In this document: piece after piece, positions 1-64,000 of the stretch | Position numbering within the stretch: position 1 is the stretch's first letter | Layout: every line of letters begins with the position of its first letter | Assembly (NCBI GenBank): GCA_018818835.1 | Contig: JAHIRD010000031.1 | Span: forward strand, 1-64,000 | Direction: 5' to 3' | From: Pseudomonadota bacterium | GTDB taxonomy: Bacteria > Desulfobacterota > Desulfobacteria > Desulfobacterales > Desulfolunaceae | DNA length: 64,000 bases | Program-made: the position numbers and the translations under genes | The notes under the pieces: model-generated | Told to the model about the DNA's origin: nothing | The model's input: only the letters and a program-made list of their open reading frames with translations | Database searches by the model: none

Positions 1-97
1 CTCCGGCCACCACCGTTTTCCCCCTATGCCGCAAAGCAATGATCGTTGTTCCATGAAATTGATTCATATCTCACTCTATATCCTATTTAGTGTCCGT

Positions 98-173
98 CCA
101 CTCACGTCCACTCAAGTCCACCAAGTCCACTCAAGTCCACCAAGTCCACTCAAGTCCACCAAGTCCACTCAAG
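98..173. repeat. 19-bp tandem repeat downstream of xerC
   Basis: Three perfect copies of CCACTCAAGTCCACCAAGT occupy 108-126, 127-145 and 146-164. A degenerate partial unit precedes them and a 9-base partial unit follows, right up to the xerC stop codon region. Each unit is made of two related half-units (CCACTCAAGT and CCACCAAGT), so it is a nested repeat. No spacers and no palindromic units are visible, so this is a simple tandem repeat and not CRISPR. Confidence 0.9.
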
Positions 174-176
174 CCC

Positions 177-1115
177 CTACTTCCGAGGATGCGCCTTATC
201 GTAAACCTTCATCAACCTGTCAATGGTCACATGGGTATATTTCTGGGTTGTTGACAGGCTTTCATGACCCAGAATTTCCTGGACACCCCTTAGATCCGCC
301 CCAGCATCCAGCATATGGGTGGCAAAGGTGTGGCGAACCGCATGGGGAAATATCGGAACCCCGATTCCACAAAAAAGAGCCCGTTCCTTCAGGATTCTTG
401 CAATGGATCTCTCGGTTATCCGCCCACCCCGGCTATTCAGAAATAATGCGCTTGGGTCCATGACCAACCCCGATTCCACATGCAAAAGCGCCTCACGGTA
501 CTCCCCAATGGCGGTAAGAGCCTTCTTGCCAATGGGAACCACCCGTTCCTTGTTGCCCTTCCCAAGAACCCGGATAAGACCAGCTGTACAATCCACATGG
601 TCAGGATCAAGCCCAGCAAGCTCCGACACCCTTATACCCGTTGAGTAAAGTGTCTCAAACATGGCCCTGTCCCTTTTTCCGGAAAGTGGGTCCGTATCGA
701 TACTATCCAGAAGCCTGAATATATCGTCCACCGTCAGGTAGGCCGGGATGGGCTTGTCCTGCTTGGGCGTCATAACCAGATCCGCCGGATTATTTTTTAT
801 AACCTCGTGCTTCAGAAGATATTTAAAAAAAGATCGCAGTGCGGAAAGCTTCCGGGCCACGGAACTCTTCTTGTTCTTCTTTTTATATAAGTGACCAAGA
901 TAAGCTCGAATTGAAAGGGCGTCAACATGGGAAACCAACAAAGATGACATTTCTTTGGGATTTTCCGGGTTGAGATGACTCTGCCCGGCAACATACCAGA
1001 TGAATTCGTAAAGATCATTATGGTATGCCCTCAAGGTATGTTCCGAATAATTCTTCTGAACGGACAAAAAATTCAGGAAGGCATCCGCATGGTCGGTCAA
1101 TGTTACTGAGCTCAT
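177..1115 (-). CDS. xerC: tyrosine recombinase XerC
   Basis: Site-specific tyrosine recombinase of 312 residues, expected to act at the chromosomal dif site with a Xer partner to resolve chromosome dimers. The N-terminal SAM-like core-binding domain covers roughly residues 8-105 and the catalytic domain roughly 125-305. The full catalytic set is visible: R162, K186, H258-x-x-R261, H284 and nucleophile Y293. The C-terminus (VYDKAHPR) is closer to XerC than XerD, so the symbol is a best guess between two paralogs. An upstream in-frame start at 1250 exists, but ATG at 1115 has a GAGGGG ribosome site and begins 17 bases after the udg stop, so it is preferred. It is the last gene of a lipoprotein-coaBC-udg-xerC operon and is followed by the tandem repeat. 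Confidence 0.9.
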   Translation of the reverse strand: MSSVTLTDHADAFLNFLSVQKNYSEHTLRAYHNDLYEFIWYVAGQSHLNPENPKEMSSLLVSHVDALSIRAYLGHLYKKKNKKSSVARKLSALRSFFKYLLKHEVIKNNPADLVMTPKQDKPIPAYLTVDDIFRLLDSIDTDPLSGKRDRAMFETLYSTGIRVSELAGLDPDHVDCTAGLIRVLGKGNKERVVPIGKKALTAIGEYREALLHVESGLVMDPSALFLNSRGGRITERSIARILKERALFCGIGVPIFPHAVRHTFATHMLDAGADLRGVQEILGHESLSTTQKYTHVTIDRLMKVYDKAHPRK

Positions 1116-1132
1116 TGTTTTTACCCCTCGGA

Positions 1133-1849
1133 TTATTTCCGTTCCAGGCCCAGAAGTCCCATGATTTTTTTCAAATCGTCCCAGGCCTCCCGTTTGCTTG
1201 ACGGGTTCCCAAGAAGATAAGAAGGGTGAAACGTGGGCATGATCTGACATGAGCCGTAGGTATGAAACTGTCCGCGCATGGCCGAGACCCCCTCATGCTT
1301 ACCAAGAATTACCTGGGTTGCAAAGGCTCCCAGAGTACAGATTACCTCGGGATTTACCGAAAAAATCTGCTTTTCAAGATAAGGGAAGCAGGCCTTGATT
1401 TCTTCGGGCAGAGGATTTCGCCTCTCCAAAGGACGGCATTTCACAAGGGTGGTCATGTAGACCTCGTCCCGGCTGAGTCCCATGGCTTCGATCATCTTTG
1501 CCAAAAGCTGACCCGCAGCCCCCGCAAAGGATTTTCCATCCTTGTCTTCCTCAACGCCCGGTGCGTCCCCGATAAACATCAGGCGGGCATGGGGATTCCC
1601 TGTGCCAAAGACCAGATGGCATCTCTGGCCTGCAAGGCCGCAGCGACGGCAGTCCCCAAGGTCAGTTTGAAGAGTCTCTAACATTCCCATTTTGGCAATC
1701 CGGGGTTTGCCCCAGGCTGATAGAATGGCAAGGCTTTCTGGGGAACAATCCAGCCCCTTGCAGCCCAGGTCTGACAAAAAACCCACATACCGTTTCACGT
1801 CAAGGGCCACATCGATAAAATCTTTCCTGCTTATTTTATCCATGGCCAT
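1133..1849 (-). CDS. udg: uracil-DNA glycosylase, family 4 (iron-sulfur type)
   Basis: Removes uracil from DNA to start base excision repair. The protein is 238 residues. The N-terminal 55 residues are an unremarkable helical extension. The glycosylase domain starts near residue 57 with the family-4 cysteine pair C67/C70, the water-activating loop GDAPGVEED (94-102), C138 and C154 as the remaining candidate [4Fe-4S] ligands, and the HPSYLL motif at 208-213. The first motif usually reads GEAPG; here it is GDAPG, a conservative change. The start codon overlaps the coaBC stop by one base (TAATG), which implies translational coupling. A second ATG lies two codons downstream. Confidence 0.9.
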   Translation of the reverse strand: MAMDKISRKDFIDVALDVKRYVGFLSDLGCKGLDCSPESLAILSAWGKPRIAKMGMLETLQTDLGDCRRCGLAGQRCHLVFGTGNPHARLMFIGDAPGVEEDKDGKSFAGAAGQLLAKMIEAMGLSRDEVYMTTLVKCRPLERRNPLPEEIKACFPYLEKQIFSVNPEVICTLGAFATQVILGKHEGVSAMRGQFHTYGSCQIMPTFHPSYLLGNPSSKREAWDDLKKIMGLLGLERK

Positions 1850-3057
1850 TATCGTTCCCTGATCCGTGCCATGATTCTGTCCAGAAGCACATGGGCCACC
1901 TGTTCTTTGTCCATGGATTCCAGGGATTCCTTTTTTCCGTCACGATAAAATAAGGTCACTGTGTTGGATTCGGTTCCAAAACCAGACGATGGATCACCCA
2001 CCAGGTTACCCACAATCATGTCCAGATTCTTGGCGTCCAGTTTTTTTCGGGCGTTTTCCACAAGATCACGGGTTTCGGCAGCAAATCCCACCAAAAACTG
2101 ATGTTTCTTTTTCATCCCGGCTTCCTTGAGGATATCCGGATTTTTTTCAAGTTCGATGATCATCTGGTCATCATTTTTCTTGATCTTATGGTCAGCTGTT
2201 TGCTTTGCTCTGTAATCGGCCACCGCCGCCACCTTGATGGCAATATCCGTATCATCCAGTCCCGAAAGAAAGGCATCCCGCATCTCCAGGGCAGACAAAA
2301 CAGGGATGATCGTCACATTCAACGGCGATTCAACATGCACTGGCCCGGAAATCAGGGTTACATCCGCCCCCCTGAATTCGGCGATCTTGGCGATGGCATA
2401 GCCCATTTTCCCGGAGGAATGGTTTGAAATATATCGCACAGGATCAATGGCCTCCCGGGTTGGTCCGGCCGTAATCAGAACCTTTTTTCCCAAAAGATCC
2501 TTGGGGCTCAAACAGTTGATGATGCGATCCACCACAAACCGAGGTTCGGGGAAGCGTCCCGCTCCGGTCACGCCGCAGGCCAACTCGCCGGTCCCGGGCT
2601 CCACAATGGTAAAGCCATCCCCTTCCAGAATATCGATGTTACGCTGGACTGCCCGATTTTCATACATATAGGTATTCATGGACGGGCAGACCACAACCGG
2701 GCATTTTACCGCCAGCATAAAGGTACTCAAGGCATCATCCGCAATACCGTTGGCGATTTTACCAATGATATTGGCCGTGGCAGGGGCAATCACCACCAGA
2801 TCCGCTTCTTCGGCCCATTCGATATGGCGTATGGACGAATCCTCCCCTTTATCAAACAAGGTTGTAAAGACAGGGTTTCCAGACAAGACCTGAAATGTCA
2901 GGGAGCCGATAAACTCCTTGACCCCCTGGGTCATGATGACCCTGACCCGTGCCCCCTGCTTCTGGAGCAGACGAAGAACCTCCACGCTTTTGTAAGCTGC
3001 GATCCCCGCACACACACAAAGGACAATCGTTTTATCTTTCAGGTTGTTATCAAGCAT
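1849..3057 (-). CDS. coaBC: bifunctional phosphopantothenoylcysteine decarboxylase/phosphopantothenate-cysteine ligase
   Basis: Catalyses two consecutive steps of coenzyme A synthesis: CTP-dependent condensation of 4-phosphopantothenate with cysteine, then FMN-dependent decarboxylation. The 402 residues match the usual bifunctional length. The CoaC half (about 1-185) shows the catalytic His region (H78), the PSMN substrate loop near 125-128 (PAMN in most homologs) and the catalytic cysteine C161 in ACGVTGAGRF. The CoaB half (about 190-400) shows N212 in SNHSSGKMG and the CTP-binding KIKKND motif at 291-296. It starts 24 bases after the lipoprotein gene and is coupled to udg by a one-base overlap. 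Confidence 0.95.
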   Translation of the reverse strand: MLDNNLKDKTIVLCVCAGIAAYKSVEVLRLLQKQGARVRVIMTQGVKEFIGSLTFQVLSGNPVFTTLFDKGEDSSIRHIEWAEEADLVVIAPATANIIGKIANGIADDALSTFMLAVKCPVVVCPSMNTYMYENRAVQRNIDILEGDGFTIVEPGTGELACGVTGAGRFPEPRFVVDRIINCLSPKDLLGKKVLITAGPTREAIDPVRYISNHSSGKMGYAIAKIAEFRGADVTLISGPVHVESPLNVTIIPVLSALEMRDAFLSGLDDTDIAIKVAAVADYRAKQTADHKIKKNDDQMIIELEKNPDILKEAGMKKKHQFLVGFAAETRDLVENARKKLDAKNLDMIVGNLVGDPSSGFGTESNTVTLFYRDGKKESLESMDKEQVAHVLLDRIMARIRER

Positions 3058-3081
3058 GCCACCCCCCTTTCGGCCTCCCGA

Positions 3082-3534
3082 TCATTCCTTTTCAATCTCC
3101 GGTGCAACTCCGATCTGGACTTCCGTGTTAAAACCCTTTTCTTTAATATTGATGGTACACCACCGTTTCCCCTTGGAAAAAATCATTATGGTTGAAAACG
3201 GAGATTTTTGCATTGTCACGGCTTTCCATCCATTTTCAGGCATCTTGACAGTGAAAAAATAAATCACTGAACGCTCTTCAACACGGCCGTAATAGGACAT
3301 GAAACCCATTGCCGAGTCCCCCTGCTGGGTCACCGAAGATTGTCGTTTATCCTCGGTCAGTTCGCCAGGAATCAATACATCCATAAAATCGGAATAAACC
3401 GGGGGGGGTGGTACCTCTTGTTTGACCTGGCCCAGGGGAGACTTCTTGCCCTTGCTTGTGGCCTTTGAGTCCAGAGCACTGCACCCCGCCATCATCCATA
3501 GACAGACCATCATGACACAACACACGTTTTTCAT
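3082..3534 (-). CDS. putative lipoprotein of unknown function
   Basis: 150 residues. The chosen ATG gives a short signal sequence MKNVCCVMMVCLWMMAGC with a lipobox ending MAGC, preceded by GGAAGA nine bases upstream. Longer in-frame starts (to 3627) would bury the signal peptide and are not favoured. After a Lys- and Pro-rich linker the mature part (from about residue 45) alternates hydrophobic and polar residues, as a small beta-rich domain would. I do not recognise the family. It is the first gene of the coaBC operon; the linkage to CoA synthesis is probably not functional. Confidence 0.75.
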   Translation of the reverse strand: MKNVCCVMMVCLWMMAGCSALDSKATSKGKKSPLGQVKQEVPPPPVYSDFMDVLIPGELTEDKRQSSVTQQGDSAMGFMSYYGRVEERSVIYFFTVKMPENGWKAVTMQKSPFSTIMIFSKGKRWCTINIKEKGFNTEVQIGVAPEIEKE

Positions 3535-4056
3535 TTTCAAAATCTTCCCATGTGATACCATTTGCAACTCCCTTAACCATGCTGTTTGAAAGACTGGTTT
3601 ATAAAAAAACGACGCCGTCGGGCTCAACTCAATCTGATTCTTATACCGTTTTTATGGTCCCAAAGGCAAGATTCATCTTTTATCATGATAGGGCCATAAA
3701 TCCAATACAAAGCCCCGAACAGTCTTGGGTTGATCCACTAATAATTATTTTTTAAAAATATTCAGTTACTTATTAAACTATAACGCGCCCGACACATCAC
3801 TATTTTTATATTCGTGAAAAAAAAATCTTGGCAATCACAACAATAATATATTATAGGGAACACATAATCAGCCAAACTGAATTATTAGTTATGATATTAC
3901 TTTAAAAGTTACGCTCTTCAATATTAACCCATTCTTGTAAACCACTTACTTTAAAGGCTTTACAAGAATGAATCGTTTTCATTCGAATATTGTGGCTCCT
4001 TTTTTTGTGGATCATCCAATGACAAATAGGCCATGATAAAATTTAAGGAATTCGGT
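3535..4056. other. AT-rich divergent intergenic region
   Basis: About 520 bases separate the divergently transcribed lipoprotein-coaBC operon and the minor pseudopilin operon. It is AT-rich with no convincing coding frame. It must hold the promoters of both operons, but I could not assign clear -35/-10 or -24/-12 boxes. The one clear structure is the 12-bp inverted repeat at 3930-3970, listed separately. Confidence 0.6.
3930..3970. promoter_or_regulatory. perfect 12-bp inverted repeat upstream of the pseudopilin operon
   Basis: CATTCTTGTAAA (3930-3941) is repeated inverted as TTTACAAGAATG (3959-3970) with a 17-base spacer, ending about 85 bases before the fimT start. The spacing of arm centres is 29 bases, close to three helical turns, so it could be a dimeric repressor or activator operator. 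It could also fold in RNA if the transcript starts upstream. No T-run follows, so it is not an obvious terminator. Confidence 0.55.
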
Positions 4057-4623
4057 ATGCCAACAGATCAAAAGGGATTCACCTTGATTGAGCTCATGAT
4101 CGTCATGGCCATGATCTCCATCCTTGCCTCCGTGGCGGGTTACTCCCTGTTGAGCCAACTTCCCAACTACCGGTTGAACAAGGCGGCCAATGAACTGTTC
4201 TCGGATTTTCACCTGGCAAAATCTACGGCTGTGTCAACCATGGAAACCGTCCAGTTTGACTTTGACACGATCAATGGAAGCTATACGATCAAGAAGCTGG
4301 GGAATGACAATGAAGACGGCGGGGTCGGTGCTGCCCAGGATCAGGTCATCAAACAGGTATTTCTTAAGAATTTCAAAAGTGGTGTGCGGTTCGGTTCCGG
4401 CCCGGCTACCTCACGAATTCGAGGTGAATCGTTTGACGGAAAATTTGTGTCCTACGAGCCCGACCCGAAAACAGCTTTTCGGGCAAACGGGATTGCCACG
4501 GTTCTGGGCTATGTGTATCTCACAAATGATAAGAACAACCTCTGTTATGCGGTGGGAACACCAGCCCATTCAGGTGTGGTCAGAATGAAAAAAACAGCCA
4601 TGGAGAGCTGGCCAAATGATTAA
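4057..4623 (+). CDS. fimT: type IV pilus minor pseudopilin, GspH/FimT type
   Basis: Minor pseudopilin of 188 residues, an inner-membrane protein processed by prepilin peptidase and thought to help prime pilus assembly. It has the class III leader ending KG before [18 protein letters not shown], with the conserved Glu5 of the mature protein and a hydrophobic helix. The C-terminal part is a GspH-like beta-rich domain, including an RANGIATVLGYVYLT stretch typical of the family. I chose the ATG at 4057 because AAGGA lies eight bases upstream; an in-frame ATG at 4033 would add eight residues to the leader. First gene of the cluster, overlapping pilW by eight bases. Confidence 0.85.
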   Translation: MPTDQKGFTLIELMIVMAMISILASVAGYSLLSQLPNYRLNKAANELFSDFHLAKSTAVSTMETVQFDFDTINGSYTIKKLGNDNEDGGVGAAQDQVIKQVFLKNFKSGVRFGSGPATSRIRGESFDGKFVSYEPDPKTAFRANGIATVLGYVYLTNDKNNLCYAVGTPAHSGVVRMKKTAMESWPND

Positions 4624-5335
4624 GTGCCAAAAAAAAACAATACCGGGACAGCAGGGTTTTACCCTTGTTGAGCTCATCATCGGCATTGCCATCGGATCAA
4701 TCATCCTTGGAAGCATCTATTCCGTTTATGCTTCTCAACAAAAAATATACAATAAAAACAAACAGGTCGTAGCAACTCAGCAGAATCTTCGCACCTGTAT
4801 GTACCTTCTGGAACAGGATATCAAGCAAGCCTGCCTGGATCCCTTGCAAACGGCAAACCCAAAAATTTTAACAGCTAATCGGAATGCCTTCGAATTTCAG
4901 ATGGATCTGGACGGAAACGGCCACGATTTTACAAACATCGACCCTAACGACCAAGACTCTGCTAAAAGTGGGGACGATAAAAATGAAAAGGTTTTATTCT
5001 ACCTGATCCCTGATGAAAATGATGACGGCATAGCCGACGCCTTTCCAAGCCAACTTATCCGTGCAACATGGGGCAACGCTTCAGCCATGGCCGATTATAT
5101 TCAGGTGATTAATTTTGTTTATCGCGATAGAAACAATACTGTTTTAACCCCCCCCTTTGACAATGCAAACATTCGTGTTGTTGAAGTGACCCTAATTGCA
5201 CGTTCGGAAAAACCAGATCCGAAGTATCTGGACAATAAAATCTATACCAATTTGAATGGAGATTTTCTGATCAATGCCAATGACCACTATTATCGCAGAT
5301 CATTATCCAAAGTCATCCGACTCAGGAATCTCTAA
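4616..5335 (+). CDS. pilW: type IV pilus minor pseudopilin, PilW type
   Basis: 239-residue minor pseudopilin. The leader ends QQG before FTLVELIIGIAIGSIILGS, with the mature Glu5 present. The body contains a long helix followed by a domain rich in Asp and Asn that resembles PilW in length and in its position after fimT. Expected to sit in the inner membrane and join the initiation complex with PilV, PilX and PilY1. The start overlaps the fimT stop by eight bases, so translation is probably coupled. Subfamily assignment relies partly on gene order. Confidence 0.8.
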   Translation: MIKCQKKTIPGQQGFTLVELIIGIAIGSIILGSIYSVYASQQKIYNKNKQVVATQQNLRTCMYLLEQDIKQACLDPLQTANPKILTANRNAFEFQMDLDGNGHDFTNIDPNDQDSAKSGDDKNEKVLFYLIPDENDDGIADAFPSQLIRATWGNASAMADYIQVINFVYRDRNNTVLTPPFDNANIRVVEVTLIARSEKPDPKYLDNKIYTNLNGDFLINANDHYYRRSLSKVIRLRNL

Positions 5336-5801
5336 TTCTGAGGGCGGTTGCAGCATTTACAAAATTTCACAGGGAAGCTGCGGCTTCACCCTGATCGAAA
5401 TTCTTATCACGCTCCTGGTCTTAACCATCGGCATCTTTGCTTTGGCAAGGCTTCAAACTGTTTCTGTCAAAGGTAATTCCAAGGCCCGTCAAATGATGGT
5501 GGCGTCTAACCTTGCAACAAATCAAGCTGAACAATTGGCAAATCTAGATTTTGAGGACCCACAACTTGAACCCGGAGACCATGGCCCTCAGCAATGCGAC
5601 CGTTACTGGATAGGCTGGCGCGTCACCTCGGATGTGCCCTTTAAAGCCTTAAACAATGACACGGACGGCCAGGGCATGGACGATTATCACATATCAAAAA
5701 CGATCAACATCATTATGTTTAATAACAACGATGGTTTTGACGTACCAATGAACCTTAACCATATCGTGAACATCAGTCTTATTAAAACCAGGAGTATATG
5801 A
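5274..5801 (+). CDS. pilV: type IV pilus minor pseudopilin, PilV type
   Basis: Minor pseudopilin with a CG/FTLIEILITLLVLTIGIFAL processing site and N-terminal helix, matching PilV in spacing (the LxIGxxALA pattern after the helix). The only conventional in-frame start (ATG 5274) lies inside pilW and gives a leader of 37 residues, far longer than usual. An alternative is ATT at 5355: it is preceded at seven bases by AGGGCGG, lies 19 bases after the pilW stop and yields a normal ten-residue leader. The true start is therefore uncertain; see findings. The end overlaps pilX by four bases (ATGA). Confidence 0.8.
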   Translation: MPMTTIIADHYPKSSDSGISNSEGGCSIYKISQGSCGFTLIEILITLLVLTIGIFALARLQTVSVKGNSKARQMMVASNLATNQAEQLANLDFEDPQLEPGDHGPQQCDRYWIGWRVTSDVPFKALNNDTDGQGMDDYHISKTINIIMFNNNDGFDVPMNLNHIVNISLIKTRSI

Positions 5802-6442
5802 TGGTTTATGAATCCTTAAGCAAAAAAATACAGCCCATGCCCCACCGTCCCATGAGTCTCGCCCATGAAGACGGGTCCATCCTTCTTGTGGCGTTAGCCA
5901 CTCTGGTCTTTTTATCAATTCTTGGGGCCATCTCCCTTAGGGCCACGGACTACGAGCTCAAATTGTCCGGAAACGATAAAGTCATTGCAAGGCAGATAAA
6001 CAGGGCTGAATCAACGGCGGCAGCAGCCGCTGAACTCCTGGAAATCCAGCCCGACACTATTTTGAAGGACAGCGACTGGTTGTCATCAACCCGCCTTCCC
6101 TGGCTCTCACGAGGGGAGAACGATAAATTTGATGTTTTAAGCAACGCGGACAAATACAAGCCTCTCCAGGCCTATATTTGGGAACTCTCCAACTGGATAA
6201 GCAATGCCACACCGTCCAACTCCCAGGCCTTGACCCCGGAAGAAGACGATGATTCAGGACAGCAGTTCCTCAAACAATTCCCGAATTGCAAATTTCAGGT
6301 CATTGATGTGGAGGTCTCCCAGGGAGCTTCGCTGCAGACAGGCAACACATTCACCACCATGCACAATCTCTACATCACCGGTCTCAGCATTGAGGGGACA
6401 TCCAAACGTATGGTGCAGATAGGTTATAGAAAAGTTTACTGA
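5798..6442 (+). CDS. pilX: type IV pilus assembly protein, PilX-like
   Basis: 214 residues with a 26-residue N-terminal region ending EDG, then a hydrophobic helix (SILLVALATLVFLSILGAIS). The helix position, the arrangement TDYELKLSGNDK and RAESTAAAAAE after it and the location between pilV and pilY1 fit PilX. The glutamate at mature position 5 is absent, as in several PilX/PulK-like minor pilins that cap the complex. ATGA overlap with pilV shows tight coupling. Likely role: minor pseudopilin in the PilY1 priming complex. Confidence 0.75.
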   Translation: MMVYESLSKKIQPMPHRPMSLAHEDGSILLVALATLVFLSILGAISLRATDYELKLSGNDKVIARQINRAESTAAAAAELLEIQPDTILKDSDWLSSTRLPWLSRGENDKFDVLSNADKYKPLQAYIWELSNWISNATPSNSQALTPEEDDDSGQQFLKQFPNCKFQVIDVEVSQGASLQTGNTFTTMHNLYITGLSIEGTSKRMVQIGYRKVY

Positions 6443-6454
6443 TATGGAGGACAT

Positions 6455-9400
6455 ATGACGTTCCTGACACCACCGATTAAATCTGGATTTTCCCCCAAAG
6501 GATTCAAACAGAAATCTTTTTCTTTTAAGGGGCTTGCCTCTTTTTTGTTTGTATTGTTGTTTTCAAGTCATGCCTTGGCCATCGACTTATCGGACAGCCC
6601 CCTTGAAGCGACAGACAAGACACCTGCACCCACGGTTATGATTATACTGGATGATTCAGGAAGCATGAACTGGGAAGTCATGACCCCTGAAGAAAACGGG
6701 ACCTTTCATACCTCCGGCTTTCTTTTCAGCAATGTTGAAAAATATTATATTTACCCGGAAAATCCTGGTGACAACATTTATTTAACGGGTTACTTGAGCT
6801 CATCAGAACGAATACTCTGGAAATCCCAATGGTACGGATACAACACCCTGTTTTACAATCCCAAAACCGTTTACACACCCTGGCCAGCAACGGATGGTTC
6901 CGGCAACCTTCCCGATGCCGATACGGAGAATCCCCGTTCCGATCCCATGAACCCGTCCTATACGATTCATCTGAATGACATTTATGCCTCGGTATCTGTT
7001 ACCTGGGGCAAATTCAATATCAGAAATTCCCATTATTATCTTGTAAACGACACCAATCTAAATGGTCTGGCCGATGCGGGCGAAGATGTGTTTCTTGTGA
7101 ATATTTCCGGGTCAAACCGAAGCTTTTACAGGCTGGATGACACAAATCATAATGAGCGCATTGATGACAATGAACTAACAAGCATAGCCCGCTCCAACAT
7201 ACCTGAAGGCATCCGGCCACCGGAGGATGATCAGGACGAGTTACAGAACTTTGCCAACTGGTATTCCTTTTACAGACGCCGTTCCCTATGCACCAAAGCG
7301 GCCCTGGCCCGAACCATCTCCGGATTATCCAATATACGGATCGGCTTTTACAGTATCAATGAAGAACTGATCCAAGGCGTGCTTCCTGTAAAGTTACCCA
7401 ATGATCAAGGCGACATTATAGATGAAAGCCCAACCCTTCTGTCAAGGCTCTATGACCTTCCAATCAGAACAAACGGAACAAACCTCCGGGAAGGCCTTGA
7501 TACTGTCGGAAAGTATTACATGGGTGACAATCCTAACAATCTTGGCCCATCACCCTTTGAAACAGCCGAAAATGGCGGAGAATGCCAGCGGGTATATGCC
7601 ATTGTCATGACCGACGGTTACTGGTCAGAAGACGACGATTTCACCCTGTCACCCTCCGACCCGGACAACGATGGTGCTGATAACACCCTGGCCGATGTGG
7701 CCATGAAATATTACATGACAGATCTTAGGCCCGACCTTGGGAACAATCTCAACGTCACGGAGTGCAATCCCCAGGCTCAACAACACATGGTCTCCTTTGC
7801 TGTATCATTCGGTGTCTACGGAACCCTTGACCCAACGGCCTACGATCCATGCACCCTTCAAAACGAAAACGGTGACAGCCCTCTCTGGCCTAACCCCTCT
7901 TGCGGCGCCTGCCAGGCCAAAATAGATGATCTCTGGCATGCAGCGGCCAACAGCAAAGGAGAATTTTTCAATGCTTCGGACCCGGATTCTTTGATTTCAT
8001 CCCTCAAAAATATCTTTTTATCGATTTCAAATCATGAGGCAACCGCGGCCTCCGTGACGGTCAGATCGGTAAAATTCTACAGTAGGAACACCCTTTTCCA
8101 AGGTTCCTACCTTTCTTCAAACTGGACCGGAGATATACAGGCATACAGAATTTCACCTGTCGACGGGATCCTCACCATCAATCAATCACCTCTCTGGAGT
8201 GCTGCGGATGAACTCCAACGCCTAACCTGGGAAAACCGGACCATTATAAGCTTTGATGGCGATATCGGCATTCCTTTCACCTGGAAAAGCTTAAGTGAAC
8301 CCCAGAAGGCCCTCCTTGACACCAATGAAGAACTGCTTCTTTTTTTGAGGGGAAAACCGATTGAGGGTTTTCGGCAAAGGGATTCCATATTAGGTGATAT
8401 TGTTCACTCAGGAACGCTTCTGATGGGAAAAACCCTCTACGCGGGAGCCAATGACGGCATGATGCATGCCTTTGACGTACAAACCGGGCGTGAGAGATTC
8501 GCCTATGTGCCCAATCTGGTCTTCACTAACCTTAAAAATCTCAGCGACCCCAACTACGAGCACAAATTTTTCGTTGACCAGACACCGGTCTGCTCTGAAA
8601 TCAAATTAGATAACCAGAAAAAGATCTACCTTGTGGGCGGCCTCGGCAAAGGTGGAACGGGGTATTACTGCCTGGACATCACGGATGTTGACTCCATGGA
8701 CACTGCCAACGAAGATGATATGGCAAAAATCGTTCAATGGGAAGTCAGCTATGATCAAGACCTGGGATACACATTCAGTTCCCCTCTTATTGTCCGGACC
8801 TATTCGGAGGCCTACCCCTATGTTGTGCTTTTCGGGAACGGATACAACAGCAAAAACGGAAAGGCCCAGCTTTTCATCGTGGACCTCCTGACAGGTATTC
8901 TGATCACAACCCTTGACACACAAGCCGGAAACAACAACGGCATGTCCACACCCATTGCAACGGATGTAAACAATGACTCCCGTGCGGATTATGTCTATGC
9001 AGGGGATCTCCAGGGCAATCTCTGGAAATTCGATTTAACCAGTACTGAACATGGTGAATGGTCATTTTCCTTCAAGAAAAATGATATTCCGGCACCTCTT
9101 TTTAAAACCGCTCCCAATCAGTCCATCACCACGCGCCCGGATGTCATGCGCCACTGCAGCAAGTATGGATACATGGTCTGCTTTGGAACCGGAAAATACT
9201 TAGGAACATCAGACCTTGAGACAACAAATCTCCAGGCCATCTATAGCGTCTGGGATTATGGGGATGACCCTGGCGAATATCTGGGTGAGTTCGACCCTGC
9301 CACGCAGAATGTTTCCAATCATCCTGACAATGACGTCAAGCTTTTCACCGTGAACACGTCATCAACACAAACGGACATCCATGCCGACTGGTCAACAATC

Positions 9401-9844
9401 CCCGATTGTGAGGACACCAATCCCAATCAGGAGAGGAATTGCAGCAGCCTTGCGAACCCGGTCAGTCATGTCGGTTGGTACCTCGACCTTCAACCTGGGG
9501 AACGGGTGCATCAGGACGTGCATATCCGAAACAATGTCCTCAATGCTCTTTCAAAAATTCCTGTTAGCACCCCTTGCGAAAGCGGGGGCTATTCCATGAT
9601 CTATGCCATAAATCCATGCAGCGGATATATGTTCAATGAGCCCGCACCGACCCCGGATCAAAGACGTCTGAGTCCCCCAACCTATATCTCAGATCCGAAT
9701 GGCGGTGACATCCCTATCTATGATAAAGATTCTGACATTTCCGATGGCAGTGGTTCCGGTGACGGTGGCGGCGACGATAACGATAAGATCAAAAGCGGAT
9801 TGTATTTCTGGCAGGAATTGTTTTATGGAGGATGGGAAGATTGA
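6455..9844 (+). CDS. pilY1: type IV pilus tip/assembly protein PilY1 with von Willebrand A domain
   Basis: 1129 residues, exported via an N-terminal signal (hydrophobic stretch at about 28-42 ending HALA). The von Willebrand A region starts near residue 60 with MIDAS motif DDSGSM (66-71). Two EF-hand-like loops, DTNLNGLADAGED (about 198) and DTNHNERIDDNE (about 227), are inserted within it. The C-terminal PilY beta-propeller begins near residue 640 (GANDGMMHAFDVQTG) and includes the conserved calcium loop DVNNDSRADYVYAGD near 837. The C-terminal tail has a Gly/Asp-rich stretch (about 1095-1110). PilY1 proteins regulate pilus extension and surface adhesion and respond to calcium. It follows pilX by 12 bases. 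Confidence 0.92.
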   Translation: MTFLTPPIKSGFSPKGFKQKSFSFKGLASFLFVLLFSSHALAIDLSDSPLEATDKTPAPTVMIILDDSGSMNWEVMTPEENGTFHTSGFLFSNVEKYYIYPENPGDNIYLTGYLSSSERILWKSQWYGYNTLFYNPKTVYTPWPATDGSGNLPDADTENPRSDPMNPSYTIHLNDIYASVSVTWGKFNIRNSHYYLVNDTNLNGLADAGEDVFLVNISGSNRSFYRLDDTNHNERIDDNELTSIARSNIPEGIRPPEDDQDELQNFANWYSFYRRRSLCTKAALARTISGLSNIRIGFYSINEELIQGVLPVKLPNDQGDIIDESPTLLSRLYDLPIRTNGTNLREGLDTVGKYYMGDNPNNLGPSPFETAENGGECQRVYAIVMTDGYWSEDDDFTLSPSDPDNDGADNTLADVAMKYYMTDLRPDLGNNLNVTECNPQAQQHMVSFAVSFGVYGTLDPTAYDPCTLQNENGDSPLWPNPSCGACQAKIDDLWHAAANSKGEFFNASDPDSLISSLKNIFLSISNHEATAASVTVRSVKFYSRNTLFQGSYLSSNWTGDIQAYRISPVDGILTINQSPLWSAADELQRLTWENRTIISFDGDIGIPFTWKSLSEPQKALLDTNEELLLFLRGKPIEGFRQRDSILGDIVHSGTLLMGKTLYAGANDGMMHAFDVQTGRERFAYVPNLVFTNLKNLSDPNYEHKFFVDQTPVCSEIKLDNQKKIYLVGGLGKGGTGYYCLDITDVDSMDTANEDDMAKIVQWEVSYDQDLGYTFSSPLIVRTYSEAYPYVVLFGNGYNSKNGKAQLFIVDLLTGILITTLDTQAGNNNGMSTPIATDVNNDSRADYVYAGDLQGNLWKFDLTSTEHGEWSFSFKKNDIPAPLFKTAPNQSITTRPDVMRHCSKYGYMVCFGTGKYLGTSDLETTNLQAIYSVWDYGDDPGEYLGEFDPATQNVSNHPDNDVKLFTVNTSSTQTDIHADWSTIPDCEDTNPNQERNCSSLANPVSHVGWYLDLQPGERVHQDVHIRNNVLNALSKIPVSTPCESGGYSMIYAINPCSGYMFNEPAPTPDQRRLSPPTYISDPNGGDIPIYDKDSDISDGSGSGDGGGDDNDKIKSGLYFWQELFYGGWED

Positions 9845-9873
9845 AATCACGATTTAAACATAAGGATTCAACC

Positions 9874-10194
9874 ATGAAAAAAATAAATATTACGTTGAAA
9901 CAAGCGTTTCTATTGTTCTTTATTCTTGTTCAAATCGTTGTCCTGTTTCCCTGCTCCGTGTTTTCTGAATCACATACACCTGCCACGTATGATGGCATTG
10001 GTAAAATCAATGCCATCAACATCAGCAGAAACTACATCTCTATTGATGATATACCGATGAGGTTTTCATCCAACCCCGTGTTTTTAACCTTAGCTGGCCA
10101 AGCTTTATCCCCGCAGACGTTTAAAAAAGGTGACAAGGTCGGTTATGTCCTGGATTCAAATGGAAAAATCAAAGAATTGTGGTTTCTGGGATAA
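9874..10194 (+). CDS. small exported protein following pilY1, unknown function
   Basis: 106 residues. The start at 9874 is preceded by AAGGA; an earlier in-frame start at 9832 overlaps pilY1. Residues 1-35 form a signal peptide or membrane anchor ending CSVFSES. The remaining 70 residues have short strands with turns (GIGKINAINISRNYISIDD, then KKGDKVGYVLDSNGKIKELW), suggesting a small beta-barrel of the OB or SH3 kind. No family recognised. Its position as last gene of the pseudopilin operon suggests a role in periplasmic pilus assembly, which is inference. Confidence 0.65.
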   Translation: MKKINITLKQAFLLFFILVQIVVLFPCSVFSESHTPATYDGIGKINAINISRNYISIDDIPMRFSSNPVFLTLAGQALSPQTFKKGDKVGYVLDSNGKIKELWFLG

Positions 10195-10233
10195 ACAAAT
10201 GTGACATATCTGAATTCATGAAGGTCCAAATTA

Positions 10234-11085
10234 TTATTTCCCCATTCGTTTGACATCATCAAACCTGATTTCATGGCTAAGGGGATCATAAGTATAAGGC
10301 ATGGAGTAGGGATTGGAAGGGAGCTGATTCAAGATACCTGCTTCAAGGAGTCTATCAAGGCTTTCAGGGGGGGAGCCGAACCGATCCCTGTATTTTTTGA
10401 CCGCATCTTCAAGGATTAGGACTCCCTTCAATGCAGATATTCTGTTCTCAATTTCCCGTATACTTGATTCATCGAGATCCGGTTGATTCAGCATGTTTTC
10501 AAGCACAAGAATACTTGCCTGGGATCGATTTTCCTTTATGGCAAAACGGCTGCCCAAAAGAGGGATAAGGACCGGACAATGCGCCACTTGCGATGTTTCC
10601 ATGAAAATTTTTGAAGCAGAGTCATAATCACCCAAAAAATAGTAATAATCAAAGCCCATATAAAATCCGGGACGATAATCCCAGAATCTTGATTTTCGTG
10701 ATAAATCAAGAAGCCGAATCGCCTCCAAGGGCTGTTGAGCACCCCAGGCAATTTCCGATTGGGCCTGGAGATAGGTCTGCTCAAAATAGGGATCAAGGGC
10801 CATCACCTGATCAAATCCGAGAATAACTTTCTCCCATTCGTGTGGGCTGATTTTTTTCCCGCATCCGGTGAATGAACTGACCTGCATAAGAATAAAATCT
10901 GCCATGATTCCATTGAATTCACCGGCAATCAAGCGCATGGCCACCGGGGGGACGTTGAGAAGGCTCAGGGCATAGTGGGCACTGAGATGATTTCGTTGTT
11001 CCTTGATGACCCTGTTGCTTGCAATCAAGGTCGCCAGGAAAAAACAAAAGCACACAGGCCAGAGGATATGTCGAGAACGGTTCAA
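10234..11085 (-). CDS. membrane-anchored TPR-like protein with pseudopilin-like C-terminus
   Basis: 283 residues. One N-terminal transmembrane segment (HILWPVCFCFFLATLIASN) is followed by a helical region with TPR-like pairs (around MALDPYFEQTYLQAQSEIAW and GDYDSASKIFMETSQVA). The last 50 residues (FGSPPESLDRLLEAGIL, LPSNPYSMPYTYDP) resemble the C-terminal module found in pseudopilin and type II secretion proteins. The start chosen is TTG at 11085: it overlaps the permease stop in a TTGA junction and has AGGGA six bases upstream. The longer ATG-initiated frame would overlap the permease by 85 bases. Third gene of the ABC cluster, next to pilA. Confidence 0.65.
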   Translation of the reverse strand: MNRSRHILWPVCFCFFLATLIASNRVIKEQRNHLSAHYALSLLNVPPVAMRLIAGEFNGIMADFILMQVSSFTGCGKKISPHEWEKVILGFDQVMALDPYFEQTYLQAQSEIAWGAQQPLEAIRLLDLSRKSRFWDYRPGFYMGFDYYYFLGDYDSASKIFMETSQVAHCPVLIPLLGSRFAIKENRSQASILVLENMLNQPDLDESSIREIENRISALKGVLILEDAVKKYRDRFGSPPESLDRLLEAGILNQLPSNPYSMPYTYDPLSHEIRFDDVKRMGK

Positions 11086-11891
11086 GACAATTCCCTTTTT
11101 TGGAAAATGAGTACCGTCAACATGATGCAGACCACACTGTATGAAACACCGTATATCAACAGCCATGAAAGAGATAGAGTGTTCACGGGCAAGCCGTATG
11201 CAGCGGTAGTTTTCAAATCAAACGCAGTCAGATTCGGCAGAATCCAGGTCACGGCATTAATCACTTTAATGGACAGCGAATCTGAACTCATTATTTTGGT
11301 AGACAAAATAATATTTTTTACGTTTTCCATATTATGACAGATAAAATAGGTCATAATCGTTAAAAGAACGGCGGTAAAATGATGGGTACTCGTGCACACC
11401 CAGAAAAAAGCAAGAGACAGCAGGATCAATAGCGATAAGGTCAGATAACAAATTGACAGGGTAAACATTCCCCATGAAAAATGGGGAGGAATAAATGTCC
11501 CGGCCCCCATGACAGAAATTTTTACGGATAATGCGGCGCACAACCCTAAAAAAACGCTGGAAATCATGATAATCAATCCCAGCCCCATGTATTTTCCAAT
11601 AATATAATGGGCTTTTGTGACGGGCCGTGACAGGATCAGATAGACGGTTTTTTTTTCAATATCATTGCCCAGAATCGGCAGACACAAAAAAAAGATAATA
11701 ATAAGCCCTGAAAAGGATATAATGGAAAGGCCCATGTCAACCGCCACTTTCCCGAGCTCCCAGGTAAACATGCCCGTGATGATGATATTGGCGGAAAAAA
11801 GAATCAAGCCCATGAAAAAAATACCATACAGGGCTTTATTACGGATGCAGTCTTTGAATGTGATCCAGGCGATCAGGCGGATTTTATCCAT
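11082..11891 (-). CDS. ABC-2 type transporter permease
   Basis: 269-residue integral membrane protein with six predicted transmembrane helices in the ABC-2 arrangement: a cytoplasmic N-terminus (AWITFKDCIRNKALYGIFFMG), a helix pair, and the conserved KKTVYLILSRPVTKAHYIIGKY segment after helix 2. ABC-2 permeases typically export substrates such as polysaccharides, drugs or small molecules. The gene overlaps the ATPase by eight bases and the downstream TPR-like gene by four, so the three form one translational unit. Substrate unknown; the location beside pilA hints at, but does not prove, a link to pili or gliding as in GldA-type systems. Confidence 0.85.
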   Translation of the reverse strand: MDKIRLIAWITFKDCIRNKALYGIFFMGLILFSANIIITGMFTWELGKVAVDMGLSIISFSGLIIIFFLCLPILGNDIEKKTVYLILSRPVTKAHYIIGKYMGLGLIIMISSVFLGLCAALSVKISVMGAGTFIPPHFSWGMFTLSICYLTLSLLILLSLAFFWVCTSTHHFTAVLLTIMTYFICHNMENVKNIILSTKIMSSDSLSIKVINAVTWILPNLTAFDLKTTAAYGLPVNTLSLSWLLIYGVSYSVVCIMLTVLIFQKRELS

Positions 11892-12630
11892 TTTTCCCCC
11901 TGTCGTCCGTCTGAATGATATTCATGAAGGCGTGTTCAAGATTTGAGCCGTATTGGGGTAATATCTCATCAATTGCCCCGGAAAACAAATGCTTGCCCTT
12001 GTTCAGGATGGCAATCCGATTACAGAGTTTTTCAACATCACTCAAAATATGGGAACTGAAAAACACGGTTTTCCCCCGTTGCTTGAGTTCCAGGATCACG
12101 TCGGTGATCAGATACCGTCCCATGGGATCAAGGCCGCTCATGGGCTCGTCAAGAATGTAGATTTCAGGATCGTGAACAAGGGCAAGGGCCAGGCCCAGGC
12201 GCTGTTTCATGCCTTTTGAGTATGTTCCGATCTGCCAGGATTGGGCATGATCAAGTTTCAGCCGCTTGAGAATATCCTGGGTCTGTTCTTTCAGCTGATC
12301 TTGTTTTAAGCCGGATATTTTCCCTGAAAAATACATAATTTCAGAGGCTGTCAAATTTTCATAAAAACATGGGGTTTCAGGGAGGTAACCGATATGGTGC
12401 AGATAATTATCCTTACCCACCCGACACTGTTTCACATGGATATCTCCCTGGTCAGGCCGGATAAAATTGAGAAGCAGCTTGATGGTCGTGCTCTTGCCGG
12501 CCCCGTTGGGGCCTAAAAAACCGAATACCTCTCCCGTCATGATGGACAGGGATAGATCATGCAGGACTTTCTGCTTTTTCAAACCCTGCCCATAGGTTTT
12601 TGAGACATTGTTGAACTGAATTGCTGTCAT
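11884..12630 (-). CDS. ABC-2 type transporter ATP-binding protein
   Basis: 248 residues. The nucleotide-binding fold is complete: Walker A GPNGAGKST, Q-loop, a signature written YSKGMKQRLGLALAL in place of LSGGQ (normal for ABC-2 exporters), Walker B YILDEP followed by MSGLDP, and the switch histidine in SSHILSDVEKL. The subfamily is that of DrrA/CcmA-like exporters such as GldA and YhaQ. It energises the permease encoded immediately downstream and overlapping by eight bases. It is preceded by the pilA terminator, so it is probably transcribed from its own promoter in the 100-base gap. Confidence 0.9.
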   Translation of the reverse strand: MTAIQFNNVSKTYGQGLKKQKVLHDLSLSIMTGEVFGFLGPNGAGKSTTIKLLLNFIRPDQGDIHVKQCRVGKDNYLHHIGYLPETPCFYENLTASEIMYFSGKISGLKQDQLKEQTQDILKRLKLDHAQSWQIGTYSKGMKQRLGLALALVHDPEIYILDEPMSGLDPMGRYLITDVILELKQRGKTVFFSSHILSDVEKLCNRIAILNKGKHLFSGAIDEILPQYGSNLEHAFMNIIQTDDRGKNG

Positions 12631-12672
12631 CGTCGGTAAACCATTGTCAAAAGTCTGTCTTTAAAAATACGG

Positions 12673-12703
12673 ATAACCCCTTTTCATGGTGAAAAGGGGT
12701 TAT
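12673..12703 (-). terminator. rho-independent terminator of pilA
   Basis: A perfect 13-bp stem (12673-12685 with 12691-12703) with a five-base loop. On the minus strand it is followed by GTATTTTTAA. It sits 26 bases after the pilA stop, so pilA is probably monocistronic. Confidence 0.85.
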
Positions 12704-12729
12704 CGCGATCATGTTTGACAATCAAATAG

Positions 12730-13377
12730 TTAAGGAAGTTTGGTCCATTCCTCCGTGGGCAAACCATTACCACCTATACCATCAATATCATCATCCTGAG
12801 TGAGAGTCGCTTGGATAGGAGTGGCCTGTAGACCGGCATTATTCGGGAAATTGGGATTTGAAACTGTATACAGTGTATTTTCAATATCCGAATCAATTCC
12901 GTAAGCCGTGTCACCTTTGAAATGACGTGCGAAAATATTCACTGCAGACGTGTCATTAGCATCATTATCGTCCCAAGCATCAGCTATCATGTTGGTGCCC
13001 AGTGCAATGGCGAGAGACATCTCGCGAGTACCAGCGAAATTTATACCGGAAAGACGGGCACCAGCTGCATCCGTCGTTGCAGGGGCCACCAAGGCAGTAT
13101 CATCGGTACAATCACTTTCCGCATGGCCCACATCTCCGTCAGAAAGGAGGGCAGCAACAGCTTCCGTATGGCCATAAACACCCAGTTCAGAATTCAGGTT
13201 GGCATTATCGGCTTTCAAGTTATGCACAGTTGCTTTGGCAGCCGAGTTATAAGCTCTCATACGATATGTCATAAATTGAGGGACCGCGATGGCCGCAAGG
13301 ATACCGATGATCGCGATAACGATCATGAGTTCGATCAAGGTGAAACCTTTTTCATTTCTTTTTACAATTTTAATCAT
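12730..13377 (-). CDS. pilA: type IV major pilin PilA
   Basis: 215-residue prepilin. The leader [11 protein letters not shown] is followed by [20 protein letters not shown], a perfect type IVa pilin helix with Glu5. The C-terminal region (about residues 60-215) is longer than a Geobacter-type short pilin and rich in Asp, Asn and Ala. Only one Cys is seen (in ESDCTDD), so there is no C-terminal disulfide loop. Strong ribosome site GAGGAGG. A perfect terminator follows, and a candidate RpoN promoter lies about 300 bases upstream, with the RpoN-dependent regulator PilR encoded on the same strand just beyond it. Confidence 0.92.
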
Positions 13378-13673
13378 GTGTTGCCTCCTCGTTTGGTTTG
13401 TTTTTTGAATCGGTATTTAACCGGAAACAGGTACTTTTTTCAATGGATTGACTAGGAAATCAACATCTGTTTTTACTCCTGAGTAATCGGCTGTAAACTG
13501 GAAAAAAGGTCTTGTTCCTGGAAAATACGTTATAGCAGTTTAAAAATAGTATCTGAAAATACATCATTAAGCAACCCTTTTTAACCCTATACCGCCCGTT
13601 TGTGACTAGTACGAATCTTTAAATCTTTGTGTCTTGTTTATGAACCCTCATTGAAAACGTTATTCATACCTAT

Positions 13674-13689
13674 TACAAGAAAAGTGCCA
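13674..13689 (-). promoter_or_regulatory. candidate RpoN (-24/-12) promoter for pilA
   Basis: On the minus strand the sequence reads TGGCAC, five bases, TTGTA, ideal at -24 and one mismatch from TTGCA at -12. A start about 12 bases downstream would give an untranslated leader near 285 bases, long but reminiscent of Geobacter pilA. RpoN control of pilA is known in many type IV pilus systems and pilR lies adjacent. The rest of the 13378-13851 gap is AT-rich and shows no gene. Confidence 0.45.
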
Positions 13690-13820
13690 AAGATGATTCC
13701 CATTGAATAAAATAACGTATTTATCTAATTTTATTGGGTTTTAGGGCAAAAACAATGTGTGGCAATCGCCTATCAACCAGAGATAGTTAACAAAATTGAG
13801 CGGAGTCTGTGCCAAAAAAT

Positions 13821-13843
13821 GTCACCATCGGGTTCATAGTGAC
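13821..13843 (-). terminator. terminator after pilR
   Basis: An eight-base-pair stem (13821-13828 with 13836-13843, one G-T pair) and seven-base loop. On the minus strand it is followed by ATTTTTT. It lies nine bases beyond the pilR stop, separating pilR from pilA. Confidence 0.75.
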
Positions 13844-13851
13844 AAATCACG

Positions 13852-15255
13852 CTAACCCATACCCAATTTTTCACACCGGTACCTCATGGACCGGAAGGTA
13901 ATGTCCAGAAGACGGGCCGCCTTGCTTTTTTTGCCATTGGCACATTCCAGTGCCTTCTTGATGTAAGCCTTTTCAATGGAATCCATGACATCGTCCAGCT
14001 GGACTCCGTGTTGCACATCCTGGAGGTCAAAGCGGCGGTTGGGGACACCTTCAATCCACCTCCGCTTGTATGTGGACAAGGACAGGCTTTCCGGCAGGAT
14101 GATATTGGTGGTGGACAGGGCCACACTGCGCTCGATCAGGTTTTCCAGCTCACGGACATTTCCGGGGAAATCGTATTTAGTCAGAAGTTCAACGGCATAG
14201 GATGATATTTTGGTGATATCCTTGCCCATTTCCCTGGAATACTTGTCCAGGAAAAACTGGGCCAGGGGTTTAAGATCACTTTTGCGCTCCCGTAAAGACG
14301 GAACCTTGATCTCAATAACATTCAATCGGTAAAAAAGATCTTCACGAAAACGTCCTTCCATCACCTCTTCTTCAAGATGCTTATTGGTGGCACTGATGAT
14401 GCGGATGTCCACATCAACATCCTTGGTATCCCCCACAGGTTTGAATGATCGCTGCTGTACCGCCCGAAGCAGCTTGACCTGGAGAGGCATGGTCAGTTCT
14501 CCGATTTCATCCAGAAAAATGGTCCCGCCATGGGCCTCTTCAAAAAGGCCTTTTTTGTCATGACTGGCTCCGGTAAAGGACCCTTTCTTGTGACCGAACA
14601 GCTCGCTTTCCATCAGGGTTTCAGGGATTCCACCACAGTTCACCGTGACAAAGGCATTTTGACCGCGATCACTTAATTTATGGATGGAGCTGGCAATGAG
14701 TTCCTTGCCCGTTCCGCTTTCCCCGGTGATCATCACATTGGTCCGTGCCTTGGCCACCTGCTCAATCATGGAATAAATCCGTTTCATGGCCGGACTGTCA
14801 CCGATCATGCTGTCAAAATGAAGACTGCTTTTGGTTTCTTCGGCCAGCTCTTCTTTTTCACGGTCCGATGTTTTCAGATCAAGGGCCCTGGCGATGGTGG
14901 CCCTGAGTTCGTTGTTGTCAAAGGGTTTGGGCACATAGTCGTAGGCCCCGTCATTCATGGCTTCCACCGCCGTCTCTGTGGTGGCATAAGCGGAAATCAA
15001 GATCACGACGGTTTCGGAATGACATTTTTTGGCAGCACGGAGCACATCCAGGCCGGACAGGTCCCCCAGACGGATGTCTGTGAGCACCAGATCGTAGATA
15101 TTTTTCCCGATCATGGAAACGGCTTGTTTCCCATTTTCGGCGCAATCCACCCGATACCCCGCTTTAACAAGCATCAACTCAAGAAATTCACGCATGCTGA
15201 GTTCGTCGTCAACAACAAGAATATGGGCTCTATCGCTTACACCTGGCATAATCAT
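13852..15255 (-). CDS. pilR: RpoN-dependent response regulator, PilR type
   Basis: 467 residues of NtrC architecture: receiver domain (about 10-125; phospho-acceptor Asp in DLVLTDIRLGD, Lys in VPKPFDN), AAA+ domain (about 150-385; Walker A GESGTGKE, GSFTGA sigma-54 contact loop, Walker B GGTIFLDEIGE) and a Fis-type helix-turn-helix at the end (SKAARLLDITFRSMRYRCEKLG). The ending TFRSMRYR is characteristic of PilR. It would activate RpoN-dependent transcription, most plausibly of pilA 470 bases downstream. No PilS kinase is present in the window; upstream lie pyrC and pyrB, with only 19 bases between pyrC and pilR. Confidence 0.88.
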   Translation of the reverse strand: MIMPGVSDRAHILVVDDELSMREFLELMLVKAGYRVDCAENGKQAVSMIGKNIYDLVLTDIRLGDLSGLDVLRAAKKCHSETVVILISAYATTETAVEAMNDGAYDYVPKPFDNNELRATIARALDLKTSDREKEELAEETKSSLHFDSMIGDSPAMKRIYSMIEQVAKARTNVMITGESGTGKELIASSIHKLSDRGQNAFVTVNCGGIPETLMESELFGHKKGSFTGASHDKKGLFEEAHGGTIFLDEIGELTMPLQVKLLRAVQQRSFKPVGDTKDVDVDIRIISATNKHLEEEVMEGRFREDLFYRLNVIEIKVPSLRERKSDLKPLAQFFLDKYSREMGKDITKISSYAVELLTKYDFPGNVRELENLIERSVALSTTNIILPESLSLSTYKRRWIEGVPNRRFDLQDVQHGVQLDDVMDSIEKAYIKKALECANGKKSKAARLLDITFRSMRYRCEKLGMG

Positions 15256-15274
15256 CCCCGTTTATGTTCATATA

Positions 15275-16558
15275 TCAAGAGGGTTCTTTATAAACCACCC
15301 TGCCATTGACAAGGGTGTACAGGGCTTTACCCCTCATGGTCCAACCATCAAAGGGGGTGTTTCTGCTTTTGGAATAAAGCTCATCTGCCTTCAGAATATA
15401 TTCCCTGTCAGGATCTATAATGGTGATATCCGCTATTCCCCCCTCACGGATTCCCGTGGGGATACCCAGAATAGAGGCCGGGTTTATTGTCATTTTGCGA
15501 ATCATTGCATCCAAGGTCAGGACACCGTCTGTGACCAGTTTCAACGAGAGGGGAAGGGCCGTCTCAAGTCCGATGATCCCGTTGGCCGCCATATTGAATT
15601 CCACATTCTTTTCCAAAGGGGAATGGGGAGCATGATCCGTTGCGATCACATCCAGTGTTCCGTCGGCAAGTCCCTGGCAGATGGCCGCCCTGTCTTTTTC
15701 TGTTCGAAGGGGGGGGTTCATCTTGGCATGGGTGTCGAAATCAACAATGGCTGCCTCGGTCAGGGTAAAGTAATGGGGTGCTGTTTCCGCTGTGACAGGA
15801 ACACCTCTTTTTTTCGCATCCCGAATGGCCTGAACCGATTCTTCGGTGCTCACATGGGCAATATGAAGCCGACCACCGGTGAGTTCACACAATCCAATGT
15901 CTCTCATGACCATGATGCTTTCTGAAATATTGGGGATTCCCGGCAGTCCCAGACGCGTGGCAACCACACCTTCGTTCATGCAGCCCCCGGCAGCAAGAGA
16001 CATATCCTCACAATGGGATATAATCGGCAGATTGAATCCTTTGGCATACTCAAGGGCACGGCGCATCATCTGGCCGTTTTCCACAGGGAGTCCGTCGTCG
16101 GTCAGGGCCACGGCCCCGGCATCTTTCAGGTCCCCGTACTCGCTCAGGGCCTGTCCCTTGGAACCCACACTGATGGCTGCTGCCGGGTAAACACGGGCAA
16201 AACCAGCTTGGTTTGCCATTCGGATCATGTATTCGGTGACCTGCCGATTATCATTGACCGGACGGGTGTTGGGCATGGCGCACACAGCTGTAAACCCGCC
16301 ATGAACAGCAGCCCTGCATCCGGTTTCGATGCTTTCCTTGTACTCGAACCCCGGGTCCCGCAAATGCACATGCATGTCAATCAGACCTGGGAGAACAAGC
16401 ATGCCGGTGGCATCAATGACCTGATCCACAGACATGTCTTTGGGCGCAGCTCCGGGCGTGACCATCTTTAAAATTTTTCCGTTTTCGATATACAGATCGA
16501 ACATCCCGTCACAGTGCCCGGGGTCGATCACCCGACCGCCTTTAATGTGTATCGCCAT
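15275..16558 (-). CDS. pyrC: dihydroorotase
   Basis: 427 residues, class I dihydroorotase of the amidohydrolase fold. It converts carbamoyl-aspartate to dihydroorotate, the third step of pyrimidine synthesis. Visible zinc and substrate motifs: [13 protein letters not shown] (about residue 60), HCED (about 180), the HVST segment near 230, NPPLR near 279, and DHAPH near 303. Length and motifs are normal and it looks active. The start overlaps the pyrB end by 17 bases, giving a pyrB-pyrC unit that runs on to pilR. Confidence 0.95.
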
Positions 16559-17480
16559 CCCGTGATCCTCCTGCCAGAAGATAAAATAAGGCCATTCTCA
16601 ATGCAACGCCGTTTGTCACCTGTTCAAGGATAATGGAATAGGGACCGTCCGCAACGGCCTCTGAAATTTCCACACCTCGATTCATGGGGCCGGGGTGCAT
16701 GATCAGCACATCTTTTTTCGCCATATTCACCCGTTTTTCAGAAAGACCGTAATACCGGGAGTATTCCCGAACCGTTGAAAACAAAAAGTTTTCCTGTCTT
16801 TCCTTCTGGATCCTGAGCATCATGATAATATCGGCGCCCCTGATGGCTTCATCCATATCATAGGTCACATCAGCACCGTAGGTTTCCACTCCCTTGGGAA
16901 TCATGGTGGGTGGACCTGAAAAAACAACATGGGCACCCATTTTGGAAAAGCCCACCGCATTGGAGCGCGCCACGCGACTGTGGGCGATATCCCCAATAAT
17001 GGCAATGCGTTTTCCGCCAAGGTCCCCCAGCTTTTCACGGGCGCTCATCAGATCAAGAAGGGCCTGGGTAGGATGGGCATGCATGCCGTCTCCTCCGTTG
17101 ATGACCGACGCCTTGACATGCCTGGCCATCAGATTGGGAGCTCCTCCTGAGGAATGCCGCATCACAATGATATCCGGGTTCATGGCCTCCAGATTACGGG
17201 CCGTATCAATCAACGTTTCTCCCTTGACCATGCTGCTTGAACTGGCTGAAATGGATATGCAGTCTGCGCTCAGGCGTTTGGCGGCAATGTCAAACGACAC
17301 CTTTGTCCGTGTGCTGGGTTCATGAAAGAAAAGAATGATGGTTTTCCCCCGCAAGGTGGGGACTTTTTTAATGGGCCGCTCTGAGATTTCTTTCATGCCC
17401 TCTGCGGTATCGAGAATCAGATTGATTTCATCGACGGTGAGTGACTCAATATCGAGAATGTCCTTTTTCCGTAATTGCAT
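16542..17480 (-). CDS. pyrB: aspartate carbamoyltransferase catalytic subunit
   Basis: 312 residues. Condenses carbamoyl phosphate and aspartate in the second step of pyrimidine synthesis. The carbamoyl phosphate loop [20 protein letters not shown], the HPTQALLD loop and HPGPMNRG are all present, matching active ATCase chains. No pyrI regulatory subunit is adjacent; class B/C enzymes with pyrC are common in this lineage. The 100-base gap before lepB has no recognisable gene and may hold the promoter. Confidence 0.95.
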
Positions 17481-17580
17481 TTTCCCCCTGCATTTATCAA
17501 CGTTTACGAAAGAACCGAGCCATGTTGGCCGTTTTTTACTGTGGCCGCCTCATATGTCTGTTGCGATTCTGAACGGTGTT

Positions 17581-18300
17581 TTATTTGAGCAGATCACCCA
17601 GCCGGTTCCAGCGCACACCAAAATGGTCGCTGTCCCAGGACCAGTAGATGATAAAGGCCTTTCCCTTGACTGACTCCAGGGGCACAAAACCCCAGAATCT
17701 GCTGTCATGGCTGTTGTCCCTGTTGTCTCCCATGACAAATAACTTGTCTTTGGGGATGGTTATCGGGCCGAAATTATCCTTTACAGAACGATCTGCCGGA
17801 CGATGATCCCCATAAATCTGGTTCATCCAGATGGTTTGGAAATCACGTTCCGGAATACCCCGGGGAACCATGGCTTCAGATTCAAAGCGTTCATAGTCTT
17901 TATGCCCGGTCCATGTCCCGTTGACAAATATCTTCTTGTCACGAATCTCGAGGGTATCCCCTTCCACGGCAATGACGCGCTTTATGAAATCACGCTTATC
18001 AATGGGATAGATAAAAACAATAATATCCCCCCGTTTGGGATTGCTCACGGGGATCAGGGTCTTATGGGTGAATGGCATCTTAATGCCATAGATAAACTTG
18101 TTCACGAGGATATGGTCCCCGATCTGAAGCGTTTCCAACATGGAACCCGAAGGAATCTTAAATGCCTGGACAATGAACGTGCGGATAAACAAGGCGAGAA
18201 CCAGTGCAATAACAAGGGCCTCGATATTCTCCCGAAGAGCTCCTTTGGAGGGTTTGCCCGTGGTTGTTTTTTCAGAATCTTTTTCGTTTTTTGCGTTCAA
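17581..18300 (-). CDS. lepB: signal peptidase I
   Basis: 239 residues with the chosen start. Cleaves signal peptides of exported proteins at the outer face of the inner membrane. One transmembrane helix (NIEALVIALVLALFIRTFIVQ), then catalytic Ser in PSGSM (S53), Lys in DFIKRVIAVEGD (K107), and the box E motif GDNRDNSHDSRFWG. The start is a TTG at 18300 with AGGTGAGG six bases upstream; another TTG at 18345 overlaps the upstream stop but has no ribosome site. No ATG is available before the catalytic serine. It follows the homocysteine gene. Confidence 0.9.
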   Translation of the reverse strand: MNAKNEKDSEKTTTGKPSKGALRENIEALVIALVLALFIRTFIVQAFKIPSGSMLETLQIGDHILVNKFIYGIKMPFTHKTLIPVSNPKRGDIIVFIYPIDKRDFIKRVIAVEGDTLEIRDKKIFVNGTWTGHKDYERFESEAMVPRGIPERDFQTIWMNQIYGDHRPADRSVKDNFGPITIPKDKLFVMGDNRDNSHDSRFWGFVPLESVKGKAFIIYWSWDSDHFGVRWNRLGDLLK

Positions 18301-18341
18301 ATGACGCCTCACCTTTCGGGGGATGCAAGATAATAACTCGA

Positions 18342-19508
18342 TCAAACGGGCAGGGTCTCCTGGGGCTCACCCAGAAAAAATTTCCCCGAACGTATCCACT
18401 CTTTCAATATATCGGCAATCTGACGGGCTTTGACCATACTGGACAAGGGGACTGTCTGAATATCCTCTCCATTCAGTCGGATTGATCCGCTTTTCAACTG
18501 GGCATAACTGACCTGGGCCAGGCTTTCGAAATTACCATTGGGATAGTTGACTCCAAAGTCGAGAACCTGGGTATAAATATCACTATCGGAAATAGCCGTA
18601 TACTGAACGATCTCTTCATTCAAAATGGGGATGGGGATGCCGATGCCAAGGGACAGGGAACAGCCGTAACCCCTTATACTCACCCCTTTCAGCCAGTCTT
18701 TGTTCATTTCCTTGAGATTGCCCATGGTCCAGAGGGTACCTGAAGGCCGCACAGGGATGCCTTTTTCTGTCCTGGCGTTCCCCGGATTATGCTGGGTTCC
18801 GTGCCCCACCACATATCCCTTTGCCCCTCCGATAAAAATCCGGGTTCCGATACCGATGGTTTTATAATAGGGATCGTTCAGCAAGGGACTCAATTCACCG
18901 GCATTGCAGTAATTTATATTCCCGCCCTGGGGTTTGAGGGTCCCCATGTAGGTGTAAACGGTTTTGTTGGACAGATTAATGGCCGCATTATAATTCTGAT
19001 AGGCATTCCTTGGATTACACAAGGTGGCCGTGGGGATATCTTTAAGCGTCATATCCCGCTCAATTTCCCTGTTTGGGTAACAGTCTGTTCCGTAACTTGA
19101 GGCTGCGATGTGAACACTCTTTCCGGCCACCAAATCCTCGATCACATGGCCGCCCCCGTAGTTAAATTCACCGGGATAAACCTTATTCAAGGGATCATCC
19201 TCGCATACGGCAGTGGCCCCGAGATAGCAGTCGATGGCGGCAACACCGGAATAGGCTTCCACATTGTTAAAATACGTTTTTGTTGTCCGGATCAAGGGCC
19301 GAGACTGGCCTATATTAAAAAAAACACCTGATGAACACATGGGTGCAAAGGTTCCGGTCGTCACCACATCCACGCGGCGAGCAGCTTCAACAGGGCCTTC
19401 CTGTCTGACGATATCAATGATCTCCTCGGCCGTGACCACGACCACCTGGCCCTTTTTAATTTTCTCGTTTATCTGGGCATAGCTTTTGTTGACTTTAAAT
19501 TTCGCCAC
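18342..19508 (-). CDS. homocysteine biosynthesis protein (L-aspartate semialdehyde sulfurtransferase, DUF39)
   Basis: 388 residues, matching the DUF39 family that converts aspartate semialdehyde to homocysteine using sulfide in sulfate reducers and methanogens. Recognisable segments include VVTTGTFAPMCSSGVFFNIG near residue 50, a Cys in AIDCYLGATAVCEDDP and the GYGCSLSLGIGIPIPILNE stretch near 275. The catalytic Cys cannot be chosen with confidence from sequence alone. The usual ferredoxin-like NIL-domain partner is not adjacent. It lies upstream of lepB, with an uncertain overlap depending on the lepB start. Confidence 0.9.
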   Translation of the reverse strand: MAKFKVNKSYAQINEKIKKGQVVVVTAEEIIDIVRQEGPVEAARRVDVVTTGTFAPMCSSGVFFNIGQSRPLIRTTKTYFNNVEAYSGVAAIDCYLGATAVCEDDPLNKVYPGEFNYGGGHVIEDLVAGKSVHIAASSYGTDCYPNREIERDMTLKDIPTATLCNPRNAYQNYNAAINLSNKTVYTYMGTLKPQGGNINYCNAGELSPLLNDPYYKTIGIGTRIFIGGAKGYVVGHGTQHNPGNARTEKGIPVRPSGTLWTMGNLKEMNKDWLKGVSIRGYGCSLSLGIGIPIPILNEEIVQYTAISDSDIYTQVLDFGVNYPNGNFESLAQVSYAQLKSGSIRLNGEDIQTVPLSSMVKARQIADILKEWIRSGKFFLGEPQETLPV

Positions 19509-19569
19509 GTTCTTATTCCCGTATCATTGATTAACCAAAACCCTACAACAATAAATGATGAGATACTGT

Positions 19570-20982
19570 TTATTGACCTGATTTTATATCACTTAATTTG
19601 GAGGTAATATTATTATCAATCCATGATTGATCCCACCACTGCAAGGGATCGACAAAGGTATGATCAATAAACATACCGTAATGGAGATGGTCACCTCCGG
19701 TCAACCCGGTGATACCTGTATTTCCGATAACATCCCCTTTTCCCACATTTTCCCCTTCATTCACACCCACCCGGCTCAAATGGGAATAGGTTGAAAAAAG
19801 ACCGAAACCATGATCAATCACAATCGTTTTTCCGTAGATACCGATGGTGTCGATTAGAGCGATTTTACCACTGTTTGCTGCCGGAACCGGGGCCTGTTTG
19901 ATTGACGCAAGATCAAAGCCCAGATGATATTGATCATCGACTTTCTTTCCCTTATACATGTAACTGCGATGATCGGCAAAGTTTGCCCGGGTCGCTGATC
20001 CGGGAAGTCTCAAAAACGCATCCTTCCATAGCACCTGTTTTTCTGTCCGTGTGGCGGGGTTCATGATCGTTTCCCCATTTTCACGGCGGATATCCCCGTT
20101 TATCTTCAAAAATTTTGCGAGGTTGTCCTCGTTCTCAGCAAAACCCTTAACAGAAAACTCGGGCATCTTGGCGTTCAAAAAGCTGTCCGAAATAGGGATT
20201 TTATCGTCCTTATAATTTTTATGCCCAATATAATACACAAAGCCGGCCCGTGCGGAATTGCCTGCAGAGTCCGTGGCTTCGATATACATGTTTGTTCCGG
20301 GCCCCTGCTTGTGGTTCAATGCAAAAAAGGATAGAAAGATGTCAGGATCCTTGAAATACCCCGTGTATCCCGGATAAAAATCATCACCCACATGGACCCC
20401 GGTAGGGCCACCCGCTTCGGAAACCCGATAAATGGCAAGCCCTGCACCCCCCCGCACCAGATTATGGTTTTTGGACAGCACATCAATCTCAGGAGGCTTG
20501 GTGTCGATGAGCAGTTCCTTTTCAATATAGGTAATATTGCCGGAAAACCAGTTTCTGAAAGAACAATCGCTGACCCTGATACGCAAAAGAACCGGCCCGT
20601 CGATCAAACCAAGACGCTGGGGCTCGATCACAAATTCAACAGGGCTTTCATACGTCCGATCACCACGGGACAAAACATTTGAGTGAAATGTTTTGTCCAC
20701 CAAAACATGATCCGCACCTGCCTGTGAAATGGCGATCCAGATTGATTTGATGCCGCTTTTCCTGTCCGACACCGTGCCTGACATGGAGGTGCTTAAGCCG
20801 ATGGACCGCACAGGCAGATCTATTTCGACCACGGGCCGCTCACCTTCATATTGGATGATGAGTGCAATGGTTAGGATTCCAAGAACCGCAAGGACGAAAA
20901 ACCAGAGAACAATTTTTGTTTTATTTGTTGATTTTTTTTTCAAGATAAGATGACCACCTGATACCTTTGTATTTTTTGACAT
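19570..20982 (-). CDS. M23 family metallopeptidase, membrane-anchored
   Basis: 470 residues. Short cytoplasmic N-terminus (Lys-rich to about 23), one transmembrane helix (IVLWFFVLAVLGILTIALII), a long periplasmic region of about 290 residues with Ig-like or beta-sandwich character, then a LytM/M23 domain (about 345-450) with zinc motif HLGFDLAS, the LPGSATRANFADHRSY region and the HLHYGM motif. M23 enzymes cut peptidoglycan cross-bridges or regulate amidases. The zinc ligands are present, so it may be active. It is divergent from kdsA. Confidence 0.85.
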   Translation of the reverse strand: MSKNTKVSGGHLILKKKSTNKTKIVLWFFVLAVLGILTIALIIQYEGERPVVEIDLPVRSIGLSTSMSGTVSDRKSGIKSIWIAISQAGADHVLVDKTFHSNVLSRGDRTYESPVEFVIEPQRLGLIDGPVLLRIRVSDCSFRNWFSGNITYIEKELLIDTKPPEIDVLSKNHNLVRGGAGLAIYRVSEAGGPTGVHVGDDFYPGYTGYFKDPDIFLSFFALNHKQGPGTNMYIEATDSAGNSARAGFVYYIGHKNYKDDKIPISDSFLNAKMPEFSVKGFAENEDNLAKFLKINGDIRRENGETIMNPATRTEKQVLWKDAFLRLPGSATRANFADHRSYMYKGKKVDDQYHLGFDLASIKQAPVPAANSGKIALIDTIGIYGKTIVIDHGFGLFSTYSHLSRVGVNEGENVGKGDVIGNTGITGLTGGDHLHYGMFIDHTFVDPLQWWDQSWIDNNITSKLSDIKSGQ

Positions 20983-21122
20983 GTCATACCAGCAAAGAAG
21001 CTACCAATCAAGCTTTGTGTTTGATTTCTTGACTTTTATACAGGCTCACGATAAATCAGAAAGATATATCTGTATTCAACGTTTCTTATAAGAGAATCTT
21101 AAAAAAAACAACAGGAAAACGT

Positions 21123-21938
21123 ATGATCCGAATTGCCAGAGCAGGCCGAATTGAGGCCGGAGCAGGTAAAGACCTTCTTCTCATAGCCGGTCCTTGTGTT
21201 ATAGAAGATTACGACACAAGCTATACCATTGCCTCTTTTTTAAAAGATCTGACGGGTCGGCTTGGGATTCCTTTCATTTTCAAAGCATCCTATGACAAGG
21301 CGAACCGAACCTCCATTTCATCCTACCGGGGCCCTGGGAAAAAAGAAGGTCTGGATATTTTACAAACACTTAAAGACACACTGGGGCTGACCATTTTATC
21401 CGATGTACATAGCCCGGCAGACGTGGCAGAAGCAGCCGAAGTCCTTGACATCATCCAGATCCCTGCTTTTTTATGCCGTCAAACAGATCTGATCCTTGAA
21501 GCGTCAAAGTCGTTAAAGCCCCTGAACATCAAAAAAGGCCAGTTCCTTGCCCCCTGGGATATGGACAACATTGTGGGCAAAGCCCGATCTGCCGGAGCCC
21601 GTGATATTTTTTTAACAGAAAGGGGCTCATCCTTCGGTTACAACAATCTCACGGTTGATTTCAGGGGCATTCCCATTATGCAGAAAACCGGCTGTCCAGT
21701 GATTTTCGATGCAACCCACAGTGTTCAGCTGCCAGGGGGACAAGGCAAGAGCTCAGGGGGACAAAGGGAATACGCACCCGTTCTGGCCCGTGCAGCTGTT
21801 GCAGCAGGTGCGGATGGTATTTTTCTGGAAATCCACAAAAATCCGGACCAAGCCTTGTGTGACGGACCGAATTCATTGGATTTCCCCATGATCGAAGCCC
21901 TTCTTCCCCAGCTTAAGGCCATCAAGACGATTGTATGA
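21123..21938 (+). CDS. kdsA: 3-deoxy-8-phosphooctulonate synthase
   Basis: 271 residues. Condenses phosphoenolpyruvate and arabinose-5-phosphate to Kdo-8-phosphate for lipopolysaccharide inner core. Visible: IAGPCVIED (Cys at the metal position known from Aquifex-type enzymes), KASYDKANRTS, KKGQFLAPWDM, DATHSVQLPGG. The Cys in the GPC motif indicates the metal-dependent class. It heads an operon with kdsC, lptC and lptA; consecutive genes overlap by 4, 4 and 14 bases. Confidence 0.95.
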   Translation: MIRIARAGRIEAGAGKDLLLIAGPCVIEDYDTSYTIASFLKDLTGRLGIPFIFKASYDKANRTSISSYRGPGKKEGLDILQTLKDTLGLTILSDVHSPADVAEAAEVLDIIQIPAFLCRQTDLILEASKSLKPLNIKKGQFLAPWDMDNIVGKARSAGARDIFLTERGSSFGYNNLTVDFRGIPIMQKTGCPVIFDATHSVQLPGGQGKSSGGQREYAPVLARAAVAAGADGIFLEIHKNPDQALCDGPNSLDFPMIEALLPQLKAIKTIV

Positions 21939-22465
21939 TGATCAGCCAAGATATTAAAAAACAGATACACGTCATCAAAATGCTTTTACTTGATGTGGAT
22001 GGAGTCCTGACCCGGGGAAGCATTATCTACACGGACAAGGCCGAGGAAGTGAAAATTTTCAGTGTCAAAGACGGCTTAGGGCTGCGCCTCCTGATGGATG
22101 CGGGGATCCAGGTGGGCATTGTCACAGGAAGAACGTCCAAGGCACTCCTCACCCGATGTGATAACCTCGGAATCACCTTGATTTTTGACGGAATCCATCA
22201 TAAAGAAGATGTCTTGGACACCATAATCCAAAAAACAGGCCTTGGATACCATGAAATCGCCTTTGCCGGCGACGATCTTCCGGATATCCGAATCATGAAA
22301 AAAACAGGATTTCCCATTGCCGTTGCCAATGCCTGCCCCGAGGTCCGGTCAGCGGCCTCTTATATCACCTCTGCCCAGGGCGGAGACGGAGCTGTACGCG
22401 AAATCAGCGAACTCATATTAAAAACCCAGGGTCTCTGGGACAAGGCCATCCATCAATTTTTATGA
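21935..22465 (+). CDS. kdsC: 3-deoxy-D-manno-octulosonate 8-phosphate phosphatase
   Basis: 176-residue HAD phosphatase. Hydrolyses Kdo-8-phosphate to Kdo. The catalytic DxD is in LLLDVDGVLT (about residue 17-19), the second motif is VTGRTS, the lysine GIHHKED region follows, and AGDDLPD is motif 4. Length matches KdsC. Starts four bases inside kdsA (ATGA-type overlap), so the two are translated together. Confidence 0.93.
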   Translation: MMISQDIKKQIHVIKMLLLDVDGVLTRGSIIYTDKAEEVKIFSVKDGLGLRLLMDAGIQVGIVTGRTSKALLTRCDNLGITLIFDGIHHKEDVLDTIIQKTGLGYHEIAFAGDDLPDIRIMKKTGFPIAVANACPEVRSAASYITSAQGGDGAVREISELILKTQGLWDKAIHQFL

Positions 22466-23043
22466 AAACAAACGTAATCAAAAGAAACAATCCTGAAAAA
22501 ATAAAATTCGTGTTTTATTTCCTGATTTTCCTGATTTTTTTGATTGTGGTTGCTGTTTTCATAAACTATCGATTTTTCTCTGAAAAAGGCGCTCTCTTTT
22601 CATCATTGCACCCCAAAGCAACCCTTTCTCTGGATCAGGTGGACCATACCGCATCCAAGGGCGGCTTGAAACAGTGGAGCCTGAAAGCTGCAACTGTCAA
22701 TTATTTTCAGGATCGAAACGAGGCGCTGTTTCAGACATTAACCCTTGTTATGTATTCCCGGGAAGATCCGCCCACCACCCTCACCTCGGACAAAGGTCGC
22801 ATGGATACACAGACAAACGACATTTCTGCCTTCGGCCATGTGGTCGTTGTCAATGGGCTCTATACCCTTGAAACAGAAACCCTGCATTTCAAAGACAAGG
22901 AACGTATCATCACGGTGCCTGTCACGGTAAAAATTACCAAGGCGGCATCCCATATCACATCAGATCGCATGACCATAGATATGAATACCAATATCGCCAT
23001 TATGGAAGGACATGTGAAAGGAGTCTTCAGTGGACCGTTTTAA
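22462..23043 (+). CDS. lptC: LPS export ABC transporter periplasmic protein LptC
   Basis: 193 residues. One N-terminal transmembrane helix (VFYFLIFLIFLIVVAVFINY) and a beta-jellyroll periplasmic domain with the repeating pattern of LptC/OstA proteins (SLKAATVNYF, TLTSDKGRMDTQTN, DRMTIDMNTNIAIMEG). It anchors the LptBFG complex to LptA for lipopolysaccharide transport. It overlaps kdsC by four bases and lptA by 14, which fits the conserved kdsC-lptC-lptA order. Confidence 0.92.
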   Translation: MKTNVIKRNNPEKIKFVFYFLIFLIFLIVVAVFINYRFFSEKGALFSSLHPKATLSLDQVDHTASKGGLKQWSLKAATVNYFQDRNEALFQTLTLVMYSREDPPTTLTSDKGRMDTQTNDISAFGHVVVVNGLYTLETETLHFKDKERIITVPVTVKITKAASHITSDRMTIDMNTNIAIMEGHVKGVFSGPF

Positions 23044-23656
23044 TGACAGGCCCCCCCAAAAAAAAAAAACGGGGGCCTATGTGTCTTTATTCTTTCTTGT
23101 TTTTCTATCCCTGTCTTCGACGAGGGTTTTCCCGGATGTTGAGAACACCGACGAATCAAAGACAAAAAACCCTGAAATCCATGTCACATCAGACTACCTT
23201 GTTTCTGATCGGAATGCCAATTACGCTGAATTCCAAGGCAATGTGGTGGCCACCCAGGAAGGGTCCGTCCTTACCAGTGAGCGGTTGAAAATTACATACG
23301 GCAAGGAGCCTTCCCCTGGGGTCGCTGAAGAAAAAAAAGAAGACAGGTCCCCGGTGGGTGCCATTGAAACCATTGTTGCCACAGGAAACGTGAAAATGGT
23401 CATGGAGGATAAAACAGCATGGGCTGACATGGCCACATTTAACAGGCTGGATAACACCATTATCCTGACTGGGGGGAATCCCAGGGTGGTCAGTGGCAAA
23501 AGCACGGTTTCAGGTGAAAAAATTATTTTAAACCGAACCACGGGCCAGGTATCCGTGCACCGGGGTAAGGGCCATCGGGTTGAAGCCTTTTTTTATCCCG
23601 ATGATATCGAAAAAACCGACACACCGAAGAAAAACAACACGGTTAAATCCAGGTGA
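23030..23656 (+). CDS. lptA: lipopolysaccharide transport periplasmic protein LptA
   Basis: 208 residues. GTG start with AAAGGAG eight bases upstream, overlapping lptC by 14 bases. The N-terminus is a signal peptide (AYVSLFFLVFLSLSSTRVF). The rest is an OstA-like jellyroll: ANYAEFQGNVVATQEGSVLTSERL, IVATGNVKMVMEDKTAWADMATFN and a C-terminal low-complexity tail. It bridges LptC and the outer membrane for LPS transfer. The operon seems to end here; lptB follows after 317 bases instead of immediately. Confidence 0.9.
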   Translation: MDRFNDRPPQKKKTGAYVSLFFLVFLSLSSTRVFPDVENTDESKTKNPEIHVTSDYLVSDRNANYAEFQGNVVATQEGSVLTSERLKITYGKEPSPGVAEEKKEDRSPVGAIETIVATGNVKMVMEDKTAWADMATFNRLDNTIILTGGNPRVVSGKSTVSGEKIILNRTTGQVSVHRGKGHRVEAFFYPDDIEKTDTPKKNNTVKSR

Positions 23657-23973
23657 TACCTCCTTTAAGCAGAGGTCAAAAAAGGGATCATTTTATCGAA
23701 CCAATCCAAAAAATCGTCCAAGGCACCCGGAGTTTTTTCCATCTGCAAAATAAATGCCTAATATGCTTTCTTTTTATTTTATTTCTGTATTTATGAAAAT
23801 TTTTGGCATATTTTTCACAATGAGTATGCTATAGTTGAGACGAATTTAATAAAGATGAATACCACATGCACCATGATAAAGAAAAGGCGCTGAATCTTCT
23901 ATAACGATCCAGGGGATTTGGCATAGTCATAAAAAATTAACCGAATTTTTTTGTATGATATATTTTTTTTAAT
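23657..23973. other. intergenic region between lptA and lptB
   Basis: 317 bases with no coding frame I can support. The second half is AT-rich, ending in a T-rich run just before lptB, and probably contains a promoter for the lptB-rpoN operon. I could not identify convincing promoter hexamers. No ribosome site precedes lptB at normal spacing (only a weak A/T-rich context). Confidence 0.5.
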
Positions 23974-24696
23974 ATGGCGATTTTGACACTGGAACACCTG
24001 GAAAAGACTTATGGCGGCCGCAAAGTTGTCAACGATGTCAACCTTCAGGTGGAAAGCGGCAAAGTGACCGGGCTTTTAGGGCCTAACGGAGCTGGGAAAA
24101 CCACGACCTTTTACATGGCTGTGGGGATCATCAGGCCGGATTCGGGGCATGTCCTTATCAATGGTTCCGACATCACCCGGGACCCCATGTATGTCCGCGC
24201 ACGAAACGGCATCGGTTATCTGCCGCAAGAATCTTCGGTGTTCAAAACTCTCACTGTCAAAGAAAATGTCATGGTCATTCTTGAATTGCTTTCTCTGACA
24301 AAATCCGAGCAGATCAAGAAAACAGACCAGCTCCTTGATGAATTGAGGATCAAACATCTCTCAGACCAGAAAGCTGCCGTGCTTTCCGGTGGTGAACGGC
24401 GCAGACTTGAAATCACACGGGTCCTTGCCACCAATCCGTTGTTCATCCTTCTGGATGAACCCTTTGCGGGCGTGGATCCCATTGCGGTGATAGACATACA
24501 AAAGATCATCGGCCTCCTGACCCAGCGGAATATCGGTGTTCTGATCTCAGACCACAATGTACGTGAAACACTCGGGGTCTGTGATGAAGCGTTTATCATG
24601 AACAACGGAGCAGTGATCGAGACCGGATCTCCGGAAATGATCGCCTCAAGCGAAATTGCCCGGAAAATTTATTTAGGCGAGGAATTCAGATTATAA
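23974..24696 (+). CDS. lptB: LPS export ABC transporter ATP-binding protein LptB
   Basis: 240 residues. Walker A GPNGAGKTT, signature LSGGERRRLE, Walker B FILLDEPFAGVDP and switch histidine in LISDHNVRE. Powers LPS extraction from the inner membrane with LptF and LptG. It is followed six bases later by rpoN, the classical lptB-rpoN-hpf-ptsN-rapZ order found in many Gram-negative bacteria. The weak ribosome site and AT-rich upstream are unusual but do not suggest an alternative start. Confidence 0.95.
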   Translation: MAILTLEHLEKTYGGRKVVNDVNLQVESGKVTGLLGPNGAGKTTTFYMAVGIIRPDSGHVLINGSDITRDPMYVRARNGIGYLPQESSVFKTLTVKENVMVILELLSLTKSEQIKKTDQLLDELRIKHLSDQKAAVLSGGERRRLEITRVLATNPLFILLDEPFAGVDPIAVIDIQKIIGLLTQRNIGVLISDHNVRETLGVCDEAFIMNNGAVIETGSPEMIASSEIARKIYLGEEFRL

Positions 24697-24702
24697 ATCA
24701 TT

Positions 24703-26151
24703 ATGGCACTTGAACTCAGACAGCAGCTCAAACTCACTCAACAACTGGTCATGACGCCTCAATTGCAGCAGGCTATTAAGCTGTTGCAGCTGTCCAGGCT
24801 TGAACTTGTCGATGCAATAAATCAGGAGATTGAAGAAAATCCCGCCCTTGAAGAGCTTGCCGAACACAGCACAAAAGAACTGAGCGATGATTCAACGGAT
24901 GCTGAAGACCTCAGAAATGCAGATAGTGTTAATGAAACTGAAGTAAAAATCGAAGAAAAACTCAATACGGAGATTGATTGGGATAATTACATCGAAGAAT
25001 ACAATTCCACGGGAAAAACCCATTATGAATCCGAGCACAGGGATGCTCCCAGCTTCGAATCGTTTATATCAGAAAAAAAATCCCTCAATGACCATCTTCT
25101 CTGGCAGCTTCTGATGTTTCTTCCTTCGGATTATGAAAAGGAGCTTGGTTGTCTGATCATCGGAAACCTCGACAAAGACGGATACCTGCTCGCCACCATT
25201 GAAGAACTGGTCCAGATGTCCGAATATCCCATGGACATGGTGGAGGAGGTTCTTGAAACACTCCAGTCCTTTGATCCTCCGGGTGTGTGTGCCAGATCCC
25301 TGAGCGAGTGCCTGCTGATCCAGGCAAAACAACTTAAAATCGATGATCCCATACTGACCCGGATCATCACACATCACATCAAAGACCTTGAAAACAAAAA
25401 TTACAAGGCCATAGCTCGGGCACTCAAAATTCCCATAACCAGTGTCCAGGCCGCCGTGACAGTCATCCAGGGCTTCGAGTCCAAACCCGGTCGAATTTTC
25501 AGCGACGAAGAGCCACACTACATCATCCCTGACATATTCGTGTATAAGGAAGAAGGTGAGTTCGTGATCGTTCTGAACGATGACGGCATGCCAAAATTGA
25601 GGGTCAATCCCTATTACAGAAAAGCCATAAGTCAGGGAACGGAAATGACCGGTGACACCAAGGAATATCTCCAGGAAAAAATGCGCTCTGCTGCCTGGTT
25701 GATCAAAAGCATTCATCAAAGACAAAAAACAATATACAATGTCATGGAAAGTATTCTCAAATTCCAGTCCGAGTTTTTTGAGAAAGGCATCGCCTATCTC
25801 AAACCCATGGTGTTAAGGGACGTGGCCCAGGATATCAGCATGCATGAATCGACCATCAGCCGAGTGACCACAAACAAGTATGCCTTTACACCCCAGGGGA
25901 TTTTTGAGCTGAAGTATTTCTTCAACAGTTCCATCAACCGTGGCCATGGGGAGTCTGCCATAGCCTCCATCAGTGTCCACGAAAAAATAAAGCAGATCAT
26001 TGAAAAAGAAAATCCAAAAAAACCCTACAGCGATGATAAAATCGCCTTGATGCTAAAGGAGGAGGCCAATATTGATATAGCTCGACGAACCGTAGCAAAA
26101 TATCGGGAGGCGTTACGAATCCTGCCTTCGAGTAAACGCAAACAATTTTAG
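24703..26151 (+). CDS. rpoN: RNA polymerase sigma-54 factor
   Basis: 482 residues. The N-terminal activator-binding region I is visible (ALELRQQLKLTQQLVMTPQL, Gln/Leu-rich), then an acidic linker, the core-binding region (about 110-290), and the C-terminal DNA-binding part with the RpoN box ARRTVAKYRE near residue 462. It directs transcription at -24/-12 promoters and needs an AAA+ activator such as PilR, also encoded in this window. It lies six bases after lptB and 11 bases before hpf. Confidence 0.96.
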   Translation: MALELRQQLKLTQQLVMTPQLQQAIKLLQLSRLELVDAINQEIEENPALEELAEHSTKELSDDSTDAEDLRNADSVNETEVKIEEKLNTEIDWDNYIEEYNSTGKTHYESEHRDAPSFESFISEKKSLNDHLLWQLLMFLPSDYEKELGCLIIGNLDKDGYLLATIEELVQMSEYPMDMVEEVLETLQSFDPPGVCARSLSECLLIQAKQLKIDDPILTRIITHHIKDLENKNYKAIARALKIPITSVQAAVTVIQGFESKPGRIFSDEEPHYIIPDIFVYKEEGEFVIVLNDDGMPKLRVNPYYRKAISQGTEMTGDTKEYLQEKMRSAAWLIKSIHQRQKTIYNVMESILKFQSEFFEKGIAYLKPMVLRDVAQDISMHESTISRVTTNKYAFTPQGIFELKYFFNSSINRGHGESAIASISVHEKIKQIIEKENPKKPYSDDKIALMLKEEANIDIARRTVAKYREALRILPSSKRKQF

Positions 26152-26162
26152 GGAGGTCATTT

Positions 26163-26585
26163 ATGCAAGTATCTGTAACTTTTAAAAATATTGACCCATC
26201 AGATGCACTTCGATCATATGCCCAAAAAAAACTTGATCGTTTTGACAAACTCCTTGACAGCCCTGCTGATGTGAATGTTGTTTTTTCCGTTGAAAAAATT
26301 CGTCATACGGCTGAAATAAACCTTGTCAGTGACAGGTTGAATCTTTATGCAAAAGAAGAAAGCGAAAACATGTATTCGTCCATTGATGTGGTGTTGGACA
26401 AACTTAAAAAACAGTTGACCAAGAGCCGCGACAAAATGAACAAGCGTGCCACGAACTCCAGAGAAAGTATAAAAAACACCCATCTTGAAGTCAATGAGGC
26501 TAACCCTGAGGAAGATGGTGCATCTTCCTATGACGAAAACGAAACCCAAACAGAGGGTTATTCCGGTGGAGCACACATACAATAA
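26163..26585 (+). CDS. hpf: ribosome hibernation-promoting factor
   Basis: 140 residues. The N-terminal domain (1-95) is the S30AE/HPF fold seen in YhbH/RaiA and binds the 30S decoding region to stop translation in stationary phase. It starts QVSVTFKNIDPSDALRSYAQKKLDRF, near-consensus. The C-terminal 45 residues are acidic (NEANPEEDGASSYDENETQTEG) and do not look like the dimerisation domain of long HPF. It is thus an intermediate-length, RaiA/short-HPF-like form. Good ribosome site (AGGGAGG). Confidence 0.92.
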   Translation: MQVSVTFKNIDPSDALRSYAQKKLDRFDKLLDSPADVNVVFSVEKIRHTAEINLVSDRLNLYAKEESENMYSSIDVVLDKLKKQLTKSRDKMNKRATNSRESIKNTHLEVNEANPEEDGASSYDENETQTEGYSGGAHIQ

Positions 26586-26681
26586 ACCGGAATGACGAAT
26601 TTCATTTAGCCTGGCCATGGGCCCCTGGCCCATTTGAATGTGAATGACAGATATCTTTCACACCTATGAATCGAAAACAAT

Positions 26682-26703
26682 AAGGGCACCCCAGGGTGCC
26701 CTT
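26682..26703. terminator. hairpin between hpf and ptsN
   Basis: A nine-base-pair GC-rich stem, AAGGGCACC (26682-26690) with GGTGCCCTT (26695-26703), four-base loop. No clear T-run follows on either strand, so its terminator role is doubtful; it may stabilise the upstream hpf RNA. Confidence 0.4.
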
Positions 26704-26832
26704 TGCTATGCAATCCCTTATTTTTGGGCTTGAAACTTCAGTCCCGGGCTGATATGAATAACACTGTTTCAATTTTTTGAACATATTAGGAAAAACATAT
26801 TATGCACGATAAATCCGATGTCTGGTGGAAAA

Positions 26833-27291
26833 ATGAAAATCCTTGATATTCTGCATCCTGATGCCATTCTTCCCGATCTAAAATCACAGGATAAAAAAGG
26901 CATAATCGAAGAACTCGTTGCCCCCTTGGCCCAGATCACAGGAATGGACCACAAAGATCTTTGCCGTGTCCTCATTGAACGGGAGCAATTGGGCAGCACA
27001 GGAATCGGTGAAGGAATCGGCATTCCCCATGGTAAAACAAAAGGCATCGACACCATGGTCATTGCATTCGGCCTCAGTAAAAAAGGGGTTGATTTTGACT
27101 CCATTGATGGTAAACCCACCCATATCTTCTTCACCCTTATTACGCCGGACCAGTCCACAGGCCTTCATTTGAAACTTCTTGCCAGAATTTCGAAATTATT
27201 GAAAAGTGACGGGTTCAAAGCCAAACTGATGGATGCCCCAAGCGCTGATGAAATTCATACAATCATAAAAAATGAAGATGTTGATTTTTAA
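26833..27291 (+). CDS. ptsN: nitrogen PTS IIA component
   Basis: 152 residues. EIIA-Ntr domain with the phosphorylated histidine in GIGIPHGKT (H66). Accepts phosphate from NPr in the nitrogen-related phosphotransfer system and regulates potassium transport, sensor kinases or other partners. The start at 26833 has GGTGG upstream; ATG 26818 is five codons earlier without a ribosome site. Positioned between hpf and rapZ as usual. No EI-Ntr (ptsP) or NPr gene in the window. Confidence 0.93.
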   Translation: MKILDILHPDAILPDLKSQDKKGIIEELVAPLAQITGMDHKDLCRVLIEREQLGSTGIGEGIGIPHGKTKGIDTMVIAFGLSKKGVDFDSIDGKPTHIFFTLITPDQSTGLHLKLLARISKLLKSDGFKAKLMDAPSADEIHTIIKNEDVDF

Positions 27292-27345
27292 ACGGGTAGT
27301 CGGGCTCACCCCAGGAAATACCTTGGGATTCGTCCTGCGGGAACT

Positions 27346-28233
27346 ATGAATAAACTGAATATCATAATCATAACCGGCCTTTCCGGGTCGGGTAAAAGCA
27401 CGGCCATGTCTGCCCTTGAAGATGCAGGATACTACTGCGTTGACAACATGCCCGTCCTGCTGTTCCCGAAATTCCTTGACCTTCCGTTAAAAAGCACTCC
27501 CGGAATTTTAGGTTTGGGTTTTGTCATGGACTTACGGGAAAAAGAATTCATCTCAACCTACCCTTCGGTTTTCAACGACCTGACCCACAAGGGTTATGCG
27601 TTTAAAATCATCTTTCTAGAAGCAGACGAGAACGTTTTGATCAGACGTTTCAGCCAGACCCGTCGCCAGCATCCCTTGAATTCGGGTTCAAAACTGGTTG
27701 ACAGTATCCGCAAGGAACGGGGCCTGCTTTCGGGTCTCAGAAAACTGGCTGACAAAATCATCGACACCTCCCAGTACGATGTTCATAACCTTAAATCCGT
27801 GATAAAATCTATCGCGGAAAAAAGTGTAAACTCCGATTCCATTCGGATTAATATCATGTCTTTTGGTTTTAAGTACGGCATACCCCAGGATTCTGACCTG
27901 GTGATGGATGTCCGATTTCTCCAAAATCCTTTTTTCGTTCCCGAATTAAAACCCTTCTCTGGCCTGAATCAGGATGTAAGGCGTTATGTCCTTGAAAATA
28001 AGGATGCCCCGCAATTTCTTGGCCATTTTCTCACCCTGATCGATTACCTGATTCCCCTCTACAAACGGGAGGGTAAGAGTTATCTGACCCTTTCCGTGGG
28101 ATGTACGGGTGGACGGCATCGGAGTGTTGCAGTGGCCGATACTCTGTACGAACATATCCGTAAGATGGAAGCAAATGTGACCATCACACACCGGGACATC
28201 GGTATGGAGGAGCCTTCGGAGTCAGCCCTTTGA
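27346..28233 (+). CDS. rapZ: RNase adapter protein RapZ
   Basis: 295 residues, matching the family of about 285. Walker A GLSGSGKSTAM and the C-terminal domain with CTGGRHRSVAVADTL. RapZ binds nucleotides and, in enterobacteria, guides RNase E to the GlmZ small RNA to control amino-sugar synthesis. Whether that function is conserved here is unknown; in other lineages the family (YvcJ) has different roles. Follows ptsN by 54 bases. Confidence 0.93.
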   Translation: MNKLNIIIITGLSGSGKSTAMSALEDAGYYCVDNMPVLLFPKFLDLPLKSTPGILGLGFVMDLREKEFISTYPSVFNDLTHKGYAFKIIFLEADENVLIRRFSQTRRQHPLNSGSKLVDSIRKERGLLSGLRKLADKIIDTSQYDVHNLKSVIKSIAEKSVNSDSIRINIMSFGFKYGIPQDSDLVMDVRFLQNPFFVPELKPFSGLNQDVRRYVLENKDAPQFLGHFLTLIDYLIPLYKREGKSYLTLSVGCTGGRHRSVAVADTLYEHIRKMEANVTITHRDIGMEEPSESAL

Positions 28234-28252
28234 CGACATGCGGGGGATTTTT

Positions 28253-28280
28253 TTGACAATCGAAAATCATGCACTATGTT
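28253..28280 (+). promoter_or_regulatory. candidate sigma-70 promoter before the EIIA-Man gene
   Basis: TTGACA (28253-28258), 16 bases, TATGTT (28275-28280). Perfect -35 and partial -10. A nearby TATAGT at 28280 is close to the -10 consensus but too far from the -35. The gene start lies about 70 bases downstream. Confidence 0.35.
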
Positions 28281-28351
28281 ATAGTGTTATTTATGCCGAA
28301 TTTTTTTACGGCCTTTGACCTTAAACTGAACAAAACACCCAGAGGAAATAT

Positions 28352-28759
28352 ATGATCGGTATCGTCCTTGTTACCCATAGTCAGCTTGGTTATTCCCTGA
28401 TAGAAACCGCTGAGTTTATCCTGGGTTCCAAAACGGAATCCGTAACATCGGTTTCCATCAACATCAAGGAAAACGTGGACGAACTTCGAGACAAAATATC
28501 CAAGGCCATCAAGCAGGTCGATAAAAAAACCGGTATATTGATCTTAACGGACATGTTCGGTGGAACGCCATCCAACTTAAGTTATTCCTTCCTTGAAGAC
28601 GGCCGTGTGGAAGTCATTTCCGGCGTAAACCTGCCCGTGCTTATCCGGGCTGTGGGCCTCCAGAATGAAGAAGACCTGAGCCAAGTGGCCAAAAACCTTG
28701 TTGCCTCAGGTAAGCGGAGCATCTCCCTTGCAAGCGGTATTCTCAAAGGCAGTAACTAA
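28352..28759 (+). CDS. PTS sugar transporter subunit IIA, mannose-family (EIIA-Man-like)
   Basis: 135 residues. The fold starts MIGIVLVTHSQLGYSLIETAEFILG, with the phospho-accepting histidine H9, and contains LTDMFGGTPSNLSY typical of the EIIA-Man/dihydroxyacetone kinase phosphotransfer family. No EIIB, EIIC or EIID neighbours are present, so it is more likely a regulatory phosphocarrier in the nitrogen-PTS context (gene order ptsN-rapZ-EIIA-Man-like recurs in Deltaproteobacteria, recalled, not checked). Separated from rapZ by about 120 bases. Confidence 0.88.
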   Translation: MIGIVLVTHSQLGYSLIETAEFILGSKTESVTSVSINIKENVDELRDKISKAIKQVDKKTGILILTDMFGGTPSNLSYSFLEDGRVEVISGVNLPVLIRAVGLQNEEDLSQVAKNLVASGKRSISLASGILKGSN

Positions 28760-29153
28760 CCGATTTATAATTATCTATCTGCGGGATGACCTGATGAAAA
28801 ACACCTGTGTTTCAGGCATCATACGGCCACTTTTCTTTTGGTAGGATATATCCCGGATATTTCGTTGATGTTTCAAGCAGAAGGAATTTAAAGTGTTCTT
28901 CTTGACAAGAACATTCCCTTTGCTTTAAAAGTGTCAAGATATATTTTTTCTAAAAGGGATTGCTCTGACCTTTTTACTGTAACAAAGCAATACAGAATGA
29001 CCCTTTTCGTTTTAAATAATTCATTGGAAAATCCGGAAAATTGATTGAGCCACATGACCTGGCCATGGACAGGGTCTATGTTCGGACCAAGGTGATTCTC
29101 TTTTTTCAGGACCATGTTTAATTTTTTATATACACGATGATCTGGAGGCAGAA
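28760..29153. other. intergenic region before gap
   Basis: 394 bases without a supported gene. TTGACA at about 28901 with TTAAAA 17 bases later could be a weak promoter for gap. Small minus-strand frames here are not supported by a ribosome site or a recognisable product. No hairpin terminator was clear after the EIIA gene. Confidence 0.5.
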
Positions 29154-30158
29154 ATGACTGTAAAATTGGGTATTAACGGTTTTGGACGTATTGGACGTGT
29201 TGTATTCAGGGCCGCTCTTCAGCACCCTGACGTTGAAGTGGTGGCCATCAATGATCTTACGGATACAAAAACCATCGCTCACCTTCTTTCCTATGATTCT
29301 GTTCATGGCCGATTCCCCCACAAAGTTGAAGCCGGAGAGAATTCCATTGAAGTGGATGGAAAAAGCATTGCCGTGAGCGCCATCAAGGACCCTTCTGCAC
29401 TACCCTGGGCAAAAGAAGGCGTTGACATTGCAGCCGAATGCACAGGCCTGTTCAGGGACCGTGACAACGCATCCAAGCATCTTGCAGCTGGCGCAAAAAA
29501 AGTTATTATTTCAGCACCGGCGACAAATCCGGATATCACAATTGTTCTGGGTGTCAATCAGGATATGTATGATCCCAAAAAACACGCGATCATTTCAAAC
29601 GCGTCCTGCACGACCAATTGTCTTGCCCCCATTGCCAAAGTCATGCACGAGAATTTCGGTATTGTCAGCGGCCTGATGACCACGATCCATTCCTACACCG
29701 GTGATCAGCGAATCCTTGACGCGCCCCATAAAGACCTTCGTCGAGCCAGGGCGGCTGGTCTTTCCATGATTCCAACCACCACAGGCGCAGCAAAAGCCGT
29801 TGCCCTTGTTCTTCCTGAATTGAAAGGAAAACTAAACGGCCTTTCTTTACGAGTCCCCACACCCAACGTATCCATTGTGGATCTGGTGGTCACGGTTGAA
29901 AAATCGGGATTGACTGTTGCAGATGTCAACGACGCCCTCAAAGCTGCATCCGAAGGCCCGCTCAAAGGCATCCTGGGTTATTCGACTCTGCCCCTGGTAT
30001 CCAGTGACTTTAACGGATCCCCCCTGTCTTCCATTGTGGACGCCATGTGCACCGATGTGATCGGTAACATGGTCAAAGTCATGTCCTGGTACGACAACGA
30101 GGTGGGATATTCCTCACGCATGGTGGATCTGGCAGCCCTCATCGGCTCCCAGCTTTAA
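29154..30158 (+). CDS. gap: glyceraldehyde-3-phosphate dehydrogenase
   Basis: 334 residues. Rossmann start [18 protein letters not shown], catalytic Cys in [12 protein letters not shown] (near residue 152), catalytic His in the [10 protein letters not shown] segment, and substrate segment [17 protein letters not shown]. Converts glyceraldehyde 3-phosphate to 1,3-bisphosphoglycerate. The ND after the second strand suggests NAD rather than NADP. AGGCAG-like ribosome site. Transcribed with tpiA and secG, which follow at 74 and 12 bases. Confidence 0.96.
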
Positions 30159-30232
30159 CGTAAAAACCCTGGTTTTTTTATATAAACCCGGGACAAAAGG
30201 GGCTGATTTCCCCCCCCATTTAAGGAATGACT

Positions 30233-30991
30233 ATGGCAAAAAGAAGACCCTTGATCGCCGGTAACTGGAAAATGTTCAAATCATGCCAGGACGCTGTTGA
30301 TACAGCACGGCTTCTTGCTGGCTTGGCCTCTGGCGCTGATCATACGGACATTATGATCGCCCCATCATTCACATCACTTTTCCCTGTATCCCAGGTTCTC
30401 AAGAGCTCAGCCATTGCTCTGGGTGCCCAGAATCTCCATTGGGAAAAAGAAGGTGCATTTACAGGAGAAATCTCTGCCGATATGCTCCATTCCTGCGGGT
30501 GCAGCCATGTGATTATCGGGCATTCCGAACGAAGGCAGTTTTTTGGTGAATGTGACGAAACAGTCAACAAGCGGATCGCGTGTGCTGTGTCCAACCACCT
30601 TGTACCGGTTTTCTGTATCGGAGAAACTGAAATTGAAAGAGAACAAGATAAAACGATGAATATCCTTGACAAACAGGTCAAAGACGGGTTAAAAGGACTC
30701 GGTTCTGATGAACTGAAGGCACTTGTTCTGGCTTATGAACCTGTCTGGGCCATCGGGACCGGTAAAACAGCCACACCCGATCAAGTTCAGGATGTTCATT
30801 TATTTCTTCGTTCTTTGATTGGCGATGTTTATGGGATTGAATTTGCTAAATCCATCAGAATTATTTATGGAGGAAGCGTTAAACCTGCAAATATCTCTGA
30901 GCTTATGATGCTTGAAGATGTTGACGGTGCTCTTGTGGGAGGCGCCAGTCTTGATGCAGAAACCTTCAACAAAATTATTCGTTTTAAATAA
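30233..30991 (+). CDS. tpiA: triose-phosphate isomerase
   Basis: 252 residues. Interconverts dihydroxyacetone phosphate and glyceraldehyde 3-phosphate. Motifs: GNWKMFKS at the start (Lys), catalytic His in GHSERRQFF, catalytic Glu in LAYEPVWAIGTGK, phosphate loop GGSVKPANISEL and GALVGGASLD. The ATG at 30233 is used since AAGGA is six bases upstream; the ATG at 30227 is too close to it. Clustered with gap, as usual for glycolysis operons. Confidence 0.96.
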   Translation: MAKRRPLIAGNWKMFKSCQDAVDTARLLAGLASGADHTDIMIAPSFTSLFPVSQVLKSSAIALGAQNLHWEKEGAFTGEISADMLHSCGCSHVIIGHSERRQFFGECDETVNKRIACAVSNHLVPVFCIGETEIEREQDKTMNILDKQVKDGLKGLGSDELKALVLAYEPVWAIGTGKTATPDQVQDVHLFLRSLIGDVYGIEFAKSIRIIYGGSVKPANISELMMLEDVDGALVGGASLDAETFNKIIRFK

Positions 30992-31003
30992 ACGGCATTA
31001 ACT

Positions 31004-31375
31004 ATGACATTTATAATCGTTTTAACGACAGTATTTCATATATTCGCTTGTCTGGCTCTGGTCATGATTGTTCTTCTCCAGACAGGAAAAGGAGCTGACA
31101 TCGGAGCCTCCATGGGAGGAGCCGGAAGTCAGGCATTGTTCGGTTCCAGTGGAACAACGACCCTGCTCAGCAAAATCACTACGGGGATTGCGATCCTCTT
31201 TATGCTGACATCTCTTTTTCTGGCCTATCATTCAGGCCATCGAACAACAGAGTCACTGATGGATGATGTCACGCCCGTCGTGGAACAAACCGTTCCCGGG
31301 GCAACCATTCCTGATGCGGCACCTGTTGAAACGCCTGCCGGATCGGAGCCGACTCTCCCTGAATCCGCAGAGTAA
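31004..31375 (+). CDS. secG: preprotein translocase subunit SecG
   Basis: 123 residues. Two transmembrane helices ([20 protein letters not shown] and [20 protein letters not shown]) separated by [23 protein letters not shown], the SecG hallmark. The C-terminal tail of about 40 residues is Pro/Glu-rich. Accessory subunit of the SecYEG channel. It follows tpiA by 12 bases (common gap-tpiA-secG order) and precedes tRNA-Leu by 11 bases. Confidence 0.93.
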
Positions 31376-31386
31376 AAAGCTTAAAT

Positions 31387-31471
31387 GCCGAAGTGGCGGA
31401 ATTGGTAGACGCGCACGGTTGAGGGCCGTGTGGGGCGACCCGTGGGAGTTCAAGTCTCCCCTTCGGCACCA
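31387..31471 (+). tRNA. tRNA-Leu (GAG)
   Basis: 85 bases including encoded CCA. Acceptor stem GCCGAAG/CTTCGGC, D arm with GG, anticodon stem CACGG/CCGTG and loop TTGAGGG with anticodon GAG at 31421-31423, long variable arm as expected for class II Leu tRNA, T arm GGGAGTTCAAGTCTCCC. Its 3' end is the integration site of the element that follows. Confidence 0.97.
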
Positions 31472-31481
31472 TACATATGAA
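31451..31481 (+). repeat. attL-like direct repeat at the tRNA-Leu 3' end
   Basis: 31 bases from within the T arm to just past the tRNA. They recur at 32984-33014 with two mismatches. The shared core includes CCCCTTCGGCACCAT and CATATGAA. It marks the left boundary of an integrated element that used the tRNA 3' end as attachment site. Confidence 0.85.
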
Positions 31482-31482
31482 G

Positions 31483-31502
31483 ACCCCTGCAAACGCGGGG
31501 GT
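31483..31502 (+). terminator. terminator after tRNA-Leu
   Basis: An eight-base-pair stem (31483-31490 with 31495-31502) and four-base loop, followed by TTTCTATTTT. It lies just inside the left end of the element, so it may have come in with it. The second, stronger terminator at 33013-33043 beyond the right repeat is probably the original one. Confidence 0.75.
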
Positions 31503-31584
31503 TTTCTATTTTATCAGACAGTTACATCCCCCAGATCTGCCTTTTACACAAAGTTGATACACAATCACCAAGGCGGTCTACCCC

Positions 31585-31941
31585 ATGGCTTCAACCTACC
31601 TCATTCACACACCATCACCTTATTGTTTCCGTTTGATAGTACCCCTTAATCTAAGGCCCCATATCGGGTTAAGTGAGATTCGACGGAGTCTAAAGACCAG
31701 AAGTCTAAGTCTGGCAAAAGAACGTTCACATCACATCGTTGGTCGTTTACAAAAGCTATTCAGGAATATCAGAAAAGACAAAGGGACCACCATTATGAAT
31801 CAATTAACCCGTGACCATATTCAAGGCATTATCAGGGATTATATCTGGGAGTCTCTTGTTGTGTCTTCATATTACTTTCCATATTTTTTCTGGTGGTTTT
31901 GTCAAAGGTTAAGCCAGTATCACATTGTATACTCTATTTAA
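31585..31941 (+). pseudogene. truncated tyrosine integrase (N-terminal domain only)
   Basis: 118 codons. Residues 1-90 resemble the N-terminal region of phage-type tyrosine recombinases ([46 protein letters not shown], then a second start near MNQLTRDHIQGIIRDY). The catalytic domain with R-H-R-Y residues is absent; after IRDYIWESL the sequence becomes hydrophobic and ends. Typical of an integrase at the tRNA-proximal end of an island, later truncated by deletion. It points away from the tRNA. Confidence 0.75.
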
Positions 31942-32062
31942 ATTGTGGGGTATACTACTGGTAAAAAGTTCTTGAAGAAATCCCATGAATTGTTTACAGG
32001 TGGTAAGATGTATGTCCAACTCAATAGAGATATTACTGATGGTTATTTATTAGGAGAGGGCC

Positions 32063-32485
32063 GTGAGAAGATCCAAAGCAGAAGCTTACCTAATCACATG
32101 GGCTATAATAATCGGATTGCCAATCTATTTTATTTCAAAAGCAGTTGAAACAGATCGATTGTGGGGGCTTATAGGCAGGCTATCTATAATTGCTGGCATA
32201 GTAGTTTTGTATAGAGCTGTTATATGGATGATCAAAAAAGACTCTCTAATGGATAAATACCAGGACGATTCTCTTGTTAGTAAACTGATGAAAAGGGATA
32301 TTTGGGTTGGGCAAACATCAGAACAGTTGCTTGATTCACTTGGTAAGCCTCAAGACATAGACGAAAAATTCTTAATGACAAAGAAGAAGGAAATCTGGAA
32401 ATACAATCACAAGAGCGGTAATCGGTTCGGCTTACGCATCACCTTAGATAATGATGTTGTTGTTGGATGGGATCATAAGTGGTGA
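32063..32485 (+). CDS. small membrane protein of the element, unknown function
   Basis: 140 residues. GTG start with AGGAGA upstream. Two transmembrane helices in the first 60 residues (YLITWAIIIGLPIYFISKAV and GRLSIIAGIVVLYRAVIWMI). The cytoplasmic or periplasmic C-terminal 75 residues (GQTSEQLLDSLGKPQDIDEK, KKEIWKYN, FGLRITLDNDVVVGWD) resemble the small BamE/SmpA- or DUF2845-like fold of one helix pair and strands. No catalytic motif. Lies in the mobile remnant, so it is probably cargo. Confidence 0.6.
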   Translation: MRRSKAEAYLITWAIIIGLPIYFISKAVETDRLWGLIGRLSIIAGIVVLYRAVIWMIKKDSLMDKYQDDSLVSKLMKRDIWVGQTSEQLLDSLGKPQDIDEKFLMTKKKEIWKYNHKSGNRFGLRITLDNDVVVGWDHKW

Positions 32486-32523
32486 CATTGGGAGGCATGT
32501 ACTTCAACTAAAAAGGAGGCACT

Positions 32524-32874
32524 ATGGATCTAAAGGACTTTGTGTCAGGAACTATTGTTCAGATAGTCGATGGGATTATCGATGCTCAAACACAGTGTCG
32601 ATCTAAAGGGGTAATAATTAACCCTCTTTTGGCAACAAATAATACATTCAAAGATGATAGTGCGCATAGGACTCGTGATGGTAAGGTCGCTCAAGTTGTT
32701 AAATACGATGTTGCGTTGACAGTCAAAGATGAAGCAGAGGTTAAAGGTGGATTTGCTATTGTCGCTGGTGCTTTCTCGTTAGGTAGTGCAGGAAAATCAG
32801 GTTCGGAGGACTCTTCAATTAGTCGTATAAGATTTAATGTACCAATCGTTCTACCTAGTGACGAAAAACCTTGA
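32524..32874 (+). CDS. small protein resembling trypsin-co-occurring domain 2 (trypco2)
   Basis: 116 residues, ribosome site AAGGAGG. An amphipathic N-terminal helix (LKDFVSGTIVQIVDGIIDAQ) and a beta-rich core (VVKYDVALTVKDEAEVKGGF, then GAFSLGSAGKSGSEDSSISR, then IRFNVPIVLPSD). The layout resembles the trypco2 family, small domains occurring in predicted bacterial conflict systems. This is recall, not a search. If right, it could signal a partner lost from this remnant. No catalytic residues are apparent. Confidence 0.5.
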   Translation: MDLKDFVSGTIVQIVDGIIDAQTQCRSKGVIINPLLATNNTFKDDSAHRTRDGKVAQVVKYDVALTVKDEAEVKGGFAIVAGAFSLGSAGKSGSEDSSISRIRFNVPIVLPSDEKP

Positions 32875-32962
32875 CAATAACCCTTCCAAATAGGAACAAG
32901 ATCTTTACACAATCTTTCGAAGTATGGCAGGTGTGTTCGTTTGTAAGTCCTTGTATTTACGT

Positions 32963-33014
32963 GTGGAAGACGACCCGATTAATCAAGTCGCCCCTTCGGC
33001 ACCATTCATATGAA
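32963..33014 (+). repeat. attR-like direct repeat with partial tRNA-Leu copy
   Basis: 32984-33014 repeats 31451-31481 with two mismatches. Upstream, GTGTGG and CGACCCG also match the tRNA, so the right end holds about 40 bases of a decayed tRNA-Leu 3' half. It cannot fold as a full tRNA. Together with the left repeat it defines the element. Confidence 0.8.
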
Positions 33015-33043
33015 AAGGCCTTGGTAATTTCCCAAGGCCTTTT
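33013..33043 (+). terminator. strong terminator beyond the element
   Basis: A perfect 12-base-pair stem (33013-33024 with 33032-33043, seven-base loop) ending in a run of eight T. Probably the original tRNA-Leu/secG operon terminator, displaced by the insertion. Confidence 0.9.
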
Positions 33044-33438
33044 TTTTTGAGTTTAACTCTAATGGATATCGGTATATATTCTCAGGTGTATTTTCACCAT
33101 GAAACACATGAAGAAAAGCAATTTAATTTTTTAACACCCATTTGCTATGGTCACTTAAGGGCACGATGCTTCGTGCCCGTGCTTGCATCTCGACAGCGGA
33201 CTTTTGAATCATCCCAAAATGCATGTTTGGCAACCTTTTTAAAAGGTTGGCCCCCGGCAGGGATAATCTTTTGCCCTTCTTCGTGCTACTATCTCGTAAA
33301 ATTTAGTTTTTTTTGCTGGAAGTTGTTTGCAATACCTAAATTTTATTTGTTATTTCATGATCTTATACTTATAGAACAACATTTATGGATAGACATCAAA
33401 CTGTTCACATCCCCCTTGGGGGGATGCTCATAAATTTT

Positions 33439-33524
33439 TCTCACAAAGGCACAAAGGTCACAAAGAAAAAACTATTATTCCCAAGCCTTTAGCCCTTCTC
33501 TGTGATCTTTGTGCCTCCGTGAGA
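33439..33524. repeat. inverted repeat pair 1
   Basis: Arms 33439-33467 and 33496-33524, 29 bases each, 25 of 29 positions matching (four mismatches), with a 28-base spacer. Arm content is built on CACAAAGG-like words repeated every 8-9 bases. Confidence 0.85.
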
Positions 33525-33586
33525 GACCAGGCTTTTTGCTTTTTGGCCCTTAGTGCGCATCCCCCATGGGGATGCTGTTTTTGTTA

Positions 33587-33671
33587 TCTCACAGAGACAC
33601 GGAGGCACAGAGAAAAACGTTTTGCTTTACCGTTGTCACATAAACCTCTGTGTCTTTGTGCCTCTGTGAGA
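33587..33671. repeat. inverted repeat pair 2
   Basis: Arms 33587-33612 and 33646-33671, 26 bases each with 22 matching, 33-base spacer. The arms read like CACAGAGA/CACGGAGG words, related to pair 1. Confidence 0.85.
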
Positions 33672-33786
33672 GGCCTGCTTTTTGGTTGTGGCTTTGCCGC
33701 GCTGTGCTCTTCGTGTCCTTCGTGGTTAAACCGTTTTTTTATTTCGTTTCCAGGCAAAGCCTGGAAACTTAAATTTTTTTTTATTC

Positions 33787-33864
33787 ACCATGAAGGTCAT
33801 GAAGGACATGAAGTTTAGGGTGGAGATGTTTTCTTTTCTTCATGAACTTCATGCTCTTCATGGT
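33787..33864. repeat. inverted repeat pair 3
   Basis: Arms 33787-33813 and 33838-33864, 27 bases each with 23 matching, 24-base spacer. The left arm repeats CATGAAGGN at nine-base intervals. A different word family from pairs 1 and 2. Confidence 0.85.
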
Positions 33865-34027
33865 AAACTTTTTTTTCTTTTTTTAAACCACCCGTTCGCG
33901 TAGCTCACTGAAGGGCACGAAGAAAAGCATGCCTCCGGTTGCAAGATTTTAAAAATCTGGATCGGTCTTCGCCAAGGCTTCGCCCCGACACGCAAATGGG
34001 TCATGCTCACCGTGAACAAGTAAATGA

Positions 34028-35953
34028 TTACCCTTCGATAATCTTTTTGACGCGATCCAGAAGCATTGAATAATTGATACATTTTTTCTGGAGATAATAG
34101 TCGGCAAGGACCTGGCCTTCCCGACAACCGCACTCATCCAGAAAGGTCCTCAATCGTTTTTCCGTGTAGAACCGTCTTACAAAAATTTCACCCCAGCTGT
34201 TTTTATAGATCAGCCCGATATTGCTGGTGGACTTTTCCCAGGGTTCCTCTTCAAAACTGATCACCACAAGCATTTTGGAAATACTGGCTTTCTTCAGATA
34301 ATCTCCCCGGATTACCGTATGGTGCTGATGAATAAACTCTCTGATTTTAATGGAAAGATTTTCGATTTCAGGAAGGGAAACACTGGAGCTATTCGGTATC
34401 ATATGAGAACGGCCTGTTTCGAATAAGTCGTTTTGAACTATAAATGCGATGGCAAAAAGAATGTCCATATCAGACACAATATGGCCGCTGCTGGTATTCC
34501 CCGGGTAGACATACCACTTTCCGACATTGAGTTGAAAGATTAAACCCGGGACATTTAGAATTCCCATGGGTTTGGGAAGTATAGCCACCTTATGTTCTTT
34601 GACCTCGTAAAAAGCCTGAATTTTCCGGCCGATCACCGTCAAGTCTTCTCTATCTATCTTTGATGCCACACCCGAATGGGACTTGGATATATCCCTGTAA
34701 ATCTGAAGAAGAAGCTTAAACAGCCGTTTGCCGAAAAGGATCTGTGTCTCCAGATCCCATTTGGAAAACCGGTCCAGTTTTCCTCGGACATCCTTATCGA
34801 TATCAAACTGGCTGAAAAAAATATCAGAAAGCTTTTTTTTAAAATGGTTTTTTTTACTGTAAGGCTTGATTCCACACCTCAGATAAAAACATTCCTTGAT
34901 AAAGGTAATGGTATCGGAATCACTTTTCCCTTGATAATAATTCATAACAAAAAACATGGAAAACACACTGGGATCATGAATCATATTGTCCAAGTTCTTA
35001 ATCATGATGTGCTGCCTGAATTTATGGCAGACCAACTCTTCGCTTGAGGCATCCAGCTGCATTTTCAAAAGCATCATCTTGATGATCGATTTAAGAGGCC
35101 GTTCAAGAGCTTTGTGAAACTGCCACAAGGCCGCACCAAAATACTCATGTTCTTCGACATTCTCAAGATTTCCAAGGTCAAGAAGGTCATCGTCACCATA
35201 GGGAATTTTACGAATTTCATTGAGAACCCGGTCGTAGGTCAAAAGGACCCGGCTATCATAGCAGACCCACCATAAAGGAATTTTTCCACAGATCAGAACG
35301 CAGGTCCTGTAGAATTCTTCTTTGAGAACATGGGTCTGGGTGCTGCCCGAACTTTCATCATCCACGGAACCAAATCGACACTCACGGATGTCCCGGATAT
35401 CGGAAACAAAAAAATAAACCGGAATCTTACAATTCTGATTAAGCCATTCTTTGATCAAATAAAGTTTCTGATGCAGACTCCTGATCTGATTAGCATCAAG
35501 CTCATCACCGTCAAAACAGACCCATATATCACAGTCCGATTCCGGTGTCTGGCTGATGGTTCCGATACTTCCAATAGTATAAAGACCTTGAATCATTGAA
35601 AATACGGGTTTAAGTTTCAGTAATGACCCCTTTTCATGGATCCCGAACATATCCTTGAACGTCTTTTCTCGCTGCCGGATCTCTTTTTCAGTTGCCACAT
35701 TATGCACCCTGAATGGGATATCAAGATCCGGAAGATACCCTGGGCAATCCTGATGATTCACACTTAATAACCAGGGAAGAAGATACAAAATCATCTCACT
35801 GTCTTTGGGAGAGCATTCGGAAAACATCTGCTTTCTTAGATCATTATATTCGAGAAACTTCATTTTGTTTCGGGTAATAATTTTCCGAATCATAGGACTT
35901 CTTTCTTGCTCAAGGTACGTGTCATGAGGTACTATTTCATTTATTTGGAACAT
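34028..35953 (-). CDS. class I adenylate cyclase-like protein
   Basis: 641 residues. The catalytic N-terminal part (about 100-330) resembles E. coli CyaA: GSIGTISQTPESDCDIWV (128-145) is the nucleotidyltransferase GS...DxD motif, followed by GSTQTHVLKEEFYRT near 215 and EYFGAALWQFHKALERPLKS near 290. Such enzymes make cyclic AMP from ATP. E. coli CyaA is 848 residues; this protein is shorter and its C-terminal half is poorly conserved, so the glucose-responsive regulatory region may differ. No CRP gene in the window. Nearest neighbour is the inverted-repeat island (after its stop). Confidence 0.82.
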   Translation of the reverse strand: MFQINEIVPHDTYLEQERSPMIRKIITRNKMKFLEYNDLRKQMFSECSPKDSEMILYLLPWLLSVNHQDCPGYLPDLDIPFRVHNVATEKEIRQREKTFKDMFGIHEKGSLLKLKPVFSMIQGLYTIGSIGTISQTPESDCDIWVCFDGDELDANQIRSLHQKLYLIKEWLNQNCKIPVYFFVSDIRDIRECRFGSVDDESSGSTQTHVLKEEFYRTCVLICGKIPLWWVCYDSRVLLTYDRVLNEIRKIPYGDDDLLDLGNLENVEEHEYFGAALWQFHKALERPLKSIIKMMLLKMQLDASSEELVCHKFRQHIMIKNLDNMIHDPSVFSMFFVMNYYQGKSDSDTITFIKECFYLRCGIKPYSKKNHFKKKLSDIFFSQFDIDKDVRGKLDRFSKWDLETQILFGKRLFKLLLQIYRDISKSHSGVASKIDREDLTVIGRKIQAFYEVKEHKVAILPKPMGILNVPGLIFQLNVGKWYVYPGNTSSGHIVSDMDILFAIAFIVQNDLFETGRSHMIPNSSSVSLPEIENLSIKIREFIHQHHTVIRGDYLKKASISKMLVVISFEEEPWEKSTSNIGLIYKNSWGEIFVRRFYTEKRLRTFLDECGCREGQVLADYYLQKKCINYSMLLDRVKKIIEG

Positions 35954-35997
35954 TCATCATCGACAAAATAAGGTCGGTCAACCATAACATTCATTTT

Positions 35998-36195
35998 ATG
36001 CAGACCATGAAATCCGTAAACACGATCAATTGCCGCAAATGTACTTTTTTTTATGTTACCTGGGATCCCATGCATCCTTATGGGTGCCGGGCCATGGGCT
36101 TTAAAGGGAAAGAAATGCCGTCCCTGACTGTTTTAAAAAATTCAGGAAAACCCTGTCTCCTATTTCAGGAAAAACAAAAATCAACACGGCCCTGA
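35998..36195 (+). CDS. small Cys-rich protein, unknown function
   Basis: 65 residues (ATG at 36007 is an alternative). It holds four cysteines: C-x2-C in NCRKCTFFY, then C in YGCRAMGF and C in KPCLLF, a possible small metal site. FFYVTWDPMHPYGCRAMGFK looks like a conserved family I have seen in Deltaproteobacteria, sometimes annotated as uracil-DNA glycosylase-like without evidence. No ribosome site is apparent, so the start is uncertain. Convergent with pepA, seven bases apart. Confidence 0.6.
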   Translation: MQTMKSVNTINCRKCTFFYVTWDPMHPYGCRAMGFKGKEMPSLTVLKNSGKPCLLFQEKQKSTRP

Positions 36196-36202
36196 TCATG
36201 TC

Positions 36203-37699
36203 TCAAGACAGCGCGAGGGATGTTTTCCCGCTGATCAGTTCACAGAGCAGCCGGACACCAAAACCGGTTCCACCGGGCGGGCAAATATCCGAGCCTTTGG
36301 CCGAATAAGCCGGCCCTGCAATATCCAGATGGGCCCAGCGTGTTTCACGGACAAATTCAGACAAAAACAGGGCCGCTGTAATGGCCCCCCCCCATTTCCC
36401 GCTGGACATGTTTCTTATATCTGCAAAATCACTTTTCAAAAGATCCTTGTAGTCTTCAGGCATGGGCATGGGCCAGCATTCATCACCACTTTTTTCTCCG
36501 GAAATCTGCATGGCTCTGGCCAGGGCAAGGTCTTTGGTAAAAAGGCCCGCAATCTTGTCTCCCAGGGCCACCATACAGGCCCCGGTCAATGTTGCCAGAT
36601 CAATCATCAAATCCGGCTGAAAGGTGTCAGCGGCCCATGACAGGGCATCGGCAAGAATCAGACGTCCTTCGGCATCGGTGTTTCCGATTTCAATACTCTT
36701 TCCACTGTAACTTCGGACTATATCGCCGGGCCTCAACGCATCTCCGGATGGCATATTTTCCACCAGGGATGCGATGCCCACAATGCGCGTATCTTGAACA
36801 AGTCCGGACAGTGCATAAACAGCGGCTGCCACAGCGGCAGCACCTGCCATATCCATTTTCATGGTGACCATGCCTTCGGCTGTCTTGAGATCCAGACCTC
36901 CAGAATCGAATGTTACACCTTTTCCCACGAGAACAACTGTTTTTCCCTTGTCTTTAAGATTTTTGGGATTGTGGTCCATAACAACCAACGCAGGTTTATT
37001 GAGACTGCCTTTGGCCACCGACAGCATGGCTCCGAACTTCATGGCCAAAAGGTCTTCTTCAGGATAAATCCGGCAGGTAACGGTCGTTTCAGCAAAAAGA
37101 TTCTTCAATATACCGGCAAACACCATGGGGGTTTTGTCATTGGCGGGCATGGACACCCAGGTTCTTGCAAGAAGACATGCATCGCAAATCCGATTGACCC
37201 TCTCAACAAGATCACCATGGTCCTTTACAAGCTCTCTTTCTGTTGCCAGATAAATACGCTCGACCTTTTTCTTCTTTTTCTTTTCCAGGTAAGTTTCAAA
37301 CACATAGTTAGCAAGTCGCGCCCCCTCGATCATGGCGGTCAAAAGGATGGCAACGTCCATTTTGAGGATTCTGGCATCGGGAACCGCAAACGTCATATTT
37401 CCAATATTCCATTCCACAGCTTTTTTCACCATGGCCCCGGCTGCTCTTCGAAGGTTTTCCGGACGGACCTTGCCCAGTGTCCCCAACCCCCTGAAAACAA
37501 TTCTCCGCGAATTGGCGTCGGGCGGATCTGCAAAAACAAGTTCCTCACCGGCTTTTCCAGTGAATTCTTTAAATGAAAAGGCCTTCTTTACAAGGTCGGC
37601 CAACGCTTTGTTTTCATAGAGGGGTTTTGTGTCGCAGACCAGAATGACCAACATTTCTGCTTTGGACTTCAATGGATTTCGGGATGTCAGTGTGAGCAT
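36203..37699 (-). CDS. pepA: leucyl aminopeptidase (M17)
   Basis: 498 residues, the normal length. Manganese/zinc-binding catalytic domain (about 180-490): GKGVTFDSGGLDLK, MKMDMAGAAAVAAAV, NTDAEGRLILADAL, with the active-site Lys and Arg. Removes N-terminal residues from peptides in the cytoplasm; in E. coli PepA also binds DNA at Xer sites, so a link with the xerC gene in the window is conceivable but not shown. The N-terminal DNA-binding-like domain (1-170) is present. Confidence 0.95.
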   Translation of the reverse strand: MLTLTSRNPLKSKAEMLVILVCDTKPLYENKALADLVKKAFSFKEFTGKAGEELVFADPPDANSRRIVFRGLGTLGKVRPENLRRAAGAMVKKAVEWNIGNMTFAVPDARILKMDVAILLTAMIEGARLANYVFETYLEKKKKKKVERIYLATERELVKDHGDLVERVNRICDACLLARTWVSMPANDKTPMVFAGILKNLFAETTVTCRIYPEEDLLAMKFGAMLSVAKGSLNKPALVVMDHNPKNLKDKGKTVVLVGKGVTFDSGGLDLKTAEGMVTMKMDMAGAAAVAAAVYALSGLVQDTRIVGIASLVENMPSGDALRPGDIVRSYSGKSIEIGNTDAEGRLILADALSWAADTFQPDLMIDLATLTGACMVALGDKIAGLFTKDLALARAMQISGEKSGDECWPMPMPEDYKDLLKSDFADIRNMSSGKWGGAITAALFLSEFVRETRWAHLDIAGPAYSAKGSDICPPGGTGFGVRLLCELISGKTSLALS

Positions 37700-38030
37700 G
37701 GTTATTATTCCTCAACGGGTGGTTTTTGTGTGCAGATTTCATTTTACGAATATTCTGTCAATTTTAACAGCCTTTACCTTCCATGGCAACACGGAATCGA
37801 AACCACTTTATTGTGAACGCAGCTCGCTTGACCTCCCAATCATATGGCCCATGAAACCCATGGAGTCCCATTTCATTTAATCTCAATGACAATTGATCTT
37901 GATTTTTTTATGCAAATCAGTAAACTTGGGCCATCGCAACACACTCATTTTGTCTGTATATTAATATAAACCCAGCAGGTTGGATCACGTGTACTGGGAT
38001 TGAGCATTCACATGAAGTCAGGAGGATGGC
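37700..38030. other. intergenic region between pepA and the papain-like gene
   Basis: 331 bases with the divergent promoters of pepA and the next gene. Contains a weak nonamer array (37844-37871). AGGAGG precedes the downstream start. No coding frame supported. Confidence 0.6.
37844..37871. repeat. degenerate 9-bp repeat, weak copy
   Basis: ATGGCCCAT and GAAACCCAT follow each other at nine bases, then GGAGTCCCAT with one extra base. The pattern (purines, then CCAT or CYAT at the end) matches the clearer arrays at 39641 and 43478. Confidence 0.45.
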
Positions 38031-39581
38031 ATGCGTAAATGGGGTAATTTTTTTTCAACTCTTTTGTTCTCTATGGTATTCTTAGCCCTTATCGGATGCA
38101 GTTCCAACTCAGGAACTCCATCAAACATCCCTGATCTTGCCCTTGTCACAGACCATGATCAGTCCGATCAGGAACAGGCCATTGCGGCTCAACTGGAAGA
38201 GGATGAAACCACTCTTTCAGATTTTTTCCTGACCCATGCCAGTTCATGGGACCCCGACACAACGGACACAACGGTCAGCCTTCTCCCTGACGGGAATATT
38301 CTTCACACCATCACCCTCAATGACGATCGAACACGCCAGGTGATCACCCTGGGCCGAAAGAATTCCATCCATGCCATGGCTGAGGGCCTTCGGGTTTTTC
38401 CCACCTGGGACAACCAGCTGAATATTTACAAACGGCTTTACAATACCATCACATCGCCGGATATCCGGGGAACCTTGGGACTTGTGGACCCCAGCCTCGT
38501 GGAATCAAATCCCGGGGACTATTCAGTGGAACAGATTGATACCTGGAACAGAGGCTTCATTGAATATATGGACACAATTATCGATGCCATTGCAGCGGTT
38601 CCATTTACGCCCTCCCCCATTATCGACTGCAGCCAGGACACGGGAACCGATGCGGACAGCGACCGGTCAGGATGTGATCCGGCCTGCGGATTCCAGGCAG
38701 GGGGCATATTCTCAAACCACACATGGAACCATAAAGATGCCTTGAGTTGTGTCAAGGACCAGGGCCCCACACGGGGAACATGCTGTGCCTTTTCCGTTGT
38801 TTCAGCCACAGAATACTGGGTTAAACGCAACTTTGAAATCAAAGTCAACCTTTCCGAGCAGGCCCTGTACAACCAGATGTGCTTAAGATGGGTACGCAGT
38901 GATTTTGTAGATGGTTACTATATTTCCAATGCCCTGGATTATGCCATCAATGAAGGGTATCTGATTCCCTTCGAAGACCAATGGAATTACAACCCGTCCC
39001 TTAACCGGATAAATTTGGACGGAGGCGGATTTTCCAATTCCTGTGTTTCCTATGTTGAAACCTGTTCCGACACAGCCCATCAGAGCGAATACGGCTGCAA
39101 TTCATCGGGTGAAGAATGCGGCTATTACGTCCCGGAAAAAAACCCCAACCACTATGGTTATCGCCTGAAAAGCGGCCATGTGATCTGGGATTTCAACCAG
39201 CCTGAAACCTCGCTTGTCCGTGTCCTTATCTATCTTGCCCTGGGAGATCCGGTCCTGATTCAAGTCCCAGTTCTGGCCCAGTTTGACGCGGCACGCTTTG
39301 ACGGTTTTGTCCAATATGTTGCCGGAGACGTGGACGGCCCCCCCGGCTCAGAGATAAAGTCCTCCAACCGGGGGAACCACATCATGCATGTGGTCAGCTA
39401 CATTGACAATGAGGACCTTGCGACGATCCTTCCCGATGCGCCGGCTGGATCGGGCGGAGGCTACCTGATCGTTAAAAATTCCTGGAGCAACTGCTGGGGC
39501 GACGGTGGCTATGTGTACCTGCCCTATGACTTTGTCAAGGAATACGGCCAGTATGGCAGTGTCTTGACAGCCATATATTAG
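38031..39581 (+). CDS. papain-like (C1) cysteine protease lipoprotein
   Basis: 516 residues. Signal peptide with lipobox LIGC at residue 20-23, so a secreted, membrane-anchored lipoprotein. The papain domain (about 235-510) has the nucleophile region DQGPTRGTCCAFS (Cys near 251, where papain has GSCWAFS, so Trp is replaced by Cys and one residue is inserted), active-site His in GNHIMHVVSYID and Asn in VKNSWSNCWGDGGYVYLP. The N-terminal 200 residues do not match a known propeptide. A nonamer array follows its end. Confidence 0.85.
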   Translation: MRKWGNFFSTLLFSMVFLALIGCSSNSGTPSNIPDLALVTDHDQSDQEQAIAAQLEEDETTLSDFFLTHASSWDPDTTDTTVSLLPDGNILHTITLNDDRTRQVITLGRKNSIHAMAEGLRVFPTWDNQLNIYKRLYNTITSPDIRGTLGLVDPSLVESNPGDYSVEQIDTWNRGFIEYMDTIIDAIAAVPFTPSPIIDCSQDTGTDADSDRSGCDPACGFQAGGIFSNHTWNHKDALSCVKDQGPTRGTCCAFSVVSATEYWVKRNFEIKVNLSEQALYNQMCLRWVRSDFVDGYYISNALDYAINEGYLIPFEDQWNYNPSLNRINLDGGGFSNSCVSYVETCSDTAHQSEYGCNSSGEECGYYVPEKNPNHYGYRLKSGHVIWDFNQPETSLVRVLIYLALGDPVLIQVPVLAQFDAARFDGFVQYVAGDVDGPPGSEIKSSNRGNHIMHVVSYIDNEDLATILPDAPAGSGGGYLIVKNSWSNCWGDGGYVYLPYDFVKEYGQYGSVLTAIY

Positions 39582-39640
39582 TCCGGGTGATGTCCGTGCG
39601 TACTCTCCTGCGACATCCGAACCCCAATCCATCTTGTTAT

Positions 39641-39676
39641 AGGACCTATACGACTTATGAGACGTATAGGTCCCAT
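39641..39676. repeat. degenerate 9-bp repeat array with hairpin
   Basis: Four nine-base units, AGGACCTAT, ACGACTTAT, GAGACGTAT and AGGTCCCAT. The stretch also holds a perfect 11-bp inverted repeat (39642-39652 with 39663-39673, ten-base loop). It lies 60 bases after the papain-like gene and could act as its transcription end, although no T-run follows. Confidence 0.7.
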
Positions 39677-39840
39677 GAAGATCCTCCGTTTAAAAATAAT
39701 TATTTTCTATTGCGCTCATTGTTATACATGAGGTAAATAATGTTAACATTGTTCACCTTAGCCATCACACGTGAGCCCCGATGCCTTAATCATGGATGGC
39801 ACCCCGATTATATTACACCTTACCGGAAAGGAGAATTGCC

Positions 39841-41265
39841 ATGCAACCAATGCGCTTTTTCGTTGTTTTTACCTTTGCCCTCCTCTTATTATGCATAACT
39901 GCCTGCGAGGAATACGACTGGGTGGACCCTCAAGTCCATGAATACAGCTTTTCAAGTTTGAATGCCTTGACGGATATCACCTATGCTCCGGACGGCAAAG
40001 GCTATCTGGGCGTGAGCAATGAAGGGAAAAAGCTGCTTCATGTTGAAGGGGCACCCTATGAAATGGGCTATCAACATGGGTATTTATGCGCCGAAGAGGT
40101 TTCCCGGATGGCATCCTATGAATTCTGGTGCGGCCTTATTATACACATGGCAAAACTGGATATGAGCCCTGAGCAGTTACTTGCCCAGGTGGGCGGTGAA
40201 AAAGGTGTGAATTTTCTTGTTGATCTACTGTATGTGGCTGTTGATAAATCCATTAAAAATGGTGAAATTCCCGATGAATTCTTGGATGAAGTTCAAGGCA
40301 TCGTGGATGGTGCCAATGATGCCGGTTATCCTGTGGCCTTTAAAAGCGTTATGATGAACAACATGGCCTTTGATGCCATTTTGGGCATCGGCTACCCCAT
40401 CATTGCGCCCTTCCTTCCTTTTGCCAGTGAATCGATGCTCGTTCCCGTACCCCATGCCTGCAATGCCTTTGTAGCCACAGGCGATGCAACGGCAGACGGA
40501 CGCACCCTCATGGGCAGGGATTTCATGTTTCCCAATGGGACCTATTATAAATATGGCCTTCTCATTGAGTGTGTCCCGGATACGGGCAACCGTTTTGTCA
40601 GCGTCATGGCCCCTTCGTTTGTGGGCACCGCCGCAGGTATGAACGAGAAAGGCATCGGCATCGGCATTGACATGGTCCCGGCCTTTGACTGCAAGATCGG
40701 AAAAATCGGCATGGGGGGGTTGCTTCTTAACCGATATGTGCTCCAGTATGCCGATGAACTCAGCCAGGGGATATCCATCCTAACCTCAAAAGAGATCGGG
40801 GTATCCTGGCTTTTTCCCATTGCCGATGGACAAGGGGCTGAACAGGGTAGTGCCACGGTGGAGGTTTCAGCCTCCATGAACCGGGTCCGTTATGATGATT
40901 ACAAACAGCCCTACTGGTCATCATGGATGGGCACACCGTCCCAGGGTGAGACAAAACCGGATCTCATTGTCACCACCAATCACTACCTGACCCCAGCCAT
41001 GTATTACACGGTCACGGATGCCATCCCGGATTCAACCTGGCGCTACGACATTCTATTGGAGCTCTGCCTCCTGTCCTATGGCCATATGGACCCCGACATG
41101 GGCCGGGCGATCATTGATTTTCTTCATCCGCCCAATTATGGTTACTATGGAGAGGACCCGGACCAGCCCGTGGAGTCATCGGTGTCCCTGTTTGACCTAA
41201 CCAACCTTTCCCTGTCCAGCCTTTACGGCCGATACTCGGATCCATGGGTAACATACCAATTCTAA
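39841..41265 (+). CDS. C45/acyl-transferase-like (NTN hydrolase) lipoprotein
   Basis: 474 residues starting at ATG 39841 (AAGGAG upstream). Lipobox ITAC with Cys at 22, so anchored and exported. The fold resembles peptidase C45 or acyl-CoA:6-aminopenicillanate acyltransferase: GAPYEMGYQHGYLCA near 70-84, then the putative autocatalytic nucleophile Cys207 in HACNAFVATGDATADGRTLM, followed by NEKGIGIGID. NTN hydrolases cleave themselves to expose the Cys. Substrate unknown, amide bond likely. Flanked by secreted hydrolases. Confidence 0.78.
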   Translation: MQPMRFFVVFTFALLLLCITACEEYDWVDPQVHEYSFSSLNALTDITYAPDGKGYLGVSNEGKKLLHVEGAPYEMGYQHGYLCAEEVSRMASYEFWCGLIIHMAKLDMSPEQLLAQVGGEKGVNFLVDLLYVAVDKSIKNGEIPDEFLDEVQGIVDGANDAGYPVAFKSVMMNNMAFDAILGIGYPIIAPFLPFASESMLVPVPHACNAFVATGDATADGRTLMGRDFMFPNGTYYKYGLLIECVPDTGNRFVSVMAPSFVGTAAGMNEKGIGIGIDMVPAFDCKIGKIGMGGLLLNRYVLQYADELSQGISILTSKEIGVSWLFPIADGQGAEQGSATVEVSASMNRVRYDDYKQPYWSSWMGTPSQGETKPDLIVTTNHYLTPAMYYTVTDAIPDSTWRYDILLELCLLSYGHMDPDMGRAIIDFLHPPNYGYYGEDPDQPVESSVSLFDLTNLSLSSLYGRYSDPWVTYQF

Positions 41266-41637
41266 GACAATAACAAAGGGGTGCGCCAGGAGCCTGGCGC
41301 ATTCATAATCAACTGAATTTTCAGTTTATTATCCATTCGTCTCCCAGCCAAAAAACGATGATCTTTATTTGACCGATTATTTTTTTCACTTTCGTTAAAC
41401 AAAGCCAATCTAACGTTTGACATTGTTTATATCCTTATTGTACGTTCAATTAACAATAACAATGTTATCGGTTGTGGCCCACGGTCTTATACCAAAACAA
41501 AAATTTCATACACCACACCAAAGGTTAAAGAGGACATTTCCAGGGACAGGTGCTATTCCGTCTGCCTATCCTCCTCCATGGAAAATACGTTCGCTTTTCC
41601 GAATTTGACAAGCAATTAAATTTAAGGAGATTTTTCC
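41266..41637. other. intergenic region with hairpin before the CocE-like gene
   Basis: 372 bases with no supported gene. A hairpin TGCGCCAG/CTGGCGCA (41282-41301) lies just after the C45-like stop; with no clear T-run it is a poor terminator. The rest is AT-rich and probably carries the promoter of the next gene. Confidence 0.5.
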
Positions 41638-43413
41638 ATGAAGCGCCAAAATTCTCTGTTCATGACCCTGTTCTTAATGCTGTTTATTGTCCCATCAGGG
41701 TTTACCATGGGAGCCCAGCCCGAAGAACCCGGCTATAATTACGCTGAGGAACTCTATGAAACAACCTGGCGGGATGATGTCATCATCGAATCCCATGATG
41801 GCGTGAAAATCTTTTCAAATATATTTGTGCCCAAACCCATAGAACCCAACGAGCGATTTCCGGTTATCATCATGCCCAACAGTTGGATCATGGAAGAACA
41901 TGAATATGTCATGCAAGGGGCCAAATTATGCAAGAAAGGTTACATTGTCCTGGGATACAGTGCCAGGGGATGGGGTCTGTCAGAAGGCCTTGTCAATGTG
42001 GGAGGCCCCGATGACATGGCCGATATCAAAGCCATCATCGACTGGCTCATTGATTACTATCCCGTGGAAGGTGTGGCCACAGACAGCTCTGGCAGGGTCA
42101 TTGACGATGCCAACGCCAATATCGGCATGTGCGGTATTTCACTGGGCGGAGGCCTTTCCCTTCTGGGAGCGGCCCATGATACCCGGATCAAGGCTGTGAT
42201 GTGCATGGTCCCTTGGGGAGATCTTGGTGGAGCCCTATACTTGAATCAAACCACCAAGGCCGTCTGGCACAAAATGATCCTCGTGGAAGTCGGGGGAATG
42301 GTGGGCAATCTCGACCCAGAAATCATTGAACTCACGGATGCCCTTTTCACCCACGACCATGACACCTATTACGATTACGTAATCAACTGGGCACTGGAGC
42401 GTTCACCCATAGATTATATCGATGAATACAATGAACTGAACGGAGAAAAACGGGATATCGCCATATGCCTGAGCAACAACCTCCAGGATGAGATGTTCCC
42501 CCCCAATCAGATCCTTCGTTTTTTCTACTCCCTTAAAACAGACAAAAAACGGCTTGATCTGAACCGCGGTATACACGCCGGCGCTGAAGCCATGGGAACC
42601 ATGGGTCTTGAAAATGAAATCTGGAACAAGGTCCATGCCTGGTTTGATGAACATATGAAGCATGTGGACACCGGCATCATGGACCTGAAAAAGATGAGCA
42701 TTGATAATAAGCGCACAGACGATCGGTACTTTGTGGATCACATCTATATCAAGGACATCAACATCGACTATCTGGATGGGCTATATGACCCCAAAGTCAA
42801 TGTCAACACCATCACCCCGGAAAAATACTACCTGGGTTACAGGCCCTGGTACAGACTTTACGGAAAGCTTGATTCATCCAGCCAGACCAGCAGCAAAACA
42901 GACACCATCCGAACAGGAAGTCTGTCAGGCATATCTTCGGGTATCCCCATGGTGAGCGGAATGCTTGAGGCAGACACGAATATGCATGTGACGACCTGGT
43001 TCCCACGGACGAATAAAGGGAAATCGATTATTTACGAGACGGAGGTGTTCACAGAGGATCGCACCATCATCGGCACGCCCCATGTCAAACTGAACATCAC
43101 CCCCACCACCGATTCGTTCCAGCTTGTGGCCCATCTTTACACCCTGGACGAAAACAATGTGGGGACCCTTTTCACCCATGCCCCCCTGACCATTCTCGGT
43201 AACGGAAAATTTATGCCCAATGCCTCAGCCGGAGAAAAAATCAGCATTGAATTCAATTTCGTCACCACCTGCCTCACCGTAAAAGCAGGTCAACGCATCG
43301 CCCTTGCCATTGATACCGAAGACCCGAACTACGGCAAAGCACCGGACACGGATTTTGAACTGACCTTCAGCTACGACAAAAATTCATGTCTTAGCATTCC
43401 CTTTGTGGATTGA
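41638..43413 (+). CDS. CocE/NonD (S15-like) hydrolase, secreted
   Basis: 591 residues. Signal peptide at 1-25. An alpha/beta-hydrolase domain with nucleophile Ser168 in GISLGGG (serine box GxSxGG), preceded by oxyanion segment GYSARGWGLSEG, and a distal active-site Asp (QDEMFPPNQ) and His (GIHAG). The C-terminal 190 residues form the jelly-roll X-Pro dipeptidyl-peptidase C-terminal domain (GTPHVKLNITPTTDSFQLVA, SIEFNFVTTCLTVKAGQRIA). CocE-type enzymes cleave esters or dipeptides. Exported, in a group with the papain- and C45-like genes. Confidence 0.85.
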   Translation: MKRQNSLFMTLFLMLFIVPSGFTMGAQPEEPGYNYAEELYETTWRDDVIIESHDGVKIFSNIFVPKPIEPNERFPVIIMPNSWIMEEHEYVMQGAKLCKKGYIVLGYSARGWGLSEGLVNVGGPDDMADIKAIIDWLIDYYPVEGVATDSSGRVIDDANANIGMCGISLGGGLSLLGAAHDTRIKAVMCMVPWGDLGGALYLNQTTKAVWHKMILVEVGGMVGNLDPEIIELTDALFTHDHDTYYDYVINWALERSPIDYIDEYNELNGEKRDIAICLSNNLQDEMFPPNQILRFFYSLKTDKKRLDLNRGIHAGAEAMGTMGLENEIWNKVHAWFDEHMKHVDTGIMDLKKMSIDNKRTDDRYFVDHIYIKDINIDYLDGLYDPKVNVNTITPEKYYLGYRPWYRLYGKLDSSSQTSSKTDTIRTGSLSGISSGIPMVSGMLEADTNMHVTTWFPRTNKGKSIIYETEVFTEDRTIIGTPHVKLNITPTTDSFQLVAHLYTLDENNVGTLFTHAPLTILGNGKFMPNASAGEKISIEFNFVTTCLTVKAGQRIALAIDTEDPNYGKAPDTDFELTFSYDKNSCLSIPFVD

Positions 43414-43477
43414 TATTCTTTCAACGGGGGGGGGGCCTGAAACAATACCCAAACACATTCCGAAAATAAAATGGCAT

Positions 43478-43549
43478 AAGTCCCATGGGTCCTATAGGTC
43501 TCATGGGATCCATGGGAGTCATAGGACGTATGAGACCTATGAGAATTAT
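43478..43549. repeat. degenerate 9-bp tandem repeat array
   Basis: Eight consecutive nine-base units, each ending in AT and starting with a purine: AAGTCCCAT, GGGTCCTAT, AGGTCTCAT, GGGATCCAT, GGGAGTCAT, AGGACGTAT, GAGACCTAT, GAGAATTAT. The period is nine without indels, and the changes fall at internal positions, so it is not a simple sequence run. It lies about 65 bases after the CocE-like gene. The same unit shape appears at 39641. Confidence 0.8.
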
Positions 43550-43662
43550 TATATGCTATTAATTAAATTATAACCTGATCCTGCTCAATCGATTGGTCAA
43601 AAACGCTCGTACATCGTATGGGCACGGGGTGCCCTGGCGAGCGAGAGGTTAATAAAAGGCTC

Positions 43663-44232
43663 TTACCCAAGTCCGATCTCACCAGCCACCTCACGCATGC
43701 CCATGATCACGTCCTGAACCAGATCGTTGATATCCACCCCCAGCATAAGGGCCCCCTTTTCAATCACGCTCCGATTTGCCCCTGCTGCAAATCCTTTCTG
43801 GTTCCATTTCTTTCGAACGGACTTGGGAGTCAGGTCCATGACACTTTTTGAGGGGCGAACCAAGGCGCAGGCATTGACCAGTCCAGTCAACTCATCAATG
43901 GCATAAAGGGTTTTCTCAAGCACAGTCAGGGGCTCCACATGGGAGCAGATTCCCCATCCATGGGAGACCACCGCACGGATGTAATCCGAAGGCCAGTTCC
44001 TTTCACGGAGAAGCTCTTCGGTTTTAGAGCAGTGATCCCCAGGAAATTTCTCGTAATCCAGGTCATGGATCAGACCAATGATGCCCCACATGGTCTCATC
44101 CTCCCCCTGTTTACGGGCCAGATACTTCATGGTTGCCTCAACGGCAAGGGCGTGGTTGATAAGGGACTCACTTGTATTGAATTCTTTGAGCAAAGAAAAT
44201 GCATCGTCGCGTGTCGGGACATAGTGTGCCAT
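43663..44232 (-). CDS. HD domain hydrolase
   Basis: 189 residues. Metal-binding HD motif: H27 in INHALAVEAT, then H56-D57 in GLIHDLDYEKF, and a possible distal His/Asp. Members of this short, single-domain HD family (HDIG or PF01966 type) are phosphohydrolases with unknown substrate. ATG start with AGGAG upstream. It lies opposite to tRNA-Arg upstream; no operon partner. Confidence 0.8.
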   Translation of the reverse strand: MAHYVPTRDDAFSLLKEFNTSESLINHALAVEATMKYLARKQGEDETMWGIIGLIHDLDYEKFPGDHCSKTEELLRERNWPSDYIRAVVSHGWGICSHVEPLTVLEKTLYAIDELTGLVNACALVRPSKSVMDLTPKSVRKKWNQKGFAAGANRSVIEKGALMLGVDINDLVQDVIMGMREVAGEIGLG

Positions 44233-44396
44233 ATTTTTTTCTCCTGTTTTAAGGAAACGAACTTTCTTAAAAATAAATGTTCAACAATTCTACCGTGCTT
44301 GTATTTTTTGTCAATGATCCGATTGACTTGGCCTGGTTCCTTGTCCCTGAGCCTCTGAGACAAAACAGCATGAATTGGGTTGAATTAAAAAAAGAC

Positions 44397-44426
44397 TTGA
44401 TATAAAGTGACTTTAACGTTTAGAAA
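44397..44426 (+). promoter_or_regulatory. candidate promoter of tRNA-Arg
   Basis: TTGATA (44397-44402), 18 bases, TAGAAA (44421-44426). Four of six -10 positions match. The tRNA starts 42 bases downstream. Confidence 0.35.
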
Positions 44427-44468
44427 TACAACAATTCATCTCACATTGGTTGATGATGCATGCATGAT

Positions 44469-44544
44469 GCGCCCGTGGCCCAGTGGATAAGGCGTCGGCC
44501 TCCGGAGCCGAAGATCGCTGGTTCGAATCCAGCCGGGCGCGCCA
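44469..44544 (+). tRNA. tRNA-Arg (CCG)
   Basis: 76 bases with encoded CCA. Acceptor GCGCCCG/CGGGCGC, anticodon stem TCGGC/GCCGA, loop CTCCGGA with anticodon CCG at 44502-44504, T arm CTGGTTCGAATCCAG. No duplicate 3' end was noticed nearby, so no insertion. Confidence 0.96.
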
Positions 44545-44664
44545 TGAATTTATTATCAATAATGTTACTATAAACCAGCAGTTTTCCGGTAGGCTGCTAA
44601 GGCTGTCAATTAACGGTATTATAAAATGGCAACATATTTCAAGTCACACATGGTGAGCCGCAGC

Positions 44665-45101
44665 ATGAATACGTTGCTTAAGGCATTTATGGGCCTGCTT
44701 GTTGCGCGCACATCTGTTCAGCTGACATGACAGCCCTTTCCGAAGACCAGCTGGATAAGCTCATTGCAGAGCAAGGAATTTGCGACCTGAATCTTCCTGA
44801 CACCTGCAACACGGATCCGGATGTTGAGAAAACCCTCTCCATGGTCAAGACGAGTCCCAAGGGTCCGGGGAATGTCAGTGCCGTAGACCCGGCCCTATCT
44901 ATCAACACCAGTCATGTTTTTGCAGCTAATCAGAATATCATAATCACAGGAGACTACTCAGACAATAAATTCCAAGAGACTCCACCTCCTGAGCTTCATA
45001 AACCACTAATGCTCCTACCGTCTCATGTTATTAGGGCTGATAGTAGCCTGGAGTCGAACTACCAATCCACCACTATCTCGATTCCGTCTGTTCAAGGATA
45101 A
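44665..45101 (+). pseudogene. frameshifted small exported protein
   Basis: ATG at 44665 gives MNTLLKAFMGLLVA, a good signal-peptide core, but reads into TGA at residue 22. One missing base around 44704-44709 (a GCGCGC run) would join it to the next frame: AHICSADMTALSEDQLDKLI and on to a stop at 45101, about 145 residues. ALSEDQLDKLIAEQGI after a signal peptide is typical of a family of small exported proteins (M..L.D..L..V.GQ.GI). The frame from ATG 44727 alone has no signal. A pseudogene or a sequencing error. Confidence 0.6.
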
Positions 45102-45269
45102 TATATATATGGCCATTAAACCTTCTTATCGAAAGATATTTACGAGAACCAATGCCCCATGAATCTTTTAAAGTCTTTTTGGCTAACAGATCGAATGGAT
45201 GAGAATAAGCGGATTTTTATTAAAGATGATCCTTTTTAAAGATAAAATGAAAAATCTGTTTATAAGTTC

Positions 45270-45298
45270 TTGACACAGCGTTCGGTTACCAGTATTTA
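45270..45298 (+). promoter_or_regulatory. candidate promoter of the IHF/HU gene
   Basis: TTGACA (45270-45275), 17 bases, TATTTA (45293-45298). Perfect -35 and spacing, half of the -10. The start codon is 52 bases downstream. Confidence 0.45.
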
Positions 45299-45349
45299 TC
45301 CTGTTAATTAATCCATTTAAACAATCACTGAAAAGCACGAAAGATAATT

Positions 45350-45634
45350 ATGACACTTACAAAAGCTGACATTGTCGATACCATTACCGAGCGTCTGGGA
45401 TATTCCAAAGTAAAGTCCTCAGAGACCGTTGAAACCGTCCTTGAAATCATCAAAGATTCCCTTGAAGAAGGCGATGATGTGCTTATCTCCGGATTCGGGA
45501 AATTGTGCGTCAAGGACAAGGCCGCTCGAAAAGGGCGGAATCCTGCCACAGGCGCGGACTTGATGCTCGATAAACGGCGGGTTGTCACCTTCAAGAGTTC
45601 CACCATTTTGAGAAACAAGGTCAACGAGAAATAA
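45350..45634 (+). CDS. ihfA: HU/IHF family DNA-binding protein, IHF alpha-like
   Basis: 94 residues. Bacterial histone-like fold starting MTLTKADIVDTITERLGYSK, with ISGFGKL and the beta-arm GRNPATGADLMLDKRRVVTF. The RRVVTF and the N-terminus are closer to IHF-alpha than HU, though in this lineage subunits are hard to separate by eye. It bends DNA in recombination, RpoN promoter activation and replication, so it may help the pilA promoter. A terminator-like hairpin follows. Confidence 0.88.
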   Translation: MTLTKADIVDTITERLGYSKVKSSETVETVLEIIKDSLEEGDDVLISGFGKLCVKDKAARKGRNPATGADLMLDKRRVVTFKSSTILRNKVNEK

Positions 45635-45665
45635 CAGCCTTCAGTCAATCTCAATCCATTTCTCA

Positions 45666-45685
45666 GGGGCCTTTTTTCAGGCCCC
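45666..45685 (+). terminator. hairpin after the IHF/HU gene
   Basis: GGGGCC (45666-45671) pairs with GGCCCC (45680-45685), and the flanking TCTCA/TGAGA may extend the stem. The loop contains the T-run, and no T-run follows, so its strength as a terminator is uncertain. Confidence 0.45.
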
Positions 45686-45985
45686 GTGTGAGAATAAATT
45701 CTCCAATCCACCCGATAAAGACAGATGATTCACATATTTGGCTGATTTATCTGATTAAATAACGACAAATCAGCATTCTGGATCCTGCGTCCATTATTTT
45801 CCCGGTCCAGGGTCACACAATCGTGAAAAATAGGATTGGGAGATGTCGCCCCGTATCTCTTCCCTGGGTTCGCCCTTTCGATTTTCAATCTCAAGTCTTG
45901 AAATGGTTAAAACACTCCCTGCAAATTCCCTGTATTTATCCCTTCATCCGGGGGATCTTGCGGGGGTTGCCTACCTATCAAAAAA
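45686..45985. other. intergenic region between the IHF/HU hairpin and the tRNA-Lys terminator
   Basis: About 300 bases between the IHF/HU hairpin and the converging tRNA-Lys terminator. Short frames exist but lack ribosome sites and recognisable products. Nothing else seen. Confidence 0.5.
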
Positions 45986-46016
45986 AAGGCCCCCAAGCCG
46001 TAAATGCTTGAGAGCC
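45986..46016 (-). terminator. terminator of tRNA-Lys
   Basis: Twelve-base-pair stem (45986-45997 with 46005-46016, two G-T pairs) and a seven-base loop. On the minus strand it runs into TTTTTT. It lies 11 bases beyond the tRNA. Confidence 0.85.
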
Positions 46017-46027
46017 TTATATATTCA

Positions 46028-46103
46028 TGGTGGGCTGCCGGGGTTTCGAACCCAGGACCTACTGATTAAGAGTCAGTTGCTCTACCAACTGAGCTAGCAG
46101 CCC
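46028..46103 (-). tRNA. tRNA-Lys (CTT)
   Basis: 76 bases with encoded CCA. Acceptor GGGCTGC/GCAGCCC, D arm GCTCAGTTGGTAGAGC, anticodon stem ACTGA/TCAGT with CTCTTAA loop and anticodon CTT at 46068-46070, T arm GGTTCGAAACCC-like. Confidence 0.96.
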
Positions 46104-46462
46104 AAAACACAGACTTCATTGTGTTTTTTAGAAACAAACTTCTAACAGCTTGGCCCCGGCTTGTCAATTTATTTTTACCCAAACCTCCCTTTGATTGCCT
46201 GATTTAATTATTCTATTCGCTGTGTTTGACAGAGCCCTTTGATCTATGATAAATGTATAGTGTTTACAACACAAATGACCCACATGAATCTTTGCTGATG
46301 ATTCTATTAAAAAAACCATTTTGATGATTCCCAAAAAAAAAGAAACTCCGAGCCACAAGAGGTTCAGTCGAGACATAATTCACGCGACGTGTGCACTATG
46401 GGCACGGCAACCGTGACAGACCATCCAGTATCAACAATTTATGAAAAAGCGGGAGGACATCC
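46104..46462. other. intergenic region upstream of the substrate-binding-like gene
   Basis: 359 bases. Divergent promoters for tRNA-Lys and the next gene should lie here; I did not find clear boxes. The short minus-strand frame 46164-46376 has no ribosome site or recognisable product. GGGAGG precedes the next gene. Confidence 0.5.
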
Positions 46463-47401
46463 ATGGCTGACAAACCTGTCATTAAAATTGGTCATTTAAA
46501 AATTACCGACCATCTGATCCTGGGTGTCACGGACCTGAAACTCAAAAAAGGTATGGAAACCTTCAAACACTGTTCCCTTCAGCCGGTTCTCAAGAACGGT
46601 TGGAACGAGGTGGCGGATGATCTTTCCACAGGAGCCATCCAGGGAGCCTTTATCCTTGCTCCCACGGCCATGGATATTTTTAAATCCGGCGTCGACATCA
46701 AGCTCCTCCTGTTCACCCATAAATCGGGCAGTATTCTTGTCAAAAATAAAAATGCAAACATCCAGAAAATAGAAGATTTCGCAGGAAAAGTCGTTCTCAT
46801 CCCCTATCAGCTGTCGGTTCACAACATGCTTTTCCATAAGCTGCTTTCAGAGAAAGGATTGAACCCGGGAATCAGCTCTGATCCCAAAGCCGATGTAATA
46901 CTCGAAGTGGTGGCGCCTTTTCAGATGCCCGATGCCATTCGGTTTGATGAAGAGGGAGAAATTGCAGGTTTCATCGTGGCTGAGCCCTTTGGAACCCAAG
47001 TGATCGCCAGTGGCCATGGCGAACCCTTTTACATGTCCTATGAGATATGGAACAAACATCCCTGCTGTGTGTTTGTGATGAGAAGCGAAATTATTGAGAA
47101 AAACCCCGAGGCTGTCCAGGAAATCACCACCAGCCTGGTACGATCCGGCTTTGCCGTGGCTGACCAGCCTGATTCCGCAGCCATTATCGGAGGGCGTTTT
47201 CTTGGCCAGGACGCCGGCATCATCAAGCAGGTCCTGACCGAGCCCAAAGAGCGGATTGTGACCGATGAGCTATTACCCATCATTAATGATTTGGCTATTA
47301 TTCAGGATTATATGTTTGATAAAATGAAGATACTGACAGACAAAATCGACCTGGAAAAATTTGTGGACACCCGTTTTGCAAAGGCGGCGGGTGCCAAATA
47401 G
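46463..47401 (+). CDS. substrate-binding-like protein without signal peptide (NMT1/NrtA family)
   Basis: 312 residues. The fold matches ABC substrate-binding proteins of the nitrate/sulfonate/taurine family (SsuA/TauA/NrtA): IKIGHLKITDHLILGV, STGAIQGAFILAPTAMDIFK, LIPYQLSVHNMLFHKLL, GFIVAEPFGTQVI. The N-terminus is MADKPVIKIG with no signal peptide or lipobox. It may therefore be a cytoplasmic sensor, as in NrtC-like or CmpA-derived domains. No ATPase or permease neighbour. Convergent with the MerR-like gene, nine bases apart. Confidence 0.75.
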   Translation: MADKPVIKIGHLKITDHLILGVTDLKLKKGMETFKHCSLQPVLKNGWNEVADDLSTGAIQGAFILAPTAMDIFKSGVDIKLLLFTHKSGSILVKNKNANIQKIEDFAGKVVLIPYQLSVHNMLFHKLLSEKGLNPGISSDPKADVILEVVAPFQMPDAIRFDEEGEIAGFIVAEPFGTQVIASGHGEPFYMSYEIWNKHPCCVFVMRSEIIEKNPEAVQEITTSLVRSGFAVADQPDSAAIIGGRFLGQDAGIIKQVLTEPKERIVTDELLPIINDLAIIQDYMFDKMKILTDKIDLEKFVDTRFAKAAGAK

Positions 47402-47410
47402 ATCGGGTGG

Positions 47411-48607
47411 TCATGATCCCTGGACCGAATCGATGTATTTATAAATACCCTGGATGGTTTTGCTGTCCCATTTGCCTTTACCCGACAGGGTTCTTACACC
47501 TTCCTCGTTAAACTGCCGTGTGGTTTCTTCGATACTGAGTTTGTCCTGCTGTTTCATCCGGATGATACGTTTGAGAATCTTTGATTTATAAGACTCATCC
47601 ACCTTGGACCTTGGCTGGGATTCCCTCTGCACCTGATCTTTTGGCCCATCATCCGTGTCGATCAGTTTGGACAGATCATCCACATCTTTAAGGCCGGCCC
47701 CATGGCCTCCTTTTCCTGAAGCATCGCCCTCTTCTTCAATAAGCAGAGACAGATCGTCAATATCCTTTTTATCCTGAATATCACCCGGCTCAAGAAGCAA
47801 CGATAAATCGTCAAAATCAATGCCATCTTCTTCCAAAACCTCATCTTCAATTAGCAATGAAAGGTCGTCCACATCGTTTGCACGTGGTGAAACCAAGGTA
47901 TCTACCCCAGGGGCCGCCTCTAATTCACCCGTGTCCAAAGTCTCTTTTCCCACGTCTCCGAGAAAATCGTCCATCAGCTCTGGCTCCTGGGTATCAATCA
48001 GCTCAGGAAGATCGTCCGGATGGTCAGGGACATAGGGCATGTCCATGGTAAAATCCTCTAGTTCAGATGGAGACGGGGCGGGCATGCGTTTCACTTTATC
48101 CATGAGTGCGCTGACCGAATCTTTTTCCGCAAGATCCTGAATCAAAGAGACCATATCACGCAAGGCATTGGCCTTGATCTGTTCTGACTCGGCCTGGCTT
48201 TCCATGGCGTAAGCCTTTCTCTCCTCGGCCGTGGCGCGCCGTTCCTGGGCATCTGCAATACGCTGTTGCTGGCCAAACATTCCAGCCAAGGATTCTTTTA
48301 AAGCCTCAATGATCACCCGGGTCTGCTCCACACCTTCAGGATGTGGGTCTCCGGCTCTATCCGATACGGACCTGACTGTTTTTGCCTCAAGGGCACGTTC
48401 TATTTCCTGGGTGTCCATTCCGGCATGGGTGCATTTGGAAATAAACCGGAAGACCTCTACAATGGTTTCCGGGTAAAGACGGCCCTGGGCATCCACCGAA
48501 GTCGGAAGCCATTTCCTATAACGATTACGCCATACATTGAGGGTTGTTTCACCGATGTTTAATTTATCTGCAACCTCGTAAAGACTTAAGGAAAGATGAT
48601 CAGGCAT
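47411..48607 (-). CDS. MerR-like DNA-binding protein with DDLSLLIE repeats
   Basis: 398 residues from ATG 48607 (AGGAG upstream; an earlier start at 48652 is unlikely). Residues 8-75 form a winged helix of MerR kind (LYEVADKLNIGETTLNVWRN). 95-175 are a coiled coil. 180-320 are acidic and disordered, with four copies of a short motif: VDDLSLLIE (246-254), FDDLSLLLE (265-273), IDDLSLLIE (283-291), VDDLSKLID (309-317), and a partial DDLPELID (198-205). 340-398 is a helical domain with RTLSGKGKWDSKTIQGIYKY, resembling a recombinase-linker segment. Unknown regulator. Confidence 0.65.
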   Translation of the reverse strand: MPDHLSLSLYEVADKLNIGETTLNVWRNRYRKWLPTSVDAQGRLYPETIVEVFRFISKCTHAGMDTQEIERALEAKTVRSVSDRAGDPHPEGVEQTRVIIEALKESLAGMFGQQQRIADAQERRATAEERKAYAMESQAESEQIKANALRDMVSLIQDLAEKDSVSALMDKVKRMPAPSPSELEDFTMDMPYVPDHPDDLPELIDTQEPELMDDFLGDVGKETLDTGELEAAPGVDTLVSPRANDVDDLSLLIEDEVLEEDGIDFDDLSLLLEPGDIQDKKDIDDLSLLIEEEGDASGKGGHGAGLKDVDDLSKLIDTDDGPKDQVQRESQPRSKVDESYKSKILKRIIRMKQQDKLSIEETTRQFNEEGVRTLSGKGKWDSKTIQGIYKYIDSVQGS

Positions 48608-48857
48608 GTGTATCTCCTGCGACGCTGCTGTTATTCTAAAGGAACAAACCATAGGAGGAACGCGATTAGGAATGTAATATATTAAAATTATATTAGATTT
48701 AAGACTTTATGTCAAACAATGATCACCATTGGATCACAGAAGAGTAAAATCATATTTTTTCTGTTTTGACGCCTAATATCTTGATTATCAATCAACAGTC
48801 ATGTAACTTATTATGCTCTGAACACACGTGTTTACCATCACATTCGGGGGTATGTCC

Positions 48858-49760
48858 ATGTCTGGTCACGATTCTGCAAAAGCCGTTTACTATGCCTTGG
48901 CAGCAAATTTTGGGATTGCCATTGCCAAGAGTATCGCTGCACTAATGACCCGGTCCGGCAGCATGCTGGCCGAAGCGATCCATTCCTTTGCAGATTGCTC
49001 AAACCAGCTGCTTCTACTTTTCGGAATGAAACGGGCCCAGCGTCCCCCGGATAAAAACCATCCCCTGGGCTATGGTAATGAGCTGTATTTCTGGAGTTTC
49101 ATTGTGGCCGTGCTTCTGTTTAGTATTGGTGGGCTTTTTTCCATTTATGAAGGGATCCACAAACTCCAGGTCCACGAACCGATCCAAAAAGTATGGTTGG
49201 CCATTGGTGTTCTGGGTTTTTCCATTGTGCTTGAATCATTCAGTCTCCTTGGTGCCTTAACCGAAATCAATAAAATCCGTAAGGGGAAAGGATTTTTTGC
49301 ATGGCTAAAACACACACGCAGTTCGGAACTCATCGTTGTTCTTGGAGAAGATATCGCAGCGATCCTTGGCCTGGTCACAGCGTTTATCTTTGTCATTCTT
49401 TCCCATGTGCTGAACAACCCTGTCTATGATGCCATGGGCTCCATATGCATCGGTGCAATACTTCTGATCGTATCCTTGTTCCTGATAATCCGCATGAGGG
49501 ATCTTCTCATCGGAAAATCAGCCGATCCGGATATCCAAAAGGCCATTCTCAACCACATCGAGTCCGACCCTCTGATTGAGGATATTTTCAATATCATCAC
49601 CATTCAAATCGGTCCCTATGTCATGTTGGCCGGGAAAATCAAAATCAAAGGCAAGGTTGATATCCATACGGCCTGTCAGACCATCAACCGGATGGAATCC
49701 AGCTTGAAGAAACAGCTCCCCCAGATCAGGTGGAGTTTCATTGAACCGGACATCAAATAA
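48858..49760 (+). CDS. cation diffusion facilitator family transporter
   Basis: 300 residues from ATG 48858 (GGGGG upstream). Six transmembrane helices and a cytoplasmic C-terminal domain. TM2 has EAIHSFADCSNQ (His and Asp of the metal site) and the loop DKNHPLGYGNE. TM5 carries GEDIAAILGLV, where the second metal site of ordinary CDF proteins has a His/Asp pair; this Glu-Asp arrangement is like the ZNT9 group. It presumably exports zinc or another divalent metal. The C-terminal domain holds IDMHVH-like histidines sparsely. Followed by the metallo-beta-lactamase gene 33 bases later. Confidence 0.85.
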   Translation: MSGHDSAKAVYYALAANFGIAIAKSIAALMTRSGSMLAEAIHSFADCSNQLLLLFGMKRAQRPPDKNHPLGYGNELYFWSFIVAVLLFSIGGLFSIYEGIHKLQVHEPIQKVWLAIGVLGFSIVLESFSLLGALTEINKIRKGKGFFAWLKHTRSSELIVVLGEDIAAILGLVTAFIFVILSHVLNNPVYDAMGSICIGAILLIVSLFLIIRMRDLLIGKSADPDIQKAILNHIESDPLIEDIFNIITIQIGPYVMLAGKIKIKGKVDIHTACQTINRMESSLKKQLPQIRWSFIEPDIK

Positions 49761-49793
49761 AACCAATTCTGGCATTATAGATTAAGGAGACTT

Positions 49794-50492
49794 ATGAACA
49801 TCAAACAATTCAAATACTCTTCAGACAATTTTGCATACCTGGTTTACGGCAAAGAGTACGCTGTGGCCATTGATCCGGGTGCCGTTGATGAGATCCTTGC
49901 ATTTACCAGGAAAAATAACTTAACCATCCGGTATGTGACCAATACCCATACCCACTATGATCATACTCTTGGCAATGACAGCCTTGTTCACAAAACTAAC
50001 GCCGAATTCATTGATTGTCGAAGTCTCAAACATAATTCCCGGATCATAGTGGACCAGGAAGATCTCCTTGTGTATAAAACACCGGGGCACATGGAAGACT
50101 GCCTGACCTTTCATACCGGAAATATTCTTATCACTGGCGACACCCTGTTCAACGGCACCGTTGGGACCTGTTTTTCGGGCGATATGGCATCTTTTCTGGC
50201 ATCCATTCGTTTTCTGATGAGCTTTCCCCCGGCAACTCTGATTTACGCGGGCCATGACTATGTCAAGGAAGCCATGGCCTTTGCCCGGTCCATTGAAAAC
50301 GATAATCCTGAGATTGCCCGATACATGGAGAAATACGATCCAGCCCATGTGGTCACGTCTCTGGCGGATGAATTCAAGGCCAACCCCTTTCTAAGGTTTA
50401 ATGACCCCTCCATGATCAGCATCATGGAGGCACGTGGTCTGCCCACAAAAACCGAACTGGACCGTTGGAACTCGTTAATGGACCTTTATTAG
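49794..50492 (+). CDS. metallo-beta-lactamase fold hydrolase, glyoxalase II-like
   Basis: 232 residues. The metal motif THTHYDHTLGN (HxHxDH) is near residue 52, followed by further His ligands at HMEDCLTFHTGN, DTLFNGTVGTC and GHDYVKE, the pattern of GloB-like thioesterases. Likely a hydroxyacylglutathione or persulfide dioxygenase-type hydrolase; the substrate is not defined. Stop codon is two bases before the next gene, so co-translated. Confidence 0.85.
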   Translation: MNIKQFKYSSDNFAYLVYGKEYAVAIDPGAVDEILAFTRKNNLTIRYVTNTHTHYDHTLGNDSLVHKTNAEFIDCRSLKHNSRIIVDQEDLLVYKTPGHMEDCLTFHTGNILITGDTLFNGTVGTCFSGDMASFLASIRFLMSFPPATLIYAGHDYVKEAMAFARSIENDNPEIARYMEKYDPAHVVTSLADEFKANPFLRFNDPSMISIMEARGLPTKTELDRWNSLMDLY

Positions 50493-50494
50493 CC

Positions 50495-51199
50495 ATGACT
50501 TTATTGGATGATAGTGCCCATCGGAGCCTGTGGAAAAATAAAGCAATGGCTTTCCTTGTCAGATCAAGACAGGAACTCTGGGGCAAGCACAACGAAGACA
50601 TAATCGCCTGGTTTTTTCTGGAAGGTTTTACCCATCGTTTTATCCATCACATGCTTTTGGGCTGGAACAGGGTTTCACGAATCCGCCCTGCGTCCAACTG
50701 GGGGATTCCGGATAGAGCCGGGGACAACAACGTCAGACAGGGCAAGCTTATTCTTCCCCCTGGGATTGTCATTCCCTATATCGTCAATAAAGATTTGAGG
50801 AAACTCCTCATTTATAATCACCTGAGTGACAACCCCACCCGAAACGTAACGCTTCCCGGAAGTTCATCAGAGTCCATCATCCTGGGAGAACAACGCACCC
50901 GTGTTGCCGTTATTTCAAACATCATCCACGGGCTTCTCCTCCATCAGGAGTTCCAGGATCGCATAACGATAATCATCCCCCACAACCCGTTTGAAAAACC
51001 TGACAAGGATATCTATGATTTTATTCGTGATGCGAAACACTGTTGGATATGCCAGGAACCTCTGACAGGCAGAAGGGATGAAGCCCTATCCCCCTGGCTG
51101 GGAATCGCTCAGCCGACAGATCTGATCGCCTACTCGCGAGCTATTGATGTCATCAATACCATTAAACCCTATTTAATGTCCCAGGAGGAATCCCCATGA
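50495..51199 (+). CDS. degenerate toprim/primase-like protein
   Basis: 234 residues. It resembles the C-terminal part of CHC2-type primase-like proteins: EDIIAWFFLEGFTHRFIHHM, LGWNRVSRIRPASNWGIPD, GKLILPPGIVIPYIVNKDLR, VTLPGSSSES and VAVISNIIHGLLLHQEF. The toprim Glu and Asp positions, normally VVVEAELDALLL, are Ser and His here, so catalysis is doubtful. The zinc-finger part (CHC2) is absent. CWICQEPL near residue 190 could be a remaining short metal site. Co-translated with a hydrolase and a flavin reductase. Domain recall only, no search. Confidence 0.55.
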   Translation: MTLLDDSAHRSLWKNKAMAFLVRSRQELWGKHNEDIIAWFFLEGFTHRFIHHMLLGWNRVSRIRPASNWGIPDRAGDNNVRQGKLILPPGIVIPYIVNKDLRKLLIYNHLSDNPTRNVTLPGSSSESIILGEQRTRVAVISNIIHGLLLHQEFQDRITIIIPHNPFEKPDKDIYDFIRDAKHCWICQEPLTGRRDEALSPWLGIAQPTDLIAYSRAIDVINTIKPYLMSQEESP

Positions 51200-51768
51200 A
51201 AAAATCATTCGGTCCCAAGGCTCTCATATTCCCGACACCTGTCTGGTGCGTTGCAAGCTATGATGCGGATGGAAAGGCCAATGTCATGACCGTCGCCTGG
51301 GGGGGAATCTGCTGCTCAAGCCCGGCCTGTTTGGGTATCTCCATAAGAAAAGCCACCCACAGCTATGGCAACATCATGCATTCCAAAGCATTTACTGTCA
51401 ATGTCCCGTCAAAAAGCCAGGCCAAAGCCGCAGATTATTTCGGCATGGTGTCAGGAAAATCCCATAACAAATTTATCGAAACAGGTCTTACACCTATTCG
51501 TGCCAACCATGTGAATGCGCCCTTTATCAAAGAGTTCCCCATGATTTTGGAATGTAATGTCATTCACAGCTACGAGATCGGACTTCATACCCAGATCATA
51601 GGCGAGATCATGGATGTCCGGGTTGATGAATCAGCCCTCGATGCCGATGGCATGCCCGACATCATCAAAGTAAACCCTTTTCTTTATGTTCCGGAAACCT
51701 GCTCATACACCAGCATCGGCACCGAAACCTGGAAAGCCTTTGACATCAGTCTTATCAAAAAAGAATAA
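51196..51768 (+). CDS. flavin reductase family protein (flavoredoxin-like)
   Basis: 190 residues. FMN-binding split-barrel, with VWCVASYDADGKANVMTVAW and GGICCSSPACLGISIRKATH at the start and YEIGLHTQIIGEIMDVRVDE in the C-terminal part. Family of flavoredoxin in sulfate reducers and NADH:FMN reductase relatives, carrying electrons in the cytoplasm. ATGA overlap with the preceding gene, so part of a three-gene unit. Confidence 0.88.
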   Translation: MKKSFGPKALIFPTPVWCVASYDADGKANVMTVAWGGICCSSPACLGISIRKATHSYGNIMHSKAFTVNVPSKSQAKAADYFGMVSGKSHNKFIETGLTPIRANHVNAPFIKEFPMILECNVIHSYEIGLHTQIIGEIMDVRVDESALDADGMPDIIKVNPFLYVPETCSYTSIGTETWKAFDISLIKKE

Positions 51769-51809
51769 CCCCCCACTGCCGGTCCACCACGTCCACCCCC
51801 ATCCCACCA

Positions 51810-52793
51810 TCAAATCTCAATCACCTTCCCCACCTCAATCACCTGGAAACGGTCCTTAAACACCTCCCGGAATCGGGCAAGGCTCCTATCCGAGCTATCA
51901 TGGGGTGAAAGAGCAATAAGGGCAGGATCCACTTTTTGTATGGCCGCAATGGCGTCTTCGGTGTCCTGATCATTGATTCTCTTCCATGGGACTCTGTCGG
52001 AACCCACGATGGGCTGAATGTCTATGGGGCCTATTTTCATACGCCCTCCCCCTGAAGGTAAATGGAGACCGCCAATGATGGCGTAAATGGGCTGATCAAA
52101 AAGAGCCTGAACCCGTTCTATAATCCGTTGAATGGTCTGGTGACCGCACCCGATCACAATCACAATGCCCTTTTCTTCCACATTGAAGGCAAGGGAATTT
52201 TCAAGGGTGTATCCCAACAGATAAAGGGCTCTTGGAATGGCACCGATGGAGATGATACCAGGGGCAATCACATGGGGTTCTGTTATGACCCTGACGTCAG
52301 GCAAGGGGTTTTGGTCTGATGCCCTCAATGACACAGGTGAATAAACGGGAATGGCCGGAAGGGTCACCGGACCTTTTGATACGCTGAAACGGTTTCCCCT
52401 CTGCTCTTTCATCCCCCCCACATGGTCAAGATGGGCATGACTAATAAAAATTGCATTCAGGTCCTCAAAACGTTTACCAAGGCTTGCCATATTCTGCATC
52501 AACGGTGAGGGGTGCTCTTTTCTGCCGTTTGCCCCCAGATCCATCAAAATTATCATATCGTCTGTGGTCATATGATATGACACACCGGCTTCGGTTTTAA
52601 AGATTTTGTCTTTTGCGTAAAAATCAATCAAAGGAAGAAAGGTGAATTTTTTTACATGACCCGGTGCGTGTATTTTTTTTATGGACGTTTGTTTGATTTC
52701 CCGGTCGACACGATTCCGGTTAACGAAAAGTTTTATAAGAGTTTTTACAAATACCAGAGATATGATGACAAGAATCGTGATCAGAATTTTCAC
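51810..52793 (-). CDS. metallo-beta-lactamase fold protein, dihydropterin-ribofuranosyl-aminobenzene-phosphate-synthase-like
   Basis: 327 residues. One N-terminal transmembrane helix (ILITILVIISLVFVKTLIKL) followed by a metallo-beta-lactamase domain with FISHAHLDHVGGMKEQ (HxHxDH, about 118-123). The segment GCGHQTIQRIIERVQ, then IYAIIGGLHL, is typical of the subgroup labelled 7,8-dihydropterin-6-yl-methyl-4-(beta-D-ribofuranosyl)aminobenzene 5'-phosphate synthase. A membrane anchor is atypical of that group. It is the downstream partner of the GGDEF gene (34 bases apart). Confidence 0.78.
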   Translation of the reverse strand: MKILITILVIISLVFVKTLIKLFVNRNRVDREIKQTSIKKIHAPGHVKKFTFLPLIDFYAKDKIFKTEAGVSYHMTTDDMIILMDLGANGRKEHPSPLMQNMASLGKRFEDLNAIFISHAHLDHVGGMKEQRGNRFSVSKGPVTLPAIPVYSPVSLRASDQNPLPDVRVITEPHVIAPGIISIGAIPRALYLLGYTLENSLAFNVEEKGIVIVIGCGHQTIQRIIERVQALFDQPIYAIIGGLHLPSGGGRMKIGPIDIQPIVGSDRVPWKRINDQDTEDAIAAIQKVDPALIALSPHDSSDRSLARFREVFKDRFQVIEVGKVIEI

Positions 52794-52827
52794 AAAAGAC
52801 CCTCCTCTGTTTATTCATAAAGGTTAT

Positions 52828-53892
52828 TTAATCCCCAGCTAACCTAAGCCCATTCTTGCCTTGTTTCACATCATCTTTACTTGCCTTCTTGACTTTGTAG
52901 AGAATCTGGTCTGCCTTCTGAAGAAGAATAGCAGGATTGATAATGGTTTCATCCTGGGTTGAGGCCGCACCGAAACTGATGGACACGGGTATTTTATTAC
53001 CCATATAGTCCATGGGATTTTGTATAAAATATTTTTGGATTCTTCCCAAAAGCCTGTTTGCTTTCTTGACTCCTGTTTCAGGTAGAATGACGACAAATTC
53101 ATCTCCTGCAAACCGTGCAACAATATCAGTTTCACGTGTCATATCAACGAGTTTATCAGCCACATAACGCAAAAGATAGTCGCCAGCTTCATGCCCCTGA
53201 TTGTCATTAACGGATTTAAAATCATCCAGATCAATAAAAATCACGGAAAGTTTACTGGAGTATCGTTTTGACCGATAAAACTCGCGCTTAAGGACAGATT
53301 CCATCACACGCCGGTTGAGTAGTTCGGTGAGAGGGTCGTGAAATGCAAGGAATTTCAATTTTTCATGGGCCGTGACATTGGACAGACAAAGAGACACTTT
53401 AATGGCCAATTGTTCAAGAAGACTGGCATCAAATCCCGGGTCAAAACGGCCTTTATCACTATCACCCTGATTCAGGCTTCCGATAATTTTTCCGTCCAGT
53501 GTGATAGGCGCTATGGCCATGGATTTGATAAAATATTTTCTATTTTCCGGGAGCATTTTGTAATAAGGTTTCAGCTCTTCGTTCACAAGAATCGGAGCCA
53601 GAGATGAGCCCACCAGACCTGTAAACAGAGCATCCGAAATGATATTCACACGTTCCTGTACAATATCAGATCCGTTGGACGACTTTAATATCACTTTCGT
53701 TGCTTCACAATCTTCAATCAGTGTGATCCACACATAAGGCATTTTAAATGTGTCCATGATTTCCGTTAAAAGAATTTCAAAAAAATCCTTGAAATTCAGG
53801 ACGGAGAGAATCCTGCTTTCCACTTTTTGAAAACGCGTAGCAATCAGCTCGTTTTCTTTGACACGTTCAATGAGGGCTTTAATATTTGTCAT
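52828..53892 (-). CDS. GAF-GGDEF diguanylate cyclase
   Basis: 354 residues. The N-terminal about 175 residues are a GAF/DUF484-like sensor (LIATRFQKVESRILSVLNFK). The GGDEF domain (about 185-345) has the active site AGDEFVVILPE, with A for the first G, which many active enzymes tolerate. A complete inhibitory I-site RETD lies five residues upstream. It makes cyclic di-GMP, a regulator of pili and surface life, which fits the pilus genes in this window. No EAL domain. Confidence 0.88.
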   Translation of the reverse strand: MTNIKALIERVKENELIATRFQKVESRILSVLNFKDFFEILLTEIMDTFKMPYVWITLIEDCEATKVILKSSNGSDIVQERVNIISDALFTGLVGSSLAPILVNEELKPYYKMLPENRKYFIKSMAIAPITLDGKIIGSLNQGDSDKGRFDPGFDASLLEQLAIKVSLCLSNVTAHEKLKFLAFHDPLTELLNRRVMESVLKREFYRSKRYSSKLSVIFIDLDDFKSVNDNQGHEAGDYLLRYVADKLVDMTRETDIVARFAGDEFVVILPETGVKKANRLLGRIQKYFIQNPMDYMGNKIPVSISFGAASTQDETIINPAILLQKADQILYKVKKASKDDVKQGKNGLRLAGD

Positions 53893-54029
53893 TATCCTCT
53901 CTTTTCAAATAGTTTGAGCATTTTTCAAATTAGCATACGTTTAATCAGTAAGTAAAATGACAGATAGTGTCAAGAGTTTACATGTGCATGCAACTCTTTT
54001 TTTAATCATAAGGAATCCCGGACAATAAA

Positions 54030-54060
54030 AAAGCCTTGTTTCATAATGAAACAAGGCTTT
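54030..54060 (-). terminator. terminator of the spc/alpha ribosomal operon
   Basis: Fourteen-base-pair perfect stem (54030-54043 with 54047-54060) with a three-base loop, followed on the minus strand by TTTTTATTG. 114 bases beyond rplQ. Confidence 0.92.
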
Positions 54061-54173
54061 CATATTTTAGGTGTATCTCAACCTGTTCAGCATGGACGTG
54101 TCGGGGTCGTGTGCAAAAAAACTCCCATAGCGTCCTTTGTTTGCTACTCGATCACAGCCTCTGTCTTATCTAT

Positions 54174-54626
54174 TTAGACTTCAGGCTCGACCTCAGGCTT
54201 GACCTCAGGAGCAGGACTTGCACTTACTGCCTTAGCAGCTGGTTTCTTTTTCGCTGTTTTAGCAGCGGGCTTAGGACCAACGAGTTCAATGATTGACATT
54301 GAAGCAGCGTCTCCGGCTCTAAAACCGATTTTGGTAATTCGTGTGTATCCACCAGAAATAGCTGCAAACCGTTCTTGTGCTTCTTCAAACAGTTTATGGA
54401 CCACATCTTTTTCCTTGATGACAGACAGGGCCTGTCTGCGTGCATGAAGATCACCACGTTTTGCAAGGGTTATCATGCTGTCAGCCCATTTTCTCAATTC
54501 TTTGGCTTTGACATCTGTTGTGTTGATGCTTTCATGTTTGAAAAGCGATGTAACCATATTCCGAAACATTGCTTTTCTGTGGCTAGACGTCCTGCTTAAT
54601 TTAACTCCGGATTTTCGATGTCTCAT
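54174..54626 (-). CDS. rplQ: 50S ribosomal protein L17
   Basis: 150 residues. The L17 core ([24 protein letters not shown] to about residue 118) is normal. A Pro/Ala/Glu/Lys-rich C-terminal extension (about 30 residues) follows, not part of the bacterial core. It closes the alpha operon, eight bases after rpoA. Confidence 0.95.
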
Positions 54627-54633
54627 TTAAATA

Positions 54634-55653
54634 TTACTCCCCTTCAGAAATATCTTCATCTGGTGGCATAAATCCATCCAGTTTCATGCCGAGAGAAAGT
54701 CCCATTTCACCTAAAACTTCTTTGATCTCATTCAATGACTTGCGACCAAAATTTTTCGTTTTAAGCATCTCGTTTTCTGTTTTTTGAACAAGTTGATAAA
54801 TTTTTAATATATCAGCATTCTTCAGACAATTAGCGCTTCTAACAGAGAGTTCGAGTTCTTCGACATTTCTGTAAAGATTTTCATTAAATTCTTTTCTCTG
54901 CGTATCTTCTGCGTTTTCTTCAAGTTCAGGTTCGATATCTTCGTCAAAATTGATAAAGGGGGTCATCTGCTCTTTAAGTATTTTTGCTGCAAATGCAACG
55001 GCATCTTCGGGAGTCAGACTACCATCGGTCCAAACCTCAAGTGTCAATTTATCATAATCGGTTTTTTGACCGACCCGGGCGTTGGAAACAGAATAGTTGA
55101 CTCGTTTAATCGGAGAAAAAACAGAATCAATGGCGATCGTTCCCAAGGGTGCATCTTCATCTTTATTATATTTCGCCAGAGAATAGCCCCGACCATATTT
55201 GATAGCAAGGTCCATATTCAACTGGATATCATCTGTTATTGTTGCAATATGTTGATCGGGGTTGAGGACAATAACTTTACCATCACCACTGATAATATCC
55301 CCGGCAGTTACTATGCCTTTTCCAGAAGCCCTGAGAGTCAACACCCTGGGCTTGATATCTTCAATCTTTAATCTAATTTCCTTAAGATTAAGAATGATTT
55401 CAGCAACATCTTCAAGAACGCCCGGTATCACGGAATATTCATGAAGAACATCATCAAATTTTACAGAAACAATACCCGCTCCGTAAAGTGACGAAAGGAT
55501 GATTCGTCGCAATGCATTTCCTAATGTAATACCATATCCCCTTTCAAGGGGCTCACATACGAATTTACCATATGTAGGGGTACTCTCGAAATGCACTTTG
55601 TCAGGTTTTATCATCTCTCGCCAGTTGATGTATACAAGTTCGTCAGATGACAT
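54634..55653 (-). CDS. rpoA: DNA-directed RNA polymerase alpha subunit
   Basis: 339 residues. N-terminal assembly domain ([33 protein letters not shown]) and C-terminal domain ([32 protein letters not shown]) that contacts UP elements and activators. Acidic linker ([16 protein letters not shown]) between. It lies between rpsD and rplQ as in nearly all bacteria. Confidence 0.97.
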
Positions 55654-55712
55654 ATTTTTTTTCTCCAGAATTTTCGTATGAAAAACCGATCGAAGTTCTA
55701 CTTAAATGACGC

Positions 55713-56339
55713 CTATTTTGAATAAAGTTCAACAATCAACTGTTCCTGAATCGGCATTTGAATATCTTCCCGTACGGGGAGACCCGAAATGATCCCTTTC
55801 ATTTTTTCTTTATCAAGGGATATCCATTGGGGCATGCCACGTCTTACAACAGCATTCAATGAATCTGCGATGATCTGGACCTTCTTGCTTTTATCTCTGA
55901 CTTCGATCACATCGTCTTTTTTGACGCAATAAGACGGTATGTTCAACTTTTTACCATTCACAAGAAAATGATTATGTTTGACAAAATGTCGACCCTGGGT
56001 GCGTGAGTTTGCAAATCCAAGCCGATAAACAACGTTATCAAGTCGACGTTCCAGATTGGCTAGCAAGTTCGTACCTGTAATACCCTTCTGCCTGTCTGCC
56101 TTATCAAACATCAAACTGAACTGCTTTTCAGATACGCCATAAATACGTCTGACTTTTTGTTTTTCCCGAAGCTGGACGCCATAATCAGAATGTTTTCCAC
56201 GTCGCTGGCCATGCTGTCCCGGAGGATACCCACGTCTATCGAATCCACACTTATCAGAATAACATCGATCGCCTTTAAGAAATAATTTCATATTTTCGCG
56301 TCTGCATAAACGGCAAACCGATCCTCTATACCGTGCCAA
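55713..56339 (-). CDS. rpsD: 30S ribosomal protein S4
   Basis: 208 residues. S4 is a primary 16S rRNA binding protein. A zinc-type N-terminus (C+ form) is seen, with C9, C12, C26 and C31 in SVCRLCRRE and [11 protein letters not shown]. The S4 RNA-binding domain ([20 protein letters not shown]) follows. The 60-base gap to rpoA may hold its ribosome site. Confidence 0.97.
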
Positions 56340-56402
56340 ATTCGCCTCCTTTAAAACTATATATTCATTACGAATTTAATTAAACTTTTTGAAATAAAAC
56401 GG

Positions 56403-56792
56403 TTACACCCTTCTCTTTTTAGGCGGGCGACATCCATTGTGAGGGACAGGGGTAACGTCACGAATCTTGGTCACTGTAAAACCAACGGACTGCAATGATC
56501 TTAATGCCGATTCCCTACCGGCGCCCGGTCCTTTAACAAATACTTCCACAGTTTTCAATCCATGTTCCTGTGCTTTTTTTGCAGCATCTTCAGCTGTGAG
56601 CTGTGCCGCAAACGGAGTGCTTTTTCGAGAGCCTTTGAAACCATGCATACCTGCGCTGGACCAAGAAATGACATTCCCATTGGTATCTGTAATAGAAACT
56701 ATGGTGTTATTAAATGTGGATTGGATATGGACCACACCTGTTGAAATATTCTTTTTAACTTTCTTTTTGATTTTAGTTCGGGCCTTAGCCAT
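56403..56792 (-). CDS. rpsK: 30S ribosomal protein S11
   Basis: 129 residues. [18 protein letters not shown] and [12 protein letters not shown] are the start and end of the conserved core. It contacts mRNA near the Shine-Dalgarno interaction. Gene order rpsM-rpsK-rpsD-rpoA-rplQ is standard. Confidence 0.97.
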
Positions 56793-56840
56793 CGTTAAAG
56801 CTTGCCTCCTGAGTTTTTTTCTTTATACATAAAAAAGAAA

Positions 56841-57209
56841 TTATTTTTTCTTTTTAACCGCAGTTCGCCTTGGCCCCTTACGCGTTCGCGCATTGGTTTT
56901 TGTTCTCTGGCCATTTACAGGCAATGACTTTCTATGACGAAGGCCCCTGTAACATCCAAGATCCATCAGTCGTTTGATGTTCATGGATATCTCGGTCCTA
57001 AGTTCACCCTCAACACTGAACTGACTATCAATGGCCTTGCGGATATTATTGATTTCATCGTCCGTCAGCTGATCTGTATGCTGTGTCTTATCAATTTCCA
57101 GACCGTTGAGAATTTTATCTGCAGATGATCTGCCAATGCCATAAATATAAGTTAAGGCGACATCAATTCGTTTTCTTTTCGGTAAATCAACACCTGAAAT
57201 TCTTGCCAA
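56841..57209 (-). CDS. rpsM: 30S ribosomal protein S13
   Basis: 122 residues. [20 protein letters not shown] at the start, [10 protein letters not shown] and the basic C-terminus ([20 protein letters not shown]). It contacts the large subunit at bridge B1. Standard place after rpmJ in the operon. Confidence 0.97.
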
Positions 57210-57226
57210 AACCCCGTCCTCCTCTT

Positions 57227-57340
57227 CTATCCCTGTCTCTGTTTATGGCGTTTGTTTTCGCAGATAACTCGTACAACTCCTTTTCTGCGGATAACTTTGC
57301 ATTTAGAGCACATCTTTTTAACTGAAGCTCTGACTTTCAT
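57227..57340 (-). CDS. rpmJ: 50S ribosomal protein L36
   Basis: 37 residues. [20 protein letters not shown] at the start and [11 protein letters not shown] at the end, with zinc ligands C11, C14, C27 and H32, so the C+ zinc form. Located between rpsM and infA, 17 bases before rpsM. Too short for the usual gene-size cut-off. Confidence 0.95.
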
Positions 57341-57385
57341 TTTCTACTCCCTAATAATTTTGTACGATAACCGGTTTGCTTTTCA

Positions 57386-57604
57386 CTATTTCGAACGGTA
57401 GGTAATCCGTCCTCTACTTAAATCGTAAGGTGAAAGTTCAACAGTTACCGTGTCACCTGGTAATATTTTAATAAAATGCATGCGCATTTTACCAGATATG
57501 TGAGCCAGTATCTGGTGTTTATTTTCAAGCTCAACTTTAAACATTGCGTTGGGCAAAGTTTCTAAAACCCGACCCTGAACCGTAATAGGTTCTTCCTTTG
57601 CCAT
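57386..57604 (-). CDS. infA: translation initiation factor IF-1
   Basis: 72 residues. Start [20 protein letters not shown] and OB-fold core [41 protein letters not shown] at 57604 is used because GGAGGA lies six bases upstream; the GTG two codons earlier is adjacent to that site. It occupies the ribosomal A site at initiation. Confidence 0.96.
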
Positions 57605-57692
57605 TTCCACTCCTCCAGATCATTACCCTGTATGACTTGTTTATCAGGGCCGCTTTAAATACCATCAATCCCACATAAATATCAACAAAAAT

Positions 57693-59000
57693 TTATCGTC
57701 TGCCCTTGAACCGCTGCCCGCCCTTCAGAAAGCCTTCATAATTTCTGACATGCAGATGGGATTCCATCTGGGCAACCGTATCTATGGCAACACCGACAAC
57801 GATCAATAATGCCGTTCCACCGAAGTAAAAAGGAACATTGGCTTTTGTAATCAAAATCGAAGGCAGGACGCATATAGCCGAAACATATATGGCTCCCACA
57901 AGTGTCAAACGAGTAAGCACTTTGTCAATAAAGTCGGCTGTTCGCTTCCCGGGTCTGATCCCAGGAATGAAGCCGCCATTTTTTTTAAGATTTTCAGCAA
58001 CTTCTGTGGGGTTAAAAGTAATCGCTGTGTAGAAATAACAGAAGAAAATTATGAAACCTATAAAAATAAGTTCATAAAGGGTGCTTCCAGGTCTCATCAA
58101 TTCTTTGATTGTTTCCATGATCGGTATTCCAGGGAAAAATGAAACTACCGTCGTGGGAAACATAATAATTGATGAGGCAAATATCGGAGGAATAACGCCA
58201 GCAATATTGATTTTTAGTGGTAAATGGGAGCTTTGCCCACCATATACTTTTCTTCCCACCACGCGTTTTGCGTATTCGACGGGAATTCTTCGCTGAGCTT
58301 GTTCCATGAAAATTATAAACGCTATAATCGAGATCATGAAAGCGAGCAGCAGTATGACGGCGAATATACCCATGGTGCCGTCTATCATCAAACGGACAGT
58401 ACTTAAAATGGCATTGGGCATGCGGGCAACGATACCCGCAAAAATGATCAGAGAGATTCCATTTCCTATGCCACGCTCGGTAATTTGTTCACCAAGCCAC
58501 ATGATAAAAGCCGTACCCGCCGTCAGTGTCAGTACGGTCATTATTCTAAAGGGCCATCCGGGGACCTGGACAACTTTCATGGCTTCAAGCCCGACACTTA
58601 TTCCAAATCCCTGAATGATGCTCAAAACAACAGTCCCATAACGGGTATACTGTGTAATTTTCTTTTGGCCTTGCTCGCCTTCCTTTTTAAGTTGTTCAAG
58701 GAAGGGAACGACAACGGTCATCAGCTGCAAAATTATCGACGCGCTGATATAGGGCATAATACCGAGAGCAAAAACGGATAAACGTTCAAGGGCACCACCC
58801 GAAAACATGTTAAACATGTCCACAATACCCCCGCCGGATTTCGAAAAATTCGAAAACAATTTAGCGAGTTCATCAGCATTAATACCGGGAGTCGGAACAT
58901 GCACACCCACACGGTAAACAAACAAAAGCATCAATGTGACGAAAATTCTTCGTTTGAGTTCAGGCAATTTTAATATGTTTTGGAATCCGCTTGATGCCAT
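57693..59000 (-). CDS. secY: preprotein translocase subunit SecY
   Basis: 435 residues with ten transmembrane helices. SecY hallmarks: [10 protein letters not shown] early, [12 protein letters not shown], the [20 protein letters not shown] cytoplasmic segment, and the C-terminus [20 protein letters not shown]. Pore of the Sec system with SecE and SecG (secG is at 31004). infA follows without the adk or map genes that often separate them. Confidence 0.97.
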
Positions 59001-59006
59001 AATGAA

Positions 59007-59444
59007 TTAAGCCTCTATTTTTCCGCCAGCTGCTTCAATTTTTTCCTGAGCGCGTTTGCTTGTATTGCAAGCTTTTATGGTCAAAGCCGCTGTTATTTCG
59101 CCATCACCAAGAATTTTAATCCCATCACGTCGTCCTTTGATCAAGCCGACTTTGATAAGAGCCATCTCATCGACGATGGTACCATTTTCAAATTGTGCAA
59201 GATCACGGATATTAAGGACTGCTATCTGACTTTTAAAAATATTGGTAAAACCACGTTTAGGAAGTCGTCTGTGAATAGGCATCTGACCACCTTCAAATCC
59301 TGGCCTTACACTTCCACCGGAACGACTTTTAAACCCTTTGCTTCCTCGGCCGGCTGTTTTTCCCCATCCTGAAGCCACTCCCCTACCAACACGTTTTCTG
59401 CCTTTGGTCGATCCCTCAGCTGGAGATAACTCATTAAGCTTCAT
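59007..59444 (-). CDS. rplO: 50S ribosomal protein L15
   Basis: 145 residues starting [25 protein letters not shown] is six bases upstream of ATG 59444; it overlaps rpmD by 11 bases. Gly-rich loop [19 protein letters not shown] and RRLPKRGF are typical. Six bases before secY. Confidence 0.96.
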
Positions 59445-59628
59445 TGCCTGCCTCCTCAATACTCACAAGATGAACAACTTTATTCACCATACCTCGAATC
59501 GAGGGTGTATCTTCAAATTCTACCGTACGATTCATTTTTGTAAGACCCATCCCTCGTAACACTTTACGGTGCTTTTCAGGTCTGCCTATCATGCTCTTTA
59601 CGAGAGTTATTTTAAGCTTTTGTGACAT
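59434..59628 (-). CDS. rpmD: 50S ribosomal protein L30
   Basis: 64 residues. [20 protein letters not shown] with [19 protein letters not shown] is the standard bacterial L30 core. It overlaps the rplO start by 11 bases and follows rpsE by 16 bases. Confidence 0.95.
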
Positions 59629-59644
59629 GGACTCAGTTCCTTCA

Positions 59645-60139
59645 TTAAAGGTCTTCTAATCTAATTCCTCGGCGCGCAGCCACCTGTTTTCTACTCTGAA
59701 GCTGCTTTAATCCGGTAATAGTCGCTTTCACAACATTATGCGGATTATTTGATCCCATGCATTTCGTAAGAATATTTCTCACGCCTGCAGCTTCAAGAAC
59801 AGCTCTTACGGCACCACCTGCTATAACACCGGTTCCTTCGGATGCGGGTTTAAGCAAAACACGACCGGCACCGAATTTCCCAATGATCTCATAGGGGATT
59901 GTTCCATCAACGACATTCACGGTAACCATTGATTTCTTAGCTTGCTCAACGCCCTTACGAATGGCTTCCGGAACTTCACCGGCTTTGCCAAGTCCATATC
60001 CGACTCTGCCTTCACCATCTCCTACAACAACGATGGCGCTAAAACTAAATCGACGTCCGCCTTTAACGACTTTCGCAACACGATTGATATGTACAACCTT
60101 GTCGATAAATTGATTTTCTTCTACTTCTTTCTTAAACAA
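59645..60139 (-). CDS. rpsE: 30S ribosomal protein S5
   Basis: 164 residues. [20 protein letters not shown] and [20 protein letters not shown], with [21 protein letters not shown]5 shapes the mRNA entry and decoding accuracy. Normal in length and order. Confidence 0.97.
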
Positions 60140-60155
60140 GGGACAGCCTCCTTAG

Positions 60156-60512
60156 CTAAAATTCCAGTCCTGTTTCACGAGCACCTTCTGACAGAGCCGT
60201 CAGTCTTCCGTGATAAATGTACCCGTTACGGTCAAACACGATTTTTTTAATCCCATGTTCAAGTGCTCTTTTTGCAACAAGCTTACCTACAGAATTTGCA
60301 CAGGCTTTCTTGTCTCCGGTTTTGACAAAGTCTTTTTCGACAGAGGATGCTGCAACAAGTGTTTTTCCGATGGTATCATCTATAATCTGAGCGTATATAT
60401 GTTTTGTGCTTCTAAACACACACAGTCTAGGCCTCTCCGTTGTTCCGGATAATTTTTTTCTGATCCGAATTTTTCGTTTCAGCCTTTTTTCGTTCTTCGA
60501 TAAATTACTCAT
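60156..60512 (-). CDS. rplR: 50S ribosomal protein L18
   Basis: 118 residues from [27 protein letters not shown] lies upstream. The frame extends to 60575 but without a ribosome site. 5S rRNA binding protein, with [20 protein letters not shown] and [13 protein letters not shown] at the end. Between rplF and rpsE as usual. Confidence 0.96.
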
Positions 60513-60608
60513 ATTCGTTTTCCCTGTATATTCTAAGGTGATTATGATGCTCTCGCATATAAACAGCATCATCACTTTAATCGCTTAGGGATTAAAGGCG
60601 TTTATTCA

Positions 60609-61142
60609 CTAAGCCGCTGTCTTGCCGGCCTTGCGCTGAATTGTTTCTTCAACATATTTTATACCCTTGCCTTTATATGGCTCAGGTGGTCTAATTCCAC
60701 GAATTTCAGAAGCAGTCTGACCCAACTGTTGCTTGTCGATCCCACTTAGCTTAATTCTGTTTTTTTCAACTTCAGCACTTATTCCTGCAGGAAGAGCAAA
60801 CTCAACGGGTTTGGAGTAACCTACACTCAAAACAAGCGTGCTACCTTTTACTTCAACCCTGTATCCAATTCCATTTACTTCGAGGATACGATCAAATCCA
60901 GTACTGACACCATTAACCATATTGGATATAATCGCTCTGGTCATCCCATGAAATGCATTTGAATTTTTATCTTCGGTAACAAGAATAACCGAAAGTTCTT
61001 TACCATCAATATTAATATCCACTGATGGATGTATTTTGGATTCAAGTTGACCTTTAGGCCCTTTGACTTTAATCATGTGATCTTGATAAACCACTTCGGT
61101 CTTTTCAGGAATCTGTATTGGCTTTTTACCTACTCGAGACAT
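60609..61142 (-). CDS. rplF: 50S ribosomal protein L6
   Basis: 177 residues. MSRVGKKPIQIPEKTEVV and the C-terminal RPPEPYKGKGIKYVEETIQR motif of L6. Two-domain 23S binding protein. Between rpsH and rplR with short gaps. Confidence 0.97.
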   Translation of the reverse strand: MSRVGKKPIQIPEKTEVVYQDHMIKVKGPKGQLESKIHPSVDINIDGKELSVILVTEDKNSNAFHGMTRAIISNMVNGVSTGFDRILEVNGIGYRVEVKGSTLVLSVGYSKPVEFALPAGISAEVEKNRIKLSGIDKQQLGQTASEIRGIRPPEPYKGKGIKYVEETIQRKAGKTAA

Positions 61143-61157
61143 GTATTGTTCCCCTTA

Positions 61158-61556
61158 TTACCAGACGTTACAAAGAATCTCGCCACCCAGGTTCTCTTTT
61201 TTAGCCTGGATATCCGTCATTATTCCATTTGATGTGGAAATAATGGCAATCCCAAGACCATTGTAAACCGGCTTGATTTCTTTATTCGTTGTGTAGACAC
61301 GTCTACTGGGTTTACTGACTCTTTCAAGGCCGTAAATGACATGGCTCCCATTTGCTTCGTACTTAAGGTACAAGCGGAGCATACCCTGTTTGCCGTCTTC
61401 TACAAATTTATAATTCTTAATATAACCGTTGTTTTTCAGTATTTTCGCCAGCTCAACTTTGAACTTCGATCCGGGTATGTCAACGGTCTGGAACTTTGCT
61501 TTACCAGCGTTGCGAATACGGGTCAGCATATCCGCTATGGGATCACTCATACTCAT
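61158..61556 (-). CDS. rpsH: 30S ribosomal protein S8
   Basis: 132 residues, MSMSDPIADMLTRIRNAGKA at the start. GLGIAIISTSNGIMTDIQAK near the end. S8 represses the spc operon in E. coli by binding its mRNA; the same is not tested here. Confidence 0.97.
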   Translation of the reverse strand: MSMSDPIADMLTRIRNAGKAKFQTVDIPGSKFKVELAKILKNNGYIKNYKFVEDGKQGMLRLYLKYEANGSHVIYGLERVSKPSRRVYTTNKEIKPVYNGLGIAIISTSNGIMTDIQAKKENLGGEILCNVW

Positions 61557-61610
61557 TGCTTACTCCATTGGAATAAAACGTTTCATTAATAAATTCCATC
61601 AGCATCAAAC

Positions 61611-61796
61611 CTACCAGCTGGATTTAGTTACACCTGGAAGTTTACCGTGCGATGCAAGTTCCCTGAAGCAAATACGGCATATACCAAATTTTCTAATAAA
61701 CGCTCTTGGTCTTCCGCATAGAGGGCACCTGTTATAAGCACGAACCATAAATTTGGGTTTCCTGGCTGCTTTCGCAATCATTGATTTTTTTGCCAA
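61611..61796 (-). CDS. rpsN: 30S ribosomal protein S14, zinc type
   Basis: 61 residues, the short C+ form. Zinc ligands C24 and C27 (NRCPLCGR) and C40 and C43 (GICRICFR), LPGVTKSSW at the end. Between rplE and rpsH. No longer zinc-free paralog in this window. Confidence 0.97.
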
Positions 61797-61855
61797 AACA
61801 CTCTCCTCACTATCGTTTAAGCTGCTTTTTAGTAAATAACAACCGACACATCTTA

Positions 61856-62395
61856 TTAATTTCTAAAGGGCATTCTCAGCAGCTTCAGCAGTTCTTTGCT
61901 TTCTTCATCGGTTTTAGCACTTGTAACAAATGTTACATTCATGCCTTTGATCTTATCAATTTTATCATACTGAATTTCAGGGAAAATTATGTGCTCTCGG
62001 ATACCAAGGGTATAATTTCCCTTGCCGTCAAAAGCTTTACCTGAAATGCCTCTGAAATCTCGAATACGGGGTAGCGAGATATTGACAAGTCTGTTTATGA
62101 AATCCCACATCTTATCACGGCGCAATGTCACCGTACATCCAATGGGCATTCCTTCTCTGAGTTTGAACGCAGCAATAGATTTCTTAGCCCGGGTAATAAC
62201 AGGTTTCTGACCTGTAATCAAACCCATTTCATCCGCAGCAGACTCAAGGATTTTAGCGTTTTTAATCGCTTCTCCCAAGCCCATATTCAGGACGATCTTT
62301 TCAATCCGAGGCACCTGCATAACATTCTTATATTTAAATGTTTCAGTGAGCTTAGGAATGATTTCCTTTTTATAGAATTCGTACAGTTCTGACAT
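61856..62395 (-). CDS. rplE: 50S ribosomal protein L5
   Basis: 179 residues. [40 protein letters not shown] and the C-terminal [14 protein letters not shown] are L5 hallmarks. 5S rRNA binder. About 60 bases before rpsN. Confidence 0.97.
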
Positions 62396-62415
62396 TACAT
62401 CCCTCCGGAAAAACC

Positions 62416-62745
62416 TTAAATATCGATGGTCTCATTGCACTTCCTGCAAACACGTACCTTGTTTCCATCCTCTAACGTTTTGGCTTTAATACGAACAGGA
62501 GACATACAATGATTACACATCAACATAACGTTGGAAAAATCAACCGGAGCCTCTTTGTCTATGATTCCACCCTGGGGGTTTTTCATACTTGGTTTCTGGT
62601 GAGATTTGACAACATTAATGTTTTCGACGACAACGCGACTTTTCTTGTTAATGACTTTCAAAATTTTTCCGATCTTACCCTTATCTTTACCGGTAATCAC
62701 TTTGACTTTGTCATCTTTTTTTAGTTTGGTACTTACAGTATTCAT
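62416..62745 (-). CDS. rplX: 50S ribosomal protein L24 with C-terminal zinc ribbon
   Basis: 109 residues. KOW segment [20 protein letters not shown]. The C-terminal part carries C77-x2-C80 (CNHC) and C100-x2-C103 (CRKC), a zinc ribbon seen in a subset of L24 proteins. It starts the nascent large subunit assembly. 20 bases before rplE. Confidence 0.97.
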
Positions 62746-62784
62746 AAAGCCATCTCCAAAAACAACCGGATTTATATCCGATGT

Positions 62785-63153
62785 TTATAAAACCTCAGGC
62801 GCCAAAGATATAATTCTCATGAAGCGTTTTGCTCGTAATTCCCGGGCAACAGGGCCAAAAATACGGGTCCCGATCGGTTCTCTGTTGGCATTGATCAAAA
62901 CAGCTGAATTATCATCGAAACGAATAAAACTGCCATCGGGTCTACTAATTTCTTTTTTGGTGCGGACGATAACGGCCTTCATGACATCGCCCTTTTTAAC
63001 CTTTGAATTTGGCATTGCATCCTTGACAGATACGACGATGATATCACCCACACGAGCGTATCTTCTTTTTGAGCCGCCAAGGATCTTTATGCAGTATAAT
63101 TCTCTGGCACCTGAATTATCAGCCGACGTTAATCTGGTTTCAGTCTGAATCAT
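62785..63153 (-). CDS. rplN: 50S ribosomal protein L14
   Basis: 122 residues. [20 protein letters not shown] and [16 protein letters not shown] are the conserved ends. L14 contacts 16S rRNA at bridge B5. 18 bases after rpsQ. Confidence 0.97.
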
Positions 63154-63171
63154 TTTCTATACCCTTTATTA

Positions 63172-63429
63172 TCAAACAGCCTTTTCGACTATTTTACTGA
63201 CTCGGTATCGTTTCATTTTGCTAAGGGGGCGTGATTCAGTGATAATCACTTTGTCGCCAACCTTGCATTCATTTGCCTCATCATGGGCGGCAAACTTTGC
63301 ATGTCTTTTAACATATTTCTTATAAAGTTTGTGTTTGACGATTCTTTCCACCAGAACAACAACGGTTTTATCCATTTTGTCTGAGGTGATCGTGCCCTGT
63401 ACTTGTCTTTTGCTTCCTCGATTTTTCAT
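63172..63429 (-). CDS. rpsQ: 30S ribosomal protein S17
   Basis: 85 residues. RQVQGTITSDKMDKTVVVLV and KRHAKFAAHDEANECKVGDK are typical of S17. Binds 16S helix 11. It follows rpmC by 31 bases. Confidence 0.96.
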   Translation of the reverse strand: MKNRGSKRQVQGTITSDKMDKTVVVLVERIVKHKLYKKYVKRHAKFAAHDEANECKVGDKVIITESRPLSKMKRYRVSKIVEKAV

Positions 63430-63460
63430 AGCGTCAACTGCTCTTTATCTAACGTTTTGA

Positions 63461-63646
63461 TTATCCTTGTGCCCTCATCAGAGTCATAAGCCGTGCAATA
63501 TTTCTTCGAACTCTTAAAAGGGCTGACGTATTTTCAAGCTGCCCCACACCATGCTGAAATCGAAGATTAAAATACTCTTCCTTTAAATCTTTCAGCTTTG
63601 CAGCATATTCTTCCGGTTTTGTGGCTAAAATGCTTTTAATCTTCAT
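63461..63646 (-). CDS. rpmC: 50S ribosomal protein L29
   Basis: 61 residues. [20 protein letters not shown] with LKEEYFNLRFQHGVGQLEN, RRNIARLMTLM. Near the exit tunnel. TGATG junction with rplP, one base overlap, so translationally coupled. Confidence 0.96.
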   Translation of the reverse strand: MKIKSILATKPEEYAAKLKDLKEEYFNLRFQHGVGQLENTSALLRVRRNIARLMTLMRAQG

Positions 63647-64000
63647 CAGTACATGCCTCTCTCAATAAATCTCGTTTTTACTGATAATTTGTGAGACGCA
63701 AGACGGAGAGCTTCTTTGGCTAGTTCTCTTGAAACTCCTTCCATTTCGTAGAGAATTTTACCGGGCTTTACCACAGCTACCCAAGCATCTGTTGCCCCTT
63801 TACCTTTACCCATTCTCACTTCAGCAGGTTTCTTTGTAACGGGTTTATCCGGAAAAAAACGTATCCACATTTTCCCGCCTCGTTTAACGTGTCGTGTCAT
63901 AGCAATACGAGCTGCTTCAATCTGTCTGGCGTTGATGTAACCACACTCAACTGCCTGTAGACCAAATTCGCCGAAATTCAGGGTTGAACCTCTGTAGGCC
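63646..64000 (-). CDS. rplP: 50S ribosomal protein L16 (partial, cut by window edge)
   Basis: The frame is open to the window edge; 117 C-terminal residues are seen. [20 protein letters not shown], then [20 protein letters not shown], the A-site contact region of L16. The full protein is about 137 residues, so about 20 N-terminal residues lie outside the window. Ends with a TGATG overlap with rpmC. Confidence 0.95.

What the first reader, a model, noticed from the sequence alone, without database searches (positions are those of the whole stretch)
43478..43549. Eight-unit array of a degenerate 9-bp repeat
Units RRGNNNYAT-like keep exact nine-base phase for 72 bases while the inner bases vary, which neither random sequence nor slippage of a clean microsatellite would easily give. 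It contains palindromes (CCCATGGG, CCTATAGG, CCATGG). Two more sites at 39641 and 37844 show the same unit in the same region.
Basis: seen in the sequence. Interest (0 to 1): 0.6.

Follow-up and report, generated by a model that had tools for sequence, protein, structure and literature searches.

The report
Hairpin repeats built from 9-base units
The odd 9-base pattern is one copy of a repeat scattered through this bacterium's genome, often just after genes; its units appear to form the two arms of a hairpin, and the same building block turns up in very distant bacteria for reasons that are not yet clear.

Summary
The array is real: eight in-phase units at 43475-43546, against at most two in 50 simulated windows. 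The 39641 site is also real; 37844 is within chance. The unit is better written YYATRRGWC: A, T, G, W, C nearly fixed, four positions varying almost only by transition. At least 95 places carry an array in this 6.75 Mb genome; a search of seven family relatives found none. T-units (GTC) precede A-units (GAC) in 47 of 67 arrays, and right-arm composition leans towards the complement of the left (weakly here, strongly in a planctomycete). I read it as the stem of an interspersed extragenic palindrome, with a conserved left module in up to 34 of 67, often downstream of genes like REP/BIME elements but with much longer stems and no transposase link found. The unit recurs in high copy, patchily, in Planctomycetota, Acidobacteria, Verrucomicrobiota, Bacteroidota and others, sometimes as near-perfect hairpins. 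Most likely a 3'-end RNA hairpin spread as a passive repeat; function is inferred. Against: no clear pairwise covariation, uncorrelated arm lengths, no general U-tract, and the window's own array folds no better than its shuffled units. Eight paper searches listed no description.

The parts
43475..43546 (+). Array of eight 9-bp units YATRRGWCY; W reads TTTAAAAA (three T-units, then five A-units): the two arms of a hairpin
   Evidence: RNA fold of 43455-43570 has z -5.29 against 200 dinucleotide shuffles, but the array alone folds no better than its own units in random order (z 0.0)
43434..43474 (+). Conserved left module GGCCTGAAACAATACCCAAACACATTCCGAAAATAAAATGG; 22 of 67 arrays share it clearly, 34 of 67 at the looser cut-off
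43547..43569 (+). A/T-rich right flank; differs from the commonest right end of the family (TATGAAGATTTT)
43570..43636 (+). Separate repeat module matching two other places of the genome (C229, C85); in C229 it again lies beside a decayed array
39638..39682 (.). Second, decayed array of the same unit (five units; A-units before a T-unit)
41638..43413 (+). Upstream neighbour: X-Pro dipeptidyl-peptidase (S15)-type hydrolase, 591 aa; gene end 61 bp before the array
43663..44232 (-). Downstream neighbour on the other strand: HD-domain protein, 189 aa; the array lies between two convergent genes

Best explanation
The array is the stem of an interspersed extragenic palindrome. Its arms are tandem copies of a 9-bp unit, YYATRRGWC, that is its own reverse complement except for the central W. 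Putting GTC units in the left arm and GAC units in the right arm makes the arms complementary, and the four variable positions change by transition, so stem pairs stay purine-pyrimidine (Watson-Crick, G-U or A-C). SHOWN: array, copy number, polarity, preference for gene 3' sides, recurrence in other phyla; arm-level complementarity strongly in a planctomycete, weakly here. INFERRED: transcribed from an upstream or convergent gene, the element folds into a hairpin at the 3' end of the mRNA and limits read-through and 3' decay, as proposed for REP elements. Copies spread as a non-autonomous repeat (mechanism unknown), and arm length changes by gain or loss of whole units.
For: Genome-wide family: 29 exact CCYATRGGWCCYATRGG sites against 0 for the reversed control; 80 distinct places among the listed rows of the model search, 95 in union with the catalogue. 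Polarity: T-units then A-units in 47 of 67 arrays against a mean of 7.5 and maximum of 17 in 5000 shuffles of unit order, the reverse order in 3 of 67; in a later set 18 of 32 against 2 of 32 (those places were found with a model of that polarity). Arms: right-unit composition is nearer the complement of the left units than to the left units themselves in 4 of 4 columns in this genome (two of them by a hair: 0.48 against 0.44, 0.56 against 0.52), in 4 of 4 in the planctomycete G447 (for example 46/57 A left, 40/51 T right, same column 11/71) and in 3 of 4 in G436+G449. MFE is below the mean of unit-order shuffles in 40 of 49 arrays. Cleaner hairpins elsewhere: -71 to -123 kcal/mol for nine chosen loci of one Acidobacteria MAG. 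Place: convergent 21 of 48 intergenic arrays against 6 of 51 other gaps, Fisher p 0.0006; between tandem genes nearer the upstream stop in 15 of 22 (p 0.13), 9 of 12 in the later set, 22 of 26 in named genomes of other phyla (p 0.0005), of which 10 of 11 in the Acidobacteria MAG and 12 of 15 elsewhere.
Against: No convincing pair-by-pair covariation: over seven dyad registers z for Watson-Crick pairs runs from -1.9 (central) to +2.0 (+4.5 bp). The window's own array folds no better than its units shuffled (z 0.0) and worse than column shuffles (z +0.9). T-arm and A-arm lengths are uncorrelated (Spearman 0.12, p 0.43). Outer flanks of a copy pair no better with each other than with flanks of other copies, here or in G447. 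Some genomes have long one-letter arrays, such as 26 T-units in a row in a Prevotellaceae MAG, which are poor hairpins. T-runs of 4 or more follow 23 of 34 flanked and 12 of 33 other copies here but only 6 of 56 clusters in other phyla. Canonical terminators are no rarer beside arrays, counts small. Convergent enrichment was not significant in the later set: 6 of 21 against 5 of 27. Polarity and arm bias within one genome may be founder effects, and the G447 arrays were picked by a model of the same polarity. No transcription data.
Confidence: 0.5

Rival explanations
1. Functionless minisatellite: a self-complementary 9-mer grows by slippage and hairpin-templated repair, is copied with neighbouring repeats, and survives after genes because it does least harm there.
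For: Unit number varies from 3 to 10 in the catalogue, 19 in one array of the later set and up to 27 in a Prevotellaceae MAG; arm lengths uncorrelated; no convincing covariation; patchy: 0 of 7 family relatives, 7 of 297 genomes of the phylum including this one.
Against: Slippage alone does not explain one polarity in 47 of 67 arrays, or the same unit and the same transition-prone positions in distant phyla, where the reversed control is 0 in 26 genomes (genomes chosen because they held the pattern).
Confidence: 0.25
2. Array of DNA-binding sites: a protein reads AT and GWC on the duplex every 9 bp, with indirect readout of the purine/pyrimidine steps; the polarity gives a symmetric assembly, for example of a nucleoid protein or topoisomerase.
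For: A, T, G, W and C are nearly invariant while four positions tolerate transitions; one-letter arrays keep the same unit; preference for convergent gaps, where supercoils meet.
Against: A 9-bp period does not match the 10.5-bp DNA turn (general knowledge); no candidate protein was sought or found; arm composition behaves as complementary strands rather than as equal sites, clearly so in G447.
Confidence: 0.12
3. A REP/BIME element mobilised by a REP-associated tyrosine transposase of this genome.
For: Extragenic, palindromic, downstream of genes, mosaic flanks; five Y1_Tnp domain rows exist in the genome.
Against: No array in the four stretches of 3-5.5 kb fetched around the Y1_Tnp rows; stems are much longer than described for REPs; no constant GTAG or CGTC end seen by eye.
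Confidence: 0.07
4. Coding repeat: GGW CCY ATR reads Gly-Pro-Met/Ile, a collagen-like triplet, so arrays are pieces of collagen-like genes.
For: In one viral contig (L186) arrays of related units lie in open frames of 815 and 939 codons; permuted control patterns are about as common in viral contigs.
Against: In this genome 48 of the 60 arrays not at a locus edge are outside called ORFs, and the window array lies 61 bp past a gene end.
Confidence: 0.03

Closest known systems
REP / BIME extragenic palindromes (PMC3733652: abstract and twelve passages; PMC2817692: abstract)
   Same: Interspersed, extragenic, palindromic, many copies per genome, mosaic neighbours, often downstream of genes and between unidirectional or convergent genes; patchy across phyla.
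   Different: REPs are 20-40 bp with stems of mostly 6-9 bp (GTAG type) and a GTAG or CGTC tag, and RAYT genes are flanked by REPs. Here arms of about 20-50 bp are built from a repeating 9-bp unit, no tag was seen by eye, and no array lay in the stretches fetched around the Y1 transposase genes.
Intrinsic (bidirectional) transcription terminators
   Same: Hairpin just after stop codons and between convergent genes; in relative G311 a hairpin plus T-run, seen by eye, stands where this genome has the array (one site).
   Different: Longer, imperfect stem; U-tracts not general (6 of 56 clusters in other phyla); the sequence itself is repeated from copy to copy.
Minisatellites / STRR-type degenerate short tandem repeats (recalled)
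   Same: Head-to-tail units of 7-9 bp with internal degeneracy, outside genes.
   Different: Polarised into two complementary arms in many copies, and the same unit in unrelated phyla.
CRISPR arrays (recalled)
   Same: Tandem palindrome-containing units.
   Different: No spacers, 9-bp period.

Membership tests
REP (repetitive extragenic palindrome) | Palindrome of 20-40 bp with a short stem | tested here: not met
   Arrays of 27-90 bp in the catalogue of this genome, a few of them within the REP size; arms of about 40-50 bp in several folded loci of the Acidobacteria MAG
REP (repetitive extragenic palindrome) | Unpaired GTAG or CGTC tag at one end | tested here: inconclusive
   No constant tetranucleotide of that kind seen by eye at the ends of the 67 arrays displayed; not scored by a program
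REP (repetitive extragenic palindrome) | Flanks a RAYT gene in the same genome | tested here: inconclusive
   Five Y1_Tnp rows; no array in the four fetched loci, but two loci lie at contig starts and the genes were not classified as RAYT
REP (repetitive extragenic palindrome) | Extragenic, mostly downstream of genes | tested here: met
   the convergent part was not significant in the later set
Intrinsic terminator | Stable hairpin followed by a U-tract | tested here: inconclusive
   Right T-run of 4 or more in 23 of 34 flanked and 12 of 33 unflanked copies here, but 6 of 56 clusters in other phyla
Intrinsic terminator | Ends transcripts | not testable with these tools
   No RNA data
MITE-like mobile element | Terminal inverted repeats and target-site duplication | not tested
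   Conserved left module only; some G447 copies show GTAG..GTCTC-like mirrored ends by eye; no duplication was sought
Known Rfam RNA family | Match above a gathering score | tested here: not met
   Only tRNAs in window 36000-48000 and one tRNA in eight loci with arrays
Collagen-like coding repeat | In-frame part of a gene | tested here: not met
   48 of 67 arrays intergenic, 12 inside called ORFs of 92-336 codons, 7 at locus edges

The most novel reading that the evidence does not exclude
YYATRRGWC is a stem-building unit shared across bacterial phyla: unrelated interspersed elements with different end sequences (GGCCTGAAAYAATACCC in this genome, GTAG..GTCTC-like in a planctomycete) carry the same 9-bp stem. 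That would imply either horizontal spread of a stem module or an undiscovered cellular activity that recognises, copies or extends exactly this self-complementary unit.
Probability: 0.22. Interest if true: 0.85.

Novelty: new variant of a known kind. Interest (0 to 1): 0.6.

Why it matters
Extragenic palindromes are known in many bacteria, but a family whose stem is a tandem array of one degenerate self-complementary 9-mer, in high copy in a few members each of several phyla and not found in the nearest relatives held, fits no class I know or found. If the unit is recognised by something, that factor should exist in planctomycetes, acidobacteria, Prevotella-like bacteria and this organism alike, which makes it findable by comparing genomes with and without the repeat. 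If nothing recognises it, the case shows how a self-complementary minisatellite can make long hairpins after genes again and again.

Tried and rejected
Chance: rejected. Simple minisatellite without arm structure: not favoured here because of polarity, but it fits part of the Prevotellaceae arrays. Viral spread: the 12 viral-contig stretches are not specific, because four permuted palindromic patterns gave 10, 22, 0 and 23. Rfam families: none but tRNA. Collagen-like coding: disfavoured here. REP/RAYT: no array beside Y1_Tnp genes in the loci fetched. Canonical terminators beside arrays: inconclusive, 4 of 37 and 3 of 16 gene ends with arrays against 3 of 21 and 4 of 39 without. Pairwise covariation: z from -1.9 to +2.0 over seven registers. 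G-U against A-C by element orientation: 92 against 64 in the flanked class, 33 against 21 in the rest, not tested for significance. Copy-specific pairing of outer flanks: none here or in G447, borderline in the Acidobacteria MAG (p 0.064); a first version allowed too small an offset and gave p 0.022 there. Compensated class changes in Acidobacteria stems (158 double and paired against 65 single and 18 double but unpaired) look strong, but the stems had been chosen for pairing, and one of the 39 clusters in that list is from Bacillus coahuilensis, so they carry little weight. Gene calls are a home-made longest-ORF rule; the 12 arrays 'in ORFs' may be spurious ORFs.

Full report
Observation. All eight units match all six specified positions, while 50 first-order simulations of the window never exceeded two in a row. 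The array lies 61 bp after the end of an S15-type hydrolase gene and 116 bp before the end of an HD-domain gene on the other strand.

It is one copy of a genome-wide family. A 272-base query gave 61 rows, both strands, in the window's own genome (G000, 6.75 Mb, 334 contigs); a few of them belong to a neighbouring repeat. The exact 17-mer CCYATRGGWCCYATRGG occurs at 29 places, its reversed control at none. I catalogued 67 arrays in the stretches found. A sequence-only model of 25 of them gave 158 rows, both strands; the listed rows make 80 distinct places, 95 in union with the catalogue. Only 150 of 2221 first-look candidates were scored, so this is a lower bound. The array DNA matches none of the seven other genomes held of its taxonomic family, and the model found none in the four of them tested.

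Anatomy. Over the 376 catalogued units the consensus is YATRRGWCY. Y1 is C or T in 365, A2 is A in 374, T3 is T in 370, R4 is A or G in 369, R5 in 342, G6 is G in 352, W is T or A in 350, C8 is C in 346, Y9 is C or T in 342. W is ordered: T-units first, then A-units, in 47 of 67; the reverse in 3; the other 17 one-letter or mixed. Shuffling unit order gives 7.5 on average and never more than 17 in 5000 trials. Because the unit is its own reverse complement except for W, this order makes the array an inverted repeat. In 34 of 67 arrays a conserved module (consensus GGCCTGAAAYAATACCCAAATAAA..GAGATAAAAATGA) precedes the array. The 34 were assigned by a local alignment score of 12 or more; 22 score 20 or more and 11 score 12-15, sharing only the last few bases. 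Several right-hand neighbours are themselves repeated modules.

Is it a stem? For: the window region folds at -40.9 kcal/mol, z -5.29. Of the 49 arrays with at least five units, 40 fold better than the mean of their own units in random order and 33 better than column-shuffled versions with W fixed. The transitions of the right arm lean towards the mirror of those of the left: right-arm units are nearer the complement of left-arm units than to the left-arm units themselves in 4 of 4 columns here (two only just), in 4 of 4 in G447, where the effect is very strong, and in 3 of 4 in G436+G449 pooled. In a later set of 32 arrays at 30 places the pattern has the same direction but is weak. Against: the window array itself is no better than its shuffled units (z 0.0, and +0.9 against column shuffles); there is no convincing array-by-array covariation, z from -1.9 to +2.0 over seven registers; arm lengths are not correlated; outer flanks do not pair copy-specifically here or in G447. 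I conclude that the arms are complementary at the level of the family consensus, with much decay in this genome. Founder effects could mimic this within one genome; its recurrence in a planctomycete argues against that, although those arrays were chosen by a model of the same polarity.

Where it sits. With simple gene calls, 48 of 67 arrays were intergenic, 12 fell inside called ORFs of 92-336 codons and 7 at locus edges. Of the 48, 21 lie between convergent genes, against 6 of 51 array-free gaps of at least 100 bp in the same loci (Fisher p 0.0006). Of 22 between tandem genes, 15 are nearer the upstream stop (p 0.13). In the later set convergent arrays were 6 of 21 against 5 of 27 (not significant), and 9 of 12 tandem ones were nearer the stop. 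In the named loci of other genomes, 56 of 140 array clusters were intergenic by the same rule; 22 of the 26 between tandem genes are nearer the stop, medians 10.5 and 52.5 bp (p 0.0005), 10 of 11 in one Acidobacteria MAG and 12 of 15 elsewhere. At the window site the nearest relative with the same hydrolase (G311, 64% identity) has, by eye, a hairpin with a T-run directly after the stop, where this genome has the array; no HD-gene match was found in that genome, so this is a single suggestive site.

Beyond this genome. Their titles span Acidobacteria, Verrucomicrobiota, Lentisphaerae, Planctomycetota, Bacteroidota, Hydrogenedentota, Cloacimonadota, Chlamydiae, Methylomirabilota, Clostridia, Proteobacteria, Desulfomicrobium, a Desulfobacterales bacterium and one Bacillus; nearly all are MAGs, 33 of the 119 from one Acidobacteria MAG, and mis-binning is possible for single hits. 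Some of these arrays lie in long open frames and may be coding. In evenly drawn samples the repeat is rare and patchy. Phylum of the window: 7 of 297 genomes, 36 sites outside G000 (28 of them in one genome) against 4 control hits. Its order: 6 of 146, only 6 sites outside G000 against 4 control hits, so no clear excess. Phylum of G449: 11 of 288, 29 sites outside G449 against 3 control hits. The model made from this genome's arrays finds 4 to 167 rows in 10 of 14 genomes tried, the four zeros being the family relatives. In the Acidobacteria MAG the arms are separated by a loop and form long near-perfect stems, -71 to -123 kcal/mol in nine chosen loci. In a Prevotellaceae MAG many arrays are long and one-lettered, the longest of 27 units. 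In viral contigs the pattern is no commoner than permuted palindromic patterns, so those hits mean nothing for this unit.

Mechanism. My best account is an extragenic palindrome acting as a 3'-end RNA hairpin: transcribed from the upstream gene, or from both genes of a convergent pair, it folds and limits read-through and 3' decay. The purine/pyrimidine constraint with free transitions is what a stem tolerant of G-U and A-C pairs would leave. The lack of a general U-tract (6 of 56 clusters in other phyla) argues against a classical intrinsic terminator. None of the functional steps is shown. The main rival is a functionless self-complementary minisatellite that survives best after genes.

Known kinds. 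The nearest described class is REP/BIME. From PMC3733652 (abstract and twelve passages): REPs are 20-40 bp, GTAG- or CGTC-tagged, found in 8 phyla, mostly between unidirectional and convergent genes. [quoted passage not shown] The present elements share place and palindromy but not size or, as far as seen, tag or transposase linkage. PMC4060949 (passages) reports that tandem repeats of 6-11 bp are over-represented in a few prokaryotes, without this unit in the passages seen. Eight answered paper searches, two of them for literal array words, listed no paper that by its title or the start of its abstract describes this unit; two listings were cut (20 of 558, 20 of 22), and the library holds open-licence papers only.

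Noticed in passing
window 43570-43636: A second interspersed repeat module (in C229 81% identical over 127 bases including the array's end; also in C85) lies right beside the array; in C229 it adjoins a decayed array, with a GC-rich palindrome at its far end.
   Followed up: partly
window 43426-43435: Run of ten G at the start of the conserved left module.
   Followed up: no
window 96-173: Tandem repeat of 10/19 bp (GTCCACTCAA), about 8 copies, score 140.
   Followed up: no
L302 and other G447 loci; L161, L155: In the planctomycete G447 some arrays have mirrored outer ends resembling GTAGYGTCTC..GTTTGTCC / GGACAAAC..GAGACRCTAC; in L302 they pair over 14 bases. Possible terminal repeats of a different carrier element.
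   Followed up: partly
L310, L312, L313 (G435, Prevotellaceae MAG): Very long one-letter arrays (up to 27 units) and a cluster of arrays on one 102-kb contig (C38), several filling the gaps between called genes.
   Followed up: partly
right flanks in L008, L012, L040, L043, L046: Right flanks (in element orientation) read TTAACGTCCAACG or close to it; GTTGGAC on the other strand fits the integron core-site consensus GTTRRRY (recalled), possibly by chance.
   Followed up: no
right flanks in L016, L027, L035, L041: Another repeated module, GGAGAATTGTTTTTGGGG or close to it, begins directly at the array's right end in several copies; arrays often sit at junctions of different repeats.
   Followed up: no
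window 44469-44541 (+) and 46031-46103 (-): Two tRNA genes near the array.
   Followed up: no
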